DNA of 64,000 nt from Candidatus Zixiibacteriota bacterium (GTDB taxonomy: Bacteria; Zixibacteria; MSB-5A5; GN15; FEB-12). The translations under genes were made by a program, and so were the position numbers. The notes beneath the pieces are model-generated. The model searched no databases. It saw only the letters and a program-made list of their open reading frames with translations, and was not told the DNA's origin. The stretch covers positions 1 through 64,000 of the forward strand of contig JAJRSF010000051.1 in NCBI GenBank assembly GCA_024278935.1, in the 5' to 3' direction. Each line of letters opens with the position of its first letter. The stretch's first letter is position 1. This document shows positions 1 through 64,000 of this stretch, piece after piece.

Positions 1-1
1 A

Positions 2-211
2 ATCTTAGATGAAAGATCTGTTATCTTTGTAGCTATGTCAGATAACAAGTTTAAACCTGTCGAAGTTCTCACCGGTTTAAGTGATACTGAATTCATCCAG
101 ATAATTGCCGGTCTCAAAAAAGGTACAAGATATGTTTCAGGCGGTGCCTTTGAGTTGAAAGCAAAAATCGTCACCAGTAATCTCGACGCTCACGCCGGAC
201 ATGGACATTAA
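2..211 (+). CDS. Efflux RND periplasmic adaptor, C-terminal fragment
   Basis: The window opens inside a reading frame of about 69 residues ending in TAA at 209-211. It matches the membrane-proximal C-terminal end of HlyD/CusB-type adaptors: a beta-strand stretch (VIFVAMSDNKFKPVEV), a turn, then GLKKGTRYVSGGAFELKAKI, which corresponds to the family's usual G-L-x-x-G-x-x-V-V...G.F.L..E. The protein ends in a His-rich tail (HAGHGH), common in metal-handling adaptors. The stop is 11 bases before the pump gene, and an AAGGAG ribosome site overlaps it, so the two genes are an operon. The upstream part of the gene, and probably an outer-membrane TolC-type gene, lie outside the window. Family assignment rests on this short tail and on the neighbour. 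Confidence 0.75.
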   Translation: MLDERSVIFVAMSDNKFKPVEVLTGLSDTEFIQIIAGLKKGTRYVSGGAFELKAKIVTSNLDAHAGHGH

Positions 212-222
212 GGAGAACTCTG

Positions 223-3200
223 ATGCAAAAAATTATTAAAACAGTTCTCAAGAACCGTCTTATTACCGTTGTCATATTACTAGCAGTGTTGGCACTTGGT
301 GGCTATCAATATCAAAAACTACCAACCGATGCTTTCCCAGACATCTCCCCTGTCATGGTACCTGTTTTTGCTGAAGCACATGGTATGGCACCTGAAGAAG
401 TCGAACGGCTGATTACATTTCCAATAGAATCTGCCATGAACGGTCTACCGGGTGTACGTTTGATAAAATCAACATCGGCTTTTGGCATGGCTGTTATTTA
501 TGTTTACTTTGAAGATGATATCGATATTTATTTTGCCCGCCAAATTGTTTCAGAACGACTCGCCTCTGCCGCCGGTGAACTTCCCGACATGGATGAACAA
601 CCGGGACTCGGTCCTATTTCAACAGGACTTGGCGAAGTCTTTATGTATTACCTCAACGCCGACAGCACAGTCGACACCGAGGGAAAACCACTCGATACCT
701 ATCTTCGCGAAATCAATGATTGGGTTATAAAATATCAACTGCAAACTGTCCATGGTGTCACCAAAATTTTATCTATGGGTGGTCATGTTTTACAATATCA
801 AATTAAAGTTAACCCCTACGCATTAAATAAATTTAATCTTGGGCTGGAAGATATTGTCTCTGCCGTTGACAATAATAATAAAAATGCAGGTGGTCAATTT
901 TTAGTCTTAGGCTCCGAAGAATATCTCGTGCGAGGTATAGGACTGCTTGAGACAAAAGATGATCTCCGAAACATACAACTGAAAGTTATCAATGGCACCC
1001 CTATTCGTTTGGGCGATGTTGCCGAAGTTGACTTCGGAAAAGAAATCAGACGAGGGGTTGTGACCCTCAACGGTGAGACCGAAGTTGTCGCCGGAATTGT
1101 AATGAAATTATTCGGAACCAACACATCAGATATTATTGCAGGTCTCAATAAAAAAATCCCCGAAATACAGGAATCTCTACCCCAAGGGGTTAAACTGATT
1201 CCGTATTACAATCAAAGTACCTTGGTAAACAACGCAGTCAACACTGTCATGAATGCTTTGTTTCAAGGAGCCTTTTTAGTCATTATAATTTTAGCTCTGT
1301 TTTTAGGCAACGCACGCTCCGCTTTTATCGTCGCATTAGCCTTACCGTTTTGTGCTTTGATAGCAGCTATTTTTATGAGTTACGCCGAGATGTCAGCAAA
1401 CCTTATGTCGCTCGGAGGTATCGCCATTGCGATTGGTATGCTTGGCGATGCTTCAATTGTCATAGTCGATAATATTTACCGACTGCTTGGTGATGACAAG
1501 TATAAAGACAAAAGTAAATTTGAAATTATCACTGCCGCATGTACCGAAGTAGCACAACCGATTATCTTTTCGGTGCTGATTATTATCATCGTTTTCCTTC
1601 CCCTCTTTACCCTGGAAGGTATCGAAGGCAAAATGTTTTTACCAATGGCATTCACGATTACTTTTGCTTTACTCGGTTCACTTCTGGCAGCATTAATATT
1701 TGCACCGGTTCTATCATCGTACCTCCTTAAAAAAGGTAAGAGGAAAGAATTCATTGTCGTACGTCTGCTCAAAAACATCTATAAACCATTTTTGTCTTTT
1801 GTGCTTCGTACAAAAAACGTCATTCTGACAATTACTGCTCTCGCATTTGTGGGAGCCCTCTTTGTTATACCGCACCTTGGCACCGAATTTATTCCAACCT
1901 TAGAAGAAGGTGCAATTCAAATCAATGTTAACATGGCACCATCTATTTCACTTGTCAAAGCAACCGAAACAATCATGAAGCTCGAGCGGATTGTCTTAGG
2001 CTTTGATGGTATACAGCAAACGGTTGCAAAAATCGGTCGCCCCGAAGCAGGAAGTCATCCGCATCCTGTCAATACTGCTCATATTCAGATAATGCTCAAA
2101 CCGCAATCTGAATGGGAAGATTACAATTCCAAAGAAGAACTAATTGAAGCCCTTAATAAAAAGCTATCGGACTACCCCGGTGTACAGCTTGTTTTTTCAC
2201 AACCGATACAGAGTATGTTCGATGAACTTCTTTCAGGCGTAAAAACACAATTAGCAATAAAATTGTACGGCGATGATCTTACTGTGTTACGAACGAAATC
2301 GGAAGAAATCAAAGAAGCTATCGAATCGGTTGATGGTCTGGTCGATCTCTCTACCGAACAAAGTTTTGGACAACCACAAGTTCAAATCATTGCCAATCGT
2401 GAAGCATGTGCAAGGTATGGCGTCAATGTCTCCGAGATTCTCGAGGTTGTCGAACTTGCCATCGGTGGTGAAGTTATATCGCAAATATATCTAAACACCA
2501 GACGATTTGGGATTCATGTTCGATTTGATGAAAAGTTCCGAAGCGACCAAGAGTCTATCAAAAATATGCTGGTACATTCATCTGATGGCATTCTCATACC
2601 GCTCTCACAAGTCGCCGAAGTGAAAACGCTGGTAGGTCCTATCCAGATTAACCGAGAAAAAAACCAACGGCGTTGGATAATTTCAGGTAATGTTCGTGGA
2701 CGCGACATGGGTTCTGTTGTCACTGACATGAAAAATTTGATAAAAGCAAATGTAGAAATTCCAGCCGGTTACTACGTAGAGTTTGGCGGTCAATTTGAAA
2801 ATCAGGAACGTGCGATGAAACGATTGAGCATCATTGTCCCGATCACATTCCTTATGATATTTTTGCTTCTCTATTTATCACTCGGAACATTCAGGTCGGC
2901 ATCATTGATATTTATAAACGTACCGCTAGCACTTATCGGTGGTGTCTTCGGCTTGTACCTCACCGGGGAATATTTATCTGTCCCGGCATCGGTTGGGTTT
3001 ATCGCACTCTTCGGAATTGCGGTTCAAAACGGATTGGTACTCGCCTCCTATATCAATCAACTCAGGCAAGATGGGCTGAGCATCGTCGACGCAATCACCG
3101 AAGCATGTTTGCTTCGTCTTCGTCCGGTACTGATGACTGCCCTCACAACGATACTCGGACTTGTTCCTCTGCTCTTATCACACGGCATGGGTTCAGAAGT

Positions 3201-3318
3201 ACAACGACCACTAGCGATAGTTGTTGTCTTTGGTCTGCTCTCATCGACATTTTTAACATTAGTGCTTATCCCTGTTCTCTATGAATGGTTCGCACCTAAG
3301 ATAAAAATCAAAGAGTAA
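223..3318 (+). CDS. Heavy-metal efflux RND transporter, CusA/CzcA family
   Basis: An inner-membrane proton-driven pump that, with the adaptor upstream, would expel metal cations across the envelope. The 1031-aa length is normal for the family. Visible are the N-terminal helix, the first porter domain (PTDAFPDISPVMVPVFAEAHG), transmembrane block 4 with AIAIGMLGDASIVIVDN (the acidic residues aligned with the proton relay of HME-RND pumps), the second porter loop with LGTEFIPTLEEGAIQINV and FGQPQVQIIANREACARYGVNV, and a C-terminal membrane block with FGIAVQNGLVLASY. These are CzcA/CusA signatures rather than AcrB ones. Which metal is moved cannot be read from the sequence. Translation starts at an ATG 8 bases after AAGGAG. 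A strong terminator follows directly. Confidence 0.93.
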   Translation: MQKIIKTVLKNRLITVVILLAVLALGGYQYQKLPTDAFPDISPVMVPVFAEAHGMAPEEVERLITFPIESAMNGLPGVRLIKSTSAFGMAVIYVYFEDDIDIYFARQIVSERLASAAGELPDMDEQPGLGPISTGLGEVFMYYLNADSTVDTEGKPLDTYLREINDWVIKYQLQTVHGVTKILSMGGHVLQYQIKVNPYALNKFNLGLEDIVSAVDNNNKNAGGQFLVLGSEEYLVRGIGLLETKDDLRNIQLKVINGTPIRLGDVAEVDFGKEIRRGVVTLNGETEVVAGIVMKLFGTNTSDIIAGLNKKIPEIQESLPQGVKLIPYYNQSTLVNNAVNTVMNALFQGAFLVIIILALFLGNARSAFIVALALPFCALIAAIFMSYAEMSANLMSLGGIAIAIGMLGDASIVIVDNIYRLLGDDKYKDKSKFEIITAACTEVAQPIIFSVLIIIIVFLPLFTLEGIEGKMFLPMAFTITFALLGSLLAALIFAPVLSSYLLKKGKRKEFIVVRLLKNIYKPFLSFVLRTKNVILTITALAFVGALFVIPHLGTEFIPTLEEGAIQINVNMAPSISLVKATETIMKLERIVLGFDGIQQTVAKIGRPEAGSHPHPVNTAHIQIMLKPQSEWEDYNSKEELIEALNKKLSDYPGVQLVFSQPIQSMFDELLSGVKTQLAIKLYGDDLTVLRTKSEEIKEAIESVDGLVDLSTEQSFGQPQVQIIANREACARYGVNVSEILEVVELAIGGEVISQIYLNTRRFGIHVRFDEKFRSDQESIKNMLVHSSDGILIPLSQVAEVKTLVGPIQINREKNQRRWIISGNVRGRDMGSVVTDMKNLIKANVEIPAGYYVEFGGQFENQERAMKRLSIIVPITFLMIFLLLYLSLGTFRSASLIFINVPLALIGGVFGLYLTGEYLSVPASVGFIALFGIAVQNGLVLASYINQLRQDGLSIVDAITEACLLRLRPVLMTALTTILGLVPLLLSHGMGSEVQRPLAIVVVFGLLSSTFLTLVLIPVLYEWFAPKIKIKE

Positions 3319-3325
3319 CTATAAA

Positions 3326-3355
3326 AAAACGGGTGGATTCATATCCACCCGTTTT
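3326..3355. terminator. Bidirectional rho-independent terminator
   Basis: Thirteen-base perfect arms (AAAACGGGTGGAT at 3326-3338 and its complement at 3343-3355) enclose a TCAT loop, with A/T runs on both sides. It lies between the convergent RND pump gene and the sigma-54 activator gene, so it can serve both strands. Confidence 0.92.
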
Positions 3356-3390
3356 AAATTTCACAGAGTATTCAAACAACAATTAAATTT

Positions 3391-5121
3391 TTAATGCGTA
3401 ATATTGTATTCCTGCATCTTACGCCAAAGAGTCGTTCGACTCACACCAAGTTCAAAAGCAATACGACGACGATTTTTGGGATACAACCGAAGCAGACGTT
3501 CGATCTCATCTTTTCTAATTGATTCAGTACTCGATGATTCTTTTTTAAACGAATCATGACTTAAAAATATTTCTTCAGGCAGATCTTTTCGTTCGATCCG
3601 TTCATTTTTAGTTCTTAAAAAAGCAGATTCCAAAGCACCAAATAACTGACGGATATTTCCCGGCCAATGATATTGCTTCAGTACATTCATACCTCTGGTA
3701 GAAATCGCAGTGATATCTTTATTATATTTATCACGTAAATATTGCAGACGATAATCTATCAGCACAGAGAGATCACCAATTCGTTCTCTCAAAGGTGGGA
3801 TTATGATTTTAATAACATTCAATCGATAATATAAATCTGACCTAAAAATACCTTTTTCAATTAACTCCAGCAGATTTTGATTCGATGCTGCGATAATACG
3901 TACATTCACTTTTTCAAGTCTGTTTGAACCGACCGGTTCAAATTCCTGTTCTTCAATCACACGCAATAATTTTGATTGTAAAGCAGGCGACATATTTTCA
4001 ACTTCATCTAAAAAGATTGTCCCTTTGTCAGCTTTTTTAAATTTACCGGCATAGTTTAAGACTGCTCCGGTAAAAGCACCTTTAACATGTCCAAACAGTT
4101 CAGATTCAAGAAGTGATTCTGTTAAAGCTGAACAGTTAATTTTTACAAATGGTTTATCTCTTCTATGTGAAAGCCGTTGGATCGCTTTTGCTATCAACTC
4201 TTTCCCGGTACCTGTTTCACCTTTTATTAAAATCGGGGCATCGGTCGGAGCTGACTCTTCAACCAGTTCTAAAATCTCTTTCATATTATCACTTTTAGTA
4301 ATGATATGATGATATTCAAAAGCGTTCTCGGCTCCTTTGCGCAAGGCGACAGTTTCAGAAACTTTGCTAATTACACCAATGACAGATTCAACTTTACCTT
4401 TTTGATTTTTAACAACCATGATAGATTTATCATAAGGAGTCATCTCTTTACCGACCATCATACGCTGATGTGAATTGATAACATTCGTTTTATTTTTCAC
4501 AGCCCATTGCAGCGGGCAATCATCACCGCATTCGTCGGAACAAAGCACATCGGCACATTTATATCCTATTAAATCCTGTGTTTTCTTACCGGAAAGCTTC
4601 AGAAGTTTTTCATTCACCGATGTAATAACACCCTCAGGAGTAGCAGTGTAATAGCCATCGCTGATGTCATCTAAAATATTGTGGAGCCGTTCTTTTTCCA
4701 TCATCAAGGCAGCGTTGGTTTCTTCTAGAGTGCCAATATACATACCCAACTGTTTCATATTTCGATACAGTTCAAGGACTCCGATAGTCTTTCCATCTTT
4801 ATCTATTATAGGCGAGGCAGAAACACAAAAAGGACCTGTTTCATGTTTTTGACAATGTAGATTATGTTCCGAAAAATCTTCTTGATTGTTAATGATATTG
4901 CGATGCGGACAGCTTTTGTAACAATGGTCAAAACCGACAACATCGGTACATTTTTTGCCGATAAAATCTTCGGGAGTTTTCTCATAAATATCAGCGAAAC
5001 GATTATTGACATAGATAATATTAAAATCATTATCAATGGCAACCAAACCGTCATAAATAGATTCGGCAATATTATCTAAGACATGTTGATTCTTTTTTAT
5101 CTCGTTCAACTTATCTTCCAC
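3391..5121 (-). CDS. Sigma-54-dependent transcriptional activator with two Cys-rich PAS domains
   Basis: A bacterial enhancer-binding protein of 576 aa. Two PAS domains (about residues 10-125 and 145-260) precede a sigma-54 AAA+ domain with Walker A GETGTGKE, the sigma-54-contacting GAFTGA loop and a FLDEVENM Walker B. A Fis-type helix-turn-helix closes the protein (GVSRTTLWRKMQEY). Each PAS carries a cysteine cluster: C58, C67, C71 (also C90, C99) in the first and C189, C194, C198, C202 in the second, suggesting a redox, metal or sulfur sensor (inference). The start is a GTG preceded by AAAGGG; the gene is 12 bases downstream of the TorD-type gene, making it the last gene of the Mo-enzyme operon. 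It probably activates the sigma-54 promoter at 11535-11551, hence its own transcription. Confidence 0.93.
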   Translation of the reverse strand: MEDKLNEIKKNQHVLDNIAESIYDGLVAIDNDFNIIYVNNRFADIYEKTPEDFIGKKCTDVVGFDHCYKSCPHRNIINNQEDFSEHNLHCQKHETGPFCVSASPIIDKDGKTIGVLELYRNMKQLGMYIGTLEETNAALMMEKERLHNILDDISDGYYTATPEGVITSVNEKLLKLSGKKTQDLIGYKCADVLCSDECGDDCPLQWAVKNKTNVINSHQRMMVGKEMTPYDKSIMVVKNQKGKVESVIGVISKVSETVALRKGAENAFEYHHIITKSDNMKEILELVEESAPTDAPILIKGETGTGKELIAKAIQRLSHRRDKPFVKINCSALTESLLESELFGHVKGAFTGAVLNYAGKFKKADKGTIFLDEVENMSPALQSKLLRVIEEQEFEPVGSNRLEKVNVRIIAASNQNLLELIEKGIFRSDLYYRLNVIKIIIPPLRERIGDLSVLIDYRLQYLRDKYNKDITAISTRGMNVLKQYHWPGNIRQLFGALESAFLRTKNERIERKDLPEEIFLSHDSFKKESSSTESIRKDEIERLLRLYPKNRRRIAFELGVSRTTLWRKMQEYNITH

Positions 5122-5133
5122 GGGAAAAACCCT

Positions 5134-5652
5134 TTATATTTCTTCTATCTGAACCATTGTTTCTTGTACAAGTGATGCCACTCGCAAAGCGATCATATCA
5201 TCGCTTCGTTTAATAATAGCATCGGTAAAGATATTATACCACGGTTTTAGAAAAATGGTATAAAAATCTTTTGCTCCGGCTATATCATCACAAGATAATT
5301 TAAAAAGCAAAAATTCAAACAGGACTTTTAAATGATCGGGCGGATAATTTGTCGCCACTTTTTTATCCTTGGCATAATAAGAAATCAGAGCATCAAGATA
5401 ATTTTCTTTCTCTCTCTTATCCGGTAAATTCTCGGTAGCCAAAGGAAAAACAGGTCGTGCGTTTTGGGAATTCACAAATAAATCCGTAATCATGACCATC
5501 GTTGCATCTGCAAAAGAAAATTCAGATTCAGACTCTTCTATCTTTCCAAGAGGAGTTTCTCCGAGCCGAATTTGTTCAATCAATTCGGCATCCGGCTCAG
5601 AGAAAAATTTTGTTAAAAACTCAAGTTTAATTTGTAATTCAGTTGTTGCCAT
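5134..5652 (-). CDS. TorD/DmsD-family Mo-enzyme maturation chaperone
   Basis: A cytoplasmic all-helical protein of 172 aa, expected to bind the Tat signal of the molybdopterin subunit and hold it until cofactor insertion. Recognition rests on size, the TorD-like stretch ENYLDALISYYAKD...NYPPDHLKVLFEFLLFKLS, and the place in the operon; the sequence is divergent. A start at 5718 would overlap the membrane-anchor gene by 65 bases. I prefer the ATG at 5652 (MATTELQ) because it follows the anchor's TAA by one base and has GGAG eight bases upstream. Confidence 0.8.
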   Translation of the reverse strand: MATTELQIKLEFLTKFFSEPDAELIEQIRLGETPLGKIEESESEFSFADATMVMITDLFVNSQNARPVFPLATENLPDKREKENYLDALISYYAKDKKVATNYPPDHLKVLFEFLLFKLSCDDIAGAKDFYTIFLKPWYNIFTDAIIKRSDDMIALRVASLVQETMVQIEEI

Positions 5653-5653
5653 T

Positions 5654-6604
5654 TTATGCTCCAAATGATGATGCTTGTCCTGCATATACAAATATATATC
5701 GTAATAAAAATCCACCAACTAAAACTAATATAGCACTCAAATAACCAAAAAACTTAATATGAGAGCTTTTCTGCTTTCGAGCGATTTCCGGTATCAAATC
5801 TATAGTCTCAAGAATCAATGGAATCACTAACCCTATCAAAACAAACCCGTACCAGAAAATATTTGTATACTCACCACCTAAAATCAGATCAAGCGATGCT
5901 GACTGACTTGCGGTAGAAATTGAATTATGCAATATATACGGAATAAGAATAAACATTTCAAAAATAATTAATATAACATCGGCAGAATAAAGTAATTTTC
6001 TTTCGCGATGAAAATCTTCTTTTGATGTGTTTTTTGACATCCAGTTTGAAGCAAACAACATAACCGCAGTCGCTGTTGAAAGAGCCGACACCAAAAAGAG
6101 CATCGCCACCATCGGCGTATTCCAAAACGGACGAGCAGGAATTGCTCCCAGTAAAACACCGGTATAAATACCAACTGCTATACCGGTTGGAAAACCGATA
6201 GCACCTAAAATTCCACGAATCTTCACACGACTTTTAGGAATTGATAACTTGAATTTCCCAAGTTTTAGTGTAGAATATTTTTCAGGTAACCAGAGTATCG
6301 CATAGAGTGATGCTATTATCGAGAAAAACATTAACAACCAACTCCCGATAGACATTGGTGAAGTCCATTGGATGGTGGTAAATAATCTCCAAAAATGTAA
6401 AGGTCTATCTAAATCAATCAGTAATAAAAACAGTCCAATAAATAATGGAAATGGTGCAAAATATGCTCCAAAGGCTGCGAGCTTATGAAGCTTCGGATCT
6501 CTCAAATATGCTAAAAATGCTGAGAGAATAAAAACACCGGCAGAAAGTCCACCGAAGTAAAGATATAAAACAACGGGCATACCCCATTCAACTTCGTGCA
6601 TCAT
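5654..6604 (-). CDS. NrfD/PsrC-family membrane anchor subunit
   Basis: An integral inner-membrane protein of 316 aa with about eight hydrophobic helices. In polysulfide, thiosulfate or tetrathionate reductase-like complexes this subunit binds quinol and passes electrons to the ferredoxin subunit. Typical features are the first-helix region (VVLYLYFGGLSAGVFILSAF) and LLLIDLDRPLHFWRLFTT...SPMSIGSWLL, a strongly conserved NrfD signature. The gene follows the ferredoxin gene by a few bases with AGGAG just upstream. Two consecutive ATG codons are available (6604 and 6601); the second has the better spacing from the ribosome site. Confidence 0.92.
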   Translation of the reverse strand: MMHEVEWGMPVVLYLYFGGLSAGVFILSAFLAYLRDPKLHKLAAFGAYFAPFPLFIGLFLLLIDLDRPLHFWRLFTTIQWTSPMSIGSWLLMFFSIIASLYAILWLPEKYSTLKLGKFKLSIPKSRVKIRGILGAIGFPTGIAVGIYTGVLLGAIPARPFWNTPMVAMLFLVSALSTATAVMLFASNWMSKNTSKEDFHRERKLLYSADVILIIFEMFILIPYILHNSISTASQSASLDLILGGEYTNIFWYGFVLIGLVIPLILETIDLIPEIARKQKSSHIKFFGYLSAILVLVGGFLLRYIFVYAGQASSFGA

Positions 6605-6610
6605 ATGCTC

Positions 6611-7165
6611 CTAATCTATAATGTAATATATCCGAGGCTTTGTTCCGGTCTCTGGATATTTTACTTCAGTTCTATGGGTTGCGATTTTCAGAGAAATTTC
6701 AGACTTTGGATCATTAAGATCCCCAAAGGTCCGAACCTTACCGGGACAAGTTTCTAAACAGGCTGGCTCTCTACCTTGATAAATACGTTGAGTACAATAA
6801 GTACATTTGTCTACAATACCACGCTCTTTGTCAACATACCTGGCATCGTATGGACAAGCCATCATACAGAAACGACAGCCGATACATTTATTATAATCAA
6901 TTAATACAATTCCATCATCGTTCACAAATGTAGCACCGGTTGGGCATACTCGTTCACAATGCGGATTATCACAATGATTACATTGGTTCGGAGTAAAGTC
7001 AATTCCCAAATTCGGATATGTACCACGCACTTCGGATTCATCGATCCAATTACGATGTTTATGAAGTGGTACATTATTTTCTGCCTGACATGCAATCATA
7101 CATGCTTTACAGTTTATACATCTCGACTGCTCTATGAGCATGCCGTATTTCTTTTCCTGACTCAT
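6611..7165 (-). CDS. Four-cluster [4Fe-4S] electron-transfer subunit (PsrB/DmsB/NrfC type)
   Basis: A 184-aa iron-sulfur protein carrying electrons between the membrane anchor and the catalytic subunit. Four cysteine groups are visible: CINCKACMIACQ, CNHCDNPHCERVCP, CIGCRFCMMACPYDARY and CTYCTQRIYQGREPACLETCP. This is the standard arrangement for four cubane clusters in CISM-type oxidoreductases. There is no signal peptide, consistent with export as a passenger with the Tat-tagged catalytic subunit (established for the family). Its ATG overlaps the stop of the catalytic gene by four bases (ATGA), indicating translational coupling. Confidence 0.95.
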   Translation of the reverse strand: MSQEKKYGMLIEQSRCINCKACMIACQAENNVPLHKHRNWIDESEVRGTYPNLGIDFTPNQCNHCDNPHCERVCPTGATFVNDDGIVLIDYNKCIGCRFCMMACPYDARYVDKERGIVDKCTYCTQRIYQGREPACLETCPGKVRTFGDLNDPKSEISLKIATHRTEVKYPETGTKPRIYYIID

Positions 7166-9420
7166 CCTGTTATACCTCCGCTTTTAACTCTCGATTTCCG
7201 TCTGTCGCCCTGGACATCCTCAGTATGGAGTGTTCTTTTAGGAATTATCTGCACGAAATCTTCATGCATGGCAGCATTGCCGGTTATTTTATCATAGTAA
7301 GAACCAAGCAGATCAGAACCGCGAGCTCCTTTATTGTAAGCTATACTCAAACCTTTTGAGGTATGACCAAATCCATGCGGCATACAAATAACATCGGCAT
7401 GCACTCTGTCAGTTATATAAACAGGAAGTTCAACTTCACCATATGGTGAACGAAGAATAACAATCTCACCCTGCACTATACCATGTTTCTCAGCAGCTAT
7501 TGGATTGACATGTGCCATCGCATGCATACCAACCGCCATCAGCCATTCATTATTTTGAAGTGACGAATGAGTATAGTTGGCACAACGAGCAGTTAATAAA
7601 ATATAACTTCCGCTTGGAATATTTTTTGGTCGTTTATAAATTGGTAATGGATCATATCCTTTTTCGGCATATCGTTCTGAAAATAGTTCTATCTTCCCTG
7701 TCTTTGTTCGGAATCGATATCCTTCTTTAAGGGTCTTGCCAAAGACCTTACCTTTGTCATCAGCGTAGAACCCACGACGTTTTAATTCATCCAAATCAAT
7801 CGGTAGTTCTTCAACTTGTGCTTCCAGCCATTCTTCTATTGTGAAATCAAAGTATTCACCTAAATCAAGTTTCGAGGCAAGATGTTTCATGATTTCCAAA
7901 TTAGGACGAGTCTCATACATCGGTTCGATAACTTTCTGACGAAGCGCTACAGCAGGTTCTAAACCACCAAGCGAATGAAGCGGGTCAGTGCGTTCCAAAT
8001 ATGTTGCTTCAGGAAGCATAACATCGGACTCCCAAGCAGTATCGTTTGGAATTATGTCGATAGAAACTATCAACTCCATCTTTTTCATCATCTCATAAGT
8101 CTTTTGAGAATTAGGTACTGACTGAAGCGGATTCTGTTTGTAGATCATCCATGCTTTTAAAGGATACGGGTCTTCTTTTAAGGCATGTTCACGAAGTGTC
8201 ATATAGACACCATCTCTTCTATTAGCGAGAGGGAATTCATTTTTAACATTGTCAATACGTTCTGCTTCCGGTTCATCAGGAGGGAAAATCAACATTTCGC
8301 CTAAACCGATTTTACGTGCCGGTGCGACTCCGCCTTCACGGTCCCATGCTCCGGAGATTGCGTTGACAATTGCAATCGCTCTTCTAAATTGTGTATCATT
8401 TTCAGTCCAGCTACCTCGACGTCCTGAATAAAAGACCGAACGAGGTAAACTGCTCATAAAGTCTTTACCGACTTTATAAATTGTCTCAACAGGAATACCT
8501 GTTTCATAAGCTGCCCACTCAGGCGTATACTGTTTTACATGTTCCGCAAGTTTATCAAAACCATGCGTATATTTTTCTACAAAAACTTTATCATACTTAT
8601 TTTCTTTAATCATCATATGTATCAACGCAAGAGCAAAAGCTAAATCTGTACCCGGCTTGATAGGCACCCAAAGATTTGCTTTTGATGCGGTGACAGTAAA
8701 ACGAGGATCCAAGACAACGTGATAATGACCGGAAGCTTTGCCTTCAATCATATCAACAGTGTCTGGAGTCAGTAGTGATTCGAGTCTGTTTGAGCCGGCA
8801 AAAATTACATAGTCGGCATGTTTTAAATCAAAATGTGGTACGGTTCCGAATGTATTAAACATCGCATTGTTCACAGATGCTAAACATAAAGTAGGATGAC
8901 GAACTGTATTCGGTGACCCAAATGCTTCAGCTAAACGTAAGAAATATTCTTCCTGGAATCCTTCAGTCGATGAAAACAATACTGCCTCAGGACCATGTTT
9001 TTCTTTTATTTCAGTTAATTTGTCAGCGATGTATGTAAGAGCTTCATCCCATGTTGCTCTTCTCCATTTACCTTCGCCACGTTTGCCTACACGAATCATA
9101 GGGTATTTTAAACGGTCAGGATCATAGACCGTTTGTATGCCGGCATTACCTTTGGCACATAACATCCCTTTTGATTTAGGATGGTCTGCAATTGGATCAA
9201 GTTTTCGTATAACGCCGTTGTTCACTCGGGCAATCATACCACATTTATTTACACAGAGTCCGCAGTGGGTCCGTATGTCGCCGGAAAAATTATCCGGCAG
9301 ATCTTTTATATCGGTTTCTGCAAAAGCTGAAGCAAACTTAAACTGGCTGCCTATTATTGCACCAACAACAGAGCAACTGCCTAGTTTCATAAAACTTCTG
9401 CGACCAAATTCATATTTCAT
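7162..9420 (-). CDS. Tat-exported molybdopterin oxidoreductase catalytic subunit (PsrA/PhsA-like)
   Basis: A 752-aa member of the DMSO-reductase superfamily. The N-terminus has a twin-arginine signal (GRRSFMKLG followed by a hydrophobic stretch to about residue 34). A [4Fe-4S] site follows (C53, C56, C60, C88), then the bis-MGD core; C179 in HPTLCLASV is in the position of the molybdenum ligand, as in polysulfide/thiosulfate-type reductases. The C-terminal cofactor-binding domain begins near the GSYILLTARCANYTHSSLQN stretch. Gene order (catalytic, ferredoxin, NrfD, TorD) fits a periplasmic reductase linked to menaquinol. Substrate is not determinable: polysulfide, thiosulfate, tetrathionate or arsenic oxyanions are all possible. 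The ribosome site is weak (AAGG), and a perfect inverted repeat lies upstream. Confidence 0.93.
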   Translation of the reverse strand: MKYEFGRRSFMKLGSCSVVGAIIGSQFKFASAFAETDIKDLPDNFSGDIRTHCGLCVNKCGMIARVNNGVIRKLDPIADHPKSKGMLCAKGNAGIQTVYDPDRLKYPMIRVGKRGEGKWRRATWDEALTYIADKLTEIKEKHGPEAVLFSSTEGFQEEYFLRLAEAFGSPNTVRHPTLCLASVNNAMFNTFGTVPHFDLKHADYVIFAGSNRLESLLTPDTVDMIEGKASGHYHVVLDPRFTVTASKANLWVPIKPGTDLAFALALIHMMIKENKYDKVFVEKYTHGFDKLAEHVKQYTPEWAAYETGIPVETIYKVGKDFMSSLPRSVFYSGRRGSWTENDTQFRRAIAIVNAISGAWDREGGVAPARKIGLGEMLIFPPDEPEAERIDNVKNEFPLANRRDGVYMTLREHALKEDPYPLKAWMIYKQNPLQSVPNSQKTYEMMKKMELIVSIDIIPNDTAWESDVMLPEATYLERTDPLHSLGGLEPAVALRQKVIEPMYETRPNLEIMKHLASKLDLGEYFDFTIEEWLEAQVEELPIDLDELKRRGFYADDKGKVFGKTLKEGYRFRTKTGKIELFSERYAEKGYDPLPIYKRPKNIPSGSYILLTARCANYTHSSLQNNEWLMAVGMHAMAHVNPIAAEKHGIVQGEIVILRSPYGEVELPVYITDRVHADVICMPHGFGHTSKGLSIAYNKGARGSDLLGSYYDKITGNAAMHEDFVQIIPKRTLHTEDVQGDRRKSRVKSGGITG

Positions 9421-9447
9421 AATATCAAGCCTTGTTTCGTTTTTAAT

Positions 9448-9474
9448 GCGGGTACCTGCCCGGCAGGTACCCGC
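9448..9474. repeat. Perfect 27-base inverted repeat between porin and Mo-enzyme genes
   Basis: Two 13-base arms (GCGGGTACCTGCC and its complement) flank a single central base. The element is GC-rich in an AT-rich intergenic gap and has no T run on either strand. It could be an intercistronic mRNA-stabilising hairpin, a partial terminator that sets the porin/enzyme ratio, or a protein-binding site. Confidence 0.7.
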
Positions 9475-9480
9475 GGTACA

Positions 9481-11001
9481 CTAAAAGTCTAAGTCAAACA
9501 CCACATATAAGTTTGTGATTTTGTCAGGGAACGCATATCCGAGCATTGGATTGTTAGCAAGTTCAAAGTTCTCCATTGGAGCTGGAGCAATGTGCCAACC
9601 GGAGAAAGCATAGTCATAATCATATGCTTGTAAACCTACACGGATCTTAAATTTCTTTTCAATTTTTTGAATATAGTATGCTTCAATTACAGAACCTTTT
9701 GTAGCAAGTTTACTCATCGCAATGTCATCGGCACCATTTGTATAACTGAACCAATGAGCATCACCATGGTTATATTCAAGACCAAATTTACCATCAGTAG
9801 CTTTAACAGGGAAACGAGCACCAAGATAATATGCCATTCCGCTTTCAGATTCTAAAGGATTACCAAGTAACCCACCAAAACCATACTGAGATACTGCTCC
9901 AATATCAGGATCAGATTTATTATATGCTATAGAACCAAACCAACTTATATCATTAATCTCCTGCTGGAAACAGGCACCAAATAAATCCATATCGCCAAGG
10001 TTTCTTGTTGATGTAACCAGTTGTTCATTTCCATCATATGGAACCGGAAAATTACGTGTATAACCGGTAGAAATATCAGTCATGTCGATAAATCGCATAT
10101 ACCCAAGAGTCAATAAAGTCTTACCTGGTAATTGTGGAATTGGTGTTTCCGCACAACCACCGGCAACTTTAGAATCTTTAAGTTCAGATACAACTAGAGA
10201 AACTGGTTGTCCATTGACTGGATCAAATCCTGGAACATAAGATTTTTCTACTGCTCCACCGCCACCAAATCCAGATTCAAATCCTGTTCCATAACAGAAA
10301 CGGAATACAGACCCGTCAGGTAATCCAATAGTTTCATCTAGACGCATACCAATCATAATACCATCAATCTCAGCATCAATCATCAATCCACCAGGTGTAC
10401 CTTGACGAACTCTGTCTTCACGTAATTCACGTGGAGGACCATTAGTTGCTGCTTGACGACCAGCTGTAAAAAAGAATGGTGAATTTGCTGGTGAATATGT
10501 AAATGCTGCCCGCTCGACACGAAGTGCGTTGTCAGTTGGGATATTTGTTGCGTTAGCATCATAGGCTACTGTGTTTGGGAAACCGTTAAAAATTGGGACA
10601 CCGGAACCACCATATGTTTGATGCATGACCAAACGACCGGTAAAATGAAGTTGTGGTGATGGTTTCGCATCGATTTTTAAGCGAAGTTTTAGACTCCAGT
10701 TTTCAGAATTCTTTAAATCATACGCTTCGTATGGCATATAACTCATAGGATTCGTTGGGTCTCCACCTTGATACAGAAAATGTGGTTGATAGTCAAATTT
10801 AATATTATCATACTTGACTCTGAAATCACCAAAGATAGATACTTTGTTTTTAGCTGCTTTTAATTCAAGTGCATCAACACGGTCGAGTAGATCTTCGACA
10901 TCATCGGCTACTTCGTCAGCAACAGCAAGGCTGAAACTCATTAGAACTGCCAGCATTAAAATACCGACTAAAATCATTGATTTGTTAAAAAAGTTTTTCA
11001 T
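9481..11001 (-). CDS. Outer-membrane beta-barrel protein (DUF3373-like) with N-terminal coiled coil
   Basis: A 506-aa secreted protein with signal peptide (hydrophobic to about residue 28, ending SLAVADE). A short heptad-like helix (EVADDVEDLLDRVDALELKAAK) resembles the periplasmic coiled coil of trimeric porins. A series of amphipathic strands follows, rich in aromatic residues and ending in YVVFDLDF, a C-terminal aromatic typical of BamA-inserted barrels. I recall DUF3373-type barrels beside periplasmic reductases in Deltaproteobacteria; the family name is tentative. As the second gene of the sigma-54 operon it could admit the electron acceptor or anchor a cell-surface complex. Confidence 0.72.
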   Translation of the reverse strand: MKNFFNKSMILVGILMLAVLMSFSLAVADEVADDVEDLLDRVDALELKAAKNKVSIFGDFRVKYDNIKFDYQPHFLYQGGDPTNPMSYMPYEAYDLKNSENWSLKLRLKIDAKPSPQLHFTGRLVMHQTYGGSGVPIFNGFPNTVAYDANATNIPTDNALRVERAAFTYSPANSPFFFTAGRQAATNGPPRELREDRVRQGTPGGLMIDAEIDGIMIGMRLDETIGLPDGSVFRFCYGTGFESGFGGGGAVEKSYVPGFDPVNGQPVSLVVSELKDSKVAGGCAETPIPQLPGKTLLTLGYMRFIDMTDISTGYTRNFPVPYDGNEQLVTSTRNLGDMDLFGACFQQEINDISWFGSIAYNKSDPDIGAVSQYGFGGLLGNPLESESGMAYYLGARFPVKATDGKFGLEYNHGDAHWFSYTNGADDIAMSKLATKGSVIEAYYIQKIEKKFKIRVGLQAYDYDYAFSGWHIAPAPMENFELANNPMLGYAFPDKITNLYVVFDLDF

Positions 11002-11031
11002 AATACCACCTCAATAAAATTTATTGTTTAA

Positions 11032-11433
11032 TTACCCACATGTTTCCGGTTGATCTGAATCTGCAGCATGATTGATTAAAAAATGCTTAATATGAATCAG
11101 TTGTGTTGCATCAAAATCAGTTGAATATTTTGCACCTTTGTAATGTTTATCTTTTTTAAATGCTCTTTCCCACTGTTTGATAGTTTTTGACATAGGTGTT
11201 ACTTCGCCGCCTTCGCCTTTACTGCCATGACAGGATTTACATGTTTTCTTAAAGAAAAACTTACCTTTTTTGTCGCTTGGTTTAACTTCTTTTTTGACTG
11301 TTTTTGGAGTGTCGACCTTCTTGGCATCATCACCCGCAAAGACATCATTGGAAATTGCTGTCATAGCAACTAAAGCACAAACTGCTAAAGTTAGCAAAAT
11401 GACAATTGTTTTAAAATTTCTTCTTGTTTTCAT
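11032..11433 (-). CDS. Small exported monohaem c-type cytochrome
   Basis: A 133-aa protein with an N-terminal hydrophobic segment (residues about 9-27, then NDVFAGDD, a plausible signal-peptidase I site) and a single CXXCH haem site (CKSCHGSKGEGG) near the middle. The linker before the haem is Lys-rich. The distal ligand is not clear, although several Met and His residues follow. First gene of the Mo-enzyme operon, about 90 bases downstream of the sigma-54 promoter. It probably shuttles electrons to or from the periplasmic Mo enzyme (inference). Being first, it would be the most abundant product. Confidence 0.85.
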   Translation of the reverse strand: MKTRRNFKTIVILLTLAVCALVAMTAISNDVFAGDDAKKVDTPKTVKKEVKPSDKKGKFFFKKTCKSCHGSKGEGGEVTPMSKTIKQWERAFKKDKHYKGAKYSTDFDATQLIHIKHFLINHAADSDQPETCG

Positions 11434-11446
11434 GATACATTCCTTT

Positions 11447-11765
11447 TGTTACGTTTCACTATGTTACACTACTTAACTTTTTTCTCTATGTCTTTCAACA
11501 ACTTAGAATTCTTATTCATCACACATATAATAATATCAAATTCCGTGCCAATTCCCCCCAAACCTTATACGACTATGTTTCAAGCAGTTACACACTTCAT
11601 TAACGTTTCACAAGAACGGCGAAACGTTTCAAGAAATAACAAACATTTCTAATACCACCAACTCGTTATATATACATGTTTTACATGTTCCGCTGTTAGC
11701 TTTCACTAATGTTACATAATCAGCGACGTTTCATCTTTTGGAAATGTTACAACAATTATGTTTCA
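11447..11765. promoter_or_regulatory. Cluster of about ten same-orientation YGTTWCA motifs around the sigma-54 promoter
   Basis: Read on the plus strand, TGTTACA, TGTTTCA, CGTTTCA or one-base variants occur at 11447, 11452, 11462, 11576, 11586, 11604, 11625, 11710, 11727, 11745 and 11759. A GAAACGTTTC palindrome lies at 11621-11630. Eight copies fall 25-230 bases upstream of the sigma-54 promoter, where activator binding sites normally sit; three lie in the transcribed leader. The whole 451-base gap between the phoU and cytochrome genes is otherwise non-coding. Confidence 0.6.
11535..11551 (-). promoter_or_regulatory. Sigma-54 (RpoN) promoter of the Mo-enzyme operon
   Basis: On the minus strand the site reads TTGGCACGGAATTTGAT. 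It matches the -24/-12 consensus YTGGCACG-N4-TTGCW at all but one informative base, with the required ten bases between GG and the GC/GA dinucleotide. It points toward the cytochrome gene and leaves a leader of about 90 bases. The operon's last gene encodes a sigma-54 activator. Confidence 0.83.
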
Positions 11766-11800
11766 ATTTTGTTTAATTTTTATGAATTTTTAAACAAAAA

Positions 11801-11833
11801 AAGACTTAACAATTCAGATAATTGTTAAGTCTT
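11801..11833 (-). terminator. Rho-independent terminator after phoU
   Basis: Fourteen-base perfect arms (AAGACTTAACAATT at 11801-11814, complement at 11820-11833) with a five-base loop. On the minus strand the stem is followed by seven T. It ends the pst-phoU operon. Confidence 0.93.
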
Positions 11834-11884
11834 GTAGAATTTTGAGAGTAGTTATAATTTTAACGAATCAAACAGAATCGTACA

Positions 11885-12547
11885 TTATAACTCGTTCACT
11901 TTATGGCGAACGATTTCACCATCGATATTATATATTACATCTTCAGCAATATTTGTTGCATGGTCGGCAATTCGCTCAAGATTACGGGAAACATTAAGCA
12001 AGCTAATATAGAGATCAATCAGTTGCGGGTCTTCCTTGATCTTCTCTTTTAAAATCGTAATCGCGTTCTTATGCAAATCATCAATCGCATCATCATCAGC
12101 ACATACCTGTTTTGCCATAGCAGTATCATTTGTTATAAGAGAATTGATACTATTTTTCACCAAGTTAACAGTCAAGACAAGCATTTCAGAAAGATCAAAT
12201 GGAATGATAACATTATTATGCCTTTGAATACTAATAGTCCGCTTGGCAATATTCACTGCCAAATCACCAATACGTTCTAAGTCGTTGTTGATTTTTAGGA
12301 CCGCTACAACATACCGTAAATCAGTTGCAACAGGTTGATGCAGAGCTAAAATTTTCAAACACTCTTCTTCGACCTCAACTTCAAAAATATCAATCTGACG
12401 ATCATACTCTATCACTTCTTTCGCAAGAGACATGTCAAAATCACTTACTGCTTTGACAGCTTTTTGAAGATTCCCTTCAACCATAGCAGTCAGTTGCAAA
12501 ACTTTTGTCTGCAGTTTTTCTATTTCATTTATAAATCGTTTTGTCAT
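11885..12547 (-). CDS. phoU: Phosphate-signalling regulator PhoU
   Basis: A cytoplasmic protein of 220 aa made of two three-helix PhoU repeats (about residues 10-100 and 115-205). It carries the metal-binding type motif VLKINNDLERIGDLAVNIA and its second copy NVSRNLERIADHATNIAED. It links the Pst transporter to the PhoR kinase and damps the Pho response when phosphate is plentiful (family knowledge). A TTG at 12562 would extend it by five codons, but the ATG at 12547 has GGTGAAG immediately upstream and is preferred. The ribosome site overlaps the end of pstB, so the two are coupled. Confidence 0.96.
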   Translation of the reverse strand: MTKRFINEIEKLQTKVLQLTAMVEGNLQKAVKAVSDFDMSLAKEVIEYDRQIDIFEVEVEEECLKILALHQPVATDLRYVVAVLKINNDLERIGDLAVNIAKRTISIQRHNNVIIPFDLSEMLVLTVNLVKNSINSLITNDTAMAKQVCADDDAIDDLHKNAITILKEKIKEDPQLIDLYISLLNVSRNLERIADHATNIAEDVIYNIDGEIVRHKVNEL

Positions 12548-12554
12548 ACTATCT

Positions 12555-13361
12555 TCACCCAAATCTTCCGGTTATATAATCTTCGGTTTTTTTCATTTTT
12601 GGCTTTGTGAATATCTCTTTTGTTTTACCTGACTCGATTAAAACACCTTCGTAGAAAAATGCTGTCGTCTTAGATACCCGAGCCGCCTGTTGCATATTAT
12701 GTGTCACTATTATGATTGTAAATTGTTTTTTTAACTCACCAATAAGGTCTTCAATTTTCGATGTAGATATCGGGTCTAACGCCGAAGCAGGTTCATCCAT
12801 CAGGATCACTTCCGGCTGCACCGCCAAAGCCCGTGCGATACAAAGCCGTTGCTGTTGCCCGCCGGATAACAGATACGCCGACTTATCCAGCTTATCTTTT
12901 ACTTCATCCCACAAGAATGCTTTTTTCAAAGTATCCTCAACCGCCTCAACAATCAATGCCTTATCTTTGATACCATTCACTTTCAAACCATAGGCGACAT
13001 TTTCAAAGATAGATTTTGGAAATGGATTCGATTTCTGAAAGACCATACCAACTTTAGTGCGAAGCATCGAAACATCTTTTATATCTTTATAAATATCAAC
13101 AGAGTCCAAACAAACTTCACCGGTAAGTTTTGTACCTGTGATAGTATCGTTCATACGGTTTAATGTTCGTAAAAATGTCGACTTGCCACACCCCGACGGA
13201 CCTATCAATGCCGTCACTTCATGTTCAACTATATCCAAATCAACACTATATAATGCCTGTTGTGTTCCGTAGAAAAAATCAAGGTTCCGTGCTGACATCT
13301 TAATAGTTTTTGGAGACCCTAAAGTTTCGTTTTCTTGTAGTTTGTTTTCTTCAATCTGCAT
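12555..13361 (-). CDS. pstB: Phosphate ABC transporter ATP-binding protein PstB
   Basis: The 268-aa ATPase of the high-affinity phosphate importer. Walker [10 protein letters not shown] is at residues 54-62, the signature is [16 protein letters not shown], Walker B is [13 protein letters not shown] and the switch is [12 protein letters not shown]. The PstB hallmark LRTLNRMND is present. It follows pstA by 15 bases and overlaps the phoU ribosome site. The N-terminus is about 15 residues longer than in Escherichia coli. Confidence 0.98.
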
Positions 13362-13376
13362 ACTGTCTTACTTTTC

Positions 13377-14324
13377 TTAATTACTAACTCGTTTAGCTCT
13401 TAACTTCGAGCGGATTATAATTGCACAAAAATTTAATGAAAATGTCAGAAACAAAAGCACAAGCACAGTTCCATATAAAATTGGCTTGGTCGCTTCAATA
13501 TCAGGCGACTGCGTTGCCATCACATAAATATGATAACCCATTTCCATAAACTGATCATTTAGTTTTCCGGGAAGATACGGAAGATAATACGCCGCTCCGG
13601 TAAACATTATTGGAGCAACTTCACCCGCACCCCTGTTAACCGCTAATATTGCACCGGTCAAAATCCCGGGCATTGCCTGTGGTAAAATTATTCTTCGTAT
13701 TGTCTGAAGTTTGGTCGCTCCCAATGCGTATGATGCATCTTTTATTTCCGAAGGAATCGTTCGCAACGCTTCTTCAGTTGAAACAATCACAACCGGAAGC
13801 GTCAATAGTGCCAATGTCAGCGATGCCCATATAATAGCAGGTTGTCCCCAGACTGGTCTGCTTCCTTCGTAAAATATAGAATCAATCCCACTACCTACAA
13901 ATGCGATAAAAAAACCGAGTCCAAAAAGTCCAAAGACAATCGACGGCACCCCGGCAAGATTATTAATCCCAAGTCTAATCAATTTTGAAATTCTTGAAGT
14001 TGGCGATGTATACTCACTCAAATAAATTGCAGTCAACACGCCAATCGGAACAACAGCTATTGTCATAAGCAGCACCAAAGCAACGGTACCAAATATCGCA
14101 GGAAAAATCCCACCGCTTTCCATACCATTTTCAGGTGGTGATGAAACAAACTCCCCGCTTATAACGCCAATACCACCGAAAATAATATTCCCTAAAATTA
14201 TACTCAAAATAGAAACAATAATTATAACGGCAGTTAGGGTCAATCCTTTTGGAATAAGCCCCGATCTCTTCGGAGTAAATTGTGCCGAAATATTATGCAA
14301 CGACGATGAGTGTAATTTGCTCAT
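13377..14324 (-). CDS. pstA: Phosphate ABC transporter permease PstA
   Basis: A 315-aa inner-membrane permease with about six helices and the ABC-permease EAA loop (EALRTIPSEIKDASYALGATKLQTIRRIILPQAMPGI, shown across residues near 205-240). It contains NLAGVPSIVFGLFGLGFF, highly conserved in PstA. It forms the phosphate channel with PstC. Its start lies two bases after the pstC stop. Confidence 0.97.
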   Translation of the reverse strand: MSKLHSSSLHNISAQFTPKRSGLIPKGLTLTAVIIIVSILSIILGNIIFGGIGVISGEFVSSPPENGMESGGIFPAIFGTVALVLLMTIAVVPIGVLTAIYLSEYTSPTSRISKLIRLGINNLAGVPSIVFGLFGLGFFIAFVGSGIDSIFYEGSRPVWGQPAIIWASLTLALLTLPVVIVSTEEALRTIPSEIKDASYALGATKLQTIRRIILPQAMPGILTGAILAVNRGAGEVAPIMFTGAAYYLPYLPGKLNDQFMEMGYHIYVMATQSPDIEATKPILYGTVLVLLFLTFSLNFCAIIIRSKLRAKRVSN

Positions 14325-14326
14325 AC

Positions 14327-15286
14327 TTATGCCCGTTTCCCTTGCATACGTTCTTTTACTTTTTCTAAAACAACATCACCGCCAAGATTTATCAAAAAGG
14401 TAAAGATAAACAAGATTGTTCCTAAAAAGAAAAGTACCGAATAATGTGCCGAGCCAAAAACAACTTCGGCAAGTTCGGCAGCGATTGTCGCTGAGAAAGT
14501 TCTGATTGAATCAGAAAAACTGGCAGAAATTATGGCAGCATTACCCGATGCCATAAGTACAATCATTGTCTCACCAACAGCACGCCCAAATCCTAAGACT
14601 ACACCCGCCGCAATTCCGGGAATCGCCGCAGGAAGTGTCATCGTAAATGAAACTTGCCAAGGGTTTGCTCCGAGTGCCAATGCAGCATCTTTTAAAGAGT
14701 TCGGAACCGACATAAGAGCATCTTCAGAAATTGTAAAAATAATCGGAATGACAGCAATGCCTAAAGCAATCCCTGCATTAATCGAATTCAGCCGATAGGT
14801 AAACCCAAACGTATTTTGTAAAAACGACGCCAGGACAATAAGTGCAAAGAACCCTAGCACAACCGACGGAATCCCCGAGAGCATTTCGATAACTGGTTTT
14901 ATAATTTCACGCGTTCGTCTTGATGCAAACTGTGATGAATAAATCGCTCCTCCTATACCAAGTGGTATCGCAAAGAGCATAGCCACAAACGATGCTTTCA
15001 CTGTTCCGATAAAAAGAGGTAACAATGAATATCGAGGATTGTCAGAATTTGGCTGCCAGGTAAATTTTGCTTCCCTCCCCTTCGCAAAAGATTGCTTAGT
15101 CAGCATCTTTTCAATCGAGGCTTCTTCTTGTATAAACTCATCATGAAAAATTGGCAGAGCTTCTTTAAAGATAAAGATGAAAATAAGTAAAATCGCAAAC
15201 AACGCCACAAAGGCATTCATAGCGATAAACTTTTCACCGATATACTCACCGATTTTTGACTTTTTCTTAAACTCGTATTTTCTCAT
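14327..15286 (-). CDS. pstC: Phosphate ABC transporter permease PstC
   Basis: A 319-aa inner-membrane permease. It has the PstC-type long loop before the core, IKPVIEMLSGIPSVVLGFFAL, and the EAA loop EDALMSVPNSLKDAALALGA. It partners PstA in the importer. It is separated from pstS by 80 bases that hold an intercistronic hairpin. Confidence 0.97.
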   Translation of the reverse strand: MRKYEFKKKSKIGEYIGEKFIAMNAFVALFAILLIFIFIFKEALPIFHDEFIQEEASIEKMLTKQSFAKGREAKFTWQPNSDNPRYSLLPLFIGTVKASFVAMLFAIPLGIGGAIYSSQFASRRTREIIKPVIEMLSGIPSVVLGFFALIVLASFLQNTFGFTYRLNSINAGIALGIAVIPIIFTISEDALMSVPNSLKDAALALGANPWQVSFTMTLPAAIPGIAAGVVLGFGRAVGETMIVLMASGNAAIISASFSDSIRTFSATIAAELAEVVFGSAHYSVLFFLGTILFIFTFLINLGGDVVLEKVKERMQGKRA

Positions 15287-15305
15287 TTTTTTCTTCTGCT
15301 AGATA

Positions 15306-15332
15306 AAGAGAAGAACATTACACTCTTCTCTT
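15306..15332 (-). promoter_or_regulatory. Intercistronic hairpin between pstS and pstC
   Basis: Nine-base arms (AAGAGAAGA at 15306-15314, complement at 15324-15332) with a nine-base loop and no T run. It is placed to stabilise or partly end the pstS message so that the binding protein is made in excess over the permeases, as is usual for pst operons. Confidence 0.55.
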
Positions 15333-15366
15333 CATTTTATAAGTAACACAATAAATATAAGGCTTC

Positions 15367-16215
15367 TTATTTCACCATATTGGCTTCAGCTTTTTCCTTT
15401 GAAAGAGGTACATAATCTATAGACTCTGAAACTTTTTGACCTTCTGCCGACAAACACCAGTTCAGCATTTTCTTCAGCTCACCGGTTGGTTTGCCATTGA
15501 AGAACCAGTATAAATCACGCGAGATAGGATAGCTTCCGTTGGATACAGATTCAACACTTGGTTCTATCGGATTTTTGTCACCATCTTGTACTTTGGCAAA
15601 CTTAACACCTTTCGCCCAGGCGATTCCACCGTAGCCGATTCCGTTTACATCATAAGAAACCGCATTAACTACCGCAGCAGTTCCCGGAAGAGTTTGACAT
15701 CTGTCAGCGTAATCTTCTTTGTTCATAACTCTTTTTTTGAAAAATGCGTAGGTGCCTGAATTGTTTTCACGACCGTAAATAATAATTTGTTTGTCTGGAC
15801 CGCCAACTTCTTTCCAATTGGTTATCGAACCGGTATAGATCCCTTTGAGTTGAGCAATCGTCAAAACATCAACAGGGTTATCAGTATGTAAAAAAACCGC
15901 GATACCATCAAGAGCCACAGAGACTCTATAAGGAGTGATCCCCTTTCTCTCGGCAAGCTTGTATTCTTTTTCTTTCATGTCACGTGATGCTTCGCAAACA
16001 TCAGTAGTACCATTTAACAAAGCGGCAATCCCAGTACCGGAGCCACCACCGGAAACCTGTACGACTGTACCCGGGTTTTGCTTCATATACTCTTCTGCCC
16101 AGCGTTGTCCTAAACGAACGAGTGTGTCAGAACCTTTGATTGTGACTGACTGACCCGAGAAAACAAACCCGGCACAAAGTGTGAGTACAAGAACTATTAA
16201 AATTATTTTTTTCAC
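15367..16215 (-). CDS. pstS: Periplasmic phosphate-binding protein PstS
   Basis: A 282-aa protein with a signal peptide (MKKIILIVLVLTLCAGFVFSG) and the phosphate-binding fold: IKGSDTLVRLGQRWAEEY, SGGGSGTGIAALLNGTTDVCEASRDM and YGRENNSGTYAFFKKRVM are the phosphate-contacting loops. The length fits the short PstS class common outside Enterobacteria. No lipobox is evident, so it is probably soluble in the periplasm. It lies 33 bases after the porin gene, so both probably share the Pho-box promoter upstream of the porin. Confidence 0.96.
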   Translation of the reverse strand: MKKIILIVLVLTLCAGFVFSGQSVTIKGSDTLVRLGQRWAEEYMKQNPGTVVQVSGGGSGTGIAALLNGTTDVCEASRDMKEKEYKLAERKGITPYRVSVALDGIAVFLHTDNPVDVLTIAQLKGIYTGSITNWKEVGGPDKQIIIYGRENNSGTYAFFKKRVMNKEDYADRCQTLPGTAAVVNAVSYDVNGIGYGGIAWAKGVKFAKVQDGDKNPIEPSVESVSNGSYPISRDLYWFFNGKPTGELKKMLNWCLSAEGQKVSESIDYVPLSKEKAEANMVK

Positions 16216-16248
16216 TTTCTTATCTTTCTTTTCTATCTTCTGTTTTTC

Positions 16249-17370
16249 TTAAAATTTAAATAATGTATTTAAGTACAATGATGATTCCGATTCTGAATCA
16301 TCTTCAAAACTCGTAGAACGAATATTCAGTGATGCTTTAAATCCTTTTGTAGGCGTACATTCGATACCGACGATACACAATGACTTACCGTCATCGGCAA
16401 TATCTGTATTAGGATCTAAGATATCAAAGCGACTAAAGAGGTTGAGTGTATTACCAAATGATTTCGCATCTGTCATATCACTAAAGTACAAGGTTCCAAA
16501 AAATGACAAGCCGGATGATTTAACATCTGCAAGTTCAACACCAGATGTATCGTTGTACCCTTGACCAGTTGTTTTAAAATTAGCATCTATGCCGACATCT
16601 AATGTTTTTTTATAGCCGAGCATTCCACCGATAGAAATAATTTGGTTTTTAAACTGCGATGCATCATTCGCAAAATTGACGATTGTTGTATCCGTGCCTG
16701 ACACTGATGTATCGACGGTTGCTATCGTTGATATATTCTGAGTACCGGAATAAAACTGCGCTAACACTTTTGAACGTTTAAGTTCATCATTGTTGGCAAA
16801 TGGTTTCAGTAATGTAAAAAGTGAATAATCTTTATTTTTGTTCAGCTCTTCAACATCAGAATATTTTGTACCGTTTAAAATCTGTAATGCGGCATACCCT
16901 GTTTTACCTTTTTCACCAAGATTAACAAAGGCAGAAAGTCCAAGGTCAGATGTTGTCAGAAATTTGTTTTTATCTCCAACAGTTTTTTCTAAGTAACGAC
17001 GACTCCAAAGTTTGTTCATATTGTCGATATACAAAGTCGGCTGTAAACCAAACCGAACCTTTAAGTTCTTGTTACCAAAACTAGGTTTCCAATCGATGTA
17101 ACCATATTTCAAAATTATCGAATATCCATCAAATCCTGCCGTTGAACGAATATCGGTTGTCATGCGTACCGATGTAAACTCAGACAGTTTTGATTTTACG
17201 GTGACATAGGCACGGTTGACATTAAAGCTGTTGGCACTTTCGGCACCATCGGACATATCAAGATTCCAATCGGCGTATAGTCTTCCATTGACTTTTGTGT
17301 CAGCCGCATTGGCAAACGTGAACATGCCCAGTACGAGCATTGCCATAATTGTGAGAGTTAATTTTTTCAA
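16249..17370 (-). CDS. OprP/OprO-like outer-membrane porin of the phosphate regulon
   Basis: A beta-barrel of about 373 aa with a signal peptide (LKKLTLTIMAMLVLGMFTFANAA) and strands such as VNGRLYADWNLDMS, FNVNRAYVTVKSKLSEFTSVRMTTD and VRFGLQPTLYIDNMNKLW. The C-terminus SLYLNTLFKF ends in the aromatic residue typical of barrels. The open frame extends to 17445, but the added N-terminus would bury the signal peptide. A TTG at 17370 preceded by AAGGAACAAA gives a normal signal peptide and is preferred. Position before pstS and behind a Pho-type repeat suggests phosphate or polyphosphate uptake across the outer membrane. Confidence 0.83.
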   Translation of the reverse strand: MKKLTLTIMAMLVLGMFTFANAADTKVNGRLYADWNLDMSDGAESANSFNVNRAYVTVKSKLSEFTSVRMTTDIRSTAGFDGYSIILKYGYIDWKPSFGNKNLKVRFGLQPTLYIDNMNKLWSRRYLEKTVGDKNKFLTTSDLGLSAFVNLGEKGKTGYAALQILNGTKYSDVEELNKNKDYSLFTLLKPFANNDELKRSKVLAQFYSGTQNISTIATVDTSVSGTDTTIVNFANDASQFKNQIISIGGMLGYKKTLDVGIDANFKTTGQGYNDTSGVELADVKSSGLSFFGTLYFSDMTDAKSFGNTLNLFSRFDILDPNTDIADDGKSLCIVGIECTPTKGFKASLNIRSTSFEDDSESESSLYLNTLFKF

Positions 17371-17446
17371 TTTGTTCCTTACTTTCAAAATCTTATTTTT
17401 TAATTTTATATTATTTATAATTTCTGACATAAATAAACAGATCAAT

Positions 17447-17463
17447 TGTTAGGATAATGTTAA
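17447..17463 (-). promoter_or_regulatory. Pho box upstream of the porin-pst operon
   Basis: On the minus strand TTAACA-N5-CTAACA, a direct repeat with 11-base periodicity, lies 77 bases before the porin start. The same spaced hexamer occurs as a triple upstream of phoB. The form resembles the TTAACA-type PhoP boxes of Bacillus rather than the CTGTCAT box of enteric bacteria. Confidence 0.65.
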
Positions 17464-17535
17464 AGATACATTTTTTTTTGATTAACAAATATGAAGAAAC
17501 AGCCGTTTTTAAGCTGTTATAACTACATTGAGATA

Positions 17536-19311
17536 TTAAAGCGGGATTTCTATTGTGAAAGTCGAACCTATGCCAAGTTCGCTTTCAACTGAAACAGCCC
17601 CCTTGTGGAGCAATGAAATATGTTTGACAATCGCCAAGCCGAGTCCTGTCCCGCCAAGTTCTCGGCTCCGAGCTTTGTCGGCTCGATAGAACCGTTCAAA
17701 CAAGCGGTCATGATGTCTGCTTTCAATCCCGACCCCTTCATCGGTTACGATGACTTTAAATCTGTTGGACTCTTTTTCAAGATGCACAAAAACTGTTGAA
17801 TCTTGTGAACTGTAATTTATCGCATTATCTAAAAGATTTATAACCGCTTGTTCAAAAAGTGGAATATTGGTGTCCGCTTCAATCGACTCATCACCGCTTA
17901 GCTGAATTGTAATATTTCTCTTATTTGCTTTATGTTCACAAATCTGAATAGACGATTGGATTACAGAAAATATATTTGCTCGTTCAAAATTGATATCTTC
18001 AACATCGGAACCTTGTTCAATCCGAGAAAGCGATACCAGATCTTCAATTATGCTGGTCAACCTGTTGGCTTGTTTTGATATGATACCAAGAAATTTTTCG
18101 ACATCTTCTTTATTGTCAGTTCCGCTATCAATAAGCGTTTCAACGAACCCTTTAATAGATGTTATCGGTGTCCGAAGTTCATGCGAAACATTGGCAACAA
18201 AATCCTGTCTGATATTTTCTAAAAAACGTAACCGAGTTATATCGTTAAGCACAAGTAAAATCCCAATCACACTGCCCGATGCACCTTTGAGAATAGAACT
18301 ATTATAGCTTATAAATTTTTCTTTCTGAAGGCTCTGGGTAATCTCACCTTCGTGCGGTTTGTTCTCTTTAAGTGTTTTGATTACAATTTCCTGAAGCTCG
18401 GCATTCCGAATAATTTCATAAACCGACTTCCCTTGTGCATCTTCGGGGTCAACACCAAACAGTTCGCCGGCAGCCTTGTTCATATTAAGTATGTTTTCCG
18501 ATTTGTCTATAGCAATTACAGATTCGACCATACTTTGTAAAATAACTTTTTGTTCATTTCTCTGTCTGGTGATAATTTTAATCCGCTCATCAAGTTCTGT
18601 CGCCATTATGTTCATCGCAATTGCAAGCTGGGCGATCTCTTCTGAATCTGAAATCGGAAGATGATTTTCAAAATCACCTTTTGCAAATCGTTCAGCACCA
18701 ACTTTTAACTCTTCAAGTGGTTGGCTGATTCTTTTGGAAATAAAATAAGCAGTTAAAGCGGCAAGTATCGCCACAATAAACAAAGCAAAAAGTATTTTAA
18801 CAGAGAGTGCATTAATTGTTTTGTTAATAGATTCAATCGTCACCGACAACCGAAGTACCCCGACAACTTCACCCTCATGCTCAAGTCGGATTGCTAAATA
18901 CATCATAGAGCGTTGAAGCGTATTACTGTATCGAATCGAATTACCGGTCAGTCCTGACAATGCGTTTTGCATCTCAGCACGAGAGCTATGATTATCCATC
19001 TTCGATGGGTTCTCTTCAGAGTCAGCTATGACTATTCCATTCGGAAGCATAACGGTAATGCGAGTCTCAGATACTTTTCCAATTTCCGTACAACGTTTTT
19101 GCAAAGATAAACTATCAAGCTGGTCATCAACTAATAATGGAATTACTTGCGACTGCAGTATATATGATTTAGATAATAAACTTTTTTGGGTCTCTTCGAT
19201 ATAAAACGACTTCAATGTTGAAAAAGAGAACCATGTAAGAGCCAGCAATGACAATGTAATAATCAATGTAAACGGAATTATCAAAAGCCGTATCATTTTT
19301 TTCTTAGCCAC
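17536..19311 (-). CDS. phoR: Phosphate-regulon sensor histidine kinase PhoR
   Basis: A 591-aa membrane kinase. It has a transmembrane helix (about 9-31), a periplasmic sensor (to about 168), a second helix (171-191), HAMP (192-245), PAS (255-360), HisKA with phospho-acceptor H377 (VSHELRTPITSIKG) and HATPase with NLLDNAINYSS, DEGVGIE and GGTGLGLAIVKH. This long PhoR form with HAMP and an extracytoplasmic domain is typical of Gram-positive and FCB bacteria. Translation starts at GTG 19311; AAGGAG sits inside the end of phoB, two bases before, so the pair is coupled. Partner and genomic position support PhoR over other kinases. Confidence 0.92.
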   Translation of the reverse strand: MAKKKMIRLLIIPFTLIITLSLLALTWFSFSTLKSFYIEETQKSLLSKSYILQSQVIPLLVDDQLDSLSLQKRCTEIGKVSETRITVMLPNGIVIADSEENPSKMDNHSSRAEMQNALSGLTGNSIRYSNTLQRSMMYLAIRLEHEGEVVGVLRLSVTIESINKTINALSVKILFALFIVAILAALTAYFISKRISQPLEELKVGAERFAKGDFENHLPISDSEEIAQLAIAMNIMATELDERIKIITRQRNEQKVILQSMVESVIAIDKSENILNMNKAAGELFGVDPEDAQGKSVYEIIRNAELQEIVIKTLKENKPHEGEITQSLQKEKFISYNSSILKGASGSVIGILLVLNDITRLRFLENIRQDFVANVSHELRTPITSIKGFVETLIDSGTDNKEDVEKFLGIISKQANRLTSIIEDLVSLSRIEQGSDVEDINFERANIFSVIQSSIQICEHKANKRNITIQLSGDESIEADTNIPLFEQAVINLLDNAINYSSQDSTVFVHLEKESNRFKVIVTDEGVGIESRHHDRLFERFYRADKARSRELGGTGLGLAIVKHISLLHKGAVSVESELGIGSTFTIEIPL

Positions 19312-19313
19312 GA

Positions 19314-20000
19314 CTACTCCTTAAACCTATATCCGATTCCACGAACCGTTTCAATATTTTTACCGGACTCACCAAGTTTTTTTCGCAGTCCGACAATTTG
19401 TACATCGATCGAACGATCGGTAATAATTGTATCTTCACCACGAATAGCATCTATAAGTTGATCTCTTGTAAAAACCCAACCCGGTTTTTGAGCAAGATGA
19501 TGCAGTATCTGAAACTCTGTCAAAGTTAATGCCACCGGTTTGCTCTGTACCAACACTTCAAATTTAGCAGGGTCGATTGATATATCTGTCAATTTTATAA
19601 TTGATTTGCTGGTGACCTCTTTTGCTTTTAACCGTCTGAACAACGACCGAATACGTGCTACTAATACTCTTGGAGAAAATGGTTTGCTCAGATAATCATC
19701 GGCACCTAACTCAAGCCCGGTCACAACATCGGACTCATCCGATTTTGCCGTTATCATAATAATTGGAATATGTTCAGTATTTGAATCTTTTTTTAACTGA
19801 CGACAAATCTCAAGCCCATCAACACCCGGAAGCATCAAATCAAGCAGAACCATATCCGGTTTTAATTCTATAACACCGGTAAGCCCTTCTTCCCCTGTTA
19901 AAAACCCGGTGACTTTATACCCTTCTTTTGAAAGGTTAAAACTTATCAATTCTTGAATATCAACTTCATCTTCAATTATTACTATATGCTTATTAATCAT
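19314..20000 (-). CDS. phoB: Phosphate-regulon response regulator PhoB/PhoP
   Basis: A 228-aa OmpR-family regulator. The receiver domain (1-120) contains the acidic pocket EDE (10-12), phospho-acceptor D54 (LLDLMLPG) and K at KPFSP. A winged helix (about 135-226) follows, with FTRDQLIDAIRGED and DRSIDVQIVGLRKKLGE as recognition-helix region. It should bind the TTAACA-type repeats found upstream of itself and of the porin-pst operon. Confidence 0.94.
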   Translation of the reverse strand: MINKHIVIIEDEVDIQELISFNLSKEGYKVTGFLTGEEGLTGVIELKPDMVLLDLMLPGVDGLEICRQLKKDSNTEHIPIIMITAKSDESDVVTGLELGADDYLSKPFSPRVLVARIRSLFRRLKAKEVTSKSIIKLTDISIDPAKFEVLVQSKPVALTLTEFQILHHLAQKPGWVFTRDQLIDAIRGEDTIITDRSIDVQIVGLRKKLGESGKNIETVRGIGYRFKE

Positions 20001-20037
20001 ATCTTCCTCATTTCTGACAAGATAACTACATCCGTTC

Positions 20038-20065
20038 TGTTAGAAAAGTATTAAGATTATGTTAA
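20038..20065 (-). promoter_or_regulatory. Triple Pho box upstream of phoB-phoR
   Basis: On the minus strand TTAACA-N5-TTAATA-N5-CTAACA: three hexamers in exact 11-base register, ending 38 bases before the phoB start. This predicts autoregulation of the two-component operon. The single -10-like element downstream (TAGTTATCT) is weak, as expected for an activated promoter. Confidence 0.7.
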
Positions 20066-20094
20066 ATATTATAATTTCATCTAATTTGAAAAAA

Positions 20095-20120
20095 AAAGAC
20101 CGGTAAATTTACCGGTCTTT
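20095..20120. terminator. Rho-independent terminator after the subtilase gene
   Basis: A 26-base perfect palindrome (AAAGACCGGTAAA and its complement) with an A/T run on the side that ends minus-strand transcripts. It insulates the subtilase gene from phoB-phoR. Confidence 0.9.
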
Positions 20121-20142
20121 AGATTACTATATTAGGAGGTGC

Positions 20143-22553
20143 TTATTTCATCAATACCATTTTCTTGGTATCTACATTGACACCGGAAGTTAAACGGTAA
20201 AAATAAATACCTGATGGCTTTGTAGTCGCATCCCATGATACTGTATGAGTACCGGCAGTTAACGAACCTGAAACAAGCTGTTCTACTTTTTGACCATTAA
20301 TATTAAATATTTCAAGAGTCACAAAAGATGCTTGTGCTAAACTGAATGAAATATCAGTAGTTGGGTTAAACGGATTTGGATAGTTTTGGTTTAATCCAAA
20401 TGTTCCCGGAAGAACTAACTCTACTGCGATTCCATCATTAAAGGCATAACCACTTTCACATCCTTTAGTAACAACATTTGATGCAGGGTTGTAGCTGTTT
20501 GATGCATGAGTTACATTTGTTACTTCAAAACACCATTCAGATGTAACAGTTTTTGTTTTAGAAGTTAAGAAATCTACAGTTCCATCAGTTCCTGTAACTC
20601 CAGAATAACTTCCACCGGTAGGACCGGTAGCTGTTACATAAACAGTCGCACCTGATAAAGGCTGGTCATTACTATCAAAATTGTAACCACACCATAACCA
20701 CTATAATTACGACCTGTTCTGTATTGTGATACAGCAATGTCATAAACATACATAGTTCCACCAACTGGTGGCTCTGTTACAGTAATATAATCTACAACTG
20801 TTTTAGTGTCAGAACCATATGCATTTGTAGCTGTTAATGCTACGGTATAGGTTCCTGATACATTGTATGTATATGATGGGTTCTGAACTGTGGATGTTCC
20901 ACCATCACCAAATGTCCAACTCCACGATGTTGGACCATTAGTAGATAAATCAGTGAAGTTTACATCTAACGGATAATCACCTGAAGTAGGTGTACCACTA
21001 AAGTTTGCAACTGGAGGATCAGCTGGAGGTGTTGTAACTGTAATATACCCAACTTTAGTGTCAGCATCTGAACCAAATGCATTTGTTGCTGTAAGTGTCA
21101 CGGTATAAGTACCGGCAGCATTATATATATATGATGGGTTCTGTGCGGTGGAAGTTCCACCGTCGCCAAATGTCCAGCTCCATGATGTTGGGCTGTTCAC
21201 AGATAAATCAGTAAAACTTACATTTAAAGGGACGTCGCCTGACGTTGGTGTTCCTGAAAAATTCGCAACTGGAGGATCATTACTAGGAGTAACAAGTTGT
21301 ATAGCTGCGTTTGCATCAAGAAGCCCGTACCCATATTCTCGATCCCATCCTGTTGGACCTAAATCTAAAGCAGAGTTCTGTAAAATATCTTGCACTTCGT
21401 CGGGAGTTAAAGTTCCACCTGAAGCACCGATAACTAACGCTGCAACACCTGCTACGTGAGGAGATGCCATCGATGTACCTTGATAGAAATAATAAGAAAA
21501 TGCAGTATAGTTAGAACCATCATGAGTTTGCTGTAAAACGCCATCAATATATCCATCACCATCTTGATCAACTCCTGTGTCGCCACCTGGAGCAGCAATA
21601 TCTACAGAATCATTATAGGTAGAATATCCTGTAATTGTTGAATCAAGTCTGACTGCTGAAACAGATACATAAGCTTCGTTAGCGGCAGGATACTCTAATA
21701 TTAATCTACCTGAGTTACCTGCTGCACAAATAATTGTTACTCCTTGTGCTTTCGCATAATTACAAGCATCATTCATAATAGTAGAAAAATAGGATGAACC
21801 TAAACTCATATTAATTACTTTTGCTCCATTGTCAGCAGCATAATAAATACCATTGGCAATAACATCAGTTGCACCAGAACCTGCAGCATCTAAAACTTTT
21901 ACAGGCATAATTGAACAATTATAAGCAATACCTGTCACACCTAAATTATTATTAGTAGACTGAGCTATTGTTCCTGCGACATGAGTTCCATGACCATTGT
22001 CATCATTAGGATGAGTGTCATTGTTTATGAAATCGTACCCTTGCACAAAATTTGTTTGTGCCAAATCAGGTGCTTGAGCATAAACGTCATAATCTTCGTA
22101 CGCAACACCGGCATCTAAAATAGCTACAATAACACCAGTACCTGTGTTTTGATCCCATGCTTGTTCCATATTAATCATTGGCATATGCCATTGATAGCCA
22201 TAATAAGGATCGTTTGGCACCATATAAGATGTATAAATATAATTTGGTTCTGCAAATAAAACATTTGGATCAGCAGAATATTCCGCTACCATTTCTTCAA
22301 CTGTTTTATTTGAAGGAATTGCAATATACTTATACCCACCTTTGATACTTTCTTTAATCGTAGAACATCCAAAACTATTAACTGTTTTAGAACTTTCAAT
22401 CGTATCTTTAAACTTGACTAAGATTTGTCCCGGTACATAGTCTTGACTTGATTGAACTGTTGTTGTTGTTTTGACTTTAAAAAGTGGAGCTGCTAAAACA
22501 ATTGTTGATACTAATAATGCACTGATGAGTAAAAAGGTTAAAACTTTTTTCAT
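20143..22553 (-). pseudogene. Secreted S8 subtilase with two PKD domains and C-terminal sorting tail, frameshifted near 20677
   Basis: Reconstructed length is about 803 aa. A signal peptide (1-21) is followed by an I9-like propeptide (about 40-108) and a subtilase domain with catalytic D147, H188 and S360 (AILDAGV, GHGTHVAG, GTSMASP). Two PKD domains follow (about 424-515 and 517-605, each ending in WTFGDGGTST...Y..GTYTV.L.ATNA.GSD), then an Ig-like segment, then a PNPFNPTT...SGIYFYRLTSG...KKMVLMK sorting tail. The open frame breaks at 20677-20680: beyond it the other frame continues as DSNDQPLSGATVYVT through to the tail. Adding one base to the A4/T4 run restores the protein. All catalytic residues lie before the lesion, so even the truncated form could fold as a protease lacking its cell-surface or secretion tail. 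Confidence 0.85.
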
Positions 22554-23013
22554 TGTGATTCCCAGGTTTTTAGTTTCCTATTCATTTTCTTTACTATCCA
22601 TATGTCTTAAATGCCTTGCCACCTCCTAAGTGGTTTAATGTTATTCTATTAAAAATATCTATATAAAATAAATCATGTTAAGTTTCAGATTAAAGAGGAT
22701 TTAAAGTGTTGAAAAAATACACAATAGTGGAGATTAAAATACATATTGGTTTATAATTCTTAGTTAGTGCTTATTAAAAGAGATTGAATTAACGTTAGTC
22801 GCATTTCACATTGAAGATATTTACATAAAAAAAGATTGCCTCCTAGCACCATAGTTTTGGACTATTGACTGTAGATATGTTATTTTTTATTGGTTTAATA
22901 TTAAAGAGAATCGGGAATGCCAAAAAATACATCAAAATTGATTATATATACAATAAAAGCCTCTGTTATCTTTAATAACACAGAGGCTTTTTACTTACTA
23001 ATTTGTATACGAT
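22554..23013. other. 460-base intergenic region between the two subtilase genes
   Basis: No convincing gene. Strong Shine-Dalgarno-like AGGAGGT on the minus strand near 22620 is followed by a possible seven-codon frame (MDSKENE) before the subtilase start; the spacing is poor and I do not call it a gene. The right end holds the terminator listed separately. Confidence 0.5.
22955..22991 (-). terminator. Terminator downstream of the dockerin-type subtilase
   Basis: Eleven-base arms AAAAGCCTCTG (22955-22965) and complement (22981-22991) with a 15-base loop that can extend pairing around a two-base bulge. A/T runs occur on both sides. It lies 23 bases after the stop of the minus-strand gene. Confidence 0.85.
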
Positions 23014-24468
23014 TTACTTAGAGTCGTCACCTGACTTATAACAAGGCTTAAACTCACGCCATTTTATAAATAAATGATGCACCATTATTGCCACATCAGC
23101 CATATTTGCATTACCATCACAGTTGAGATCAACCATCTCATCGGTAATTATAAATCCGTTTCGAGATTTAACTTTGACAGACTTACCTTCGTTACCACCC
23201 TGAGAGATAAAATCAATCATTTTCGATAGATCAGTTATATCACGAACACCGTCGATATTAATATCACCGATTGAAAGTTGTACGACCGCATCCAAGCTAT
23301 TAATCATACCATAGCCATACTGTTCATCCGGGACCATCACTGTTCCCCAAAGAAGTTCGCTTCTTGAAGTGTAGTGTAAGTGGTTTTGAATATCTTTTGG
23401 TGTATACTTTTGATTTAACTGTTTCATCATCGCAACAGTTCCCGAAACGATTGGTGCCGAAAATGATGTCCCGCTCCAAGTACCCCAGTCATAATCACCT
23501 GCCAGTGAACTGTATATATTAACACCCGGTGCAACAATATCAACATAACTACCATAGTTTGAAAAACCTGCGAGTTACTCTGACATATCAACTGCTGAAA
23601 CTGCAATTACATCAGGATGTGCCGCAGGATAGGATGGAATAGCAGTTCCTTCATTACCGGTAGCAGCTATCATGACAACATTCTTTGAATTGGCATCGTC
23701 GATTGCTTCACTTAAAACAGAAATCATATCTGTAGTTCCAAAACTCATATTAATAATATCAGCCCCATGCCTAACCGCCCAGTCAATTGCTTGAGCAACA
23801 TTAAATTGATCACCAATACCATCACCATCAAACGCACGTAAAGGAATAATCGAAACATCAGGAGCTGTCAATAATAAAAGACCTGTCACAAATGTTCCAT
23901 GACCGTAAATCGTACCGGGTTGCTCCGATGCGTCCGAACTTATTGTAATAAAATCATGACCATCTAAAATATTTGAATTCAGCATCAATGGATGTAAATA
24001 ATCTATACCATTATCAATGACCGCAATAACAACACCCTGACCTGTAGAAAGAAGTTGGGCAGAATCAATGCCTATATCATAAGTACCTTCTTGAGCATAA
24101 TAATCTTGTGGGGATATTCCTTTATTGAAAATCGGTACCGATTCATCAGGGAATCCCTGACTGATTTGAAATACTTCGGGAATATCAATCGATGTGTTTA
24201 TCGAAGCAAGTTCGACATCTGCGTTGCTGTTTAATTCATCAACAACTTCATCAACAGATCTACTCTCTGAAAATGTTAATAAATATGTACTGCTTGATGG
24301 TATTGAATCAGCAACAACAGCTTGTAAATCTTCCGCAATAGAAATAATCTGTTCGTTACTTTTAACTTTTACTACAGCTTCACCTGCCCGTTTTTTTCCC
24401 GCGAAAACAAGCGAGCTGCTGAAAAGGAAAATCGAGATTATGATGGCAATCGATGTGGTTCGTCTCAT
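23014..24468 (-). pseudogene. Secreted S8 subtilase with C-terminal dockerin-like domain, interrupted by one in-frame TAA
   Basis: A continuous frame of about 484 codons with a single TAA at 23575-23577. Signal peptide (1-23), propeptide-like region, then a subtilase domain with D152 (VIDNGID) and H190 (GHGTFVTG). After the stop the same frame continues without gap through LAGFSNYGSYVDIVAPG to S335 in SGTSFSAP, so the lesion removes the catalytic serine. The end carries two D-rich dockerin-type segments (GDINIDGVRDITDLSKMIDF and DLNCDGNANMADVAIMVHHL). The gene begins 31 bases after the CHAT gene on the same strand and is probably co-transcribed with it. The stop may be a true nonsense mutation, a read-through site or a base-calling error. 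Confidence 0.83.
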
Positions 24469-24499
24469 ATTTTTTCTCTATACATTTTAAAAGTTTAAA

Positions 24500-27252
24500 T
24501 TAATTCCCAATTAAAATAAATGCACCCCAATATGCCGGGTCCTCTATTTCTGTTGATATATATTGTACTGCTTGTAAATAAGCTACTTTAATATTCTTTG
24601 TTTGAGATAGTTGTTTATAAAACTCGTTCATAAACAACATAGTTACTTTGTCATCAACTGGCCATAGCGATGCAAGGACATATCGACTGCCTGCTCGGTA
24701 AAAGGCTTTTGCCAGCGAGAAAGTATTACCATAATTTAACCCCGGAGCGGCTGTTTGGCAACCAGAAAGTGTAACTAATTCCGCAGCAATCCCCTCGCCT
24801 ATAAAATCAAATGGGAAAAGAACACCGTCGGAAAACATTATCCGTGAAAAAAGAGGGTTCTCCGATGATCGCGATGCGTGTGCTGCTATATGAATAAATC
24901 CGGTCGACTCTTTAAATTCTTTTAACAGTGCAACTCTACTTGCCTTCTCAGCTTTATAATGACGGGATTTTTTATACTGCCCATAAATCTGCTCTCCTTC
25001 AATATCAACAAGAGGTAACGATTTATGCGAAACAGAAAATATTGAATTTCGAAGTTTGGAAAAATCTATCTTCTCAACTCTCTCTTTATATAACGAATCA
25101 GGGTCAGCAATTATTTTGACCGTATACATATCCTTTATATATTTCCCATCATCATGACACAATGCGATAAACGGAATCTGATTAAAAACAGAATCAGGGA
25201 TTATAAGAAGTGTTGTTATCTTTTTATCAAGTTCAATCGGAGCAATAAGCAGTTTGTATAATTTTTTCAGATAGGCATTTTTATATCTAACGAAGTTGTC
25301 ATGTTTGTCTTATGGATCGACTGTTCAAACAAAAATTGAATCTTCCTGATAAGTGCTTTTAACTCATCAACAGTAATTTCCAAATCAATATACTTAATTT
25401 CATTTGCACTCTGTATGAAGACCCCAACAGTTTCACCGGAAATAAAATAATGTATCACCGCTTCATCAACTGATGGTCTGTACGATTTAAAGTCTGCCAA
25501 CTTATGCTTAACATTTTGTTGCTCAACTTCAAAATACGCTCTCGACTTTTGCTCTAAGTGCCAAAGTTGTTTTTCATGCTTTAAAATATCAGCAGAACCA
25601 GTAACAACTCGTTTCCCTTTTTGGGGATACTTATATGCAACTGATAATGTCTGACGTAATGACTTAATTTGAGATAAAATTTTATCAGGGACATTCCCCT
25701 CAAGCGATTTAGTAGAAACAAATTGTGCATTCAACAGTGACAATGCTTTCATCTGTTGCAGATACGATTTTTCTACATCACCAAGTTGCAGTGAACATTC
25801 GACCAACCGTGAATACATCTTAAATTTATCAGCAGCAAAGAAAAACTTTATTTCATCATAATGCAATGACTGCATCATCTTTTCTACTATCAAAATTGCT
25901 TTTTTAAATTCAGTAATTGCTATCGTAAATTTCTTCTTTGAAAAATAATATTCACCGACTAACCCATGAACTTTTCGTTGTTGCTCTAAAGTAATTTCGC
26001 TTTGTTTTAATCTCTTTAATTTGGCGAATGCTCTCTTTTCATTTTTTGACAAAAAGAGTGCTTGTATATGAGAAAGTTCAGCATCATGTTCTCTTCTAAT
26101 ATCTTTACTCTTTTTATAATACTTCAACGCCAAATCAGATGCTTCTAACGCTTTTGTATATTTCTTTTGACCTATATAAAGAGAACTATAGGCAGACTGT
26201 ATCATACCTAACCAGAGATTATTATTTTCTTTTTTGAATATTTTCTGAGAAGCTTTAAGTAATTTTTTCGCTTGCTCAATATCACCTAACTCAATCTTTG
26301 CAATCGCCGCAAAATAGTATGCCTTCCCCTCTTCGTAAGGCATCTTATATTTTTTGAAAATAGGAATTATAATTTCAGCAAACATAATAGCAGAACCATA
26401 CTGATTTAATTGCAAATTCAGTTCCGCTAAATCAAGTTGTGTAATAGCGGCAGTAGTTTTGTCGCCTAAAATTTCTAATGAATCGTATACTTTTTCAAAC
26501 AGATTCAAAGCATCGCTGTATTTACTTTCTAAAAACAGAAGATAGGCTATCGAGTATTCGGTTTGTTGATAAGCGAGTTCCATATTGGCGTTTTTATAAA
26601 ACTGCCCCGCCTCAAGATACAATTTTTTCGCTTGAACAAGCTGATTCATATTGGTATAAATATTAGCTCTGTTAAAATCTACAATCGCACAGGCAATACC
26701 GCCATCTTTTGTAAAGATTTCTTTTGCATTGTCATAGTACAAAAGTGCCAATCGGTTTTTGTCCATACGATGATACATATTCCCGATATTAGTCATCACC
26801 TGTCCGGCTTGACTACTCAATTTTTTCCGTTTGAAATAACGCAGAGCTTCTTTACCAACTTTGAGACCTTTATCATATTTAGAAAGATACCTATACACTT
26901 CAATCATACCTTTGCGAATCATTGCAGCAGCATGAAAATCTCTTTGAGCAGTAGCATGCGAAAGAGCTTTTTTGTAAAATTTTAATGAAGTCGTATAATC
27001 GGCGTTCCACAATGCAAGCCTTGCTCGCATCGCAAATAGTTTATCCTGATATTCTTTTGGTATAAATTTAAAACAGTCAATCACAGCTTGCAGATAATTA
27101 TCGGCATCAGTTATACTGACCCGATACAAACTATTTAAGCTTCTGCTTATCTCTGCAATAAATAATTTACAGTCATTGCTATATTCTAAATGCAATAACT
27201 GTTTTAAATCATCTCTGCTTGTAATCTGTTTTATAATCTTAATATCAATCAT
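24500..27252 (-). pseudogene. TPR-CHAT protease (caspase-like), frameshifted at 25278-25282
   Basis: Reconstructed length is about 917 aa. The first about 600 residues are tandem tetratricopeptide helices (examples: AGQVMTNIGNMYHRMDKN, ALLYYDNAKEIF). The C-terminal third is a CHAT peptidase of caspase/separase clan CD: VIHYFISGETVGVFIQ begins the domain, catalytic His is in GFIHIAAHA (codon at 24878-24880) and catalytic Cys in VTLSGCQTA (codon at 24758-24760), followed by ASLWPVDD and YWGAFILIG. The frame breaks at a T5/A5 run; adding one base gives DIKNAYLKKLYKLLIAPIELD and full continuity. No signal peptide: cytoplasmic. The start overlaps the 195-aa gene by four bases (ATGA). Family knowledge: TPR-CHAT proteins are sensor proteases that cut partner proteins. 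Confidence 0.88.
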
Positions 27253-27836
27253 AACGACAATTCAATAACGCCTTCTTTTTCATTTTCAAATGTAAACAAC
27301 AAAGAACATTTCCCGGCATCAATTCGATCAAACCGAAACAGACCAAACTCATCAATTTCGACAACTTGTGAAGACCTACCAGACTTGGCTTTGATTTTTA
27401 TTTTTTCATTTTTATCAAAATCTTGTATCTGCCCAATAAGCTCAACAGAATCTATAGTTGTTGGATATACCGTCAACGCAACGAGCAGTTCACCAACCTG
27501 ATATTTTAACTGACGAGTATCAACCGATGCAGGACGGACACCTTCGGGGAGCGGAAGAAGCGACGAGTCAAAAACCTGCACTCCAAACTGTTTCTGTGAA
27601 TTTGATTTCTCTTTGAGAAAATCTTTATACAACGTTTGAGAAAGTTTTTTCGAAGCTGCAAACAGCTCTTGAGAGTTCTGAGGCGAAACTTGATATAGCT
27701 GTTTCAGCAAGTCATAATAATCCGACAATTCTGAGTCATTTTGAAGCTCAACTAAGAGAGTTATTTTCTGCTCCCCCTGTAACGAACCAGCCAAAAGAGA
27801 CTTAAGTCGTTCGATTTTTTCTATACTTATTCCCAT
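27249..27836 (-). CDS. Unrecognised 195-aa protein between sigma factor and CHAT protease
   Basis: No family recognised with confidence. The N-terminal half (1-85) is helical and charged; it has no HxxxCxxC zinc motif of classical ZAS anti-sigma factors and no transmembrane segment. The C-terminal half (about 105-195) looks like a small beta sandwich: LKYQVGELLVALTVYP, VELIGQIQD, then EIDEFGLFRFDRIDAGKCSLLF, which resembles the D..G.F.F..L..G.Y.L of carboxypeptidase-regulatory-like folds. It follows the sigma gene by 63 bases, has AGAGGTGG upstream and is translationally coupled to the CHAT gene. By position it is a candidate anti-sigma factor, CHAT substrate or adaptor (inference). Confidence 0.8.
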   Translation of the reverse strand: MGISIEKIERLKSLLAGSLQGEQKITLLVELQNDSELSDYYDLLKQLYQVSPQNSQELFAASKKLSQTLYKDFLKEKSNSQKQFGVQVFDSSLLPLPEGVRPASVDTRQLKYQVGELLVALTVYPTTIDSVELIGQIQDFDKNEKIKIKAKSGRSSQVVEIDEFGLFRFDRIDAGKCSLLFTFENEKEGVIELSL

Positions 27837-27899
27837 TTTCCACCTCTAGATATTGGTATATTATAGAGACTTATTAAATGCATAAAATACATATTTTCT

Positions 27900-28460
27900 T
27901 TAAAAACCTCTTCTTTTAAGTATCTTTTTCAGTTTTTTCAGAGACCGAATCCGAGTAGGACCTATCGAGGCTACCGGAATGTTCAGTTTTTGAGAGATCT
28001 CTTCATAACTTGGCTCTTCTTCATCTAAGAACAAGTACCATATTAACTTATACTCTTTTTCAGGTAGCTCAACAACCGCCTTTATCAATGATTCCAAATT
28101 TTTGGACTCATCTAAAAGCTCATCTGGTGACTTTATCCGAGTTGTAGAAATAGATTTCGTAATTTCAGGGTCAATATTATCAAAAAGCTGTTTTCGGCGA
28201 ATAACCCGCAGAATTTCCCGTCTGGTAATAGTTGACACATAGCCGATAATTTTATCCGATGATTTCAAGTTCGGTAGATGATGCAGCAACAGATAACAAA
28301 CCTGCCCAAAAATGTCCAAAGACTCATCAGGTGACAACCGCATGACTCGGCAGACCGATAAAATTGCCGGCGTAATTTTTTCTACTAATTCAGCCCAAGC
28401 AGGTTCATCACCTAAAATACAGCGGTCTATAAGTTTTTGGTACTCTGATTTGTTCGGCAT
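27900..28460 (-). CDS. Sigma-70 family RNA polymerase sigma factor (ECF-like)
   Basis: A 186-aa protein with region 2 (about 25-95: FGQVCYLLLHHLPNLKSSDKIIGYVSTITRREILRVIRRKQ) and region 4 (about 130-180: LPEKEYKLIWYLFLDEEEPSYEEISQKLNIPVASIGPTRIRSLKKLKKIL), joined by a short linker; regions 1 and 3 are absent, as in ECF sigma factors. The open frame can be extended upstream to a TTG at 28532, but the added residues look like a chance hydrophobic translation. The ATG at 28460 gives the normal N-terminus. No clear ribosome site precedes it. First gene of the cassette with the 195-aa protein and TPR-CHAT protease. Confidence 0.88.
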   Translation of the reverse strand: MPNKSEYQKLIDRCILGDEPAWAELVEKITPAILSVCRVMRLSPDESLDIFGQVCYLLLHHLPNLKSSDKIIGYVSTITRREILRVIRRKQLFDNIDPEITKSISTTRIKSPDELLDESKNLESLIKAVVELPEKEYKLIWYLFLDEEEPSYEEISQKLNIPVASIGPTRIRSLKKLKKILKRRGF

Positions 28461-28656
28461 AGTTGCTTTTGTTTTTGCTAGATTAATGTTAAAGCATATA
28501 GTACAAAGTACACGAATTATCAAAAAAGACAATAGAAAATCTCTTTTATTATTTCAAACAGAACGCCCCACACACTCCCTCTCATTTATTGACATTCCTG
28601 TCTATCATGGCTATACTATGACATAAACAAAATACAATTATCTTCCGAGGTGAAAT

Positions 28657-29877
28657 TTGAAAAAATCTGTGCTTTCTATTATAATAGTTTCTATCGCAAT
28701 TATATTGGTTATCGTCTCATGTGGTGATGATTATATCCTACAAAATACAAGCACCCAAACATCGTTTGAAACAGTAATCGACTACACTGAATATCTCATG
28801 TTGCATGCTATCGTTGAATCTGCTGATGGCAACATCGTAGTTGGAGGACAAAAAACAATTCAGGTAATAGACTCCGCATATAGCCCGACTGATTCAACAG
28901 GTAATTATCAGGCTTTCATTGTTAAACTCAATATGGATGGCGACACTATTTGGACTTGCTCCTTTGGCGATTCTATACTTGGAGAAAGTGTGGAAAAAAT
29001 AGTTCTAAATTCTGATGGAAGCTTTTTTGTTCTTGCTTCGCAATTTAGGATGAGATCTATGTCAAGTCCTGACTTGTACCTGCAAAAAATATCTGCTGAT
29101 GGTGAACTCGGAAGTTATGAGATTATTGACGGTATTAGTTTCCCATATATTGAGGATATGATCCAAACTGAAGACAATGGATATATAATTATTGGTAAAG
29201 CAAATGGCTACAGAAGAACATCCGATATGGTTGTAATAAAAGTAAACAGCTACGGATTACAATCCTGGAATAAGATTTATGCAAGAGGTGAATTTAACTC
29301 TGTTAAACTTCTTGATGATGGGAATCTTCTCGTAGCAGGTACTAAAATAGACACTATAAGTTATTCCAGTAATATTTACGTCATGAAATTAAATTCGGTA
29401 GGTGACTCATTAGAGGCTACCGAATTAAGTATAGGCGAACATAATTATGTCAAAGAAGTTGCTTCGGTTGACAACAACAAATTTAAAGTTTTTGGAACAA
29501 CGAATAGTCCAACATCTGCGGTAGAATTCATTATGAATTTGGATAGTGCTATGTCACCAACAAACGTGAAACTGCATTATGATTTATATAGCACTACTAC
29601 TCGTGATTGCAAATCTAGTTCGGACAACTCCGCTATATTTGCAGGATATAGACTAAGCCCGACACCAGTGGCATTCTTAAATAAATACGATGCCTCAGAC
29701 AATTTAGTTTGGCAACAGTTGTATGATAAAACTGGATTCAACATATTAACAAACTTTGTAATCCCACTTTCAAACGGTGGATATGCTATGACCGGTCGTT
29801 ACCAAAATACATCTACTTTAGAAAGTACAGGCTTTATTATCAAAACCGACCCCCAAGGAAACGTAGATTTAGAATAA
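28657..29877 (+). CDS. Lipoprotein with beta-propeller-like repeats
   Basis: A 406-aa exported protein. The N-terminus (MKKSVLSIIIVSIAIILVIVSCGDD) is a signal-peptidase II signal with lipobox VVSC-type cysteine at about residue 22. The rest has loose repeats of about 45-50 residues of the kind EDNGYIIIGKANGYRRTSDMVVIKVNSYGLQSWNKIYA, also seen in the lipoprotein at 37404. This pattern is typical of secreted propeller-like proteins in FCB bacteria. The start is a TTG with GAGGTG five bases upstream. It is transcribed divergently from the sigma-CHAT cassette with a 196-base gap, so it could be a target of that sigma factor (inference). Function unknown. Confidence 0.8.
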   Translation: MKKSVLSIIIVSIAIILVIVSCGDDYILQNTSTQTSFETVIDYTEYLMLHAIVESADGNIVVGGQKTIQVIDSAYSPTDSTGNYQAFIVKLNMDGDTIWTCSFGDSILGESVEKIVLNSDGSFFVLASQFRMRSMSSPDLYLQKISADGELGSYEIIDGISFPYIEDMIQTEDNGYIIIGKANGYRRTSDMVVIKVNSYGLQSWNKIYARGEFNSVKLLDDGNLLVAGTKIDTISYSSNIYVMKLNSVGDSLEATELSIGEHNYVKEVASVDNNKFKVFGTTNSPTSAVEFIMNLDSAMSPTNVKLHYDLYSTTTRDCKSSSDNSAIFAGYRLSPTPVAFLNKYDASDNLVWQQLYDKTGFNILTNFVIPLSNGGYAMTGRYQNTSTLESTGFIIKTDPQGNVDLE

Positions 29878-29976
29878 ATGACAATAGAAATACGCAATTG
29901 TAGCCTTGTAATCCATAATTCATGCACCATTGCTCTTTATTCAATAAAACAGCCTTCAGGCTGCTGAAAAAACCTA

Positions 29977-30004
29977 TTGACAAATATAAAAAATAGCCTA
30001 TAAT
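29977..30004 (+). promoter_or_regulatory. Consensus sigma-70 promoter of typA
   Basis: Perfect -35 TTGACA (29977-29982) and perfect -10 TATAAT (29999-30004) with a 16-base spacer. It predicts a transcript start near 30011 and a 140-base untranslated leader before typA. It is the best housekeeping promoter in the window. Confidence 0.85.
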
Positions 30005-30022
30005 TGTCGGACTTTAAAACTG

Positions 30023-30055
30023 CCCCGAATAGTTCAATAACTGTTCGGGGTTTTT
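30023..30055 (+). terminator. Leader terminator-like hairpin upstream of typA
   Basis: Arms CCCCGAATAGTT (30023-30034) and AACTGTTCGGGG (30039-30050), one mismatch, CAAT loop, then five T. It begins only about 12 bases after the predicted start of transcription. A second pairing, CGCAGAC (30089-30095) with GTCTGCG (30124-30130), lies just before the gene. Either this is an attenuator or a promoter-proximal small RNA is made. Confidence 0.65.
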
Positions 30056-30150
30056 CTGCCCGATTATTCTTTTTTAAAAAATTTAATCCGCAGACGTATA
30101 TGAAATATATTACTCGCAGGATTGTCTGCGTTTGAAAGGCTTTTTGCATT

Positions 30151-32061
30151 ATGATTGATGTTTCCAAAATCCGAAACCTTGCCATTGTCGCACATATTGA
30201 CCACGGTAAAACTACACTGATCGATTCGATTTTCCAGGCAACCCAAACATTCCGAGACAACCAGGAAGTTGCCGAAAGACTCATGGACAACAATGTTCTC
30301 GAACGCGAACGTGGTATTACTATCCGCTCCAAACATTGCACCGTTTCATGGGACGACCACCTTATAAATATTATCGACACTCCCGGTCATGCTGATTTCT
30401 CAGGCGAAGTTGAACGTGTTCTCTCAATGGTTGATTCTGTTCTTCTGCTCGTCGATGCCAACGAAGGACCTATGCCTCAAACTCGTTATGTTCTTATGCG
30501 TGCTCTCAAACTCGGACTCCGCCCTATCGTTATTGTAAATAAAGTCGACCGCCCAAACGCCCGTCCTGATTACGCTCTGGATAAAACTTTTGATCTCTTT
30601 TTAGAACTTGGTGCTACTGATGAACAAGCGAACTTCCCTGTCCTCTATGGTTCCGGTCTCGCCGGTTGGTTTGTCAATGATTTGGATAAAGAAGAACACA
30701 AAGGAATGGATGCGATTTTTAAAACTATCATAGATGAAGTACCTGCTCCCGATGTTGACAAAGAAGGCGACTTTTTGATGCAAGTAAGTTCTCTTGACTG
30801 GAATGATTATATCGGTCAAATCGGTTGTGGACGAGTTCTTCGTGGTACTCTTAATAAAGGCGAAGTCTTCACCCGCATGGCAACAAGTTTAAAAGATACT
30901 ACTGACCCTGAAAAAGGTTGGACCTTAGATTCTACATCAAAAGCCAAAGGTGTCCACATGTGGATTTCTCGCGGCTTAACAAGAGTTGAAACCGATGAAG
31001 TCACCGCCGGTGATATTGTCTGGATTGCAGGACCACCTGAAATTGGTATCGGTGATACGTTCTCTGTAAATGAAGATACAAGCGAAGCATTAAAACCACT
31101 CGAAATAGAAGAACCTACACTCTCGATGTTTTTCCTCGTGAACAACGGACCTTTCTCAGGACAAGATGGCACCGCTATCATGCTCCGTCAATTAAAAGAC
31201 CGTCTCGAACGTGAACTTCGGGTCAACGTCGCTCTCCGTATGGAAGACCTCGGACGTTCCGATGGTGTCAAAGTTTCAGGACGTGGCGAACTTCACTTAG
31301 CAATTCTAATTGAAGAGATGCGTCGTGAAGGACTCGAGTTCTGTATCTCAAGACCGGAAGTTATCCTCCGCCGTGACGACAACGACAATGTCTTAGAACC
31401 TATCGAACAACTTATTATAGATGTCCCTGAAGAATACCAAGGTATCATCATTGAAAAACTTGCCAAACGTAAAGGTGAGCTTACATCGGTTGAAAACGCT
31501 GGTACAAATGTTATCCGTATAGAATTTAATATCCCAACTCGCGGACTTATCGGATACCGTTCGGAGTTCCTAACTGACACTCGTGGTCTTGGAATTATGG
31601 CTTCCCGTTTTAATGGGTACGGTGCGTGGCGTGGCGAAATTGTCGCAAGAACCAAAGGCTCTGTTATCTCTATTGAAACTGGTCCGGCAACTGCTTATTC
31701 CCTTGAAGGACTCCCAGAACGTTCTGTCAGTTTTATCGCACCAACCGAACGAATCTACACCGGTCAGATTGTTGGAGAAAATTCTCGCAACATGGATATG
31801 ACCTGTAACCCAACTAAGAAAAAACAGTTGACCAACCATCGTGCTTCCAATAAAGATATTGGTGTCAAACTTGATGTCCCTCGCAAGATGACTTTAGAAC
31901 AAGCGATGGAATGGATTCGTGATGATGAACTTGTTGAAGTGACTCCAAAAGCGATTCGTATTCGTAAAATAATTTTAGACATCGACGATCGCAAAAGAGC
32001 CGAGAAAAAACTGATGGCACTCGATGAGTCCGTCGCAGCACAACCTCGCCCATCCGCATAA
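30151..32061 (+). CDS. typA: Ribosome-associated GTPase TypA/BipA
   Basis: A translational GTPase of 636 aa that binds the 70S ribosome and supports assembly of the large subunit at low temperature or under stress (family knowledge). G-motifs are clear: AHIDHGKTTLID (G1), ERGITIRSKHCT (G2), DTPGHADFSGEVER (G3) and NKVDRPNARPD (G4). Domain II, the EF-G-like domain III/V and the C-terminal TypA domain (TRGLIGYRSEFLTDTRGLGIM) follow. The start ATG has no strong Shine-Dalgarno sequence (AAAGGC at ten bases). A hairpin terminator follows. Confidence 0.97.
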   Translation: MIDVSKIRNLAIVAHIDHGKTTLIDSIFQATQTFRDNQEVAERLMDNNVLERERGITIRSKHCTVSWDDHLINIIDTPGHADFSGEVERVLSMVDSVLLLVDANEGPMPQTRYVLMRALKLGLRPIVIVNKVDRPNARPDYALDKTFDLFLELGATDEQANFPVLYGSGLAGWFVNDLDKEEHKGMDAIFKTIIDEVPAPDVDKEGDFLMQVSSLDWNDYIGQIGCGRVLRGTLNKGEVFTRMATSLKDTTDPEKGWTLDSTSKAKGVHMWISRGLTRVETDEVTAGDIVWIAGPPEIGIGDTFSVNEDTSEALKPLEIEEPTLSMFFLVNNGPFSGQDGTAIMLRQLKDRLERELRVNVALRMEDLGRSDGVKVSGRGELHLAILIEEMRREGLEFCISRPEVILRRDDNDNVLEPIEQLIIDVPEEYQGIIIEKLAKRKGELTSVENAGTNVIRIEFNIPTRGLIGYRSEFLTDTRGLGIMASRFNGYGAWRGEIVARTKGSVISIETGPATAYSLEGLPERSVSFIAPTERIYTGQIVGENSRNMDMTCNPTKKKQLTNHRASNKDIGVKLDVPRKMTLEQAMEWIRDDELVEVTPKAIRIRKIILDIDDRKRAEKKLMALDESVAAQPRPSA

Positions 32062-32070
32062 ATATATTTG

Positions 32071-32096
32071 TCATTCCAGCGTAGGCTGGGAACCAA
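32071..32096. repeat. REP-like palindrome copy 1 (TCATTCC-type)
   Basis: TCATTCCAGC-GTAG-GCTGGGAACCA: an imperfect palindrome of the TGTCATTCCC...GGGAATCCAGTA kind seen also at 37193, 39230 and 42629. It lies in the short gap after typA. Confidence 0.55.
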
Positions 32097-32102
32097 TTTT
32101 TT

Positions 32103-32134
32103 AAGGGTGTTAGAAATGACACCCTTTTTTTTAT
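32103..32134 (+). terminator. Rho-independent terminator after typA
   Basis: Arms AAGGGTGT (32103-32110) and ACACCCTT (32119-32126) with an eight-base loop, followed by eight T. Confidence 0.92.
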
Positions 32135-32252
32135 TGCACTTTTTTAATTTCAGAAGATTAAAATTACAAATTTCATAGCCAAAATTGTCTTGCATATAAT
32201 CGCCTATAACTTACATTATAGGAAACCCACAATTACTACAACAAGGGAACCA

Positions 32253-35102
32253 ATGAAAAACAAAACTGCTATTTGGATACTCTCTCTCCTTCTGATTGTA
32301 ACCGCCATTACAATTCAAGCTTCTGATTTAAAACAGGTCAGAGTCTTTCTTGACGACAAAACAATGCTTTCCACTCTCAATGGAATGGCTCTTGACATCG
32401 TTGAGCGAGGAGATGGTTATATTGAAATCATAACCACCGCAGAAGAGTTACTAGAAATTCAGCAAACAGGATTCAGAACTTTCACAACCCACGAAGATAT
32501 CGTAGCATTTTATAAAGATAGAATCGCCGCCGAAAATGCTTTGTATAAAACTGATGGCACAAAAGATATGGGCGGATATAAAACTTTATCCGACATAGAT
32601 GTTGATGTCACTCTGATGCAATTTCATTATCCAAACCTTATTTCCGACCGAGTCGTCATCGGGCAAACTCTAGAAGGTCGCGATATCTGGGCTATAAAAA
32701 TTTCTGACAATCCAAATGTCGACGAAGACGAACCGGAAGTATTATATCATTCCGCTATCCATGCCCGTGAAGTTATTACGCCGATGGTTCTCTTACATTT
32801 CATGGATCACCTTCTCACTAACTATGGAACCGACCCTGAAATCACTGACATCGTTGATAACCGTGAACTTTGGTTTGTCTTAAATGTCAACCCGGATGGT
32901 TTTTATCATAATGAAATCACCAACCCAACAGGTGGTGGTATGTGGAGAAAAAATCGACGTGACAATGGCGACGGTACTTTTGGTGTTGATTTAAATCGAA
33001 ACTATGGATACAAGTGGGGACTTGACGATGATGGCTCATCACCAGCCCCAGCAAGTGAAACTTATCGTGGCACAGCAGCTTTTTCAGAACCTGAATCTCA
33101 GGCTATGCGTGACTTTATTGAAGCTCACGAATTTGTCATCACCGTTGATTATCATTCCTACTCAAATTTAGTTCTCTGGCCTTGGGGCTATGATTATTTG
33201 TACACTGATGATGAAGATGTTTTTAGCCTTATCGGTGATTCAATTTCTGCTTATAATAACTATACCCCTGGTGCAAGTTGGATTCTTTATCTTGTAAATG
33301 GCGACACCGGCGATTGGGGCTATGGTGAACAAACAACAAAGAACAAAAACCTTGCGATTTTATTTGAAGTTGGGAGTTATTCTGATGGATTTTGGCCTCT
33401 CCCTTCTCGCATCCCAGCTCTTGTAGCGGAAAATCTCGGACCTAATATCTATATAGCTAAATCAGCAGGAACTATTTATCAACAAGTTGGTCCTAAAACT
33501 CCTACACTTTTTACTGATGCTTTATCCGACTCAGCAAGTTACGAAATCAACTGGACTCTCTATGATACTTTGAACCCAGGCGTTCTGTATGAACTTGTTG
33601 AACTAGAAGGATACACTGTAAGTGTTGACCCGGCAAGTAACTTTGATAACTGGGACAATTCAGGCTTTACCCTTTCAAACTCTAGTTATTTCTCTTCACC
33701 AACATCACTTTATTCCGGTTCAGATAATAATCTGTATAATACAATAACAACGATTGTTCCGTACACTGTTCTAGTGACCGATAGTATCAACTTTGAAACG
33801 AGATATGATATCGAAAACGACTGGGACTATGCCTATGTTGAAATTTCTACAGACGGTATAAACTTCACATCGATTGAAGGTAATATTACCACAGCTTCTA
33901 ATCCAAACGGAACAAACCTCGGGCATGGCATTACAGGTTCAACCGGCGGAAGCTGGGTAACCGCAAACTTTGATATAAGTTCTTATGTAGGACAAGAGAT
34001 TTATATAAAATTGTTATATAGCACCGATGGTGCAGTTATAAATGACGGTATCAGATTTGATGATTTCTATCCTATAGTTTCTTTTGCTACCTCAACGATA
34101 GTCTCTTCATCAATCGCTGATACAGTTTATACTTTTACCGACAAACCACTTGGATCCTACTATTACAAAGTCCGCGGAAAAGATGCTGAGAATCAGTGGT
34201 CTGAATTTTCTGAAATAGAAAAAACAATCGTAGTTCCTTCTACTTCTTCTTGTTTTGCTGATGGCGATGTCAACAACGACGGGTTAGGACTTTCTGTCTC
34301 TGATTTTGTTTATCTCATACGCTTCCTTTCCGGCGATATAGCCACTCTTGATGTTCCATATTTGGCTGATTTAAATGGTGACTGTGTCATCTCTCCGCTA
34401 GATTATGTTGTATACCAATGCCTTATGGATTCTGGCTTTGCAGTTTGTTTTCCTGGAGAATTTCCTGAATATCCGGTGCCAACTTGTTGTAATGTTGGCG
34501 TAGATCGTGATGGCGACGGTCTGTTTGATTCTGTTGAAGTAGCCAATGGCACCAACCAATTTAATGCTGATTCCGATGGTGATTCTGTTGACGATTTCAC
34601 GGAGTTTGGGATAAATGCTGAACCGCTAGATACAGACGGTGATGGTATTATTAACGTACTCGACGATGACGACGATGGCGATTCTATTCCGACTCTCGAA
34701 GAACTAGCCAATGGTGATACTGACTCTGACGGTATCCCAGATTATTTGGATGATGACGATGACAACGACGGTGTACTGACTATCAATGATAACTGTCCGT
34801 TAGTTGCCAACCCATCGCAAACTGATTCCAATTCTAGCGGAATCGGTGACGCCTGTGGTGGTTGTTGTATAGGTAACCGTGGTAATACTGACAATGGTGC
34901 TGATGATGGAACTTTATTGTCTGTTGATATTTCGGATCTCGTATTTCTTGTCGACTTTATCTTTACAAGTGGACCGCCTCCTATTTGCCCTGAAGAAACA
35001 AATGTAAATGGTGATGTTGATGAAAATATTGATATCTCCGATTTAGTTTGGATGGTTGACTTTATCTTTACCGGAGGTCCTCCACCACCACTTTGTCCAT
35101 AA
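32253..35102 (+). CDS. Secreted M14 zinc carboxypeptidase with TSP3 repeats and dockerin-like domains
   Basis: About 949 aa starting at the ATG preceded by AAGGGA; the frame extends upstream to 32190, but the signal peptide (MKNKTAIWILSLLLIVTAITIQA) starts here. The peptidase domain (about 110-430) has zinc ligands H170 and E173 in HAREVI, H301 in DYHSYSN, the substrate-binding LNVNPDGF and DLNRNYGYKWG, and catalytic E372 in ILFEVGSYS. A jelly-roll-like segment (about 480-640) and a fibronectin-like part follow, then dockerin-like GDVNNDG..., four or five thrombospondin type 3 DxDxDG repeats, and a twin D.SDLV.(L/M)VDFIFT.GPPP C-terminus characteristic of Zixibacteria-like proteins. It probably digests extracellular peptides with calcium-stabilised stalks. 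Confidence 0.92.
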   Translation: MKNKTAIWILSLLLIVTAITIQASDLKQVRVFLDDKTMLSTLNGMALDIVERGDGYIEIITTAEELLEIQQTGFRTFTTHEDIVAFYKDRIAAENALYKTDGTKDMGGYKTLSDIDVDVTLMQFHYPNLISDRVVIGQTLEGRDIWAIKISDNPNVDEDEPEVLYHSAIHAREVITPMVLLHFMDHLLTNYGTDPEITDIVDNRELWFVLNVNPDGFYHNEITNPTGGGMWRKNRRDNGDGTFGVDLNRNYGYKWGLDDDGSSPAPASETYRGTAAFSEPESQAMRDFIEAHEFVITVDYHSYSNLVLWPWGYDYLYTDDEDVFSLIGDSISAYNNYTPGASWILYLVNGDTGDWGYGEQTTKNKNLAILFEVGSYSDGFWPLPSRIPALVAENLGPNIYIAKSAGTIYQQVGPKTPTLFTDALSDSASYEINWTLYDTLNPGVLYELVELEGYTVSVDPASNFDNWDNSGFTLSNSSYFSSPTSLYSGSDNNLYNTITTIVPYTVLVTDSINFETRYDIENDWDYAYVEISTDGINFTSIEGNITTASNPNGTNLGHGITGSTGGSWVTANFDISSYVGQEIYIKLLYSTDGAVINDGIRFDDFYPIVSFATSTIVSSSIADTVYTFTDKPLGSYYYKVRGKDAENQWSEFSEIEKTIVVPSTSSCFADGDVNNDGLGLSVSDFVYLIRFLSGDIATLDVPYLADLNGDCVISPLDYVVYQCLMDSGFAVCFPGEFPEYPVPTCCNVGVDRDGDGLFDSVEVANGTNQFNADSDGDSVDDFTEFGINAEPLDTDGDGIINVLDDDDDGDSIPTLEELANGDTDSDGIPDYLDDDDDNDGVLTINDNCPLVANPSQTDSNSSGIGDACGGCCIGNRGNTDNGADDGTLLSVDISDLVFLVDFIFTSGPPPICPEETNVNGDVDENIDISDLVWMVDFIFTGGPPPPLCP

Positions 35103-35132
35103 GATAGCAAAACATATTGATTTAATTATATT

Positions 35133-35158
35133 GGGAACAGTCATACTGTTCCCTTTTT
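35133..35158 (+). terminator. Terminator after the M14 carboxypeptidase
   Basis: Arms GGGAACAG (35133-35140) and CTGTTCCC (35146-35153), five-base loop, then five T. Confidence 0.93.
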
Positions 35159-35175
35159 CTAAATAGTTTTAATAG

Positions 35176-36861
35176 TTAATCTAAGAAGTTGAATGAATTC
35201 TCAATTTCAGCATCTATGTCAGATTCTGTTTTATTACAAGTTTCAATCTTTTGAGATTCATCCAAAATTTGACACCCTTCAAGCAGAATGTTATTTATTG
35301 GTTGATCAATATTTGGATTAGGAAATTCCTCGATAGCCATCGGATCAATATTCCAAATACCTCGCTCCCATTGAAGACCCGCAAAAATAGCTTCTTTACC
35401 TTTGCAATCATCATTTTCTGCATACATAATCTTGCCATCATGTACATAGATAGAAAGTTGTTTAGAATTCGCTGTTATATTTAGCAAGCATGTTTTACCG
35501 GAACCATTCATCGTCTGCAACAAATCTATCAGGTTCATATCTGCGAGATTCCCGTAAGTACCCATTTTTTCAAGCACATCAATCTGTTGTTGTGAACGTT
35601 CAAGTAAACGTTTTTTAGCTCTGATAATTTTAATTAGAAATGGATCTAGATCAATCTCTGAATTGAAAATATCTTCGATACCTTTTTGTAAAAGTCCCGT
35701 CAATTCAAAAACAGATTCTCTGTTGGTAAGTATATAGGTTATGACTTTATCAAAACAAATATCATTATCTTCAATTTTATTTACGAGATCAGAGACTTCT
35801 AAAACTGTTCCTTTTGCTTCTATCACCAAGATATCAATTTTATTTTTATTATACATATCTCTCAGTTTATCTACAGAAGAAACAAGCTCCGCATCAAAAC
35901 CTAGATTCCCAAGACAACTTACAAGCATCAATTGGTCTTTGCCTAATTTACTATAAATAGCAACATGGCAGGTGTGTGCAGTTTCTTGAATAATCTCAAT
36001 AGAATCATATAACGAATTAAATAATTCTTTACCAACTTGCGGTAAAAACAAAGTACCGATATTCGATTGAATAGTCTGATGCAACTCTTTGAATTGTTCA
36101 GCAGTAATTTTGTGAGAACAAAAGTTACTATGACAATAATAATCAGCAGCCGTGACGATATTTGCTAGTTCAAAATCTCTGGTTTGCGTCAGAACGTCAT
36201 CGATATTTGTATACATCAAATCTAAAAGTGTGCATACTTCGGGAGTATAATTTATTGTTTTTAAACATTGGCTTGATAGGCGAATAATATCTTTTTCATT
36301 TTCACAAGTTGCAGCACTTTCCATTATCAGCATAGAGAAAGCATGCATATAAGCTGCTGCTATAGCTCTGAATTTTCGTTCCTGAGATATCTGCAGACGA
36401 TCACAAATAAGTTCAACATAGTTTGCAACGCTATTAAGATGTTCGACAACCTGAACTTTTTCTTCATCAAACAATGTGTTGATGAGTTTAAAAGTATCTT
36501 GGATGATCGTAAACTCGTTTGTCGATTTTGTTTTTGAAAGAAGAATTTCTTGTAGAGAATTATAATACACAACAGAAGAAATTTGATTGAATTTTATCAA
36601 CCGAGTAATAAATGACAAATGTTGAATCTTATTTTCCTCACGGATATAAATAATCTCAATTGTTCTCGATTCTAGAAGTTGTTCAATCTCATCTTCAGTT
36701 TCAAAAAGGTATACATCAAAACCGATATCTGACACGCTTTCCCAAAAACTATAATCGACCTGTTGATCGGTAACAAGAACAATTATTCCAGGCTCTTGCT
36801 TTTCATTTTCAAGCGTAGCAATATTGATATTTGTATATTCAATTGTATTAATATGCGTCAT
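35176..36861 (-). CDS. Multi-domain signalling protein: degenerate receivers, HD-GYP-like domain and C-terminal DUF4388
   Basis: A 561-aa cytoplasmic protein. The N-terminus (about 20-115) and a central segment (about 295-415: LVSCLGNLGFDAELVSSVDKLRDMYNKNKIDILVIEAKG) look like receiver domains; the first lacks a convincing phospho-acceptor aspartate. Between them (about 135-285) is a helical region with the shape of HD-GYP (RAIAAAYMHAF, LANIVTAADYYCHSNFC, LFLPQVGKELFNSL) but without the HD pair or the HHExxDGxGYP motif. The end (about 430-535) matches DUF4388/PatA-like domains (GNLADMNLIDLLQTMNGSGKTCLLNIT, LSIYVHDGKIMYAE, GLQWERGIWNID). It may integrate signals without enzymatic activity. Assignments of the middle part are tentative. 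Confidence 0.7.
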   Translation of the reverse strand: MTHINTIEYTNINIATLENEKQEPGIIVLVTDQQVDYSFWESVSDIGFDVYLFETEDEIEQLLESRTIEIIYIREENKIQHLSFITRLIKFNQISSVVYYNSLQEILLSKTKSTNEFTIIQDTFKLINTLFDEEKVQVVEHLNSVANYVELICDRLQISQERKFRAIAAAYMHAFSMLIMESAATCENEKDIIRLSSQCLKTINYTPEVCTLLDLMYTNIDDVLTQTRDFELANIVTAADYYCHSNFCSHKITAEQFKELHQTIQSNIGTLFLPQVGKELFNSLYDSIEIIQETAHTCHVAIYSKLGKDQLMLVSCLGNLGFDAELVSSVDKLRDMYNKNKIDILVIEAKGTVLEVSDLVNKIEDNDICFDKVITYILTNRESVFELTGLLQKGIEDIFNSEIDLDPFLIKIIRAKKRLLERSQQQIDVLEKMGTYGNLADMNLIDLLQTMNGSGKTCLLNITANSKQLSIYVHDGKIMYAENDDCKGKEAIFAGLQWERGIWNIDPMAIEEFPNPNIDQPINNILLEGCQILDESQKIETCNKTESDIDAEIENSFNFLD

Positions 36862-37403
36862 TATTATTTATCTAACCCTTGTTATACTATCTTTAATAAA
36901 TCGGCAATTATAGATGAACAATAACCACTTTTGCAAAGTATAAATAGGAGAATTAAAGAGATAAGAATGGGTTTGTTTCGACAGGCTAGAGCTTGTTGTA
37001 CTATCAATTATACTGTTCATAAAATGGGTTCTTTCGCATATAAAGGGAACCTAACATGTTCATTTTTCCTGTTCTTATTCACTATAAACAAATGAGACAT
37101 AGCCTCTTAGAGTGAAATGGCTTTGGTCTGAAAATGGCTTTAGAGCCATTTTGCCCTATATTATTTGTAGCGATTTTGCCTATGTACTTCGATGTCATAC
37201 TGGACTTAATCCAGTATCCAACATTGTTGTTTTTACTATATTTCATCATACTAAGAGTTGTATTGGGAATGTAGTGAGATTATGTTGAGAAAGTGGTTTT
37301 ACAGACAAGAACAGATGAACCTATTTGACTTAAAATAGAATTGTTAGTATACTTATTTAAACAGTTGATGAAACAAAACAACTTTGTCGTTTAGGGAGGC
37401 TTT
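36862..37403. other. 542-base non-coding region with palindromes
   Basis: No gene seen. It holds a hairpin AAAATGGCT-TTAG-AGCCATTTT (37131-37152), a REP-like palindrome (37193-37219) and a TTTCGACAGGCT fragment near 36976 of the kind found in dispersed repeats. The left part should include the promoter of the minus-strand signalling gene, the right part that of the lipoprotein. Confidence 0.6.
37193..37219. repeat. REP-like palindrome copy 2
   Basis: TGTCATACTGGA-CTTAA-TCCAGTATCC: seven-base perfect core arms (TACTGGA/TCCAGTA), same outer sequence TGTCAT...ATCC as the other copies. Confidence 0.6.
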
Positions 37404-39152
37404 ATGCGTTTTTCAAAACTAAGATTATTTCTTTTTCTTACAACAATTATAATTTCAACCTTATTTATAAACTGTTCAAAAGAAGATAGTCCTACTGAAC
37501 CGAATAATAATGCACCTGTTGCTACGATAAACACACCACTTGACAATGCAATTTATTTTAAGAGTGATACTATCTTATTTACAGCTACTGCTACTGACGC
37601 CGAAGATGGTGCACTTACAGATAGTTCTCTTGTCTGGTCCTCTCATATTAATGGGCAGATTGGTGTTGGTGATTCCCTTTTATATAGTTCCTTATATGAA
37701 AACACCCACCAAATATTTCTCACTGCTACAGATAGTAAAGGCGACACTGACATTGACACTATTACTGTGACGATACAAGCGAATTTACCTATAGTGACAA
37801 TCATGTCCCCTGCCGATTCTTCTACTTTCAGTTTTGGCGATACGATAACTTTTATCGGGACAGCCATTGACAGAGAAGATGGTGTACTTACCGGGGGTTC
37901 TCTTGTTTGGACATCTGATAAAGATGGTCAGATTGGAACCGGCACATCATTTAAAATTAATACATTATCAAACGGCAGTCATGCAATAACTCTCACGGCT
38001 ACTGATTCACATAGTAATGTTGGTATTAAAACGATTTCAGTGACTATACATGCCCCAATTACTTTTGAAAAAACTTTTGGGGGAGCAACTAATAATTATG
38101 GGTCCTCTGTCTTAGAGACTTCCGATGGCAATTTCATAGGTACAGGGCTAAAATATATGGGTGGAATAAATGGTGATGATGTATACGTTTTTAAAACTGA
38201 CGAAAAAGGAACTCTACTTTGGGAAAAAACATATGGAGCGACAGATATTAATTTTGGTAATTCAATAATAGAAACACCTGATGGTAATTTTCTTATTTTA
38301 GGAATGAATAGTTTTCCTAGTGACCCTAATTACATTTACCTTATTAAAATAGATGGCAACGGCTCCCTTTTGTGGGAAAAAAAATTCGGTGGTCCATCTA
38401 TTTATATTGGTTTTTCTCTTTGTAATACATCTGACGGTAATTTTATAATCACTGGGAATACATCTTTAACTTTGGGAGGAGGTCCTTCAGATGTAAGCCT
38501 ACTCAAAATTGACAACAACGGAATTCTTCTTTGGCAAAAAACTTTTGGTGGGACAGGTGTTGATGTTGGCTATTCTGTAAGTGAGGTTTCTGATGGTGGA
38601 TATGTAATAACAGGTTATACTAACTCTTTCGGATTTGGAATGTCTGATGTTTATCTTATTAAAACAGACATAAATGGTACTCTCGTTTGGGAGAAGACTT
38701 TTGGTGATATAGATACAGATGAAGGATTCTCGGTTGTTGAAACATTTGATGGTGGTTTTATCATTGCTGGAGTTACATATTCTTTTGGAGCAGGTAGTGC
38801 CGATATTTACCTTATAAAAGTTGATAATAGTGGTAATCTTGTTTGGCAAAAAACTTTTGGAGGAGCAAGTTGGGATATCGCTTATTCTGTAAAACAAATT
38901 TCGACCAGTGGGTTTATAATCACTGGAATTACAGAGTCAATTGGTGCTGGTAATTATGATTTAGATATTATAAAAACTGATAACAATGGAATTCTTATCT
39001 CGCAAAAAACTTTTGGGGGAATAAATGATGATGGGGGTATTGAAATAAGTGAAACTTCTGATGGGGGGGTTATAATAACTGGTCATACGAGTTCAAACAC
39101 AGAGAAAGATGTATACCTTGTCAAAACCGATTCCCTTGGTAATGTATATTAG
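37404..39152 (+). CDS. Lipoprotein with Ig-like domains and seven beta-propeller-type repeats
   Basis: A 582-aa exported protein. The signal ends in a lipobox cysteine (LFINCSKED), so it is a membrane lipoprotein. Residues about 35-125 and 126-215 are two similar Ig/cadherin-like domains (TATDAEDGALTDSSLVWSS and AIDREDGVLTGGSLVWTSD). From about 218 to the end come roughly seven repeats of 48-50 residues: KTFGG....YSV.E.SDGG(Y/F)IITG.T...G.GD..LIKTD..G.L.W. Such repeats form bladed propellers. GAGG lies about eight bases upstream of the ATG. Function unknown; relatives are common outer-surface proteins in FCB bacteria. Confidence 0.85.
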   Translation: MRFSKLRLFLFLTTIIISTLFINCSKEDSPTEPNNNAPVATINTPLDNAIYFKSDTILFTATATDAEDGALTDSSLVWSSHINGQIGVGDSLLYSSLYENTHQIFLTATDSKGDTDIDTITVTIQANLPIVTIMSPADSSTFSFGDTITFIGTAIDREDGVLTGGSLVWTSDKDGQIGTGTSFKINTLSNGSHAITLTATDSHSNVGIKTISVTIHAPITFEKTFGGATNNYGSSVLETSDGNFIGTGLKYMGGINGDDVYVFKTDEKGTLLWEKTYGATDINFGNSIIETPDGNFLILGMNSFPSDPNYIYLIKIDGNGSLLWEKKFGGPSIYIGFSLCNTSDGNFIITGNTSLTLGGGPSDVSLLKIDNNGILLWQKTFGGTGVDVGYSVSEVSDGGYVITGYTNSFGFGMSDVYLIKTDINGTLVWEKTFGDIDTDEGFSVVETFDGGFIIAGVTYSFGAGSADIYLIKVDNSGNLVWQKTFGGASWDIAYSVKQISTSGFIITGITESIGAGNYDLDIIKTDNNGILISQKTFGGINDDGGIEISETSDGGVIITGHTSSNTEKDVYLVKTDSLGNVY

Positions 39153-39229
39153 TGAATAATAAAATTATCATTTATAAAGAAGTCGGGATCTGCATTCGCT
39201 AAAGCGAATACTTCAAACCCGACCTACAG

Positions 39230-39262
39230 ATTACTGGATTCCCGTTTTCACGGGAATGACAT
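39230..39262. repeat. REP-like palindrome copy 3
   Basis: TACTGGATTCCCG-TTTTCA-CGGGAATGACAT: seven-base arms ATTCCCG/CGGGAAT, inverse orientation to copies 1 and 4. It follows another small inverted repeat (ATTCGCT-AA-AGCGAAT at about 39194-39209). Located between convergent genes, it may also act as a weak terminator. Confidence 0.65.
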
Positions 39263-39271
39263 ATTATATAA

Positions 39272-40594
39272 CTAAAGTCCGCTGAACTCGATATCTTTAA
39301 AATGCATCGATGGTCGGCGTACTGTTGAATACATATACGGGTCGTTACCCATCGCTTCCAACTTATTCCAAAGTTCTATCAAGTTACCGGAGATATTCAT
39401 TTCAGAAATAGGTTTCACAATCGCACCATTTTCAATCAGATGCCCTGCAAGTCCCCATGAGAAATCTCCCGTAGTACTATTAGTGTTCCCACCAATAAAA
39501 CTTGTTACTAAAATACCTTTTGAAATTGATTTAATCATCTCTTCAAAAGATTGGTCACCATGAGCAAAAACTAAATTTGATGTAGAACCACCGGTAGGGT
39601 CCCATCCGAGTTTCCGTCCATAGTAACTATCAACAAGATACTCATTTAAGACACCATTTTCGATAAGAGTTCTTTTGCGAGTCGAGATTCCTTCGCCATC
39701 GTAGTGACGAGAACCTAGACCACGTTTGATAAACGGGTCATCAATGACCGTAAATTTATCAGATGCTATTTTCTCACCTTTCATACCATCAAGGAATGAA
39801 CGTTTCTGTTGAATCGCTCTTGCTCCCATTGGTCCCAAGAATGGATAAATAGGTTTTCCACCGGCACGATTATGAACAAGCATATCATAGGTACCTGTTG
39901 CGATTTTTTCTTGTCCAACTTTTGCCATTGCTTTTTCAAGCACGCCACTAGAAAGTTCTTCCGCACTCGGAGTATCTTTGAGATAGCGAGTCGTTGTATA
40001 GTTCCAGTCATTAGGACGTTTTCCATCGGCACCTTCAACAGTCACTTCAACGCCTATCGAAAAGCTGGTAGACCTACGGATACCTTCAAAACCATTACTA
40101 TGCACTTTGATTGATTCGGAATCATCGTCGTAGTAACCGGCTGTCGAGGAAACTATTTTGTCAGATTTTGATGCGGTTTGTGATTGTAAATCACGCGCAT
40201 ACTTAACCCGTGTATTTGCATCGATTGAATCATAGTCATGATCGATAATATCTAAATCGACATCTTTGATATTTTGATAATATTTTGGATCAGGAAGCTG
40301 TCTGAATTTATCTTCTGTTAAATATTTTGTCATAGCAACAGCATCTTTGACAAATTTGCCTAATGTATCTTTGCGTAAATCATTTGTTGAATGGCCTGAA
40401 AATTTACTATCAGCATAGATATTAATATTTAAACCATTTTGTGTGGATTCTTTTACTTTATCAAGTTGTCCATCACGATATTCTATCTCGACTCCTCGTG
40501 ACTTGGCAATATCAACAGAAACTTCCGAAGCACCTTCTGCTTTGGCAACTTTGGCAACCCAATGAGCAAGTTCTAATCTATCTTTTGTATTCAT
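39272..40594 (-). CDS. TldE/PmbA-family metalloprotease subunit
   Basis: A 440-aa member of the TldD/PmbA (U62) family without the zinc HExxxH motif, so it corresponds to the TldE (PmbA) subunit. Recognisable are the N-terminal LAHWVAKVAKAEGASEVSVDIAKSRGVEIEYRDG, the central PIYPFLGPMGARAIQQKRSFLDGMKGEKIAS and the C-terminal SFIGGNTNSTTGDFSWGLAGHLIENG. It pairs with the tldD gene 42 bases upstream on the same strand. In known cases the heterodimer degrades unfolded small peptides. Unlike its partner it has no export signal. Confidence 0.93.
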   Translation of the reverse strand: MNTKDRLELAHWVAKVAKAEGASEVSVDIAKSRGVEIEYRDGQLDKVKESTQNGLNINIYADSKFSGHSTNDLRKDTLGKFVKDAVAMTKYLTEDKFRQLPDPKYYQNIKDVDLDIIDHDYDSIDANTRVKYARDLQSQTASKSDKIVSSTAGYYDDDSESIKVHSNGFEGIRRSTSFSIGVEVTVEGADGKRPNDWNYTTTRYLKDTPSAEELSSGVLEKAMAKVGQEKIATGTYDMLVHNRAGGKPIYPFLGPMGARAIQQKRSFLDGMKGEKIASDKFTVIDDPFIKRGLGSRHYDGEGISTRKRTLIENGVLNEYLVDSYYGRKLGWDPTGGSTSNLVFAHGDQSFEEMIKSISKGILVTSFIGGNTNSTTGDFSWGLAGHLIENGAIVKPISEMNISGNLIELWNKLEAMGNDPYMYSTVRRPSMHFKDIEFSGL

Positions 40595-40636
40595 ATTTTG
40601 TCCTTATTATTTACCTTTATACTTACCTCGTTAAAA

Positions 40637-42178
40637 TTAAGAAACACCACCAACAGTTATAGCAGAAACTTTAATAGTTGGAAGTCCCATAGATACCGGA
40701 ACACCTTGCCCGCCCTTACCGCAGGTCCATCCACCTTCAGCCATTTTCATATCATTGGCAACCATCGTGACTTTACTTAGCGAGTCAGGACCATTACCAA
40801 TAAGATTAATATCTTTGATAGGTTTTGTAAGTTTTCCATTTTCGATTAAGTTCCCTGATTTCACATAGAAAGTATAATCACCACCACCGATATCCACTTG
40901 TCCATTGGTAAACTGGTCAACATAGATACCATTTTTAATCGAGCTGACAATCTCTTCAACCGAGTGAGGTCCATTAGTCATATAAGTATTTCGCATACGT
41001 GGTAATGGAGCGAATCTAAATGACTGACGACGGCCGGAACCGGTTGGGTCTACGCCATAGAACTTGGCAGAAATTTTATCATGCAGATAAGATTCCAAAA
41101 TACCATTTCTGACCAAATGAGTTTCTTGACTATCGTTACCTTCATCATCAATATTGATAGAACCACGAATATTTTTATTTTTGCCAGAATCAACAATATT
41201 GACAAAATCTTCAGCAACTTTTTTACCGATTTTATCTGAGAAGATAGAAGTGTTCTTTCTGTTGAAGTCAGCTTCCATACCATGACCGATTGCTTCATGG
41301 AGTAAAATCCCCGAAGAACCAGCTGCGAGGACAACCGGCATTTCACCGGCACTTGGTTTGACCGCGTCAAATAAGTTCACAGTTCTTCGTACAGCTTCAG
41401 TACCAATTCGGTTGAGAGATTCGCTTGAGATAAACTCGATACCATTTCGTTCGCACAGGTTAAATCCGTTACGTTCACGTTTGCCATTATGTTCGGCGGT
41501 ACATGAACCGGCAATTTGCACCATAGGTTGATAGTCACAGACAATCCGACCTTCCGATGTTGCCACTAGGATATATGACGTATTATCTGAAATCGATGCG
41601 TTGGTTTTAATCACCCGTTTATCCGCAGCATGCATCGCTTTATTTAATTGTTGAATCTTTGGAATTTTTTGGTCGATAGTAACATCTTCCCACTTTGTTT
41701 GAATCGGATAATAATCAGGTGTCGGGTAGTAACCAAGTTTAGCAATTTGACCCGGGTCGGCTGAGCGAGCAATATTGGCGGCCGTTTGGGCAGCGGTTCG
41801 CATTGCCTCTGCCGTGATTTCTTCGGTGAATGAATAGCCAGTCTGGTCACCTTTGATAACTCGGATGCCAACGCCAAAGTCGACATTGGTGTATGCTTTG
41901 TTCACAGCATCATCTTCGAGTGCGACATAGCTGTCAATTTTATGTTGAAAGAAAAGATCGCAATAATCCCCACCTTTGGATAAAGCAGCTTCCATAGTTT
42001 TTCGAATTAAGTCCTTTGACACTGAAAAATGTTTCAGATATTCTTCGAGAACCGAATCGTTGGTAAGTCCAGGTGAGAATGCCATAGCCGGGTTGAATTT
42101 AAAAATTGCCGGTATCGTTGCCAATGCCAGCCCTTTTGCTCCCCATGAAACAAAATTTCGTCGTGAAATGTTTGCCAT
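40637..42178 (-). CDS. TldD-family zinc metalloprotease with a Tat signal
   Basis: A 513-aa protein with HExxxH zinc site H294-E295-H299 (LLHEAIGHGMEADF) and the TldD C-terminus GDYTFYVKSGNLIENGKLTKPIKDINLIGNGP. The N-terminus is a twin-arginine signal: SRRNFVSWG followed by a hydrophobic stretch (GLALATIPAIF) and a possible AMA cleavage site near residue 33. This predicts periplasmic location, unlike E. coli TldD. AAGGAAT precedes the ATG. The companion TldE gene follows directly. Confidence 0.94.
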   Translation of the reverse strand: MANISRRNFVSWGAKGLALATIPAIFKFNPAMAFSPGLTNDSVLEEYLKHFSVSKDLIRKTMEAALSKGGDYCDLFFQHKIDSYVALEDDAVNKAYTNVDFGVGIRVIKGDQTGYSFTEEITAEAMRTAAQTAANIARSADPGQIAKLGYYPTPDYYPIQTKWEDVTIDQKIPKIQQLNKAMHAADKRVIKTNASISDNTSYILVATSEGRIVCDYQPMVQIAGSCTAEHNGKRERNGFNLCERNGIEFISSESLNRIGTEAVRRTVNLFDAVKPSAGEMPVVLAAGSSGILLHEAIGHGMEADFNRKNTSIFSDKIGKKVAEDFVNIVDSGKNKNIRGSINIDDEGNDSQETHLVRNGILESYLHDKISAKFYGVDPTGSGRRQSFRFAPLPRMRNTYMTNGPHSVEEIVSSIKNGIYVDQFTNGQVDIGGGDYTFYVKSGNLIENGKLTKPIKDINLIGNGPDSLSKVTMVANDMKMAEGGWTCGKGGQGVPVSMGLPTIKVSAITVGGVS

Positions 42179-42991
42179 TCTTTATTCCTTTCACATGCAT
42201 ATTATAAATATATTTAGATTCGTTTGTCTTCGATATTGAGTACATTGTATTAATGTACGATAAAGTTGACAAAAAGGTTCATTTGAGGAGAAAAAACTTA
42301 AAAAAACTTATTATGCGACCGCAAGAATTGCGAGTAAATAATTTTTTGTGTCACCAAAAAGTCACACACCATATTTTTATTGATTTTTCATAGATAATTG
42401 TAGTCATTGTTTCAATTTGTAAAACCACATCTACTTAAGAGATAAGTTATACTATTGGATTTTGAACAAAGTATTTGCACGCTGATCTTGATATTACTGA
42501 AGCTAGAAATAGCTGTTTGATTTTTTCGAAGATTACGCCCGCAACGATGTATTCAACTTCTCTGTGAATAAATAAAAAGGTCAACCTGAGCGGAGTCGAA
42601 GGGTCATCTCTAATACAATCTCAACCAATGTCATTCCCAACTCCCCAATGTCATTCCCAACTTGATTGGGAATCCAGTATAATCTTTATCTTAAAATGAC
42701 AGCGGATTTATATTTTTTTTAATTTTAAGATTATCACTATAATACAAAACCTCACTACCAATTTTTGCTTTATTAGCAGTATGTGGAAGCTCATATTCAA
42801 TCTTATTATTTGACCAACTATACATATATTTTATCGGCTTAGCATTATCATAAGAAATAATCGTAGAGTTATCCACAAGAAAGGAGTGCAAAAGAAAAGG
42901 TCAAGAGTACAAACTCCTGACCTATAATTTTAACAATTGGTATATGTAACTGAACCCATTTCAAGTATTAATAATTCAGCCTTCAGGCTGT
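42179..42991. other. 813-base region rich in dispersed repeats, no convincing gene
   Basis: A 66-codon minus-strand frame (42691-42891, TTG start, no ribosome site) is the only sizeable frame and may be a gene remnant. The region holds a GACCTGAGCGGAGTCGAAGG-like repeat (about 42580-42605, TCAACCTGAGCGGAGTCGAA), the tandem TGTCATTCCC palindrome at 42629-42679, an AGGTCAAGAG...CTCCTGACCT inverted repeat (42898-42923) and a CAGCCTTCAGGCTG hairpin (42977-42990) also found at 29950-29963. Confidence 0.55.
42629..42679. repeat. REP-like palindrome copy 4 with duplicated left arm
   Basis: TGTCATTCCCAA occurs twice in tandem (42629 and 42649, 20-base period), and the second copy pairs with TTGGGAATCCAGTA (right arm ending 42679). 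It is the most complete member of the family in the window. Confidence 0.65.
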
Positions 42992-43732
42992 TTATTTATT
43001 GCCAAATTTTGTAAATGGTATCAAACTCGGAACTCTTTTTGAATATTCGGTATAGACATCACCATAATAATCTCTTAAATCTTTTTCCTCAAAGACAAGA
43101 GTGCCTATAAAAATATATCCCGTTGTCATTCCTGCAAATAATAGATGCCCATAGGTCATAACAGGTGTCGCCCAAAACGAAATTATAAATCCAAGCATAA
43201 TAGGATGTCTGACAAATTTATAATATCCTTTATCGGTAAACGGCGGTGGCGTGAATTCTTTTTTCTGTAGGAACCGAGTAATTTGAGCTAAACCAAAAAG
43301 TTCAAAATGGTTTATCAAAAATGTCGATGTAAAGACAATCGCCCAACCAATCCAAAAGAGAACTGTGACAATCATCCCCCCGGTAGTTCCTTCAAGGTTC
43401 CAGACAAGTTCTGTCATTGGTTGCCATTTCCAAAACATCAGAAGCAGAATGAGTGAAGTAACAAGTACAAACGTCGACCGTTCAGCAGCCTCGGGAATAA
43501 TTTTTGTCCACGCTTTTTTAAAATTCGGGCGTGCCATAATAGTATGTTGAATAGCAAACAGGCTCAACAATCCTAAGTTAATCAGAAGTGCTGTAGCAAG
43601 AGGAACTTCGACCCCCATATTAATTGATTTTGGAACGAGCAAGTTGCCAACAAAACCTATCGCATACAGAAATGCGATTAAAAAAGCGACATAACTAATC
43701 AATCCATACACAAACACAATGATACGTTTCAT
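42992..43732 (-). CDS. MddA-like membrane methyltransferase (methanethiol S-methyltransferase candidate)
   Basis: A 246-aa integral membrane protein with about five to six helices. It belongs to the NnrU/isoprenylcysteine methyltransferase superfamily. Specific resemblance to MddA comes from AIQHTIMARPNFKKAWTK, ERSTFVL, the SAM-binding FVRHPIMLGFIISFWATPVMTYGHLLFA and EEKDLRDYYGDVYTEYSKRVPSLIPF. MddA methylates methanethiol to dimethyl sulfide in other bacteria. From memory of the family the match is good, but related methyltransferases exist. It is monocistronic, separated from carB by 128 bases. Confidence 0.75.
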   Translation of the reverse strand: MKRIIVFVYGLISYVAFLIAFLYAIGFVGNLLVPKSINMGVEVPLATALLINLGLLSLFAIQHTIMARPNFKKAWTKIIPEAAERSTFVLVTSLILLLMFWKWQPMTELVWNLEGTTGGMIVTVLFWIGWAIVFTSTFLINHFELFGLAQITRFLQKKEFTPPPFTDKGYYKFVRHPIMLGFIISFWATPVMTYGHLLFAGMTTGYIFIGTLVFEEKDLRDYYGDVYTEYSKRVPSLIPFTKFGNK

Positions 43733-43860
43733 ACATACCTCATAATTATAGGTTAAGTACTGTATTTTGCTTATCTTGGATAACGTTGATTGTTTTAGTC
43801 TATGTTATATGTGGAAACTTGTCAAGTAATTAAATATATGCAAATATGAACCAGTAATGA

Positions 43861-46800
43861 CTATTCGTAGCTGTTCCAACTATCAATTTTGAGATCATCA
43901 ATCGTATACTTGTCCATTGCCTCGGCTAAACGCTGGGCAAGCTGTACGTTTGTCAGAAGTGGTATGCCAAAATCAACAGCCGTGCGACGAATCATATAAT
44001 CGTTGGTCAGCTCTTCTTCGTTGAAATCTTTTGGAATATTGATAACTAAATCAATTGCTCGAGATTTAAGCAACTCAATCGCATTGGGAGATTTTTTCTC
44101 AAGAGGCCAGTATACCAACTCGGCATCTATACCCTCTTGTTTGAGAACTTCAGCTGTGCCACCGGTGGCGTAAAACTTTATACCTTGCTTTGCCATCAGA
44201 TGCACCCCTGTTTTACAAGCAGCTTTTGATTCGATTGGTCCCGATGATAACAGCACAGATTTTATAGGTAGTTTGAATCCAACACAAATCAGAGCTTTCA
44301 AAAATGCTTCTTCAAAGTCAGCACCTAAACAGGCAACCTCTCCGGTTGATGCCATCTCTACTCCAAGTGTTGGATCGGCACCTTCTAGTCGACTAAAAGA
44401 AAACTGCGGTGCTTTGACTCCAACATAGTCTAAATCGAAAACTGATTTATCAATTTCAGGGAAAGGTCTCCCCATGATAACACGGGTAGCGATGTCGATA
44501 AAATTTTTCTTTAAAACTGTTGAGACAAACGGGAATGAACGTGATGCCCGCAAGTTGCATTCGATAACCATCACTTCATTATTGAGAGCGATAAATTGTA
44601 TATTCATAGGACCGTTGATTGCCATCTCTTTTGCAATTGTCGATGTAATCGTTCGGATACGTCGCATAGTTTCAAGATAGGTTCTCTGCGGAGGAAGCAC
44701 CAAAGTTGCATCGCCTGAATGCACGCCTGCATTCTCAACATGTTCCGAAACAGCGTAACAAACAAGTTCGCCATCACGAGCGACAGCATCGATATCTATC
44801 TCTTTGGCATTCTCAATAAATTTGCTGATAACAACAGGATGGTTGGGTGAAATATCAACAGCCTTTTTTAAGTAACCCTCAAGCTCTGTATTATTCCCAG
44901 CCACAGCCATCGCTGCCCCCGAAAGAACATAAGACGGTCTGATAATAACCGGAAAGCCGACACGTTTGGCGAAAGCAAAAGTTTCATCAAGCGATGTAAG
45001 TTCTTTCCATTCCGGTTGTGGGATATTTATTTTTCCTAGGAGCGATGAAAAGATATGACGGTTCTCTGCTCGGTCAATGTCTCTCGGCGAGGTTCCCAAT
45101 ACTCGCATACCTGCTTCTTTACAAGGCATAGCAAGTTTGTTTGGAATCTGACCGCCCATTGCCAAAAGGAGTCCCATCGGTTGTTCCAATTCATAAATAT
45201 CGGCAACCGTTTCAAATGAAAGTTCTTCGAAAAAGAGACGGTCGCATTCATCGTAGTCAGTACTGACAGTTTCAGGATTATGGTTGACCATCAGAGTACG
45301 GTAGCCAAGTTCCCGAAGAGTTCTTGCGGCATTAACACAACACCAATCAAACTCAACCGATGAACCAATACGATAAGCACCGGGACCTAAAATAAGTACA
45401 TTGCCTTCCTGACCAAAATCAACATCATCTTCCGAACCGTTATAAGTAAGATACAAATAATTTGTAGCGGCAGGATATTCAGCGGCAAGGGTATCTATCT
45501 GTTTCACAAATGGTCTGAGCTTAAGCTCTTTTCGTTTACCGCGTATATCTTTTTCAGTGACTTCTAGAGCTTTTGAAATTTGTTTATCGGAGAAACCATA
45601 TTTTTTTGCTTTGAGAAGTAACTCTTCAGAAATAGTTTCAAGCGTTGTATGGCATAGTTCTTTTTCTATCTCTACTAAATTAGCAATTTTTTCGATAAAC
45701 CATTTAGTGATATGGGTAATTTCATTTATTTCATCAATAGAAATACCGGCTTTGATTGCCTCAGCTATAGCAAAGATCCGTCGTTCAGTTGGTTCGGCTA
45801 AAGATTTTTTAATATCAGCAAACCGAAATCCTTTGTTAAGCAAAACACCATCGGCACCGGTCTCCAGCATACGTAATGCTTTTTGGAGAGCTTCTTCAAA
45901 CTTACGACCGATAGACATAACCTCGCCAACAGATTTCATAGCAGAACCTATTCGTTCGGAAACACCACGGAACTTTTTGAGGTCCCACCTTGGTGCTTTA
46001 ACGACAATGTAATCTAGTGAAGGTTCAAAACATGCCATCGTCACTTGAGTGACAGAGTTTTTTATTTCGGTAAGGTTTTTTACAAGAGCCAGTTTTGTTG
46101 CGACAAAGGCAAGCGGATAGCCGGTTGCTTTTGAAGCAAGAGCAGATGACCTAGAGAGTCGAGCATTAACTTCGATTACCCGATAGTCCGATGATTTGGG
46201 CGAGAAGGCATATTGAATATTGCACTCTCCGACAATTTCTAAATGCCTGACAACTTTGATTGCAATCTCACGAAGCAGATGATACTCATGGTCGTTGAGA
46301 GTTTGTGATGGAGCGACAACAATAGACTCACCGGTATGAATACCCATCGGGTCTAAGTTTTCCATGTTACAAACAGTCACACAATTATCAGCGTTGTCTC
46401 GGACAACTTCGTATTCGATCTCTTTCCAACCGGTCAGGTATTCTTCAATTAAAATTTGATTGGTATGAGCAAATGCTCGTTCTGCAGAATTTCTGAGTTC
46501 ATCCTCGTTACGACAAATCCCTGAACCGAGACCACCGAGTGCAAAAGCAATTCGAACCATAACCGGGTACTCAATTTCGGCACCAACTTTGAGGGCTTCT
46601 TCAACATTCGTTGCGGTGAGTCCTCGCGCTGTTTTTATGCCGATTTCATCGAGACGTTTTACAAATCGTTCTCTGTCTTCGGTGTCTAAAACTGATTCAA
46701 TTGGAGCGCCTAGAATTTGTATATTATATTTTTCAAAGATTCCTTGTTTGTATAACTCTACCCCACAGTTGAGTGCAGTTTGTCCGCCAAAGCCAAGCAT

Positions 46801-47064
46801 GATAGAATCGGGACGTTCTTTTTGGATGACTCTTTCAACAAACTTTGGAGTGACCGGAGTAAAATAAACTTCATCGGCAAAATTTTCAGATGTTTGTATA
46901 GTCGCAACATTCGGGTTGATTAGAATCGTGCGGATGCCTTCTTCCTTGAGTGCTTTGATAGCTTGGGAACCTGAATAATCAAACTCGCCTGCTTCACCGA
47001 TTTTGAGAGCGGAAGAACCTAATACTAAAACAGTTTGTGGTTGACGAAAATTCTTGTTGTTCAT
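43861..47064 (-). CDS. carB: Carbamoyl-phosphate synthase large subunit
   Basis: The 1067-aa synthetase that makes carbamoyl phosphate from bicarbonate, ammonia from CarA and two ATP, for pyrimidines and arginine. Two homologous ATP-grasp halves (each starting [23 protein letters not shown] or [24 protein letters not shown]) and a C-terminal MGS-like allosteric domain ([24 protein letters not shown], about 940-1060) are visible. Its ATG overlaps the carA stop by four bases. Length and domain order are normal. Confidence 0.98.
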   Translation of the reverse strand: [1067 protein letters not shown]

Positions 47065-48170
47065 TTTTTCACCTGCTTTGCAAACAAATCAAAGAGCCTT
47101 GCTGTGTCTACTGGACCCGGGGTTGCTTCGGGATGAAACTGTACTGATGAGAATGGTTTTGTTTTGTGACGGATCCCCTCGACGGTTCCATCGTTGCCAT
47201 TTTTAAACCAGATTTCCCAATCGGATGGTAGCCCATCTTCTCGAACAGCGTAGCCATGGTTCTGCGATGTTATCACGCAACGATTATACACAGCAGATTT
47301 GCCATTGGCAGATTGGGTAAGTTCTAGACATGGTTGGTTGTGCGAGCGATGTCCGAATTTGAGTTTGTATGTTTCAGCTCCGATTGCCTGGGCTAAAATT
47401 TGATGACCTAAGCAGATTCCAAAAATTGGTTTCCCGACAGCAAGCGAACGTTCGACATTGCGAATAGTTGTCTCATACATTTTTGGATCACCGGGTCCGT
47501 TTGAGATAAGGATACCATCAAAATCAAGATTCATAAAATAATAATCATAGGGGACCTTGGTAACATTGAGACCACGTTTGAGGAGCGAACGGATAATATT
47601 AACTTTACATCCTGAATCTATAAGCAGAACGGTCGGAGCATCGTTTGGCTCTTTACATTTATATTCAATTATTTCTTTGCAGGAAACCACCGCACCCAAA
47701 TCAATTGTGTTCGGGTCATGAAATTGTATCGGTTGGTTTTCAAACTGAATTTTTCCGAGCATGCTTCCTTTGAGGCGCAATTTTTTTGTCAATGCTCTCG
47801 TGTCAATATCATAGAGAGCTGGGATGTTTTCAGATTTAAGCCATGCACTTAAAGACTGTACCGCCGATGGATGAGAGTATTTGGCAGAGTAATCTGAAAC
47901 TATTAAACCTGTGATATGAATTTTTTCAGACTCAAAGCTAGTAGGAAGTCCGAGGTCATCATTTAAAAATGCCGGGACGCCATAGTTGCCAATGAGTGGA
48001 TATGTTAAAACGAGAATTTGTCCGGTGTATGATGGGTCGGTCAGTGTTTCGGTGTAGCCGACCATGCCGGTATTAAAGACAACTTCACCCGATGCCGATT
48101 TTTCAGCACCAAAGCTTTCGCCGCAAAAAAGGGTGTTATCTTCTAATTCGAGATATGGTTTTTGTGACAA
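47061..48170 (-). CDS. carA: Carbamoyl-phosphate synthase small subunit (glutaminase)
   Basis: A 369-aa glutamine amidotransferase supplying ammonia to CarB. The N-terminal CarA domain (LELEDNTLFCGESFGAEKSASGEVVFNTGMVGYTE) precedes a class I GATase domain with nucleophile C253 (GICLGHQ) and His/Glu of the triad in VQFHPEATPGP. The start is a TTG at 48170 with AAAGGA nine bases before. Frame conservation begins right at this codon, which supports it. Confidence 0.96.
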   Translation of the reverse strand: MSQKPYLELEDNTLFCGESFGAEKSASGEVVFNTGMVGYTETLTDPSYTGQILVLTYPLIGNYGVPAFLNDDLGLPTSFESEKIHITGLIVSDYSAKYSHPSAVQSLSAWLKSENIPALYDIDTRALTKKLRLKGSMLGKIQFENQPIQFHDPNTIDLGAVVSCKEIIEYKCKEPNDAPTVLLIDSGCKVNIIRSLLKRGLNVTKVPYDYYFMNLDFDGILISNGPGDPKMYETTIRNVERSLAVGKPIFGICLGHQILAQAIGAETYKLKFGHRSHNQPCLELTQSANGKSAVYNRCVITSQNHGYAVREDGLPSDWEIWFKNGNDGTVEGIRHKTKPFSSVQFHPEATPGPVDTARLFDLFAKQVKK

Positions 48171-48315
48171 AAAAAAATCCTTTACATTTTTGTTTTGTAT
48201 AGAAACTCTTTTTTTGGCTAAGTTTTGTTTTGAATGCTATTGGTCGTGCGATGTTCATTTACCAAGCCTGACTAATTTACATCAAGGAGTTCAGCCTGAC
48301 AAGCGATTTCTGAAT

Positions 48316-48837
48316 TTAGGCAGAACTTTCTGCATATGCTGTCACACACTTTATAAAATCTTTAAAATGAGAAGCATCTCTTAGTGAAAGTTCATCAATA
48401 ATTGGAAGTTCGGGTAATTCTTTTCGCACAGTAGCAGCAAATAAGCCGTCAGCTTTTTCTGAGACAAGGGTTTCGCCATCGTAAACTTTTGTAGAGTGAA
48501 GCCCGCAAGATGGTGACTTTGATTTTAAAATAAGCCCTGCGAGAGATTTGAAATCATCTTGACAGATTCGTCGTTTGCTGAACTCTCGCATTTCGTCAGT
48601 CCAGTCTTTGTGCGACTCTTCGGCTATCATTTTCAAACTATCTAAAGAGCCGACAAGGTTCAGCCGTTCGCGAGGAATCGGCATACCGATTTCTACTTCG
48701 GGACAGATTGGAAGAAGAGTCGCTACTATTTCAAGTTTTGCTATCAGCGAATTTTCTCTTTTACTTTTGCCGTCATAGCGAACTTTTTCCCCTAAAAGAC
48801 ATGATGAGATACCGATTATAAGTTTTTTCGTTTTCAT
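48316..48837 (-). CDS. DUF523-family protein
   Basis: A 173-aa cytoplasmic protein of unknown function. DUF523 features: ISSCLLGEKVRYDG, CPEVEIGMPIPRERL and SKSPSCG. The conserved cysteines (near residues 14, 45 and 110) suggest a metal or iron-sulfur site, which I infer only from the pattern. The gene ends 145 bases before carA on the same strand; co-transcription is possible but no coupling is visible. Confidence 0.9.
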   Translation of the reverse strand: MKTKKLIIGISSCLLGEKVRYDGKSKRENSLIAKLEIVATLLPICPEVEIGMPIPRERLNLVGSLDSLKMIAEESHKDWTDEMREFSKRRICQDDFKSLAGLILKSKSPSCGLHSTKVYDGETLVSEKADGLFAATVRKELPELPIIDELSLRDASHFKDFIKCVTAYAESSA

Positions 48838-48917
48838 CTAAATCAATAATACATCCCTTTAAGTTTTATTAAAAGCAGAATCTTACCGCACTTGAATAAG
48901 TCATGACTAACTAAGAA

Positions 48918-48938
48918 TACGCACTATTTTTGTGCGTA
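48918..48938. promoter_or_regulatory. Palindromic putative activator site upstream of the sigma-54 promoter
   Basis: TACGCAC-N7-GTGCGTA, perfect seven-base arms, centred about 75 bases upstream of the -24 element at 49003. This is the distance at which sigma-54 activators normally bind. It differs from the YGTTWCA motifs of the other sigma-54 promoter, so another activator would be expected. Confidence 0.55.
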
Positions 48939-49000
48939 ATAGTTGGGAGGGGAAATAGTACTTCTTCCATTATCACCTATCAATCAACAGCTTACATTGT

Positions 49001-49017
49001 TTGGCACAGAGCTTGCA
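49001..49017 (+). promoter_or_regulatory. Sigma-54 promoter of the outer-membrane protein gene
   Basis: TTGGCACAGAGCTTGCA matches the -24/-12 consensus almost perfectly (TGGCAC-N5-TTGCA, ten bases between GG and GC). It predicts a start near 49028 and a 35-base leader to the ATG at 49064. Confidence 0.87.
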
Positions 49018-49063
49018 ATAGAGATAAGTAAGTAACGGAAAAATTATAATTCAAGGAGTTATC

Positions 49064-49756
49064 ATGAAACAGTTATTCACTTCTCTATTTCTACTCACAT
49101 TGCTCTTCGCAGTCGAGACTGCAAATGCAGGGCATTTTAATTTGGCACAAAAGTCGATGCTTGAGTTCACATTGTCTGCCCGCGATTATAGCAGTAATCT
49201 CAATGAGGTAGATTTTTCAAATCGTGATTCTTTTGACAATACGAAATTCTCAATCGGTATCAATCATTGGACAACCGAAAATTCGGCGATGACATTTTCG
49301 ATCTCAGCACTCGATGTTACCGATCAAGCATATTTTAACGACTACGGTATCGACGGAACCGAGAGTACAATAATCCCTATCTTTTTTGGAACTCGGATTT
49401 ATATGAACGACAGGAATGGCGTCATGCCGGTGAAACCATATATCGCATTGTCGGGCGGTCCGATTTTAGGCGTGAACAATTATAAAGATTTTGGTTATAT
49501 TGTTTATTTTGAAGATGACGTCTACCTCACCGTTGGTGGCTATGTAGGCGGTGGTATTGATTTTATGTTTGGTAAACGAACAACAATCGGTATGCAGGGT
49601 GGATATAATTTCTATGCTGATTTTGATGAATACATTGGTGATCGGAAAAATTTCTCCGGTGCCGAAATTGGGATCTCACTCGGTTTCTTGTTTGGACATG
49701 ATTACGATAACAATCAGAGAAAGAAAAAATCTAAAAAACGAGTTAGAAAGTTTTAG
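49064..49756 (+). CDS. Small outer-membrane beta-barrel protein under sigma-54 control
   Basis: A 230-aa secreted protein with signal peptide (MKQLFTSLFLLTLLFAVETANAG) and about eight predicted amphipathic strands: MLEFTLSARDYS, KFSIGINHWTTENSAMTFSISALDV, PVKPYIALSGGPILGVN, YLTVGGYVGGGIDFMFGKRTTIGMQGGYNFYADF, GAEIGISLGFLFG. The form resembles OmpW/OmpA-type eight-stranded barrels. A basic tail (NNQRKKKSKKRVRKF) after the last strand is unusual and would face the periplasm or the surface. AAGGAG precedes the ATG. No specific family recognised. Confidence 0.8.
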   Translation: MKQLFTSLFLLTLLFAVETANAGHFNLAQKSMLEFTLSARDYSSNLNEVDFSNRDSFDNTKFSIGINHWTTENSAMTFSISALDVTDQAYFNDYGIDGTESTIIPIFFGTRIYMNDRNGVMPVKPYIALSGGPILGVNNYKDFGYIVYFEDDVYLTVGGYVGGGIDFMFGKRTTIGMQGGYNFYADFDEYIGDRKNFSGAEIGISLGFLFGHDYDNNQRKKKSKKRVRKF

Positions 49757-49789
49757 ATTTTAAAATTTTCTAACCTTTATCATAGATAA

Positions 49790-49818
49790 AAAGGATGTAT
49801 CGAGCCGGTGCATCCTTT
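49790..49818. terminator. Terminator between convergent genes
   Basis: Arms AAAGGATG (49790-49797) and CATCCTTT (49811-49818), 13-base loop; T-rich on the plus side (CTTTTCTTTATTTT) and A-rich on the other, so it may serve both genes. Confidence 0.8.
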
Positions 49819-49821
49819 TCT

Positions 49822-50430
49822 TTATTTTCTGAATGATTTATAAGAGATAAACATCGGTACTTTCTTTTGATACTTGCGGTAAGTATTTCCAAACTCGGCG
49901 ACCAGTTTTTTTTCTTCTAGTATCGTGCCAACGATAACATACAAAGTAAAAACTGAATTCATAATCATTCTCGACATATCTAAAGTATAAAAACCTGACC
50001 ATAGAATAAGAATAATTCCCAGATACCAGGGGTGTCGTGTGTATTGCAGTATGCCCGATTGGTTAAACTCACCCGACTTGCCTATCCCCCCGGATAAATC
50101 CGAATCAGAGAGTTGGGTTATACCAAGGAACTGTTTGATGTCATAGTTTTTGGTTCCCACAACAAAAAGCAAAATTGATATGATAAAAATTAACAGTTGT
50201 AAAATTAACAGGTACCCATCAGGTTTGTATAAAAGTTCTTTTGGAAGCGTAGATGCATACCGAGAGATTGCTATAAAAGTTGCAAGAGCAAAAACATTAT
50301 AGAACAGTCGGAAATATTTGTAACTACTGAGCAGTTTTCTCTTCAAGAAGTCTGTCACCAATGGTGTTATTAAGAGAGAATGGAAAAAACACCAGAGAAC
50401 CCATAGCAATGTAAGATAATAATATTTCAC
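49822..50430 (-). CDS. NnrU/ICMT-family membrane methyltransferase-like protein
   Basis: A 202-aa integral membrane protein with about five helices and the SAM-site signature QYTRHPWYLGIILILWSG followed by EEKKLVAEFGNTYRKYQKKVPMF. It is shorter than the MddA-like protein at 42992 and more distant. In this superfamily substrates range from thiols to isoprenylcysteine and lipid headgroups, so none can be assigned. It begins 92 bases after the SDR gene end on the same strand and may form an operon with it. Confidence 0.82.
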   Translation of the reverse strand: MKYYYLTLLWVLWCFFHSLLITPLVTDFLKRKLLSSYKYFRLFYNVFALATFIAISRYASTLPKELLYKPDGYLLILQLLIFIISILLFVVGTKNYDIKQFLGITQLSDSDLSGGIGKSGEFNQSGILQYTRHPWYLGIILILWSGFYTLDMSRMIMNSVFTLYVIVGTILEEKKLVAEFGNTYRKYQKKVPMFISYKSFRK

Positions 50431-50522
50431 GATGTCGTTTTATCTTTCAGGTTTAAGAATTCGCATAAAAGAAAGTATACGTAACAAGGTATAAATTTTT
50501 GAATAAATAAAAAACTCTCACA

Positions 50523-51203
50523 TTATATTTTTATTCGGGCAATCCATCTCAGAAGTAAAACAACCCACGCCATCAACCGAGGTCTTGAATATCGAATCGG
50601 TTTTTTCTCTATACAATATAAAATATGATCGACTGCTTTGCCGACAGTCATCATCATTGGAAGTTTCTCCCCTTTTGCCATTTTAGATTCTACAAACCCA
50701 AACCGAACGTTAGTAATAGAAACGTTCTCTTTTTTCATAGCAAGTGCCAGACCCTCGACATACGATGACAAACCTGCCTTTGACGCGGAGTAACTTGGCG
50801 ACTCTTCTGAAACTAATTCATCGGCAATCGACGAAAGAACGATAATATGCCCGCTTTTCTTTTTGACAAGAAGCGGGAGAACTAGTTCGATAGTTTTAAC
50901 AGCACCCATGAGATTTACATCGAAAACTTTTTGTTCGTATGCGATAGTTTCTATATTAAATTCTTCGCCAATGCCTGCACAATAGACAATTAAACCGGGT
51001 GTATCTTCAAGCGTTGACCGAAGTTTTGACATATAGTCATCGGCTGTTACATCAACAACCAGATGACGATACTTATCATCTGCAATTGCAGAAGCACTTT
51101 TAGATAATCCGATAACAGACCAATCTAGTTCAAGTAACTTTTTTGTCAGAGCTAACCCGATCCCGTCGGAGTTGCCTATGATAAGTGCTGATCTGTTTAG
51201 CAT
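50523..51203 (-). CDS. Short-chain dehydrogenase/reductase
   Basis: A 226-aa NAD(P)-dependent oxidoreductase of the classical SDR fold: cofactor motif GNSDGIG (10-16), CAGIG near 75, catalytic Ser in VLSSIADE (about 124-125) and Y138/K142 (YSASK). The C-terminus has a hydrophobic segment (LMAWVVLLLRWIARIKI), suggesting membrane association. Substrate unknown. It is 22 bases downstream of the DsrE-type gene on the same strand. Confidence 0.9.
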   Translation of the reverse strand: MLNRSALIIGNSDGIGLALTKKLLELDWSVIGLSKSASAIADDKYRHLVVDVTADDYMSKLRSTLEDTPGLIVYCAGIGEEFNIETIAYEQKVFDVNLMGAVKTIELVLPLLVKKKSGHIIVLSSIADELVSEESPSYSASKAGLSSYVEGLALAMKKENVSITNVRFGFVESKMAKGEKLPMMMTVGKAVDHILYCIEKKPIRYSRPRLMAWVVLLLRWIARIKI

Positions 51204-51224
51204 AAATATCTTTCGTTTATAAAA

Positions 51225-51559
51225 TTAGCAGGGGCGGATTACTTTGTCGGCGTTTGCCATAATGCCAACAGTCATATCCATCGTGCCTACTTGTCCTATC
51301 AAAAGTTTATCTCTGAGGTTTAAGTGATCCAAACAGGTTCCGCAACTTGCAATCTGGGCACCTTTTCTTCCATCGCTTTTAAACTTTCTATTACATCACT
51401 TCCTTCAGTCGTGAGACTAACGACAGAATTTACAAACCCGATAACATCTATTTGTACATCAGACTTTGCCATTTCAGATAAAAATGATTTGAGAAGTTTT
51501 TTGCCGAGGACAGGGTCACCAGAACCCATTTGGTCAGAATTGATATATAAAAATGTCAT
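51225..51559 (-). pseudogene. DsrE/YedF-family sulfurtransferase-like protein, frameshifted at 51363-51366
   Basis: Reconstructed length is 111 aa. The first part (LYINSDQMGSGDPVLGKKLLKSFLSEM...DVIGFVNSVVSLTTEGSDVIESLKAMEEK) joins, after adding one base to an A4 run, to GAQIASCGTCLDHLNLRDKLLIGQVGTM...ADKVIRPC. This is the C-terminal domain found in YedF-like selenium/sulfur proteins, with conserved SCGTC cysteines. The N-terminal TusA domain of full YedF is absent, so it is a stand-alone DsrE-like unit. The family traffics sulfur or selenium as persulfide. The lesion removes the cysteine motif from the longest open frame. Confidence 0.8.
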
Positions 51560-51649
51560 AAACAGTCCTTTATAATAGATTTCAAGTAATGTAATTAGAT
51601 AGATTAAATAAGCAAGAAAGGAATATATTATTTTACAATAGATATTAAA

Positions 51650-52990
51650 TTATGACCCCATGCGATGCTTAGGCAGTTGTCCATTTCTAATTTGCTCGAG
51701 GTAGATTGCGATATTTTGGACACCTTCGATAATGAGCGGACAATTTTTTTCTACAAAAGCATCTCTTTCTGCTTGCGAAGATGGTCTCTTTTCTATCCAT
51801 TTTTCATATATCTGTTGACCATCAAAATCTACAAAGCTACACCGAACCGAAAAATTGTTTTCATCCAAAAGCAGACTGTCGCCCGGCAAGAGAGCGGTAT
51901 GTTCAACGGCAATTAGGTTTTCACAAAAGTCATTACAGCTTTTGATACCAAGTTTTCTAAAATTATCTTTGTAATCATTCAAATTAACAAAGAGATAAAA
52001 CCCACCACACGGTGTAGTTGTTTGCACTCCCGGAATTTCAGACATCAACGATGCCATCTTGCTACCGACCGCACTTACAATCTCACGACAGTCTTGCATG
52101 TAGGTATCTATATTCGAGTTCTCGGCATAGGCAGTTATCGCCGCATGCTGAATCGGAGCAGCGACGCATGAGTAGGTAGAACCTGCAACTTTTAAGATTG
52201 CATCTATTAGCTCATGAGAATCTTTTGGGAAAATTGAGACTCCCAGGCGATAGCCACCGCATGAACGATCTTTGGAAAGTCCTCCGGTAACTATAGTTCC
52301 TTCGGGATAAATCGTTGCCATACTGACAAATTGTTTTATATCAAGAGTTGTTAAGGCATATATTTCATCGGAGATAATTATAATATTTTGTTTTTTGCAT
52401 ACATCAGCAATCTCTGTTAATTCCTCTACCGTATAGATACATCCTGTTGGATTGTTCGGATGATTTAGTATAAGAATTTTTTGTTTATCTGTGTTGTCTG
52501 AAGTCGCATGTAACAGTTGCTCGGCTGTCAGTTTATAATTGTTCTCAGCAGATGTCATGATTTTTAGAATATTTTTTTTCAGAATTTTTGCCTGCGGAAG
52601 ATAACTTACCCAAGCAGGTACCGGGATGATAACATCGCCCTCCAAGACAGCTAGAATAATCGAAATAATTTCTTTACTCCCCGGGCTTACAACTACCTGA
52701 GAACTGTGACAGTCAAAATGAAACTGGCGTTGGTAAAAATTTGCTATTTGCTCACGGAGTTCCACAAGCCCTGCGGTTGGAAGATAGGAATGTTGGTCGG
52801 CATTTTCTTTGAGCGATTCTACAATCAAGGGATGCGGCGAGAATGGTGATTGTCCAAAAGCAAAATGATGATATGGACGAAGACATTTATGGCTACGACA
52901 ATACTCTCGGAGTTGTTTAATCTGATCATTGATTTTTAAATTCGCAGGTGATGAAATTCTATTTAAATGTTCTTCAATTTTTATATACAT
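51650..52990 (-). CDS. PLP-dependent aminotransferase, class I/II (fold type I)
   Basis: A 446-aa cytoplasmic enzyme. It shows the substrate loop NHPNNPTGC (about 176-183), the pyridine-nitrogen-binding D208 (IISDEIYA), Schiff-base K240 in GGLSKDRSCGGYRLG and HSYLPTAGLVELREQIA near residue 70. Family members make aspartate, aromatic or branched amino acids; specificity cannot be assigned. The protein is some 50 residues longer than most because of an insertion near 385-430. No partner gene nearby suggests a pathway. Confidence 0.9.
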   Translation of the reverse strand: MYIKIEEHLNRISSPANLKINDQIKQLREYCRSHKCLRPYHHFAFGQSPFSPHPLIVESLKENADQHSYLPTAGLVELREQIANFYQRQFHFDCHSSQVVVSPGSKEIISIILAVLEGDVIIPVPAWVSYLPQAKILKKNILKIMTSAENNYKLTAEQLLHATSDNTDKQKILILNHPNNPTGCIYTVEELTEIADVCKKQNIIIISDEIYALTTLDIKQFVSMATIYPEGTIVTGGLSKDRSCGGYRLGVSIFPKDSHELIDAILKVAGSTYSCVAAPIQHAAITAYAENSNIDTYMQDCREIVSAVGSKMASLMSEIPGVQTTTPCGGFYLFVNLNDYKDNFRKLGIKSCNDFCENLIAVEHTALLPGDSLLLDENNFSVRCSFVDFDGQQIYEKWIEKRPSSQAERDAFVEKNCPLIIEGVQNIAIYLEQIRNGQLPKHRMGS

Positions 52991-53259
52991 ACAGATTATC
53001 CATTACTAGAATTATTTTTGCGTTTTGTATACCTTGTGTAACATAGAATATTTAAAATTGTTCAAATAATTATAAATAACTGATTTTCAACGTTCTCATG
53101 CTATAAAAACAGACAGCTATTTTTTGAGAAAACTTATTGCAACAACGACTAAGTCAACCTATATTATCCTAAATTAAACAAAAATCTAATGCTTTTAAGC
53201 TAAAAATTTTCTATTAAATAGCAGAAGGCAAAAACTATTCTATCACTGGAGGTTTCAGA

Positions 53260-56200
53260 GTGATTAATAAACTAACGAACTGTTTTAGAAATAATTTCAA
53301 TGCGACATCTTTACTTTCTTCTCTCTGTCTTTTAATTGTATCTCTCATATTAGTTTCTGACATTGCTGTAGCAGGCAACAGATTATACAACGGAGGAACA
53401 AGCACTTTTATTAACCCTACCATACGACGTATTATTCATACCGATTTCAATAAAGACGGTAACTTGGATATGGTAGTGGTTACAATACCAGCCTTTGTTT
53501 ATTTATACTTAGGAAACGGCGACGGTACTTATACAAACGCCGCTCAACGCAATGTTGGAGGTCAAGAATCTGCTATTACCGTTGGAGATGTAAACAATGA
53601 CGGATACGTTGATATTATCCAAGGAACATTAGGTGCTAGTAGTACTGGCTGGGTGAATATTATAATCAACGATCAAGCAGGTGGATTTCTTCAGAGTTAC
53701 CGAGTACCTACTGCTGGACTTGTTATCGGTGTTGAGGTTGTAGACTTCGACAATCAACATGGGCTCGATATAGCTTACAGCATGTCGGGTACTGCTGGCG
53801 TTGGTGTTATTTTAAGTACAGGACTAGGTGATTCACTCACTGAAGCAAGCATTGTAGATGCTCCCCTTCCTTATGCCGGTCTGAGTTCAAGCAGTGGCAT
53901 TACAGCAATTCAAGATGGATTGTCTGTTGCTGATGTTGACGGAATCAACGGCATAGATCTGATTTCGATGGCAGTGACCTCAACTACTGGATACGCTGTT
54001 ATTTGGCATAACAATGGTGACGGAACTTTCTCCACGACACCAGACACTATTGCTCTTGCTGGAAAATCAATTATTGTCATACCTGAAGATTTTGACCAAG
54101 ATGGATTTGTTGATTTTTTAGCGACAGATTTTAATGGAAATGCATCAATACATTTGAATAATAATCATAATGGTTTTCATCCCTTAATTGATATTAGAGG
54201 TGATTTAAATAACCAAGGCATAAGAGAGCTACATGTTGCTGATGTAAATTTTGATACGTATCCTGATATTATTTTCCCAACAATAGAATCTCTATCAGAT
54301 TACAGAACAGATGTTTTTCTCAATGATGGAACCGGTCGGTTCGGCAATGAATCTTCATACTATGTTGGAGGTCAGTGGATGGCGATAGGCGACCTGAATA
54401 ACGATGGTTTATACGACATTACAGGTGTCACTACCTTTGCCAACTCTGTGCAAGTTTCACTTGGAGATGCACCCGGTTCATTTTTCCAACCCGGCGTTCC
54501 TATTAAAGCAACCGCTACAGCATTATCTACAGGTGATTTTAATAATGATGGTAGAGTTGACATTGTTTCATCACATAATCGGTTTTATTTTATTATTATG
54601 CAAAACCTAGATGGTTCTTTTACTGGAACAGAGATTTTTGGTACAGGTTCATATAGGCTGAATCAAATTAAAGTTGTTGATCTAAACAATGATAATAATA
54701 GGGATATTGTCGGTTCTTCAAGCCTCGGAAGAAGATTTGTAAATTTAGGAAATGGCGATGGTACCTTTGGAGCCTTTACAGAATACGTTACCCCACAAAC
54801 TGAATTTCCAGAAGACAATTTACTTCTCGCTGATTTTACCAATGATGGATATATCGACATGATTACAGACAAAGGTGGTGTTGCTGTTTTATATGTGAAT
54901 AATCAGGATGGTTCTTTTGCCGCTTCTGTTTCATTAGGTATTATATCTACTCCGATAAATTATGGTGATATTAACAATGACAGTATTCCCGATTTAATCT
55001 ATACAATTGGTGATACTACATTTGTAAAATTCAACGATGGTACTGGTAACTTTCCTAGTGTTGATTTACAACTTGATGGAACAGGTTTTCCATATATAAC
55101 TGATTATAATAATGATAATTTACAAGACATTCTTGTTTCAACACATTTGCATTTGAACAATGGTGACTCTACCTTTACAAGCTCATCAACTTTTGGTATA
55201 TCTTATTCTAACGCAGTTGGGATGCAAGACTTGGATGCTGACGGTGATAACGATTTTATCATTAGCTCAACATCGGGTTCATTTTCTACTGCTATAAATG
55301 ATGGTTCTAATTCATTTGCAACGGAAAGATATATTATGTATCGCACTCTGCAACATAGCACCGCTGCCGACATGAATAACGACGGGCTTTTGGATGTTGT
55401 TACTGGATATGGAAAACCAAATATCAATAATAATTTCTCTGAAGAGCTGATGTTTATTGCTTACAATAACGGCAATGGTGCCTTTGCCGATACATGTATT
55501 TCATTGTTTGATTACGATTCTGATGGATACAATGATGACTGTGATAACTGTCCTACGATTGCAAACCCATCGCAAGAAGATGGCAACCTTGATGGCGTTG
55601 GTGATAGCTGTAGCTTTAGTGGGAATACCGCAATTGGTGGCGATGTAGATATTACTTTAGGAGATGTAGCTATATCATTTGATTCAGTTACAGCAGGTGG
55701 CACAACCGTTGTGAATGTTACAACAAGCGGTCCCGATGCTCCACTTGGCGTAACGCTAATTCCGTTTTCTCCAAGTAGTTATTATAATATAACTACAACC
55801 GCTTCTCACACCGATTCAATTACGGTTTGCATTTTCTACGATACTACCGGATTAAGTGCTATCCAAGAAGAGAAATTATCCATCAATCATTTTAATGGCT
55901 CATTCTGGGAAGATATAACTGCCGCGAAAGATACGGTGAGTAACATAATCTGTGGACGTACTACAACTCTCTCTCCATTTGCTATTGGGGTGACAAAAAC
56001 CCCTACTGACATTGAAGAGATTGTCGGGCGTTTGCTTCCTACTTCTATAACCTTAGCAGACAACTATCCGAACCCGTTTAACCCATCAACGACGATTGAA
56101 TTTTCTGTGCCAACCAATAGCTTTGTAACTCTTAAAGTTTACAATGTTCTCGGTCAGGAAGTGAAAACACTTGTGAATCAAGATATTCCTGCCGGTTCTT

Positions 56201-56319
56201 TCTCTACTGTTTGGGATAGTGACAATAACTCTGGAAGACAAGTTTCATCGGGTGTTTATTTTTACAAACTCACTGTTGGTGAAAATGTCATTAGTAAAAA
56301 GATGATGCTACTCAAATAA
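53260..56319 (+). CDS. Secreted FG-GAP/VCBS repeat protein with C-terminal sorting tail
   Basis: A 1019-aa protein starting at GTG with CTGGAGGT upstream. A signal peptide (to about residue 39, VAGNRLYNGG) precedes about twelve FG-GAP-type repeats of 45-60 residues (D.N.DG..D......T....V.LN.GDGTF), the calcium-binding blades of integrin-like propellers. At about 755-785 is a thrombospondin type 3 segment (DYDSDGYNDDCDNCPTIANPSQEDGNLDGVGDSC). A Zixibacteria-style beta domain follows, and the last about 85 residues form the PNPFNPSTTIEFSVP...GVYFYKLTVGENVISKKMMLLK type A sorting domain. It is probably exported and surface-attached. Confidence 0.92.
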   Translation: MINKLTNCFRNNFNATSLLSSLCLLIVSLILVSDIAVAGNRLYNGGTSTFINPTIRRIIHTDFNKDGNLDMVVVTIPAFVYLYLGNGDGTYTNAAQRNVGGQESAITVGDVNNDGYVDIIQGTLGASSTGWVNIIINDQAGGFLQSYRVPTAGLVIGVEVVDFDNQHGLDIAYSMSGTAGVGVILSTGLGDSLTEASIVDAPLPYAGLSSSSGITAIQDGLSVADVDGINGIDLISMAVTSTTGYAVIWHNNGDGTFSTTPDTIALAGKSIIVIPEDFDQDGFVDFLATDFNGNASIHLNNNHNGFHPLIDIRGDLNNQGIRELHVADVNFDTYPDIIFPTIESLSDYRTDVFLNDGTGRFGNESSYYVGGQWMAIGDLNNDGLYDITGVTTFANSVQVSLGDAPGSFFQPGVPIKATATALSTGDFNNDGRVDIVSSHNRFYFIIMQNLDGSFTGTEIFGTGSYRLNQIKVVDLNNDNNRDIVGSSSLGRRFVNLGNGDGTFGAFTEYVTPQTEFPEDNLLLADFTNDGYIDMITDKGGVAVLYVNNQDGSFAASVSLGIISTPINYGDINNDSIPDLIYTIGDTTFVKFNDGTGNFPSVDLQLDGTGFPYITDYNNDNLQDILVSTHLHLNNGDSTFTSSSTFGISYSNAVGMQDLDADGDNDFIISSTSGSFSTAINDGSNSFATERYIMYRTLQHSTAADMNNDGLLDVVTGYGKPNINNNFSEELMFIAYNNGNGAFADTCISLFDYDSDGYNDDCDNCPTIANPSQEDGNLDGVGDSCSFSGNTAIGGDVDITLGDVAISFDSVTAGGTTVVNVTTSGPDAPLGVTLIPFSPSSYYNITTTASHTDSITVCIFYDTTGLSAIQEEKLSINHFNGSFWEDITAAKDTVSNIICGRTTTLSPFAIGVTKTPTDIEEIVGRLLPTSITLADNYPNPFNPSTTIEFSVPTNSFVTLKVYNVLGQEVKTLVNQDIPAGSFSTVWDSDNNSGRQVSSGVYFYKLTVGENVISKKMMLLK

Positions 56320-56355
56320 AAATATTATAAATATTATAAATATTATAAATATTAT
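56320..56355. repeat. Four tandem copies of a 9-base AT repeat
   Basis: AAATATTAT is repeated exactly four times immediately after the stop codon and before the terminator hairpin. Confidence 0.9.
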
Positions 56356-56360
56356 AACTT

Positions 56361-56396
56361 AAAAAGAGCAGGTACAAACGACCTGCTCTTTTTTTT
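56361..56396 (+). terminator. Terminator after the FG-GAP gene
   Basis: Arms AAAAAGAGCAGGT (56361-56373) and ACCTGCTCTTTTT (56381-56393), seven-base loop, T run to 56396. The flanking A run lets it work for the convergent VOC gene too. Confidence 0.93.
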
Positions 56397-56418
56397 ATAT
56401 AAGTTTGATATTTAATTT

Positions 56419-56841
56419 CTATGAATCAACAATGTCATAGTCATTTCTTTTTTTAGGATCATCAGAATAATATTGTATAAATTCCCAGTCATTACCTTCG
56501 GGATCATAAAAATAAATTCGTTTACGATAAGGATGTTTATTGGGAACTGTCGATTCTCGATAGCCTGCCTTAAGTAGTCGTTCTCGAATAGAATCAACAT
56601 CGTCTACTTCATAGGCAAGATGATTGATACCCGGCACACCGGAATATGGAACCCATGTTGTATCTCTCTCAGCACTTGCTTCTTGTAAAGCTATATATGT
56701 TTTATCGGTTCCTATATGCACCCACCGACGACCTTTACTATTTCCGTCATGTCTAATTATAAATTCAGGGAAAGTCGTTTTCAAAAATCCGATCATCCGA
56801 TCAATATCAGTCACACATATATTAGCATGTTCAAGTTTCAT
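56419..56841 (-). CDS. VOC-superfamily (glyoxalase/bleomycin-resistance fold) protein, copy 1
   Basis: A 140-aa cytoplasmic protein with two beta-alpha-beta-beta-beta modules. Candidate metal ligands are H5 (KLEHANICVTD), E near 57 region, H73 (GINHLAYEVDD) and E in PEGNDWEFIQYYSDD. The tail DPKKRNDYDIVDS is specific to this subfamily. Closest relatives are lactoylglutathione-lyase-like dioxygenase-fold proteins of unknown substrate. A second copy at 58579-59000 is about 75-80 percent identical by eye. Confidence 0.88.
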   Translation of the reverse strand: MKLEHANICVTDIDRMIGFLKTTFPEFIIRHDGNSKGRRWVHIGTDKTYIALQEASAERDTTWVPYSGVPGINHLAYEVDDVDSIRERLLKAGYRESTVPNKHPYRKRIYFYDPEGNDWEFIQYYSDDPKKRNDYDIVDS

Positions 56842-56898
56842 CGTATTTATATCTCCTTACTTGCTTAAAATCACAATTTTCTTTCATCTTATAACCTT

Positions 56899-56930
56899 AA
56901 GAACACAATTTCGGACATAAAGTTTCCTAA
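56899..56930 (-). promoter_or_regulatory. Conserved upstream block of VOC copy 1
   Basis: AGAACACAAT-TTCGGACATAAAGTTTC-CTAAGA recurs with few changes upstream of VOC copy 2 (59056-59087), at a similar distance from the start (about 60 bases). Surrounding bases are not conserved, so it likely holds the shared promoter or operator. Confidence 0.5.
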
Positions 56931-56989
56931 GAAAAATATATTATTTTAAGATGTATAATATTTTTATAGAGAAGCAAAAAAGAATAATA

Positions 56990-57026
56990 AAATGTCATAA
57001 GTAAAAAGATGATGTTACTCAAATAA
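56990..57026 (+). repeat. Orphan copy of the 3-prime end of the FG-GAP gene
   Basis: AATGTCATAAGTAAAAAGATGATGTTACTCAAATAA-type sequence differs by about two bases from the last 36 bases of the FG-GAP gene (56285-56320, coding NVISKKMMLLK and stop). It lies 670 bases downstream with no coding sequence in front of it. Confidence 0.75.
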
Positions 57027-57050
57027 TAAAATAGCTTTATGAAGCATAAT

Positions 57051-57089
57051 AAAAACGGTGAGTATCAATTCAGATTACTCACCGTTTTT
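57051..57089. terminator. Strong bidirectional terminator
   Basis: Fourteen-base perfect arms (AAAAACGGTGAGTA, complement at 57076-57089) with an 11-base loop. It follows the methyltransferase gene on the minus strand. Confidence 0.93.
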
Positions 57090-57111
57090 ATTGTAAAGAA
57101 TTCTAATATTA

Positions 57112-57978
57112 CTATTTAGTGCCGACTGCTACAACAAGTTCGCAGGGACCTTCAAAAGATCCATTTGTCTGGAACTGTCCAAGCTCCTGTTCAATCTCAG
57201 CCCATGTTTCTTCTTTTTCCGACTCTGACAATCCTGCTAACATTTGGTGTAAAGCCCCAAATGATTCTTTTTCAAAATCCAAACATTCTTTGACCGACTT
57301 CACCCGCACCGGCGCATCGATTACTTTGACTTCAATATTTTTGAGTCCACCTTTAGCAAAAACTTCTTCTAAAACTCCTGCCCCACCAAGTGAGAATGGA
57401 CCCGGTTGTTGCGGAAGTGGTGCCGGTAAATTTGCTCTTCGTCTGATAATCGAAACAGGAATTGAAAAGAAACCATTTTTATCACCGGTAGAATATACCA
57501 TCGCAGCAATTTTGCCACCCTCTTTTACAGAATGTATCATCCCCTCAAGTGCTTTTTGCTGATCAGGAAAATAAATAAAACCAACACGAGAAATAACAGC
57601 ATCAAAGGAACCTGCCTCAAGCTCGGTCAATTTTTCTCCATCAAGTTCTTGAGTCATCACATTGCTTAGACCGGCACGCTTAGCAGACTGTGAAGCATAG
57701 TCTAAAATTGTCGGGGAAAGGTCGGTTGCCAATACCGAGCCGGTTTCTCCAACACGTTTTGCAACCGCAATTGTTTGTTCACCAGCACCCGCGGCAACAT
57801 CGAGTACTCGGTGACCAGTAGTAATGCTTGCCATATCAAACATTGTTTCGGTGGCAGGTCCGAGCCATGTGTTCAGCAAACCGCCCCACTTGTGCCACGC
57901 TTCCGCAGCCGTCTCCCATTGCTCTCTTGTAGTTGTCTTATATTTTAGAGGGTCAAATACTTTTTTTGTCTCAGACAT
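57112..57978 (-). CDS. Class I SAM-dependent methyltransferase (UbiE/MenG-like)
   Basis: A 288-aa enzyme with motif I VLDVAAGAGEQTIAVA (about residue 59), motif II ATDLSPTILDYASQSAKRAGL, motif post-I MTQELDGEKL and motif III AVISRVGFIYFPDQQKALEGM. The N-terminal WETAAEAWHKWGGLLNTWLGPATETMFDMA is typical of the UbiE-like group whose members methylate small molecules. AAGGGAAAG precedes the ATG. It lies between the two VOC gene copies. Substrate unknown. Confidence 0.92.
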   Translation of the reverse strand: MSETKKVFDPLKYKTTTREQWETAAEAWHKWGGLLNTWLGPATETMFDMASITTGHRVLDVAAGAGEQTIAVAKRVGETGSVLATDLSPTILDYASQSAKRAGLSNVMTQELDGEKLTELEAGSFDAVISRVGFIYFPDQQKALEGMIHSVKEGGKIAAMVYSTGDKNGFFSIPVSIIRRRANLPAPLPQQPGPFSLGGAGVLEEVFAKGGLKNIEVKVIDAPVRVKSVKECLDFEKESFGALHQMLAGLSESEKEETWAEIEQELGQFQTNGSFEGPCELVVAVGTK

Positions 57979-58132
57979 ACAACTTTCCCTTACTTGATAG
58001 ATTTTTCATATTTATTATGTAGATAATATAGGTACTTGTAATCTATTATAAAAGAGTTATTTAGCAAAATATATATATTGTAACATATCAATATTTAGTT
58101 ATATACTTTATAGAAATGAGAGGAGATTACAA

Positions 58133-58566
58133 ATGTACAATGTTGTTACAGGAACTGAACATTTCACCAAAGAAGCAATACTGGAATTATATAAAAGTGT
58201 CCGTTGGACTGCATATACAGACAACCCAGAACAGCTAATGACCACAATTGAAAATTCAACTTATGTTGTTTCGATTTCTGAAAGTGATAAAATACTTGGG
58301 CTGGTACGATCTATCTCGGATGATATTTCAATACACTATCTGCAAGATATTTTAGTTCATCCTGATTTTCAAAAAAAGGTATCGGTCGAGCACTACTTGA
58401 AAGTTGTCTCAAACGTTTCAATCATGTGCGAACTCATATGATATTAACAGACGATGAAGAACGTCAACGTAAATTTTATGAATCTCTCAGCTACAAAAGC
58501 ACAAAGAAACTCAAGAAGATTCCATTAAATTGTTTTGTTAAAATGAAAGACATTTTTCTTGAGTAA
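58133..58566 (+). pseudogene. GNAT N-acetyltransferase, frameshifted at the A7 run 58371-58377
   Basis: Reconstructed length is 144 aa. LYKSVRWTAYTDNPEQL and SDKILGLVRSISDDISIHYLQDILVHPDFQKK join, after adding one base to seven A, to GIGRALLESCLKRFNHVRTHMILTDDEERQRKFYESLSY. The Q/RxxGxG/A acetyl-CoA loop (QKKGIGRA) spans the lesion. GAGGAG lies nine bases upstream of the ATG. Substrate unknown. Without correction the open frame ends at 58441 and would lack acetyl-CoA binding. Confidence 0.85.
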
Positions 58567-58578
58567 ATAAATTAAATT

Positions 58579-59000
58579 CTAAGAATCAGCAATTTCATAG
58601 CCGTTTCTTTTTTGAGGATCATCAGAATAATACTGAATAAATTCCCAGTCATTGCCTTCGGGATCATAGAAATAAATTCTTTTGCGATACGGATGTTTAT
58701 TGGGAACGGTCGATTCTCTATATCCGGCATCAAGCAGTCGCTTTCGAATCGCATCAACATCGTCTACTTCATAAGCTAGATGATTCACTCCCGGTGCACC
58801 GGAATATGGAACCCATGCTGTATCTTTTTCTAAGGTTGCATCCTGTAATGCTATATAGGTTTCATCGGTCCCTACATGAACCCAACGATGTCCTTGTTTT
58901 ATTCCGTCGTATCTTATTTTGAATTCTGGAAATGTCGTTTTAAAAATCCAATCATTTCATCAATATTTGTCACACATATGTTAGCATGTTCAAGTTTCAT
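58579..59000 (-). pseudogene. VOC-superfamily protein, copy 2, frameshifted at 58938-58941
   Basis: Adding one base to the A4/T4 run restores a 140-aa protein exactly the length of copy 1: MKLEHANICVTNIDEMIGFLK|TTFPEFKIRYDG...GAPGVNHLAYEVDDVDAIRKRLLDAGYRESTVPNKHPYRKRIYF. Copy 1 at the same spot has GAAAACG, where this copy has TAAAACG, which supports a missing A. The longest open frame (58579-58788) covers only the C-terminal half. It is convergent with the GNAT gene, 12 bases apart. Confidence 0.85.
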
Positions 59001-59055
59001 CATTTTTATATTCTCCTTAACTATCAATTTGATACATAGAGCATTCTTATTTTTT

Positions 59056-59087
59056 AGAACACAATGCGGAAAATAAAGTTTCATAAG
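59056..59087 (-). promoter_or_regulatory. Conserved upstream block of VOC copy 2
   Basis: Counterpart of the block at 56899-56930: AGAACACAAT, then GCGGAAAATAAAGTTTC, then ATAAGA. The pair indicates that the duplication included the regulatory region. Confidence 0.5.
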
Positions 59088-59172
59088 ATTAAAAACATTA
59101 TCTTATTACAATAACTGGAGGGAAAAGTAGAAAATAAGAATTACAACTATTTGCTCGGCAATAAAAAAACAG

Positions 59173-59187
59173 ACCATATAGGAATCG
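59173..59187 (-). repeat. Displaced copy of the tRNA-Lys 3-prime end
   Basis: ACCATATAGGAATCG equals 59740-59754, the acceptor/T-arm of the tRNA. Each copy is preceded by an A-rich run (AAAAAAACAG and AAAAAATAC). The two copies flank the 160-aa gene at 59216-59695 and are 567 bases apart. Confidence 0.65.
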
Positions 59188-59215
59188 CAGGTTGCAATCT
59201 GTTCAAGCCCCGAGA

Positions 59216-59695
59216 TTACTGGTTAAGAATTTTATTATTTTTATTAACAAATTCTAAAGCATAATTTTCAGATTTAAACTCATAAACTATACTGTCTTTA
59301 TAGGCAGTAAGTTCAAAATATGCTGGAAAGACTAACTGCCAAATAAAAAGAGGAATCAAAGTTATCAGAATTACACCAGCAAAAATCCATTTTTTATACC
59401 AAGCAGAAATTTCACCAAACATATAGATAGATAAAAACATACCTATTGACATAAGGATAATTCCAGCAATAAACCGACCCCATTTTGGAAAGCGAAATTT
59501 ATGCTTACAAAATTTACAAATCGGCACATTAGCTGAAAAAAAATTTCCAAATTTTAATAAAAATGAATGAAGCCCTATTGTATGAGTTGTTACTTTTAAA
59601 AAATCATCTGGATTTAGATTCTCACAGTATATACATATTTTAGGAAAGACAACATTCTCAGATTTTGAAATTTCAACAACAAAACTGTTGGCCAT
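59216..59695 (-). CDS. Hypothetical membrane protein with an N-terminal zinc-ribbon-like motif
   Basis: A 159-aa protein. Start ATG 59695 is six bases after GGAG; a GTG two codons earlier is less well spaced. Two CxxC pairs (ICIYCENLN and ICKFCKHKF) about 35 residues apart suggest a zinc ribbon. Two transmembrane helices follow (about 78-97 and 102-122). The C-terminus (ELTAYKDSIVYEFKSENYALEFVNKNNK) looks cytoplasmic or soluble. No family recognised. It lies between the tRNA-Lys gene and a displaced fragment of that tRNA. Confidence 0.7.
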   Translation of the reverse strand: MANSFVVEISKSENVVFPKICIYCENLNPDDFLKVTTHTIGLHSFLLKFGNFFSANVPICKFCKHKFRFPKWGRFIAGIILMSIGMFLSIYMFGEISAWYKKWIFAGVILITLIPLFIWQLVFPAYFELTAYKDSIVYEFKSENYALEFVNKNNKILNQ

Positions 59696-59736
59696 AATCA
59701 CTCCTATTTATTTATGTAGTTGCGAATATAAAAAAA

Positions 59737-59809
59737 TACACCATATAGGAATCGAACCTATGACCCACTGATTAAGAGTCAGTTGCTCTACCAACTGAGC
59801 TAATGGTGC
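59737..59809 (-). tRNA. tRNA-Lys (anticodon CUU)
   Basis: On the minus strand a cloverleaf can be drawn: acceptor GCACCAT/ATGGTGT (with a G-U first pair), D-arm AGCTCAGTTGGTAGAGC, anticodon arm ACTGA-CTCTTAA-TCAGT with CTT at positions 34-36, and T-arm CATAGGTTCGATTCCTATA-type with GGTTCGATTCC. Discriminator A at 59737. CCA is not encoded. Confidence 0.95.
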
Positions 59810-59924
59810 ATTTAAAAGGTACACCATCTTAACACGATTTAATCGTAAACACAATAGATTAGTAGATTATTTTGCTAAATAATTCACACCAAGAGTAGTA
59901 ATGAGCAGTAAGCTATGAGATTAT

Positions 59925-62900
59925 TTACATAGCTACTGTTGTAGATTTTTCTTTTTTATCAAGTTCAGTTCTAATAGCTCTGGCAATCAAAGACTTCGTA
60001 AATGGTTTTCTCAAAAATGTTCCGACTCCCATTTTCTGTGCTTCAAAGACTCGGTCTGATTCGGAAAAACCTGAAACAATAATAGCTTTCTGATTCGGAT
60101 TGATATCTAAAACTCTTTTATAAGTTTCGGTTCCATCAATACCGGGTAACATCACCATATCAAGCACAAGAATATCCTGCGGATTTTCTTTAAGAAACTC
60201 CAAAGCTTTTGCACCACTTTCAACAGAGCTTACTCTATATCCTAATTTGTTTAAAAGTCGTGATGATACTTGGCGTTGGACATCATCGTCATCAACAATC
60301 AAAACCTTTTCAGAACCTACTTGTACTTCTATAGTTTTGCTTTCACCATGTTCATCTCTGGTTATCGGGAAATAAAGATAAAACGATGTTCCCGTACCAA
60401 TTTTGCTGGACATATCAAGGTATCCGCTATGATCTTTCATCACCGCATCAACAACACTCAAACCAAGCCCGGAGCCGGATTTTTTATCTGCTGATTTAGT
60501 CGAGAAAAATGGATCTAGAATTTTTTCTTTTATATCATCCGGAATACCACAACCGCTGTCAGCAACAGTTAGCTTAATATATTCACCCTTAGGCACCCGA
60601 CCAAAAGAAATCGATGTATCATCGACATAATAGTTTTCTGTTTTGATACTTATATTACCGATATCATCCATTGCATCTTGAGCATTCACTAAAAGATTTG
60701 TAAGCATACGATGGATCTGTGCCGAACCACCTTTTATATTCATAATATCTTCGCATAGTTCGGTTTCACAAGTCACGGTTTTTGTCCGCGATTCCATTTC
60801 ATTCACCGCATGTAAAACGATTTTATTAATATTAATTACATCTTGATTGTAATGACCTCTTCGTCCCATAGTGAGAAGGTCTTGATTTATTTCAGCAATT
60901 TTCTTGGCGGCATCTTCAATCGTATCAAGATAAACTTGTGCTTTATGATCATGTGGAAGTTCGTCACGTATGAATTCAGGATATGCCATTATCGGGGCAA
61001 GAAGATTATTAAAATCATGAGCAACTTGTCCGGCGATAGTACCTGCCATTTCAAGACGTCCGGCTCTTGATTCTAATTCTTGCAGACGTTTCGTTTCTGT
61101 AATATCATTTTTAGCAGCAACATAGTTATGATTTCTCCATGACTGTCAAAGACAGGAGATATAGTTACATTTTCAGTATAGAAAGAACCATCCTTTTTCT
61201 TGTTAATGATTTCTCCCTGCCACTGTTTTCCATTTGATAGCGTTGCCCACATTTTTTTATAAAAATTATCTGATTGCTGACCACTTTTTAAAACTCTTGG
61301 GTTCTCGCCAATAGCATCATCTTTTGAATAACCGGAGGCTTTTTCAAATGCTGGATTAACGTATTGTATTGTCCCTAAAGAATCTGTAATAACAATAGTT
61401 TCGTCAGCCTGTTCAATTGCCCTTGTCAGTAAAGCGTTCGTTTCTTCTGTTTCTTTACGAAGCGTTATATCTTGTACAATTCCCTGATAGTGAGTAATAG
61501 TTCCAGCAGCATCTCGTACAATACTTGTTAAATCGTCAATCCACTTAACTTCATTATCTTTTGTAATGATACGATATGGCAGATGAGTGAAATCATTAAT
61601 TTTAGAATCTGCTGAGTTTTGAATAACTTCCTCAAGGACTCTGTCTAAATCTTCAGGATGAATTAGTTTTGAGTATGATACTTCACCGGACATAAAATCG
61701 TCGACAGTATATCCACAAAGTTCTTTTATATTTTCTGAAACTAATTCTACCGGCCAGTTTTCTTCATTTCTCCAAAGGAAAGCTACCGCAGGACTTCTAT
61801 TGATAATATCATAATATTTTTGTAGTAAAATTTCAAACTTCTTACGTTTGGTAATATCTTCTCCTGAGGATAGATGTCCTATGGTATTGCCTTTATAATC
61901 TTGTAGAATAGTGTTGTGCCATGCGACCATGCGTACTGCACCGGATTTTGTAATAACAGTATTCTCCATGTAGTCTGTAGGTAGGGTTTTATTTTTTAGA
62001 AGTTTATCTGAGTAAGTTTTTATCACCGTTATTTCCTGCTTTGGCAGAAAATTATCAAACCAGTTTTTCCCAACTATTTCATCCTCAGTACACTCTAAGA
62101 CTTCACAAGTTTTTTGGTTCACCAGAGTCACAATTCCATCGTTATCAATTGCAACAAACATTACATTGGCGGTTTCAAGATACGTCTGGGCACGTTCTTG
62201 TTCTTTTTTCAGGTTGTTCTCAATTTTTTTGCGTTCTGTTATATCTCTTATCGTGCCTAATACAAGTTCTTCGCCATCAACAGTAATAATGTTGCCAATA
62301 ATTTCTGTTAAGTATTCGGTTTTATCTTTTCTCTGCAAATTTACCTGAATCGGAATACCTATTTTCTTTTCTTTACTCTCTCTAAAACTTTCATGACTCT
62401 GATTCTCAGCTTTCATATCAAAAACTGTCTTTTGCAAAAGTTCCTCGTTAGTGTACCCGGACATTTTACAAAAAGCCGGATTTACAAAAACGTAGTTCCC
62501 ATCTAAATCTGCAACAGTAATACCTTCTGTCGTTTGATTGGTAAATGCTTTGAATCTCTCTTCACTTGTTATTAGCGACAATTCGGCGTTCTTACGCTCA
62601 GTGATATCAGTACATATTTTGGCTATTGCGATAATCTCATCATCACGATATATCGGATAAATTTTTTACATGAACCATGTGTCTACCCCTTGCCAATTCA
62701 ATAAAGCTTCCAACTGACTTTCTTTACCGGTCTTAATAACTTTTTTAATATGGTAAAGAATAATTTCAGCTGAATCTTTTTGTAGAAGTTCATCAGGCAT
62801 TTTACCTATGATATCTTGTGGATTGATTGCATATTTTGCAGGTCCGCTATAATAGGTATACATTCCAGTCAAATCATGTAAAGTGATCATATCATTTGAG

Positions 62901-63931
62901 TTTTCAATCAAAAGTTTAAATTTTGCTTCACTCTCTTTTAAAGCATATTCTGATTTTTTTCGTTCAGTAATATCATCTATAATACAAATTGTGCGGATGA
63001 AATCCCCATTGTTATCGGTTATAGGTGATGAACTAATATTTACATCTATAACGTTGCCGTTTTTGCAAATCATCTTATATTCACAACTAACTGTGCGACC
63101 ATCTAATATGAGATTTTTAATAGTTGACTGAGCTACTTCATGGAAATCCGGATGGATAATTAAACTCATATTATGTCCTATGATTTCATCGGACGTATAT
63201 CCAAGTACTTTTTTTATACTCTTATTACAATCAACAAAAGTTCCCTTTGCATCAACCGATATAATCAGGTAAGAAGCTGTTTCAAAAGTTAATCTATATA
63301 TCTCTTCACTGTTTTGCAGAGCTTTTTCAGCTTGATTACGTTTGGTTATATCACGGTTATTCCCGCGACGACCAATAAAGACACCATCATCATCAAAAAC
63401 TGAAAGACACGAATGTTCAATCCAACATAAGTCCCCATTTTTTTTGGTAAGTGAAAAAACAGTTGAATGAGCCGGAGCAATTTCGTTGTTTGAATGGTCA
63501 TAATGATCCGCAATTATGTCAGCATATTCAGGGCTTATAATTTCAAACAGTAATTCTGAGTTGGATAAAAATTCACTTTGAGAGTAACCTGTTATTTTTT
63601 CACAAGATGATGATAAATAAATATATTTCCCATCAGTATCTATAAGGTATTCCCAATCATTTGTATGATCGGCAAAGAGGCGGAACTTCGTTTCACTCTC
63701 TATTTTTGCTTTAAGAGATTTTTGTATAGGACGAAATAGGAAAAAATATAAAATCGGAATAACACAGACAACTATAAGAAAAGAGTCTATTAAAATAGTT
63801 GTTAAAATATCAAGATGAGGTAAATATGACAGCATGACCATGATTAATGCTTCTGCCACAAAAACACATACTGTTGTCAATAACATAAGCCGAATTGGCG
63901 TGTTATTCTTTATTTTTTCTTTATTCATCAT
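59925..63931 (-). pseudogene. Multi-PAS hybrid histidine kinase with C-terminal receiver; one in-frame TAA and one frameshift
   Basis: Three open frames together form one kinase of about 1335 aa. Frame 1 (to 62666): two transmembrane helices, then three PAS/PAC units. A TAA at 62666-62668 interrupts, but the same frame continues as KIYPIYRDDEIIAIAKICTDITERK into four or more further PAS units (62581 to 61127). A one-base deletion near 61126 shifts to the last frame: NYVAAKNDITETKRLQELESRAGRLEMAGTIAGQ. HisKA has VAHDFNNLLAPI, HATPase DSGCGIPDD and [20 protein letters not shown]. The receiver has LIVDDDD, phospho-acceptor D in LVLDMVMLPG and KPFTKS. Start ATG 63931 (AAGGGA upstream) is preferred to TTG 63961. 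Signal unknown. Confidence 0.85.
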
Positions 63932-64000
63932 TTTTTGGTAATCCCTTTTGTACTTTGTCAAACTAGATGCTCCCCCTTACCTAATAAACGCTCACTAACT

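Follow-up and report, generated by a model that had tools for sequence, protein, structure and literature searches.

The array of short repeats analysed here is best compared with a few described control regions of sigma-54-dependent genes. As passages of PMC6296734 describe it, CbrB of Pseudomonas putida acts at crcZ, crcY and PP2810 through at least three non-palindromic TGTTAC subsites at variable spacing, and its monomers are proposed there to bind first, with each subsite adding to activation. In Myxococcus xanthus, according to parts of PMC9765219, Nla28 is directed to clusters of three to five imperfect 8-bp direct repeats at sigma-54 promoters, and this clustering is proposed to increase the local concentration of the activator. 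The premise of a preliminary description of our locus, that sigma-54 activators normally bind two or three dyad sites, is incomplete in view of these two cases. At the rpoS promoter of Borrelia burgdorferi, as set out in sections of PMC3037356, BosR binds three direct-repeat sites, which lie upstream of, adjacent to and downstream of the sigma-54 promoter. For the TAACTGA repeats of Beggiatoaceae a role as sites for an RNA-binding regulator has been proposed. Excerpts of PMC4641369 deal twice with inverted repeats or palindromes, and tandem or direct repeats do not come up in them. A search of the literature for a published account of the array itself found none.

A one-directional array at a predicted sigma-54 promoter

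The array is located in a 64-kb window (by which we mean the whole stretch of DNA analysed), within an intergenic region (11434-11884) that divides phoU, named by its position beside the pst genes, from a minus-strand operon. This region contains nine exact matches to YGTTWCA, all of them on the plus strand and none on the other, which span 11452-11765 and start at 11452, 11462, 11576, 11604, 11625, 11710, 11727, 11745 and 11759. In the reading direction of the operon the motif is TGWAACR followed by T; among the operon-strand copies from three genomes (see below), T occupies the eighth position in 18 of 21, and A or T the ninth in 19 of 21. Of the nine copies, seven are found upstream of a -24/-12 sequence and two in the leader of the operon. 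The preliminary description had correctly recognized a dense array running in a single direction at a sigma-54 promoter, but the tenth of its approximately ten copies is a near-miss (AGTTACA, or TGTAACT on the operon strand, 11586-11592) that falls outside YGTTWCA, its eight upstream copies come down to seven when exact matches are counted, and its spacings of 10 and 18 depend on including the near-miss.

The -24/-12 sequence itself, TGGCACGGAATTTGA (11536-11550, minus strand), follows the pattern TGGCAC-N5-TTGC with its fixed spacing, and it aligns with the near-consensus sequences TGGCATATAATTTGT of a sister species (G002) and TGGCACACTCCTTGC of a member of another genus (G008). In the window's genome (G000) and the sister species the -12 box ends in TTGA/TTGT, departing from TTGC in the last base. 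We regard TGGCACGGAATTTGA as a predicted sigma-54 (RpoN) dependent promoter; RpoN is encoded in the genome (TIGR02395, 414.1 bits, above the cut-off).

The palindromic partner of the motif is weak (on average fewer than 3 of 5 matches by eye, compared with 1.8 for the background), and the repeated unit is thus a non-palindromic half-site rather than a dyad. The copies are spaced by 10-114 bp when all nine are considered and by 14-85 bp among the seven upstream ones, and they exhibit no helical phase, with randomly simulated positions being equally phased in 44-49% of trials. Such irregular and unphased spacing argues against a regular nucleoprotein filament, for which constant or helically phased spacing would be expected and which the preliminary description had considered; it favours a homotypic cluster in which half-sites act independently or cooperate loosely. 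The seven upstream copies have the make-up of a multi-half-site enhancer, i.e. at least three short non-palindromic sites at variable spacing upstream of the promoter. IHF-like sites gave no match to a simple pattern. Tandem duplication was rejected as the origin of the array, as nothing was found beyond a minor 11-bp tandem repeat covering just the most upstream copy.

Statistical significance and genomic distribution

Dinucleotide shuffles of the intergenic region (451 bp, 29% GC; n=5000) yielded a mean of 0.48 copies of YGTTWCA per strand, so that the earlier estimate of 0.1 was too low; the maximum was six, and nine copies were reached in none of the 5000 shuffles, which bears out the claim that the array exceeds chance. 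Since the motif had been picked after inspection, every 7-mer family having two positions of two-fold degeneracy was tested as well. A crude look-elsewhere test, which included overlapping and low-complexity families, was not significant, with some two-position-degenerate family attaining at least nine copies in 8 of 60 shuffles. When non-overlapping counts were scaled by base composition, YGTTWCA ranked first among the families of the region (p 1.8e-13); none of 150 shuffles produced an equally extreme family. The same motif family was separately ranked best by this composition-scaled test in the corresponding region of the sister species, an agreement that is only partly independent because the two sequences are homologous.

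The next densest 314-bp stretch of the window has two copies on one strand, and AT-rich segments (GC <34%) elsewhere in the examined DNA of the same genome have at most two. Same-strand triplets of the motif separated by short gaps are confined to the array in this 3.4-Mb genome (three placements), and to the orthologous array in the sister species (two placements); the genome scan proposed in the preliminary description has thus revealed no equal density elsewhere. Pairs of the motif match 17 times in the window's genome, five times within the array, compared with nine matches to a reversed control pattern, and pairs outside the array are at the control level. Across genomes, triplet matches other than the five rows representing the arrays number 17, against 15 for the reversed control; the matches fell in 15 genomes, among which those of the window and the sister species were examined individually and the other 13 only counted. 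The 260 bp upstream of each of 12 strict sigma-54-like sequences elsewhere in the window's genome contain no copy of the motif (12 of 12), with the proviso that a reversed sigma-54 pattern matches six times and part of the twelve are therefore chance matches. Altogether, the array is confirmed to be real and biologically meaningful.

Conservation in relatives

In a set of 132 genomes of the phylum, the operon, the activator gene it contains and a cluster of the motif coincide in three, namely those of the window, the sister species and the other genus. In the sister species the genes of the operon follow the same order and the motif is present eight times, always oriented as in the window (L041, 12181-12494), so the array recurs upstream of an orthologous operon, as the preliminary description would have it. 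The gene beyond the array is not phoU in this species, which indicates that the array travels with the operon. In a pairwise alignment of the two regions, 6 of the 9 sites are retained, compared with 10 of 275 background 7-mers, three are lost, and two copies of the sister species (indices 199 and 369) are without an aligned site in the window's genome.

Taken from the upstream end and read on the minus strand, half-site 1 (TGAAACA, 11759-11765) is retained, half-site 2 (TGTAACA, 11745-11751) is lost, with TGTCTCA in its place, and half-sites 3 (TGAAACG, 11727-11733) and 4 (TGTAACA, 11710-11716) are kept as TGAAACA and TGAAACG, respectively. Half-site 5 (TGAAACG, 11625-11631) is retained with the same letters, half-site 6 (TGAAACG, 11604-11610) and half-site 7 (TGAAACA, 11576-11582), the latter being closest to the promoter, are lost, and the leader half-sites 8 (TGTAACA, 11462-11468) and 9 (TGAAACG, 11452-11458), 10 bp apart, are both retained. 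Substitutions within retained sites fall at the W and R positions. Per-base identity between the two species is 73% in sites and 57% in flanks upstream (equalled by 15 of 230 circular shifts), and 93% and 72%, respectively, in the leader (9 of 119 shifts); as sites are thus only modestly more identical than their flanks, the evidence concerns preservation of the motif and not of its letters. Half-site 5 is part of TTGAAACGTTTCGC (11618-11632), a segment that includes the palindromic GAAACGTTTC and is unchanged in the sister species and almost unchanged in the other genus, where TGAAACGTATCG stands in its place; it may represent the primary site of the array.

In the representative of the other genus, the operon strand carries three upstream copies, and there are an inverted copy, which forms TGTTTCATTTGAAACA, and a copy in the leader. 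Its array is thus sparser and includes an inverted copy, implying that neither the length nor the strict orientation is general. The promoter region of this genome features an inverted near-palindrome, CAAATGTTTCATTTGAAACATTTG (L042, 2876-2899), the sole inverted pair of exact motif copies across the three promoter regions. The end of its operon that bears the activator is on a separate contig.

At E <= 1e-110, 4 of the 132 genomes have a relative of the activator, which in one case is a fragment; the gene for a DUF3373 protein is present in 3 of the 132. Two further members of the window's own genus without a close match to the reductase (G001 and G003) have no comparable cluster, the former with no triplet match and the latter with one, on a different contig. 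In G034 the reductase is 35% identical and its contig stops short of any promoter; G019 has a fragment of the activator on a contig with neither the operon nor a cluster. A 336-aa frame (L070, 10031-11041), which shares 65% identity with activator residues 185-517 and sits on a contig without the reductase operon, looks like a gene remnant. A scan beyond the phylum yielded just the sister contig and one weak stretch from Clostridia, so that conservation is established for three genomes only.

The operon and its activator

The operon is predicted to serve a sulfur-type respiration. Its genes, all on the minus strand, specify, in order, a c-type cytochrome (11032-11433; Cytochrom_C), the DUF3373 protein, by inference a porin-like outer-membrane protein (9481-11001), a PhsA-like molybdopterin oxidoreductase (7162-9420; 551.9 bits, under the equivalog cut-off of 694), a 4Fe-4S electron transfer subunit (6611-7165), an NrfD-type membrane subunit (5654-6604), a small protein without a family match, which from its position only is probably a TorD-like chaperone (5134-5718), and a 576-aa sigma-54 activator of PAS-PAS-AAA+-HTH architecture (3391-5121), the proposed reader of the array. 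A tie to the pst-phoU phosphate genes was rejected, as a terminator of phoU (11801-11833, minus strand) separates the array from the phosphate operon and the neighbour differs in the sister species.

The activator has the hallmarks of a bacterial enhancer-binding protein: an AAA+ domain (Pfam PF00158, 230 bits) with the Walker A and GAFTGA motifs, and a C-terminal Fis-type HTH (HTH_8, 24.2 bits, above its cut-off). Its identity as PrdR was rejected (324.1 bits compared with an NCBIfam equivalog cut-off of 795 bits). The closest other match to its HTH in the genome is 56% over 25 residues, i.e. there is no close copy. Cysteine clusters in both PAS domains (C58, C67, C71, C90 and C99; C189, C194, C198 and C202) are invariant in the three orthologues, which suggests a redox, metal or Fe-S sensor.

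What reads the array?

The shared operon showed no further gene for a DNA-binding protein, and the activator, as the sole regulator gene there, is thus the simplest candidate for the protein that binds the array. Considering the sequence features and the analogy with described systems, we find it likely that the array represents enhancer half-sites for this protein. Each TGWAACRT would be a half-site for its Fis-type HTH, and multiple half-sites of low to moderate affinity, all oriented alike and unevenly spaced, would collect activator protomers near the promoter at 11536-11550. There the AAA+ ring would remodel sigma-54 RNA polymerase and so switch on the cytochrome c/PhsA-like reductase/NrfD operon and, with it, the gene of the activator itself. 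The two copies downstream of the promoter count against an activator-bound enhancer; they may give downstream enhancer or autoregulatory contacts, and Jyot et al. are said to have reported in 2002 a precedent for such leader copies, FleQ sites downstream of the RpoN site. A more specific version, in which one-directional monomer half-sites flanking the promoter are read cooperatively by the cysteine-rich PAS activator, and in which ring assembly and the sharpness of the operon's switch depend on how many half-sites there are and which way they point rather than on paired dyads, is offered only as a tentative conjecture.

The preliminary description had also thought of a second regulator, and such a protein, an OmpR-type response regulator or one like BosR, could bind the direct repeats and adjust the promoter. 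A modulator would suit the presence of copies upstream and downstream of the promoter, BosR binds three sites around a sigma-54 promoter (PMC3037356, in part), and the 10-bp distance of the leader repeats is retained in the sister species. That the neighbourhoods share no second regulator gene, that the genome has no further cluster when other targets would be normal, and that most spacings (14, 17, 18, 21, 28 and 85) misfit a fixed repeat of 10-11 bp together make such a regulator rather unlikely, even though a 10-bp geometry is common for OmpR-type direct repeats. The interpretation given in the preliminary description is, overall, partly supported.

Action at the RNA level, with repeated UGWAACR sites in the leader or upstream transcript serving an RNA-binding regulator, would fit the uniform orientation of the copies with the gene and the retained leader pair beside the ribosome-binding site, and heptamer direct repeats ahead of start codons have been described before. 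We nevertheless deem it very improbable, given that the stretch from the predicted sigma-54 start back to the terminator contains seven of the nine copies, that TAACTGA repeats occur in many sets per genome and the present array once, and that no Rfam element matches in 11000-12000. A functionless artefact of base composition or duplication, for which the low GC content and the crude family counts might speak, is strongly disfavoured by the composition-scaled test, the sparseness of the motif in other AT-rich DNA, the minor extent of tandem repetition and the retention of sites in the sister species.

Comparison with known systems

If the activator indeed binds the array, TGWAACRT would be a predicted recognition sequence, with a single dedicated target, for an uncharacterized activator family of an uncultivated phylum, and the array could be used to probe whether the output of a sigma-54 activator is determined by how many half-sites there are and by their direction.

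Among the systems described (the sources cited at the outset being considered in part), that of CbrB shares with the array a sigma-54 activator, multiple short non-palindromic subsites and variable spacing, with an additive effect in the case of CbrB, and its subsite TGTTAC/GTAACA is almost YGTTWCA. However, CbrB has three main subsites, one forward and two reverse, on one helix face and assisted by IHF, an arrangement not found here, where seven upstream and two leader copies share a single orientation and come without phasing or an IHF-like match. CbrB is, moreover, a two-component regulator, whereas the 576-aa activator has two PAS domains. The Nla28 sites are similar as clusters of direct repeats with variable spacers upstream of sigma-54 promoters, but their consensus is CT(C/G)CG(C/G)AG and their regulon comprises many promoters, whereas the present array was found at a single promoter in each genome. 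BosR provides a parallel in having direct-repeat sites upstream of, next to and downstream of its sigma-54 promoter; it is, however, a second regulator, discussed in relation to Fur/Per boxes, with a different repeat, and no such gene is linked to the array. The control region described here is thus of a type already known, with an array that exceeds the cases of CbrB and Nla28 cited here in length and in uniformity of direction.
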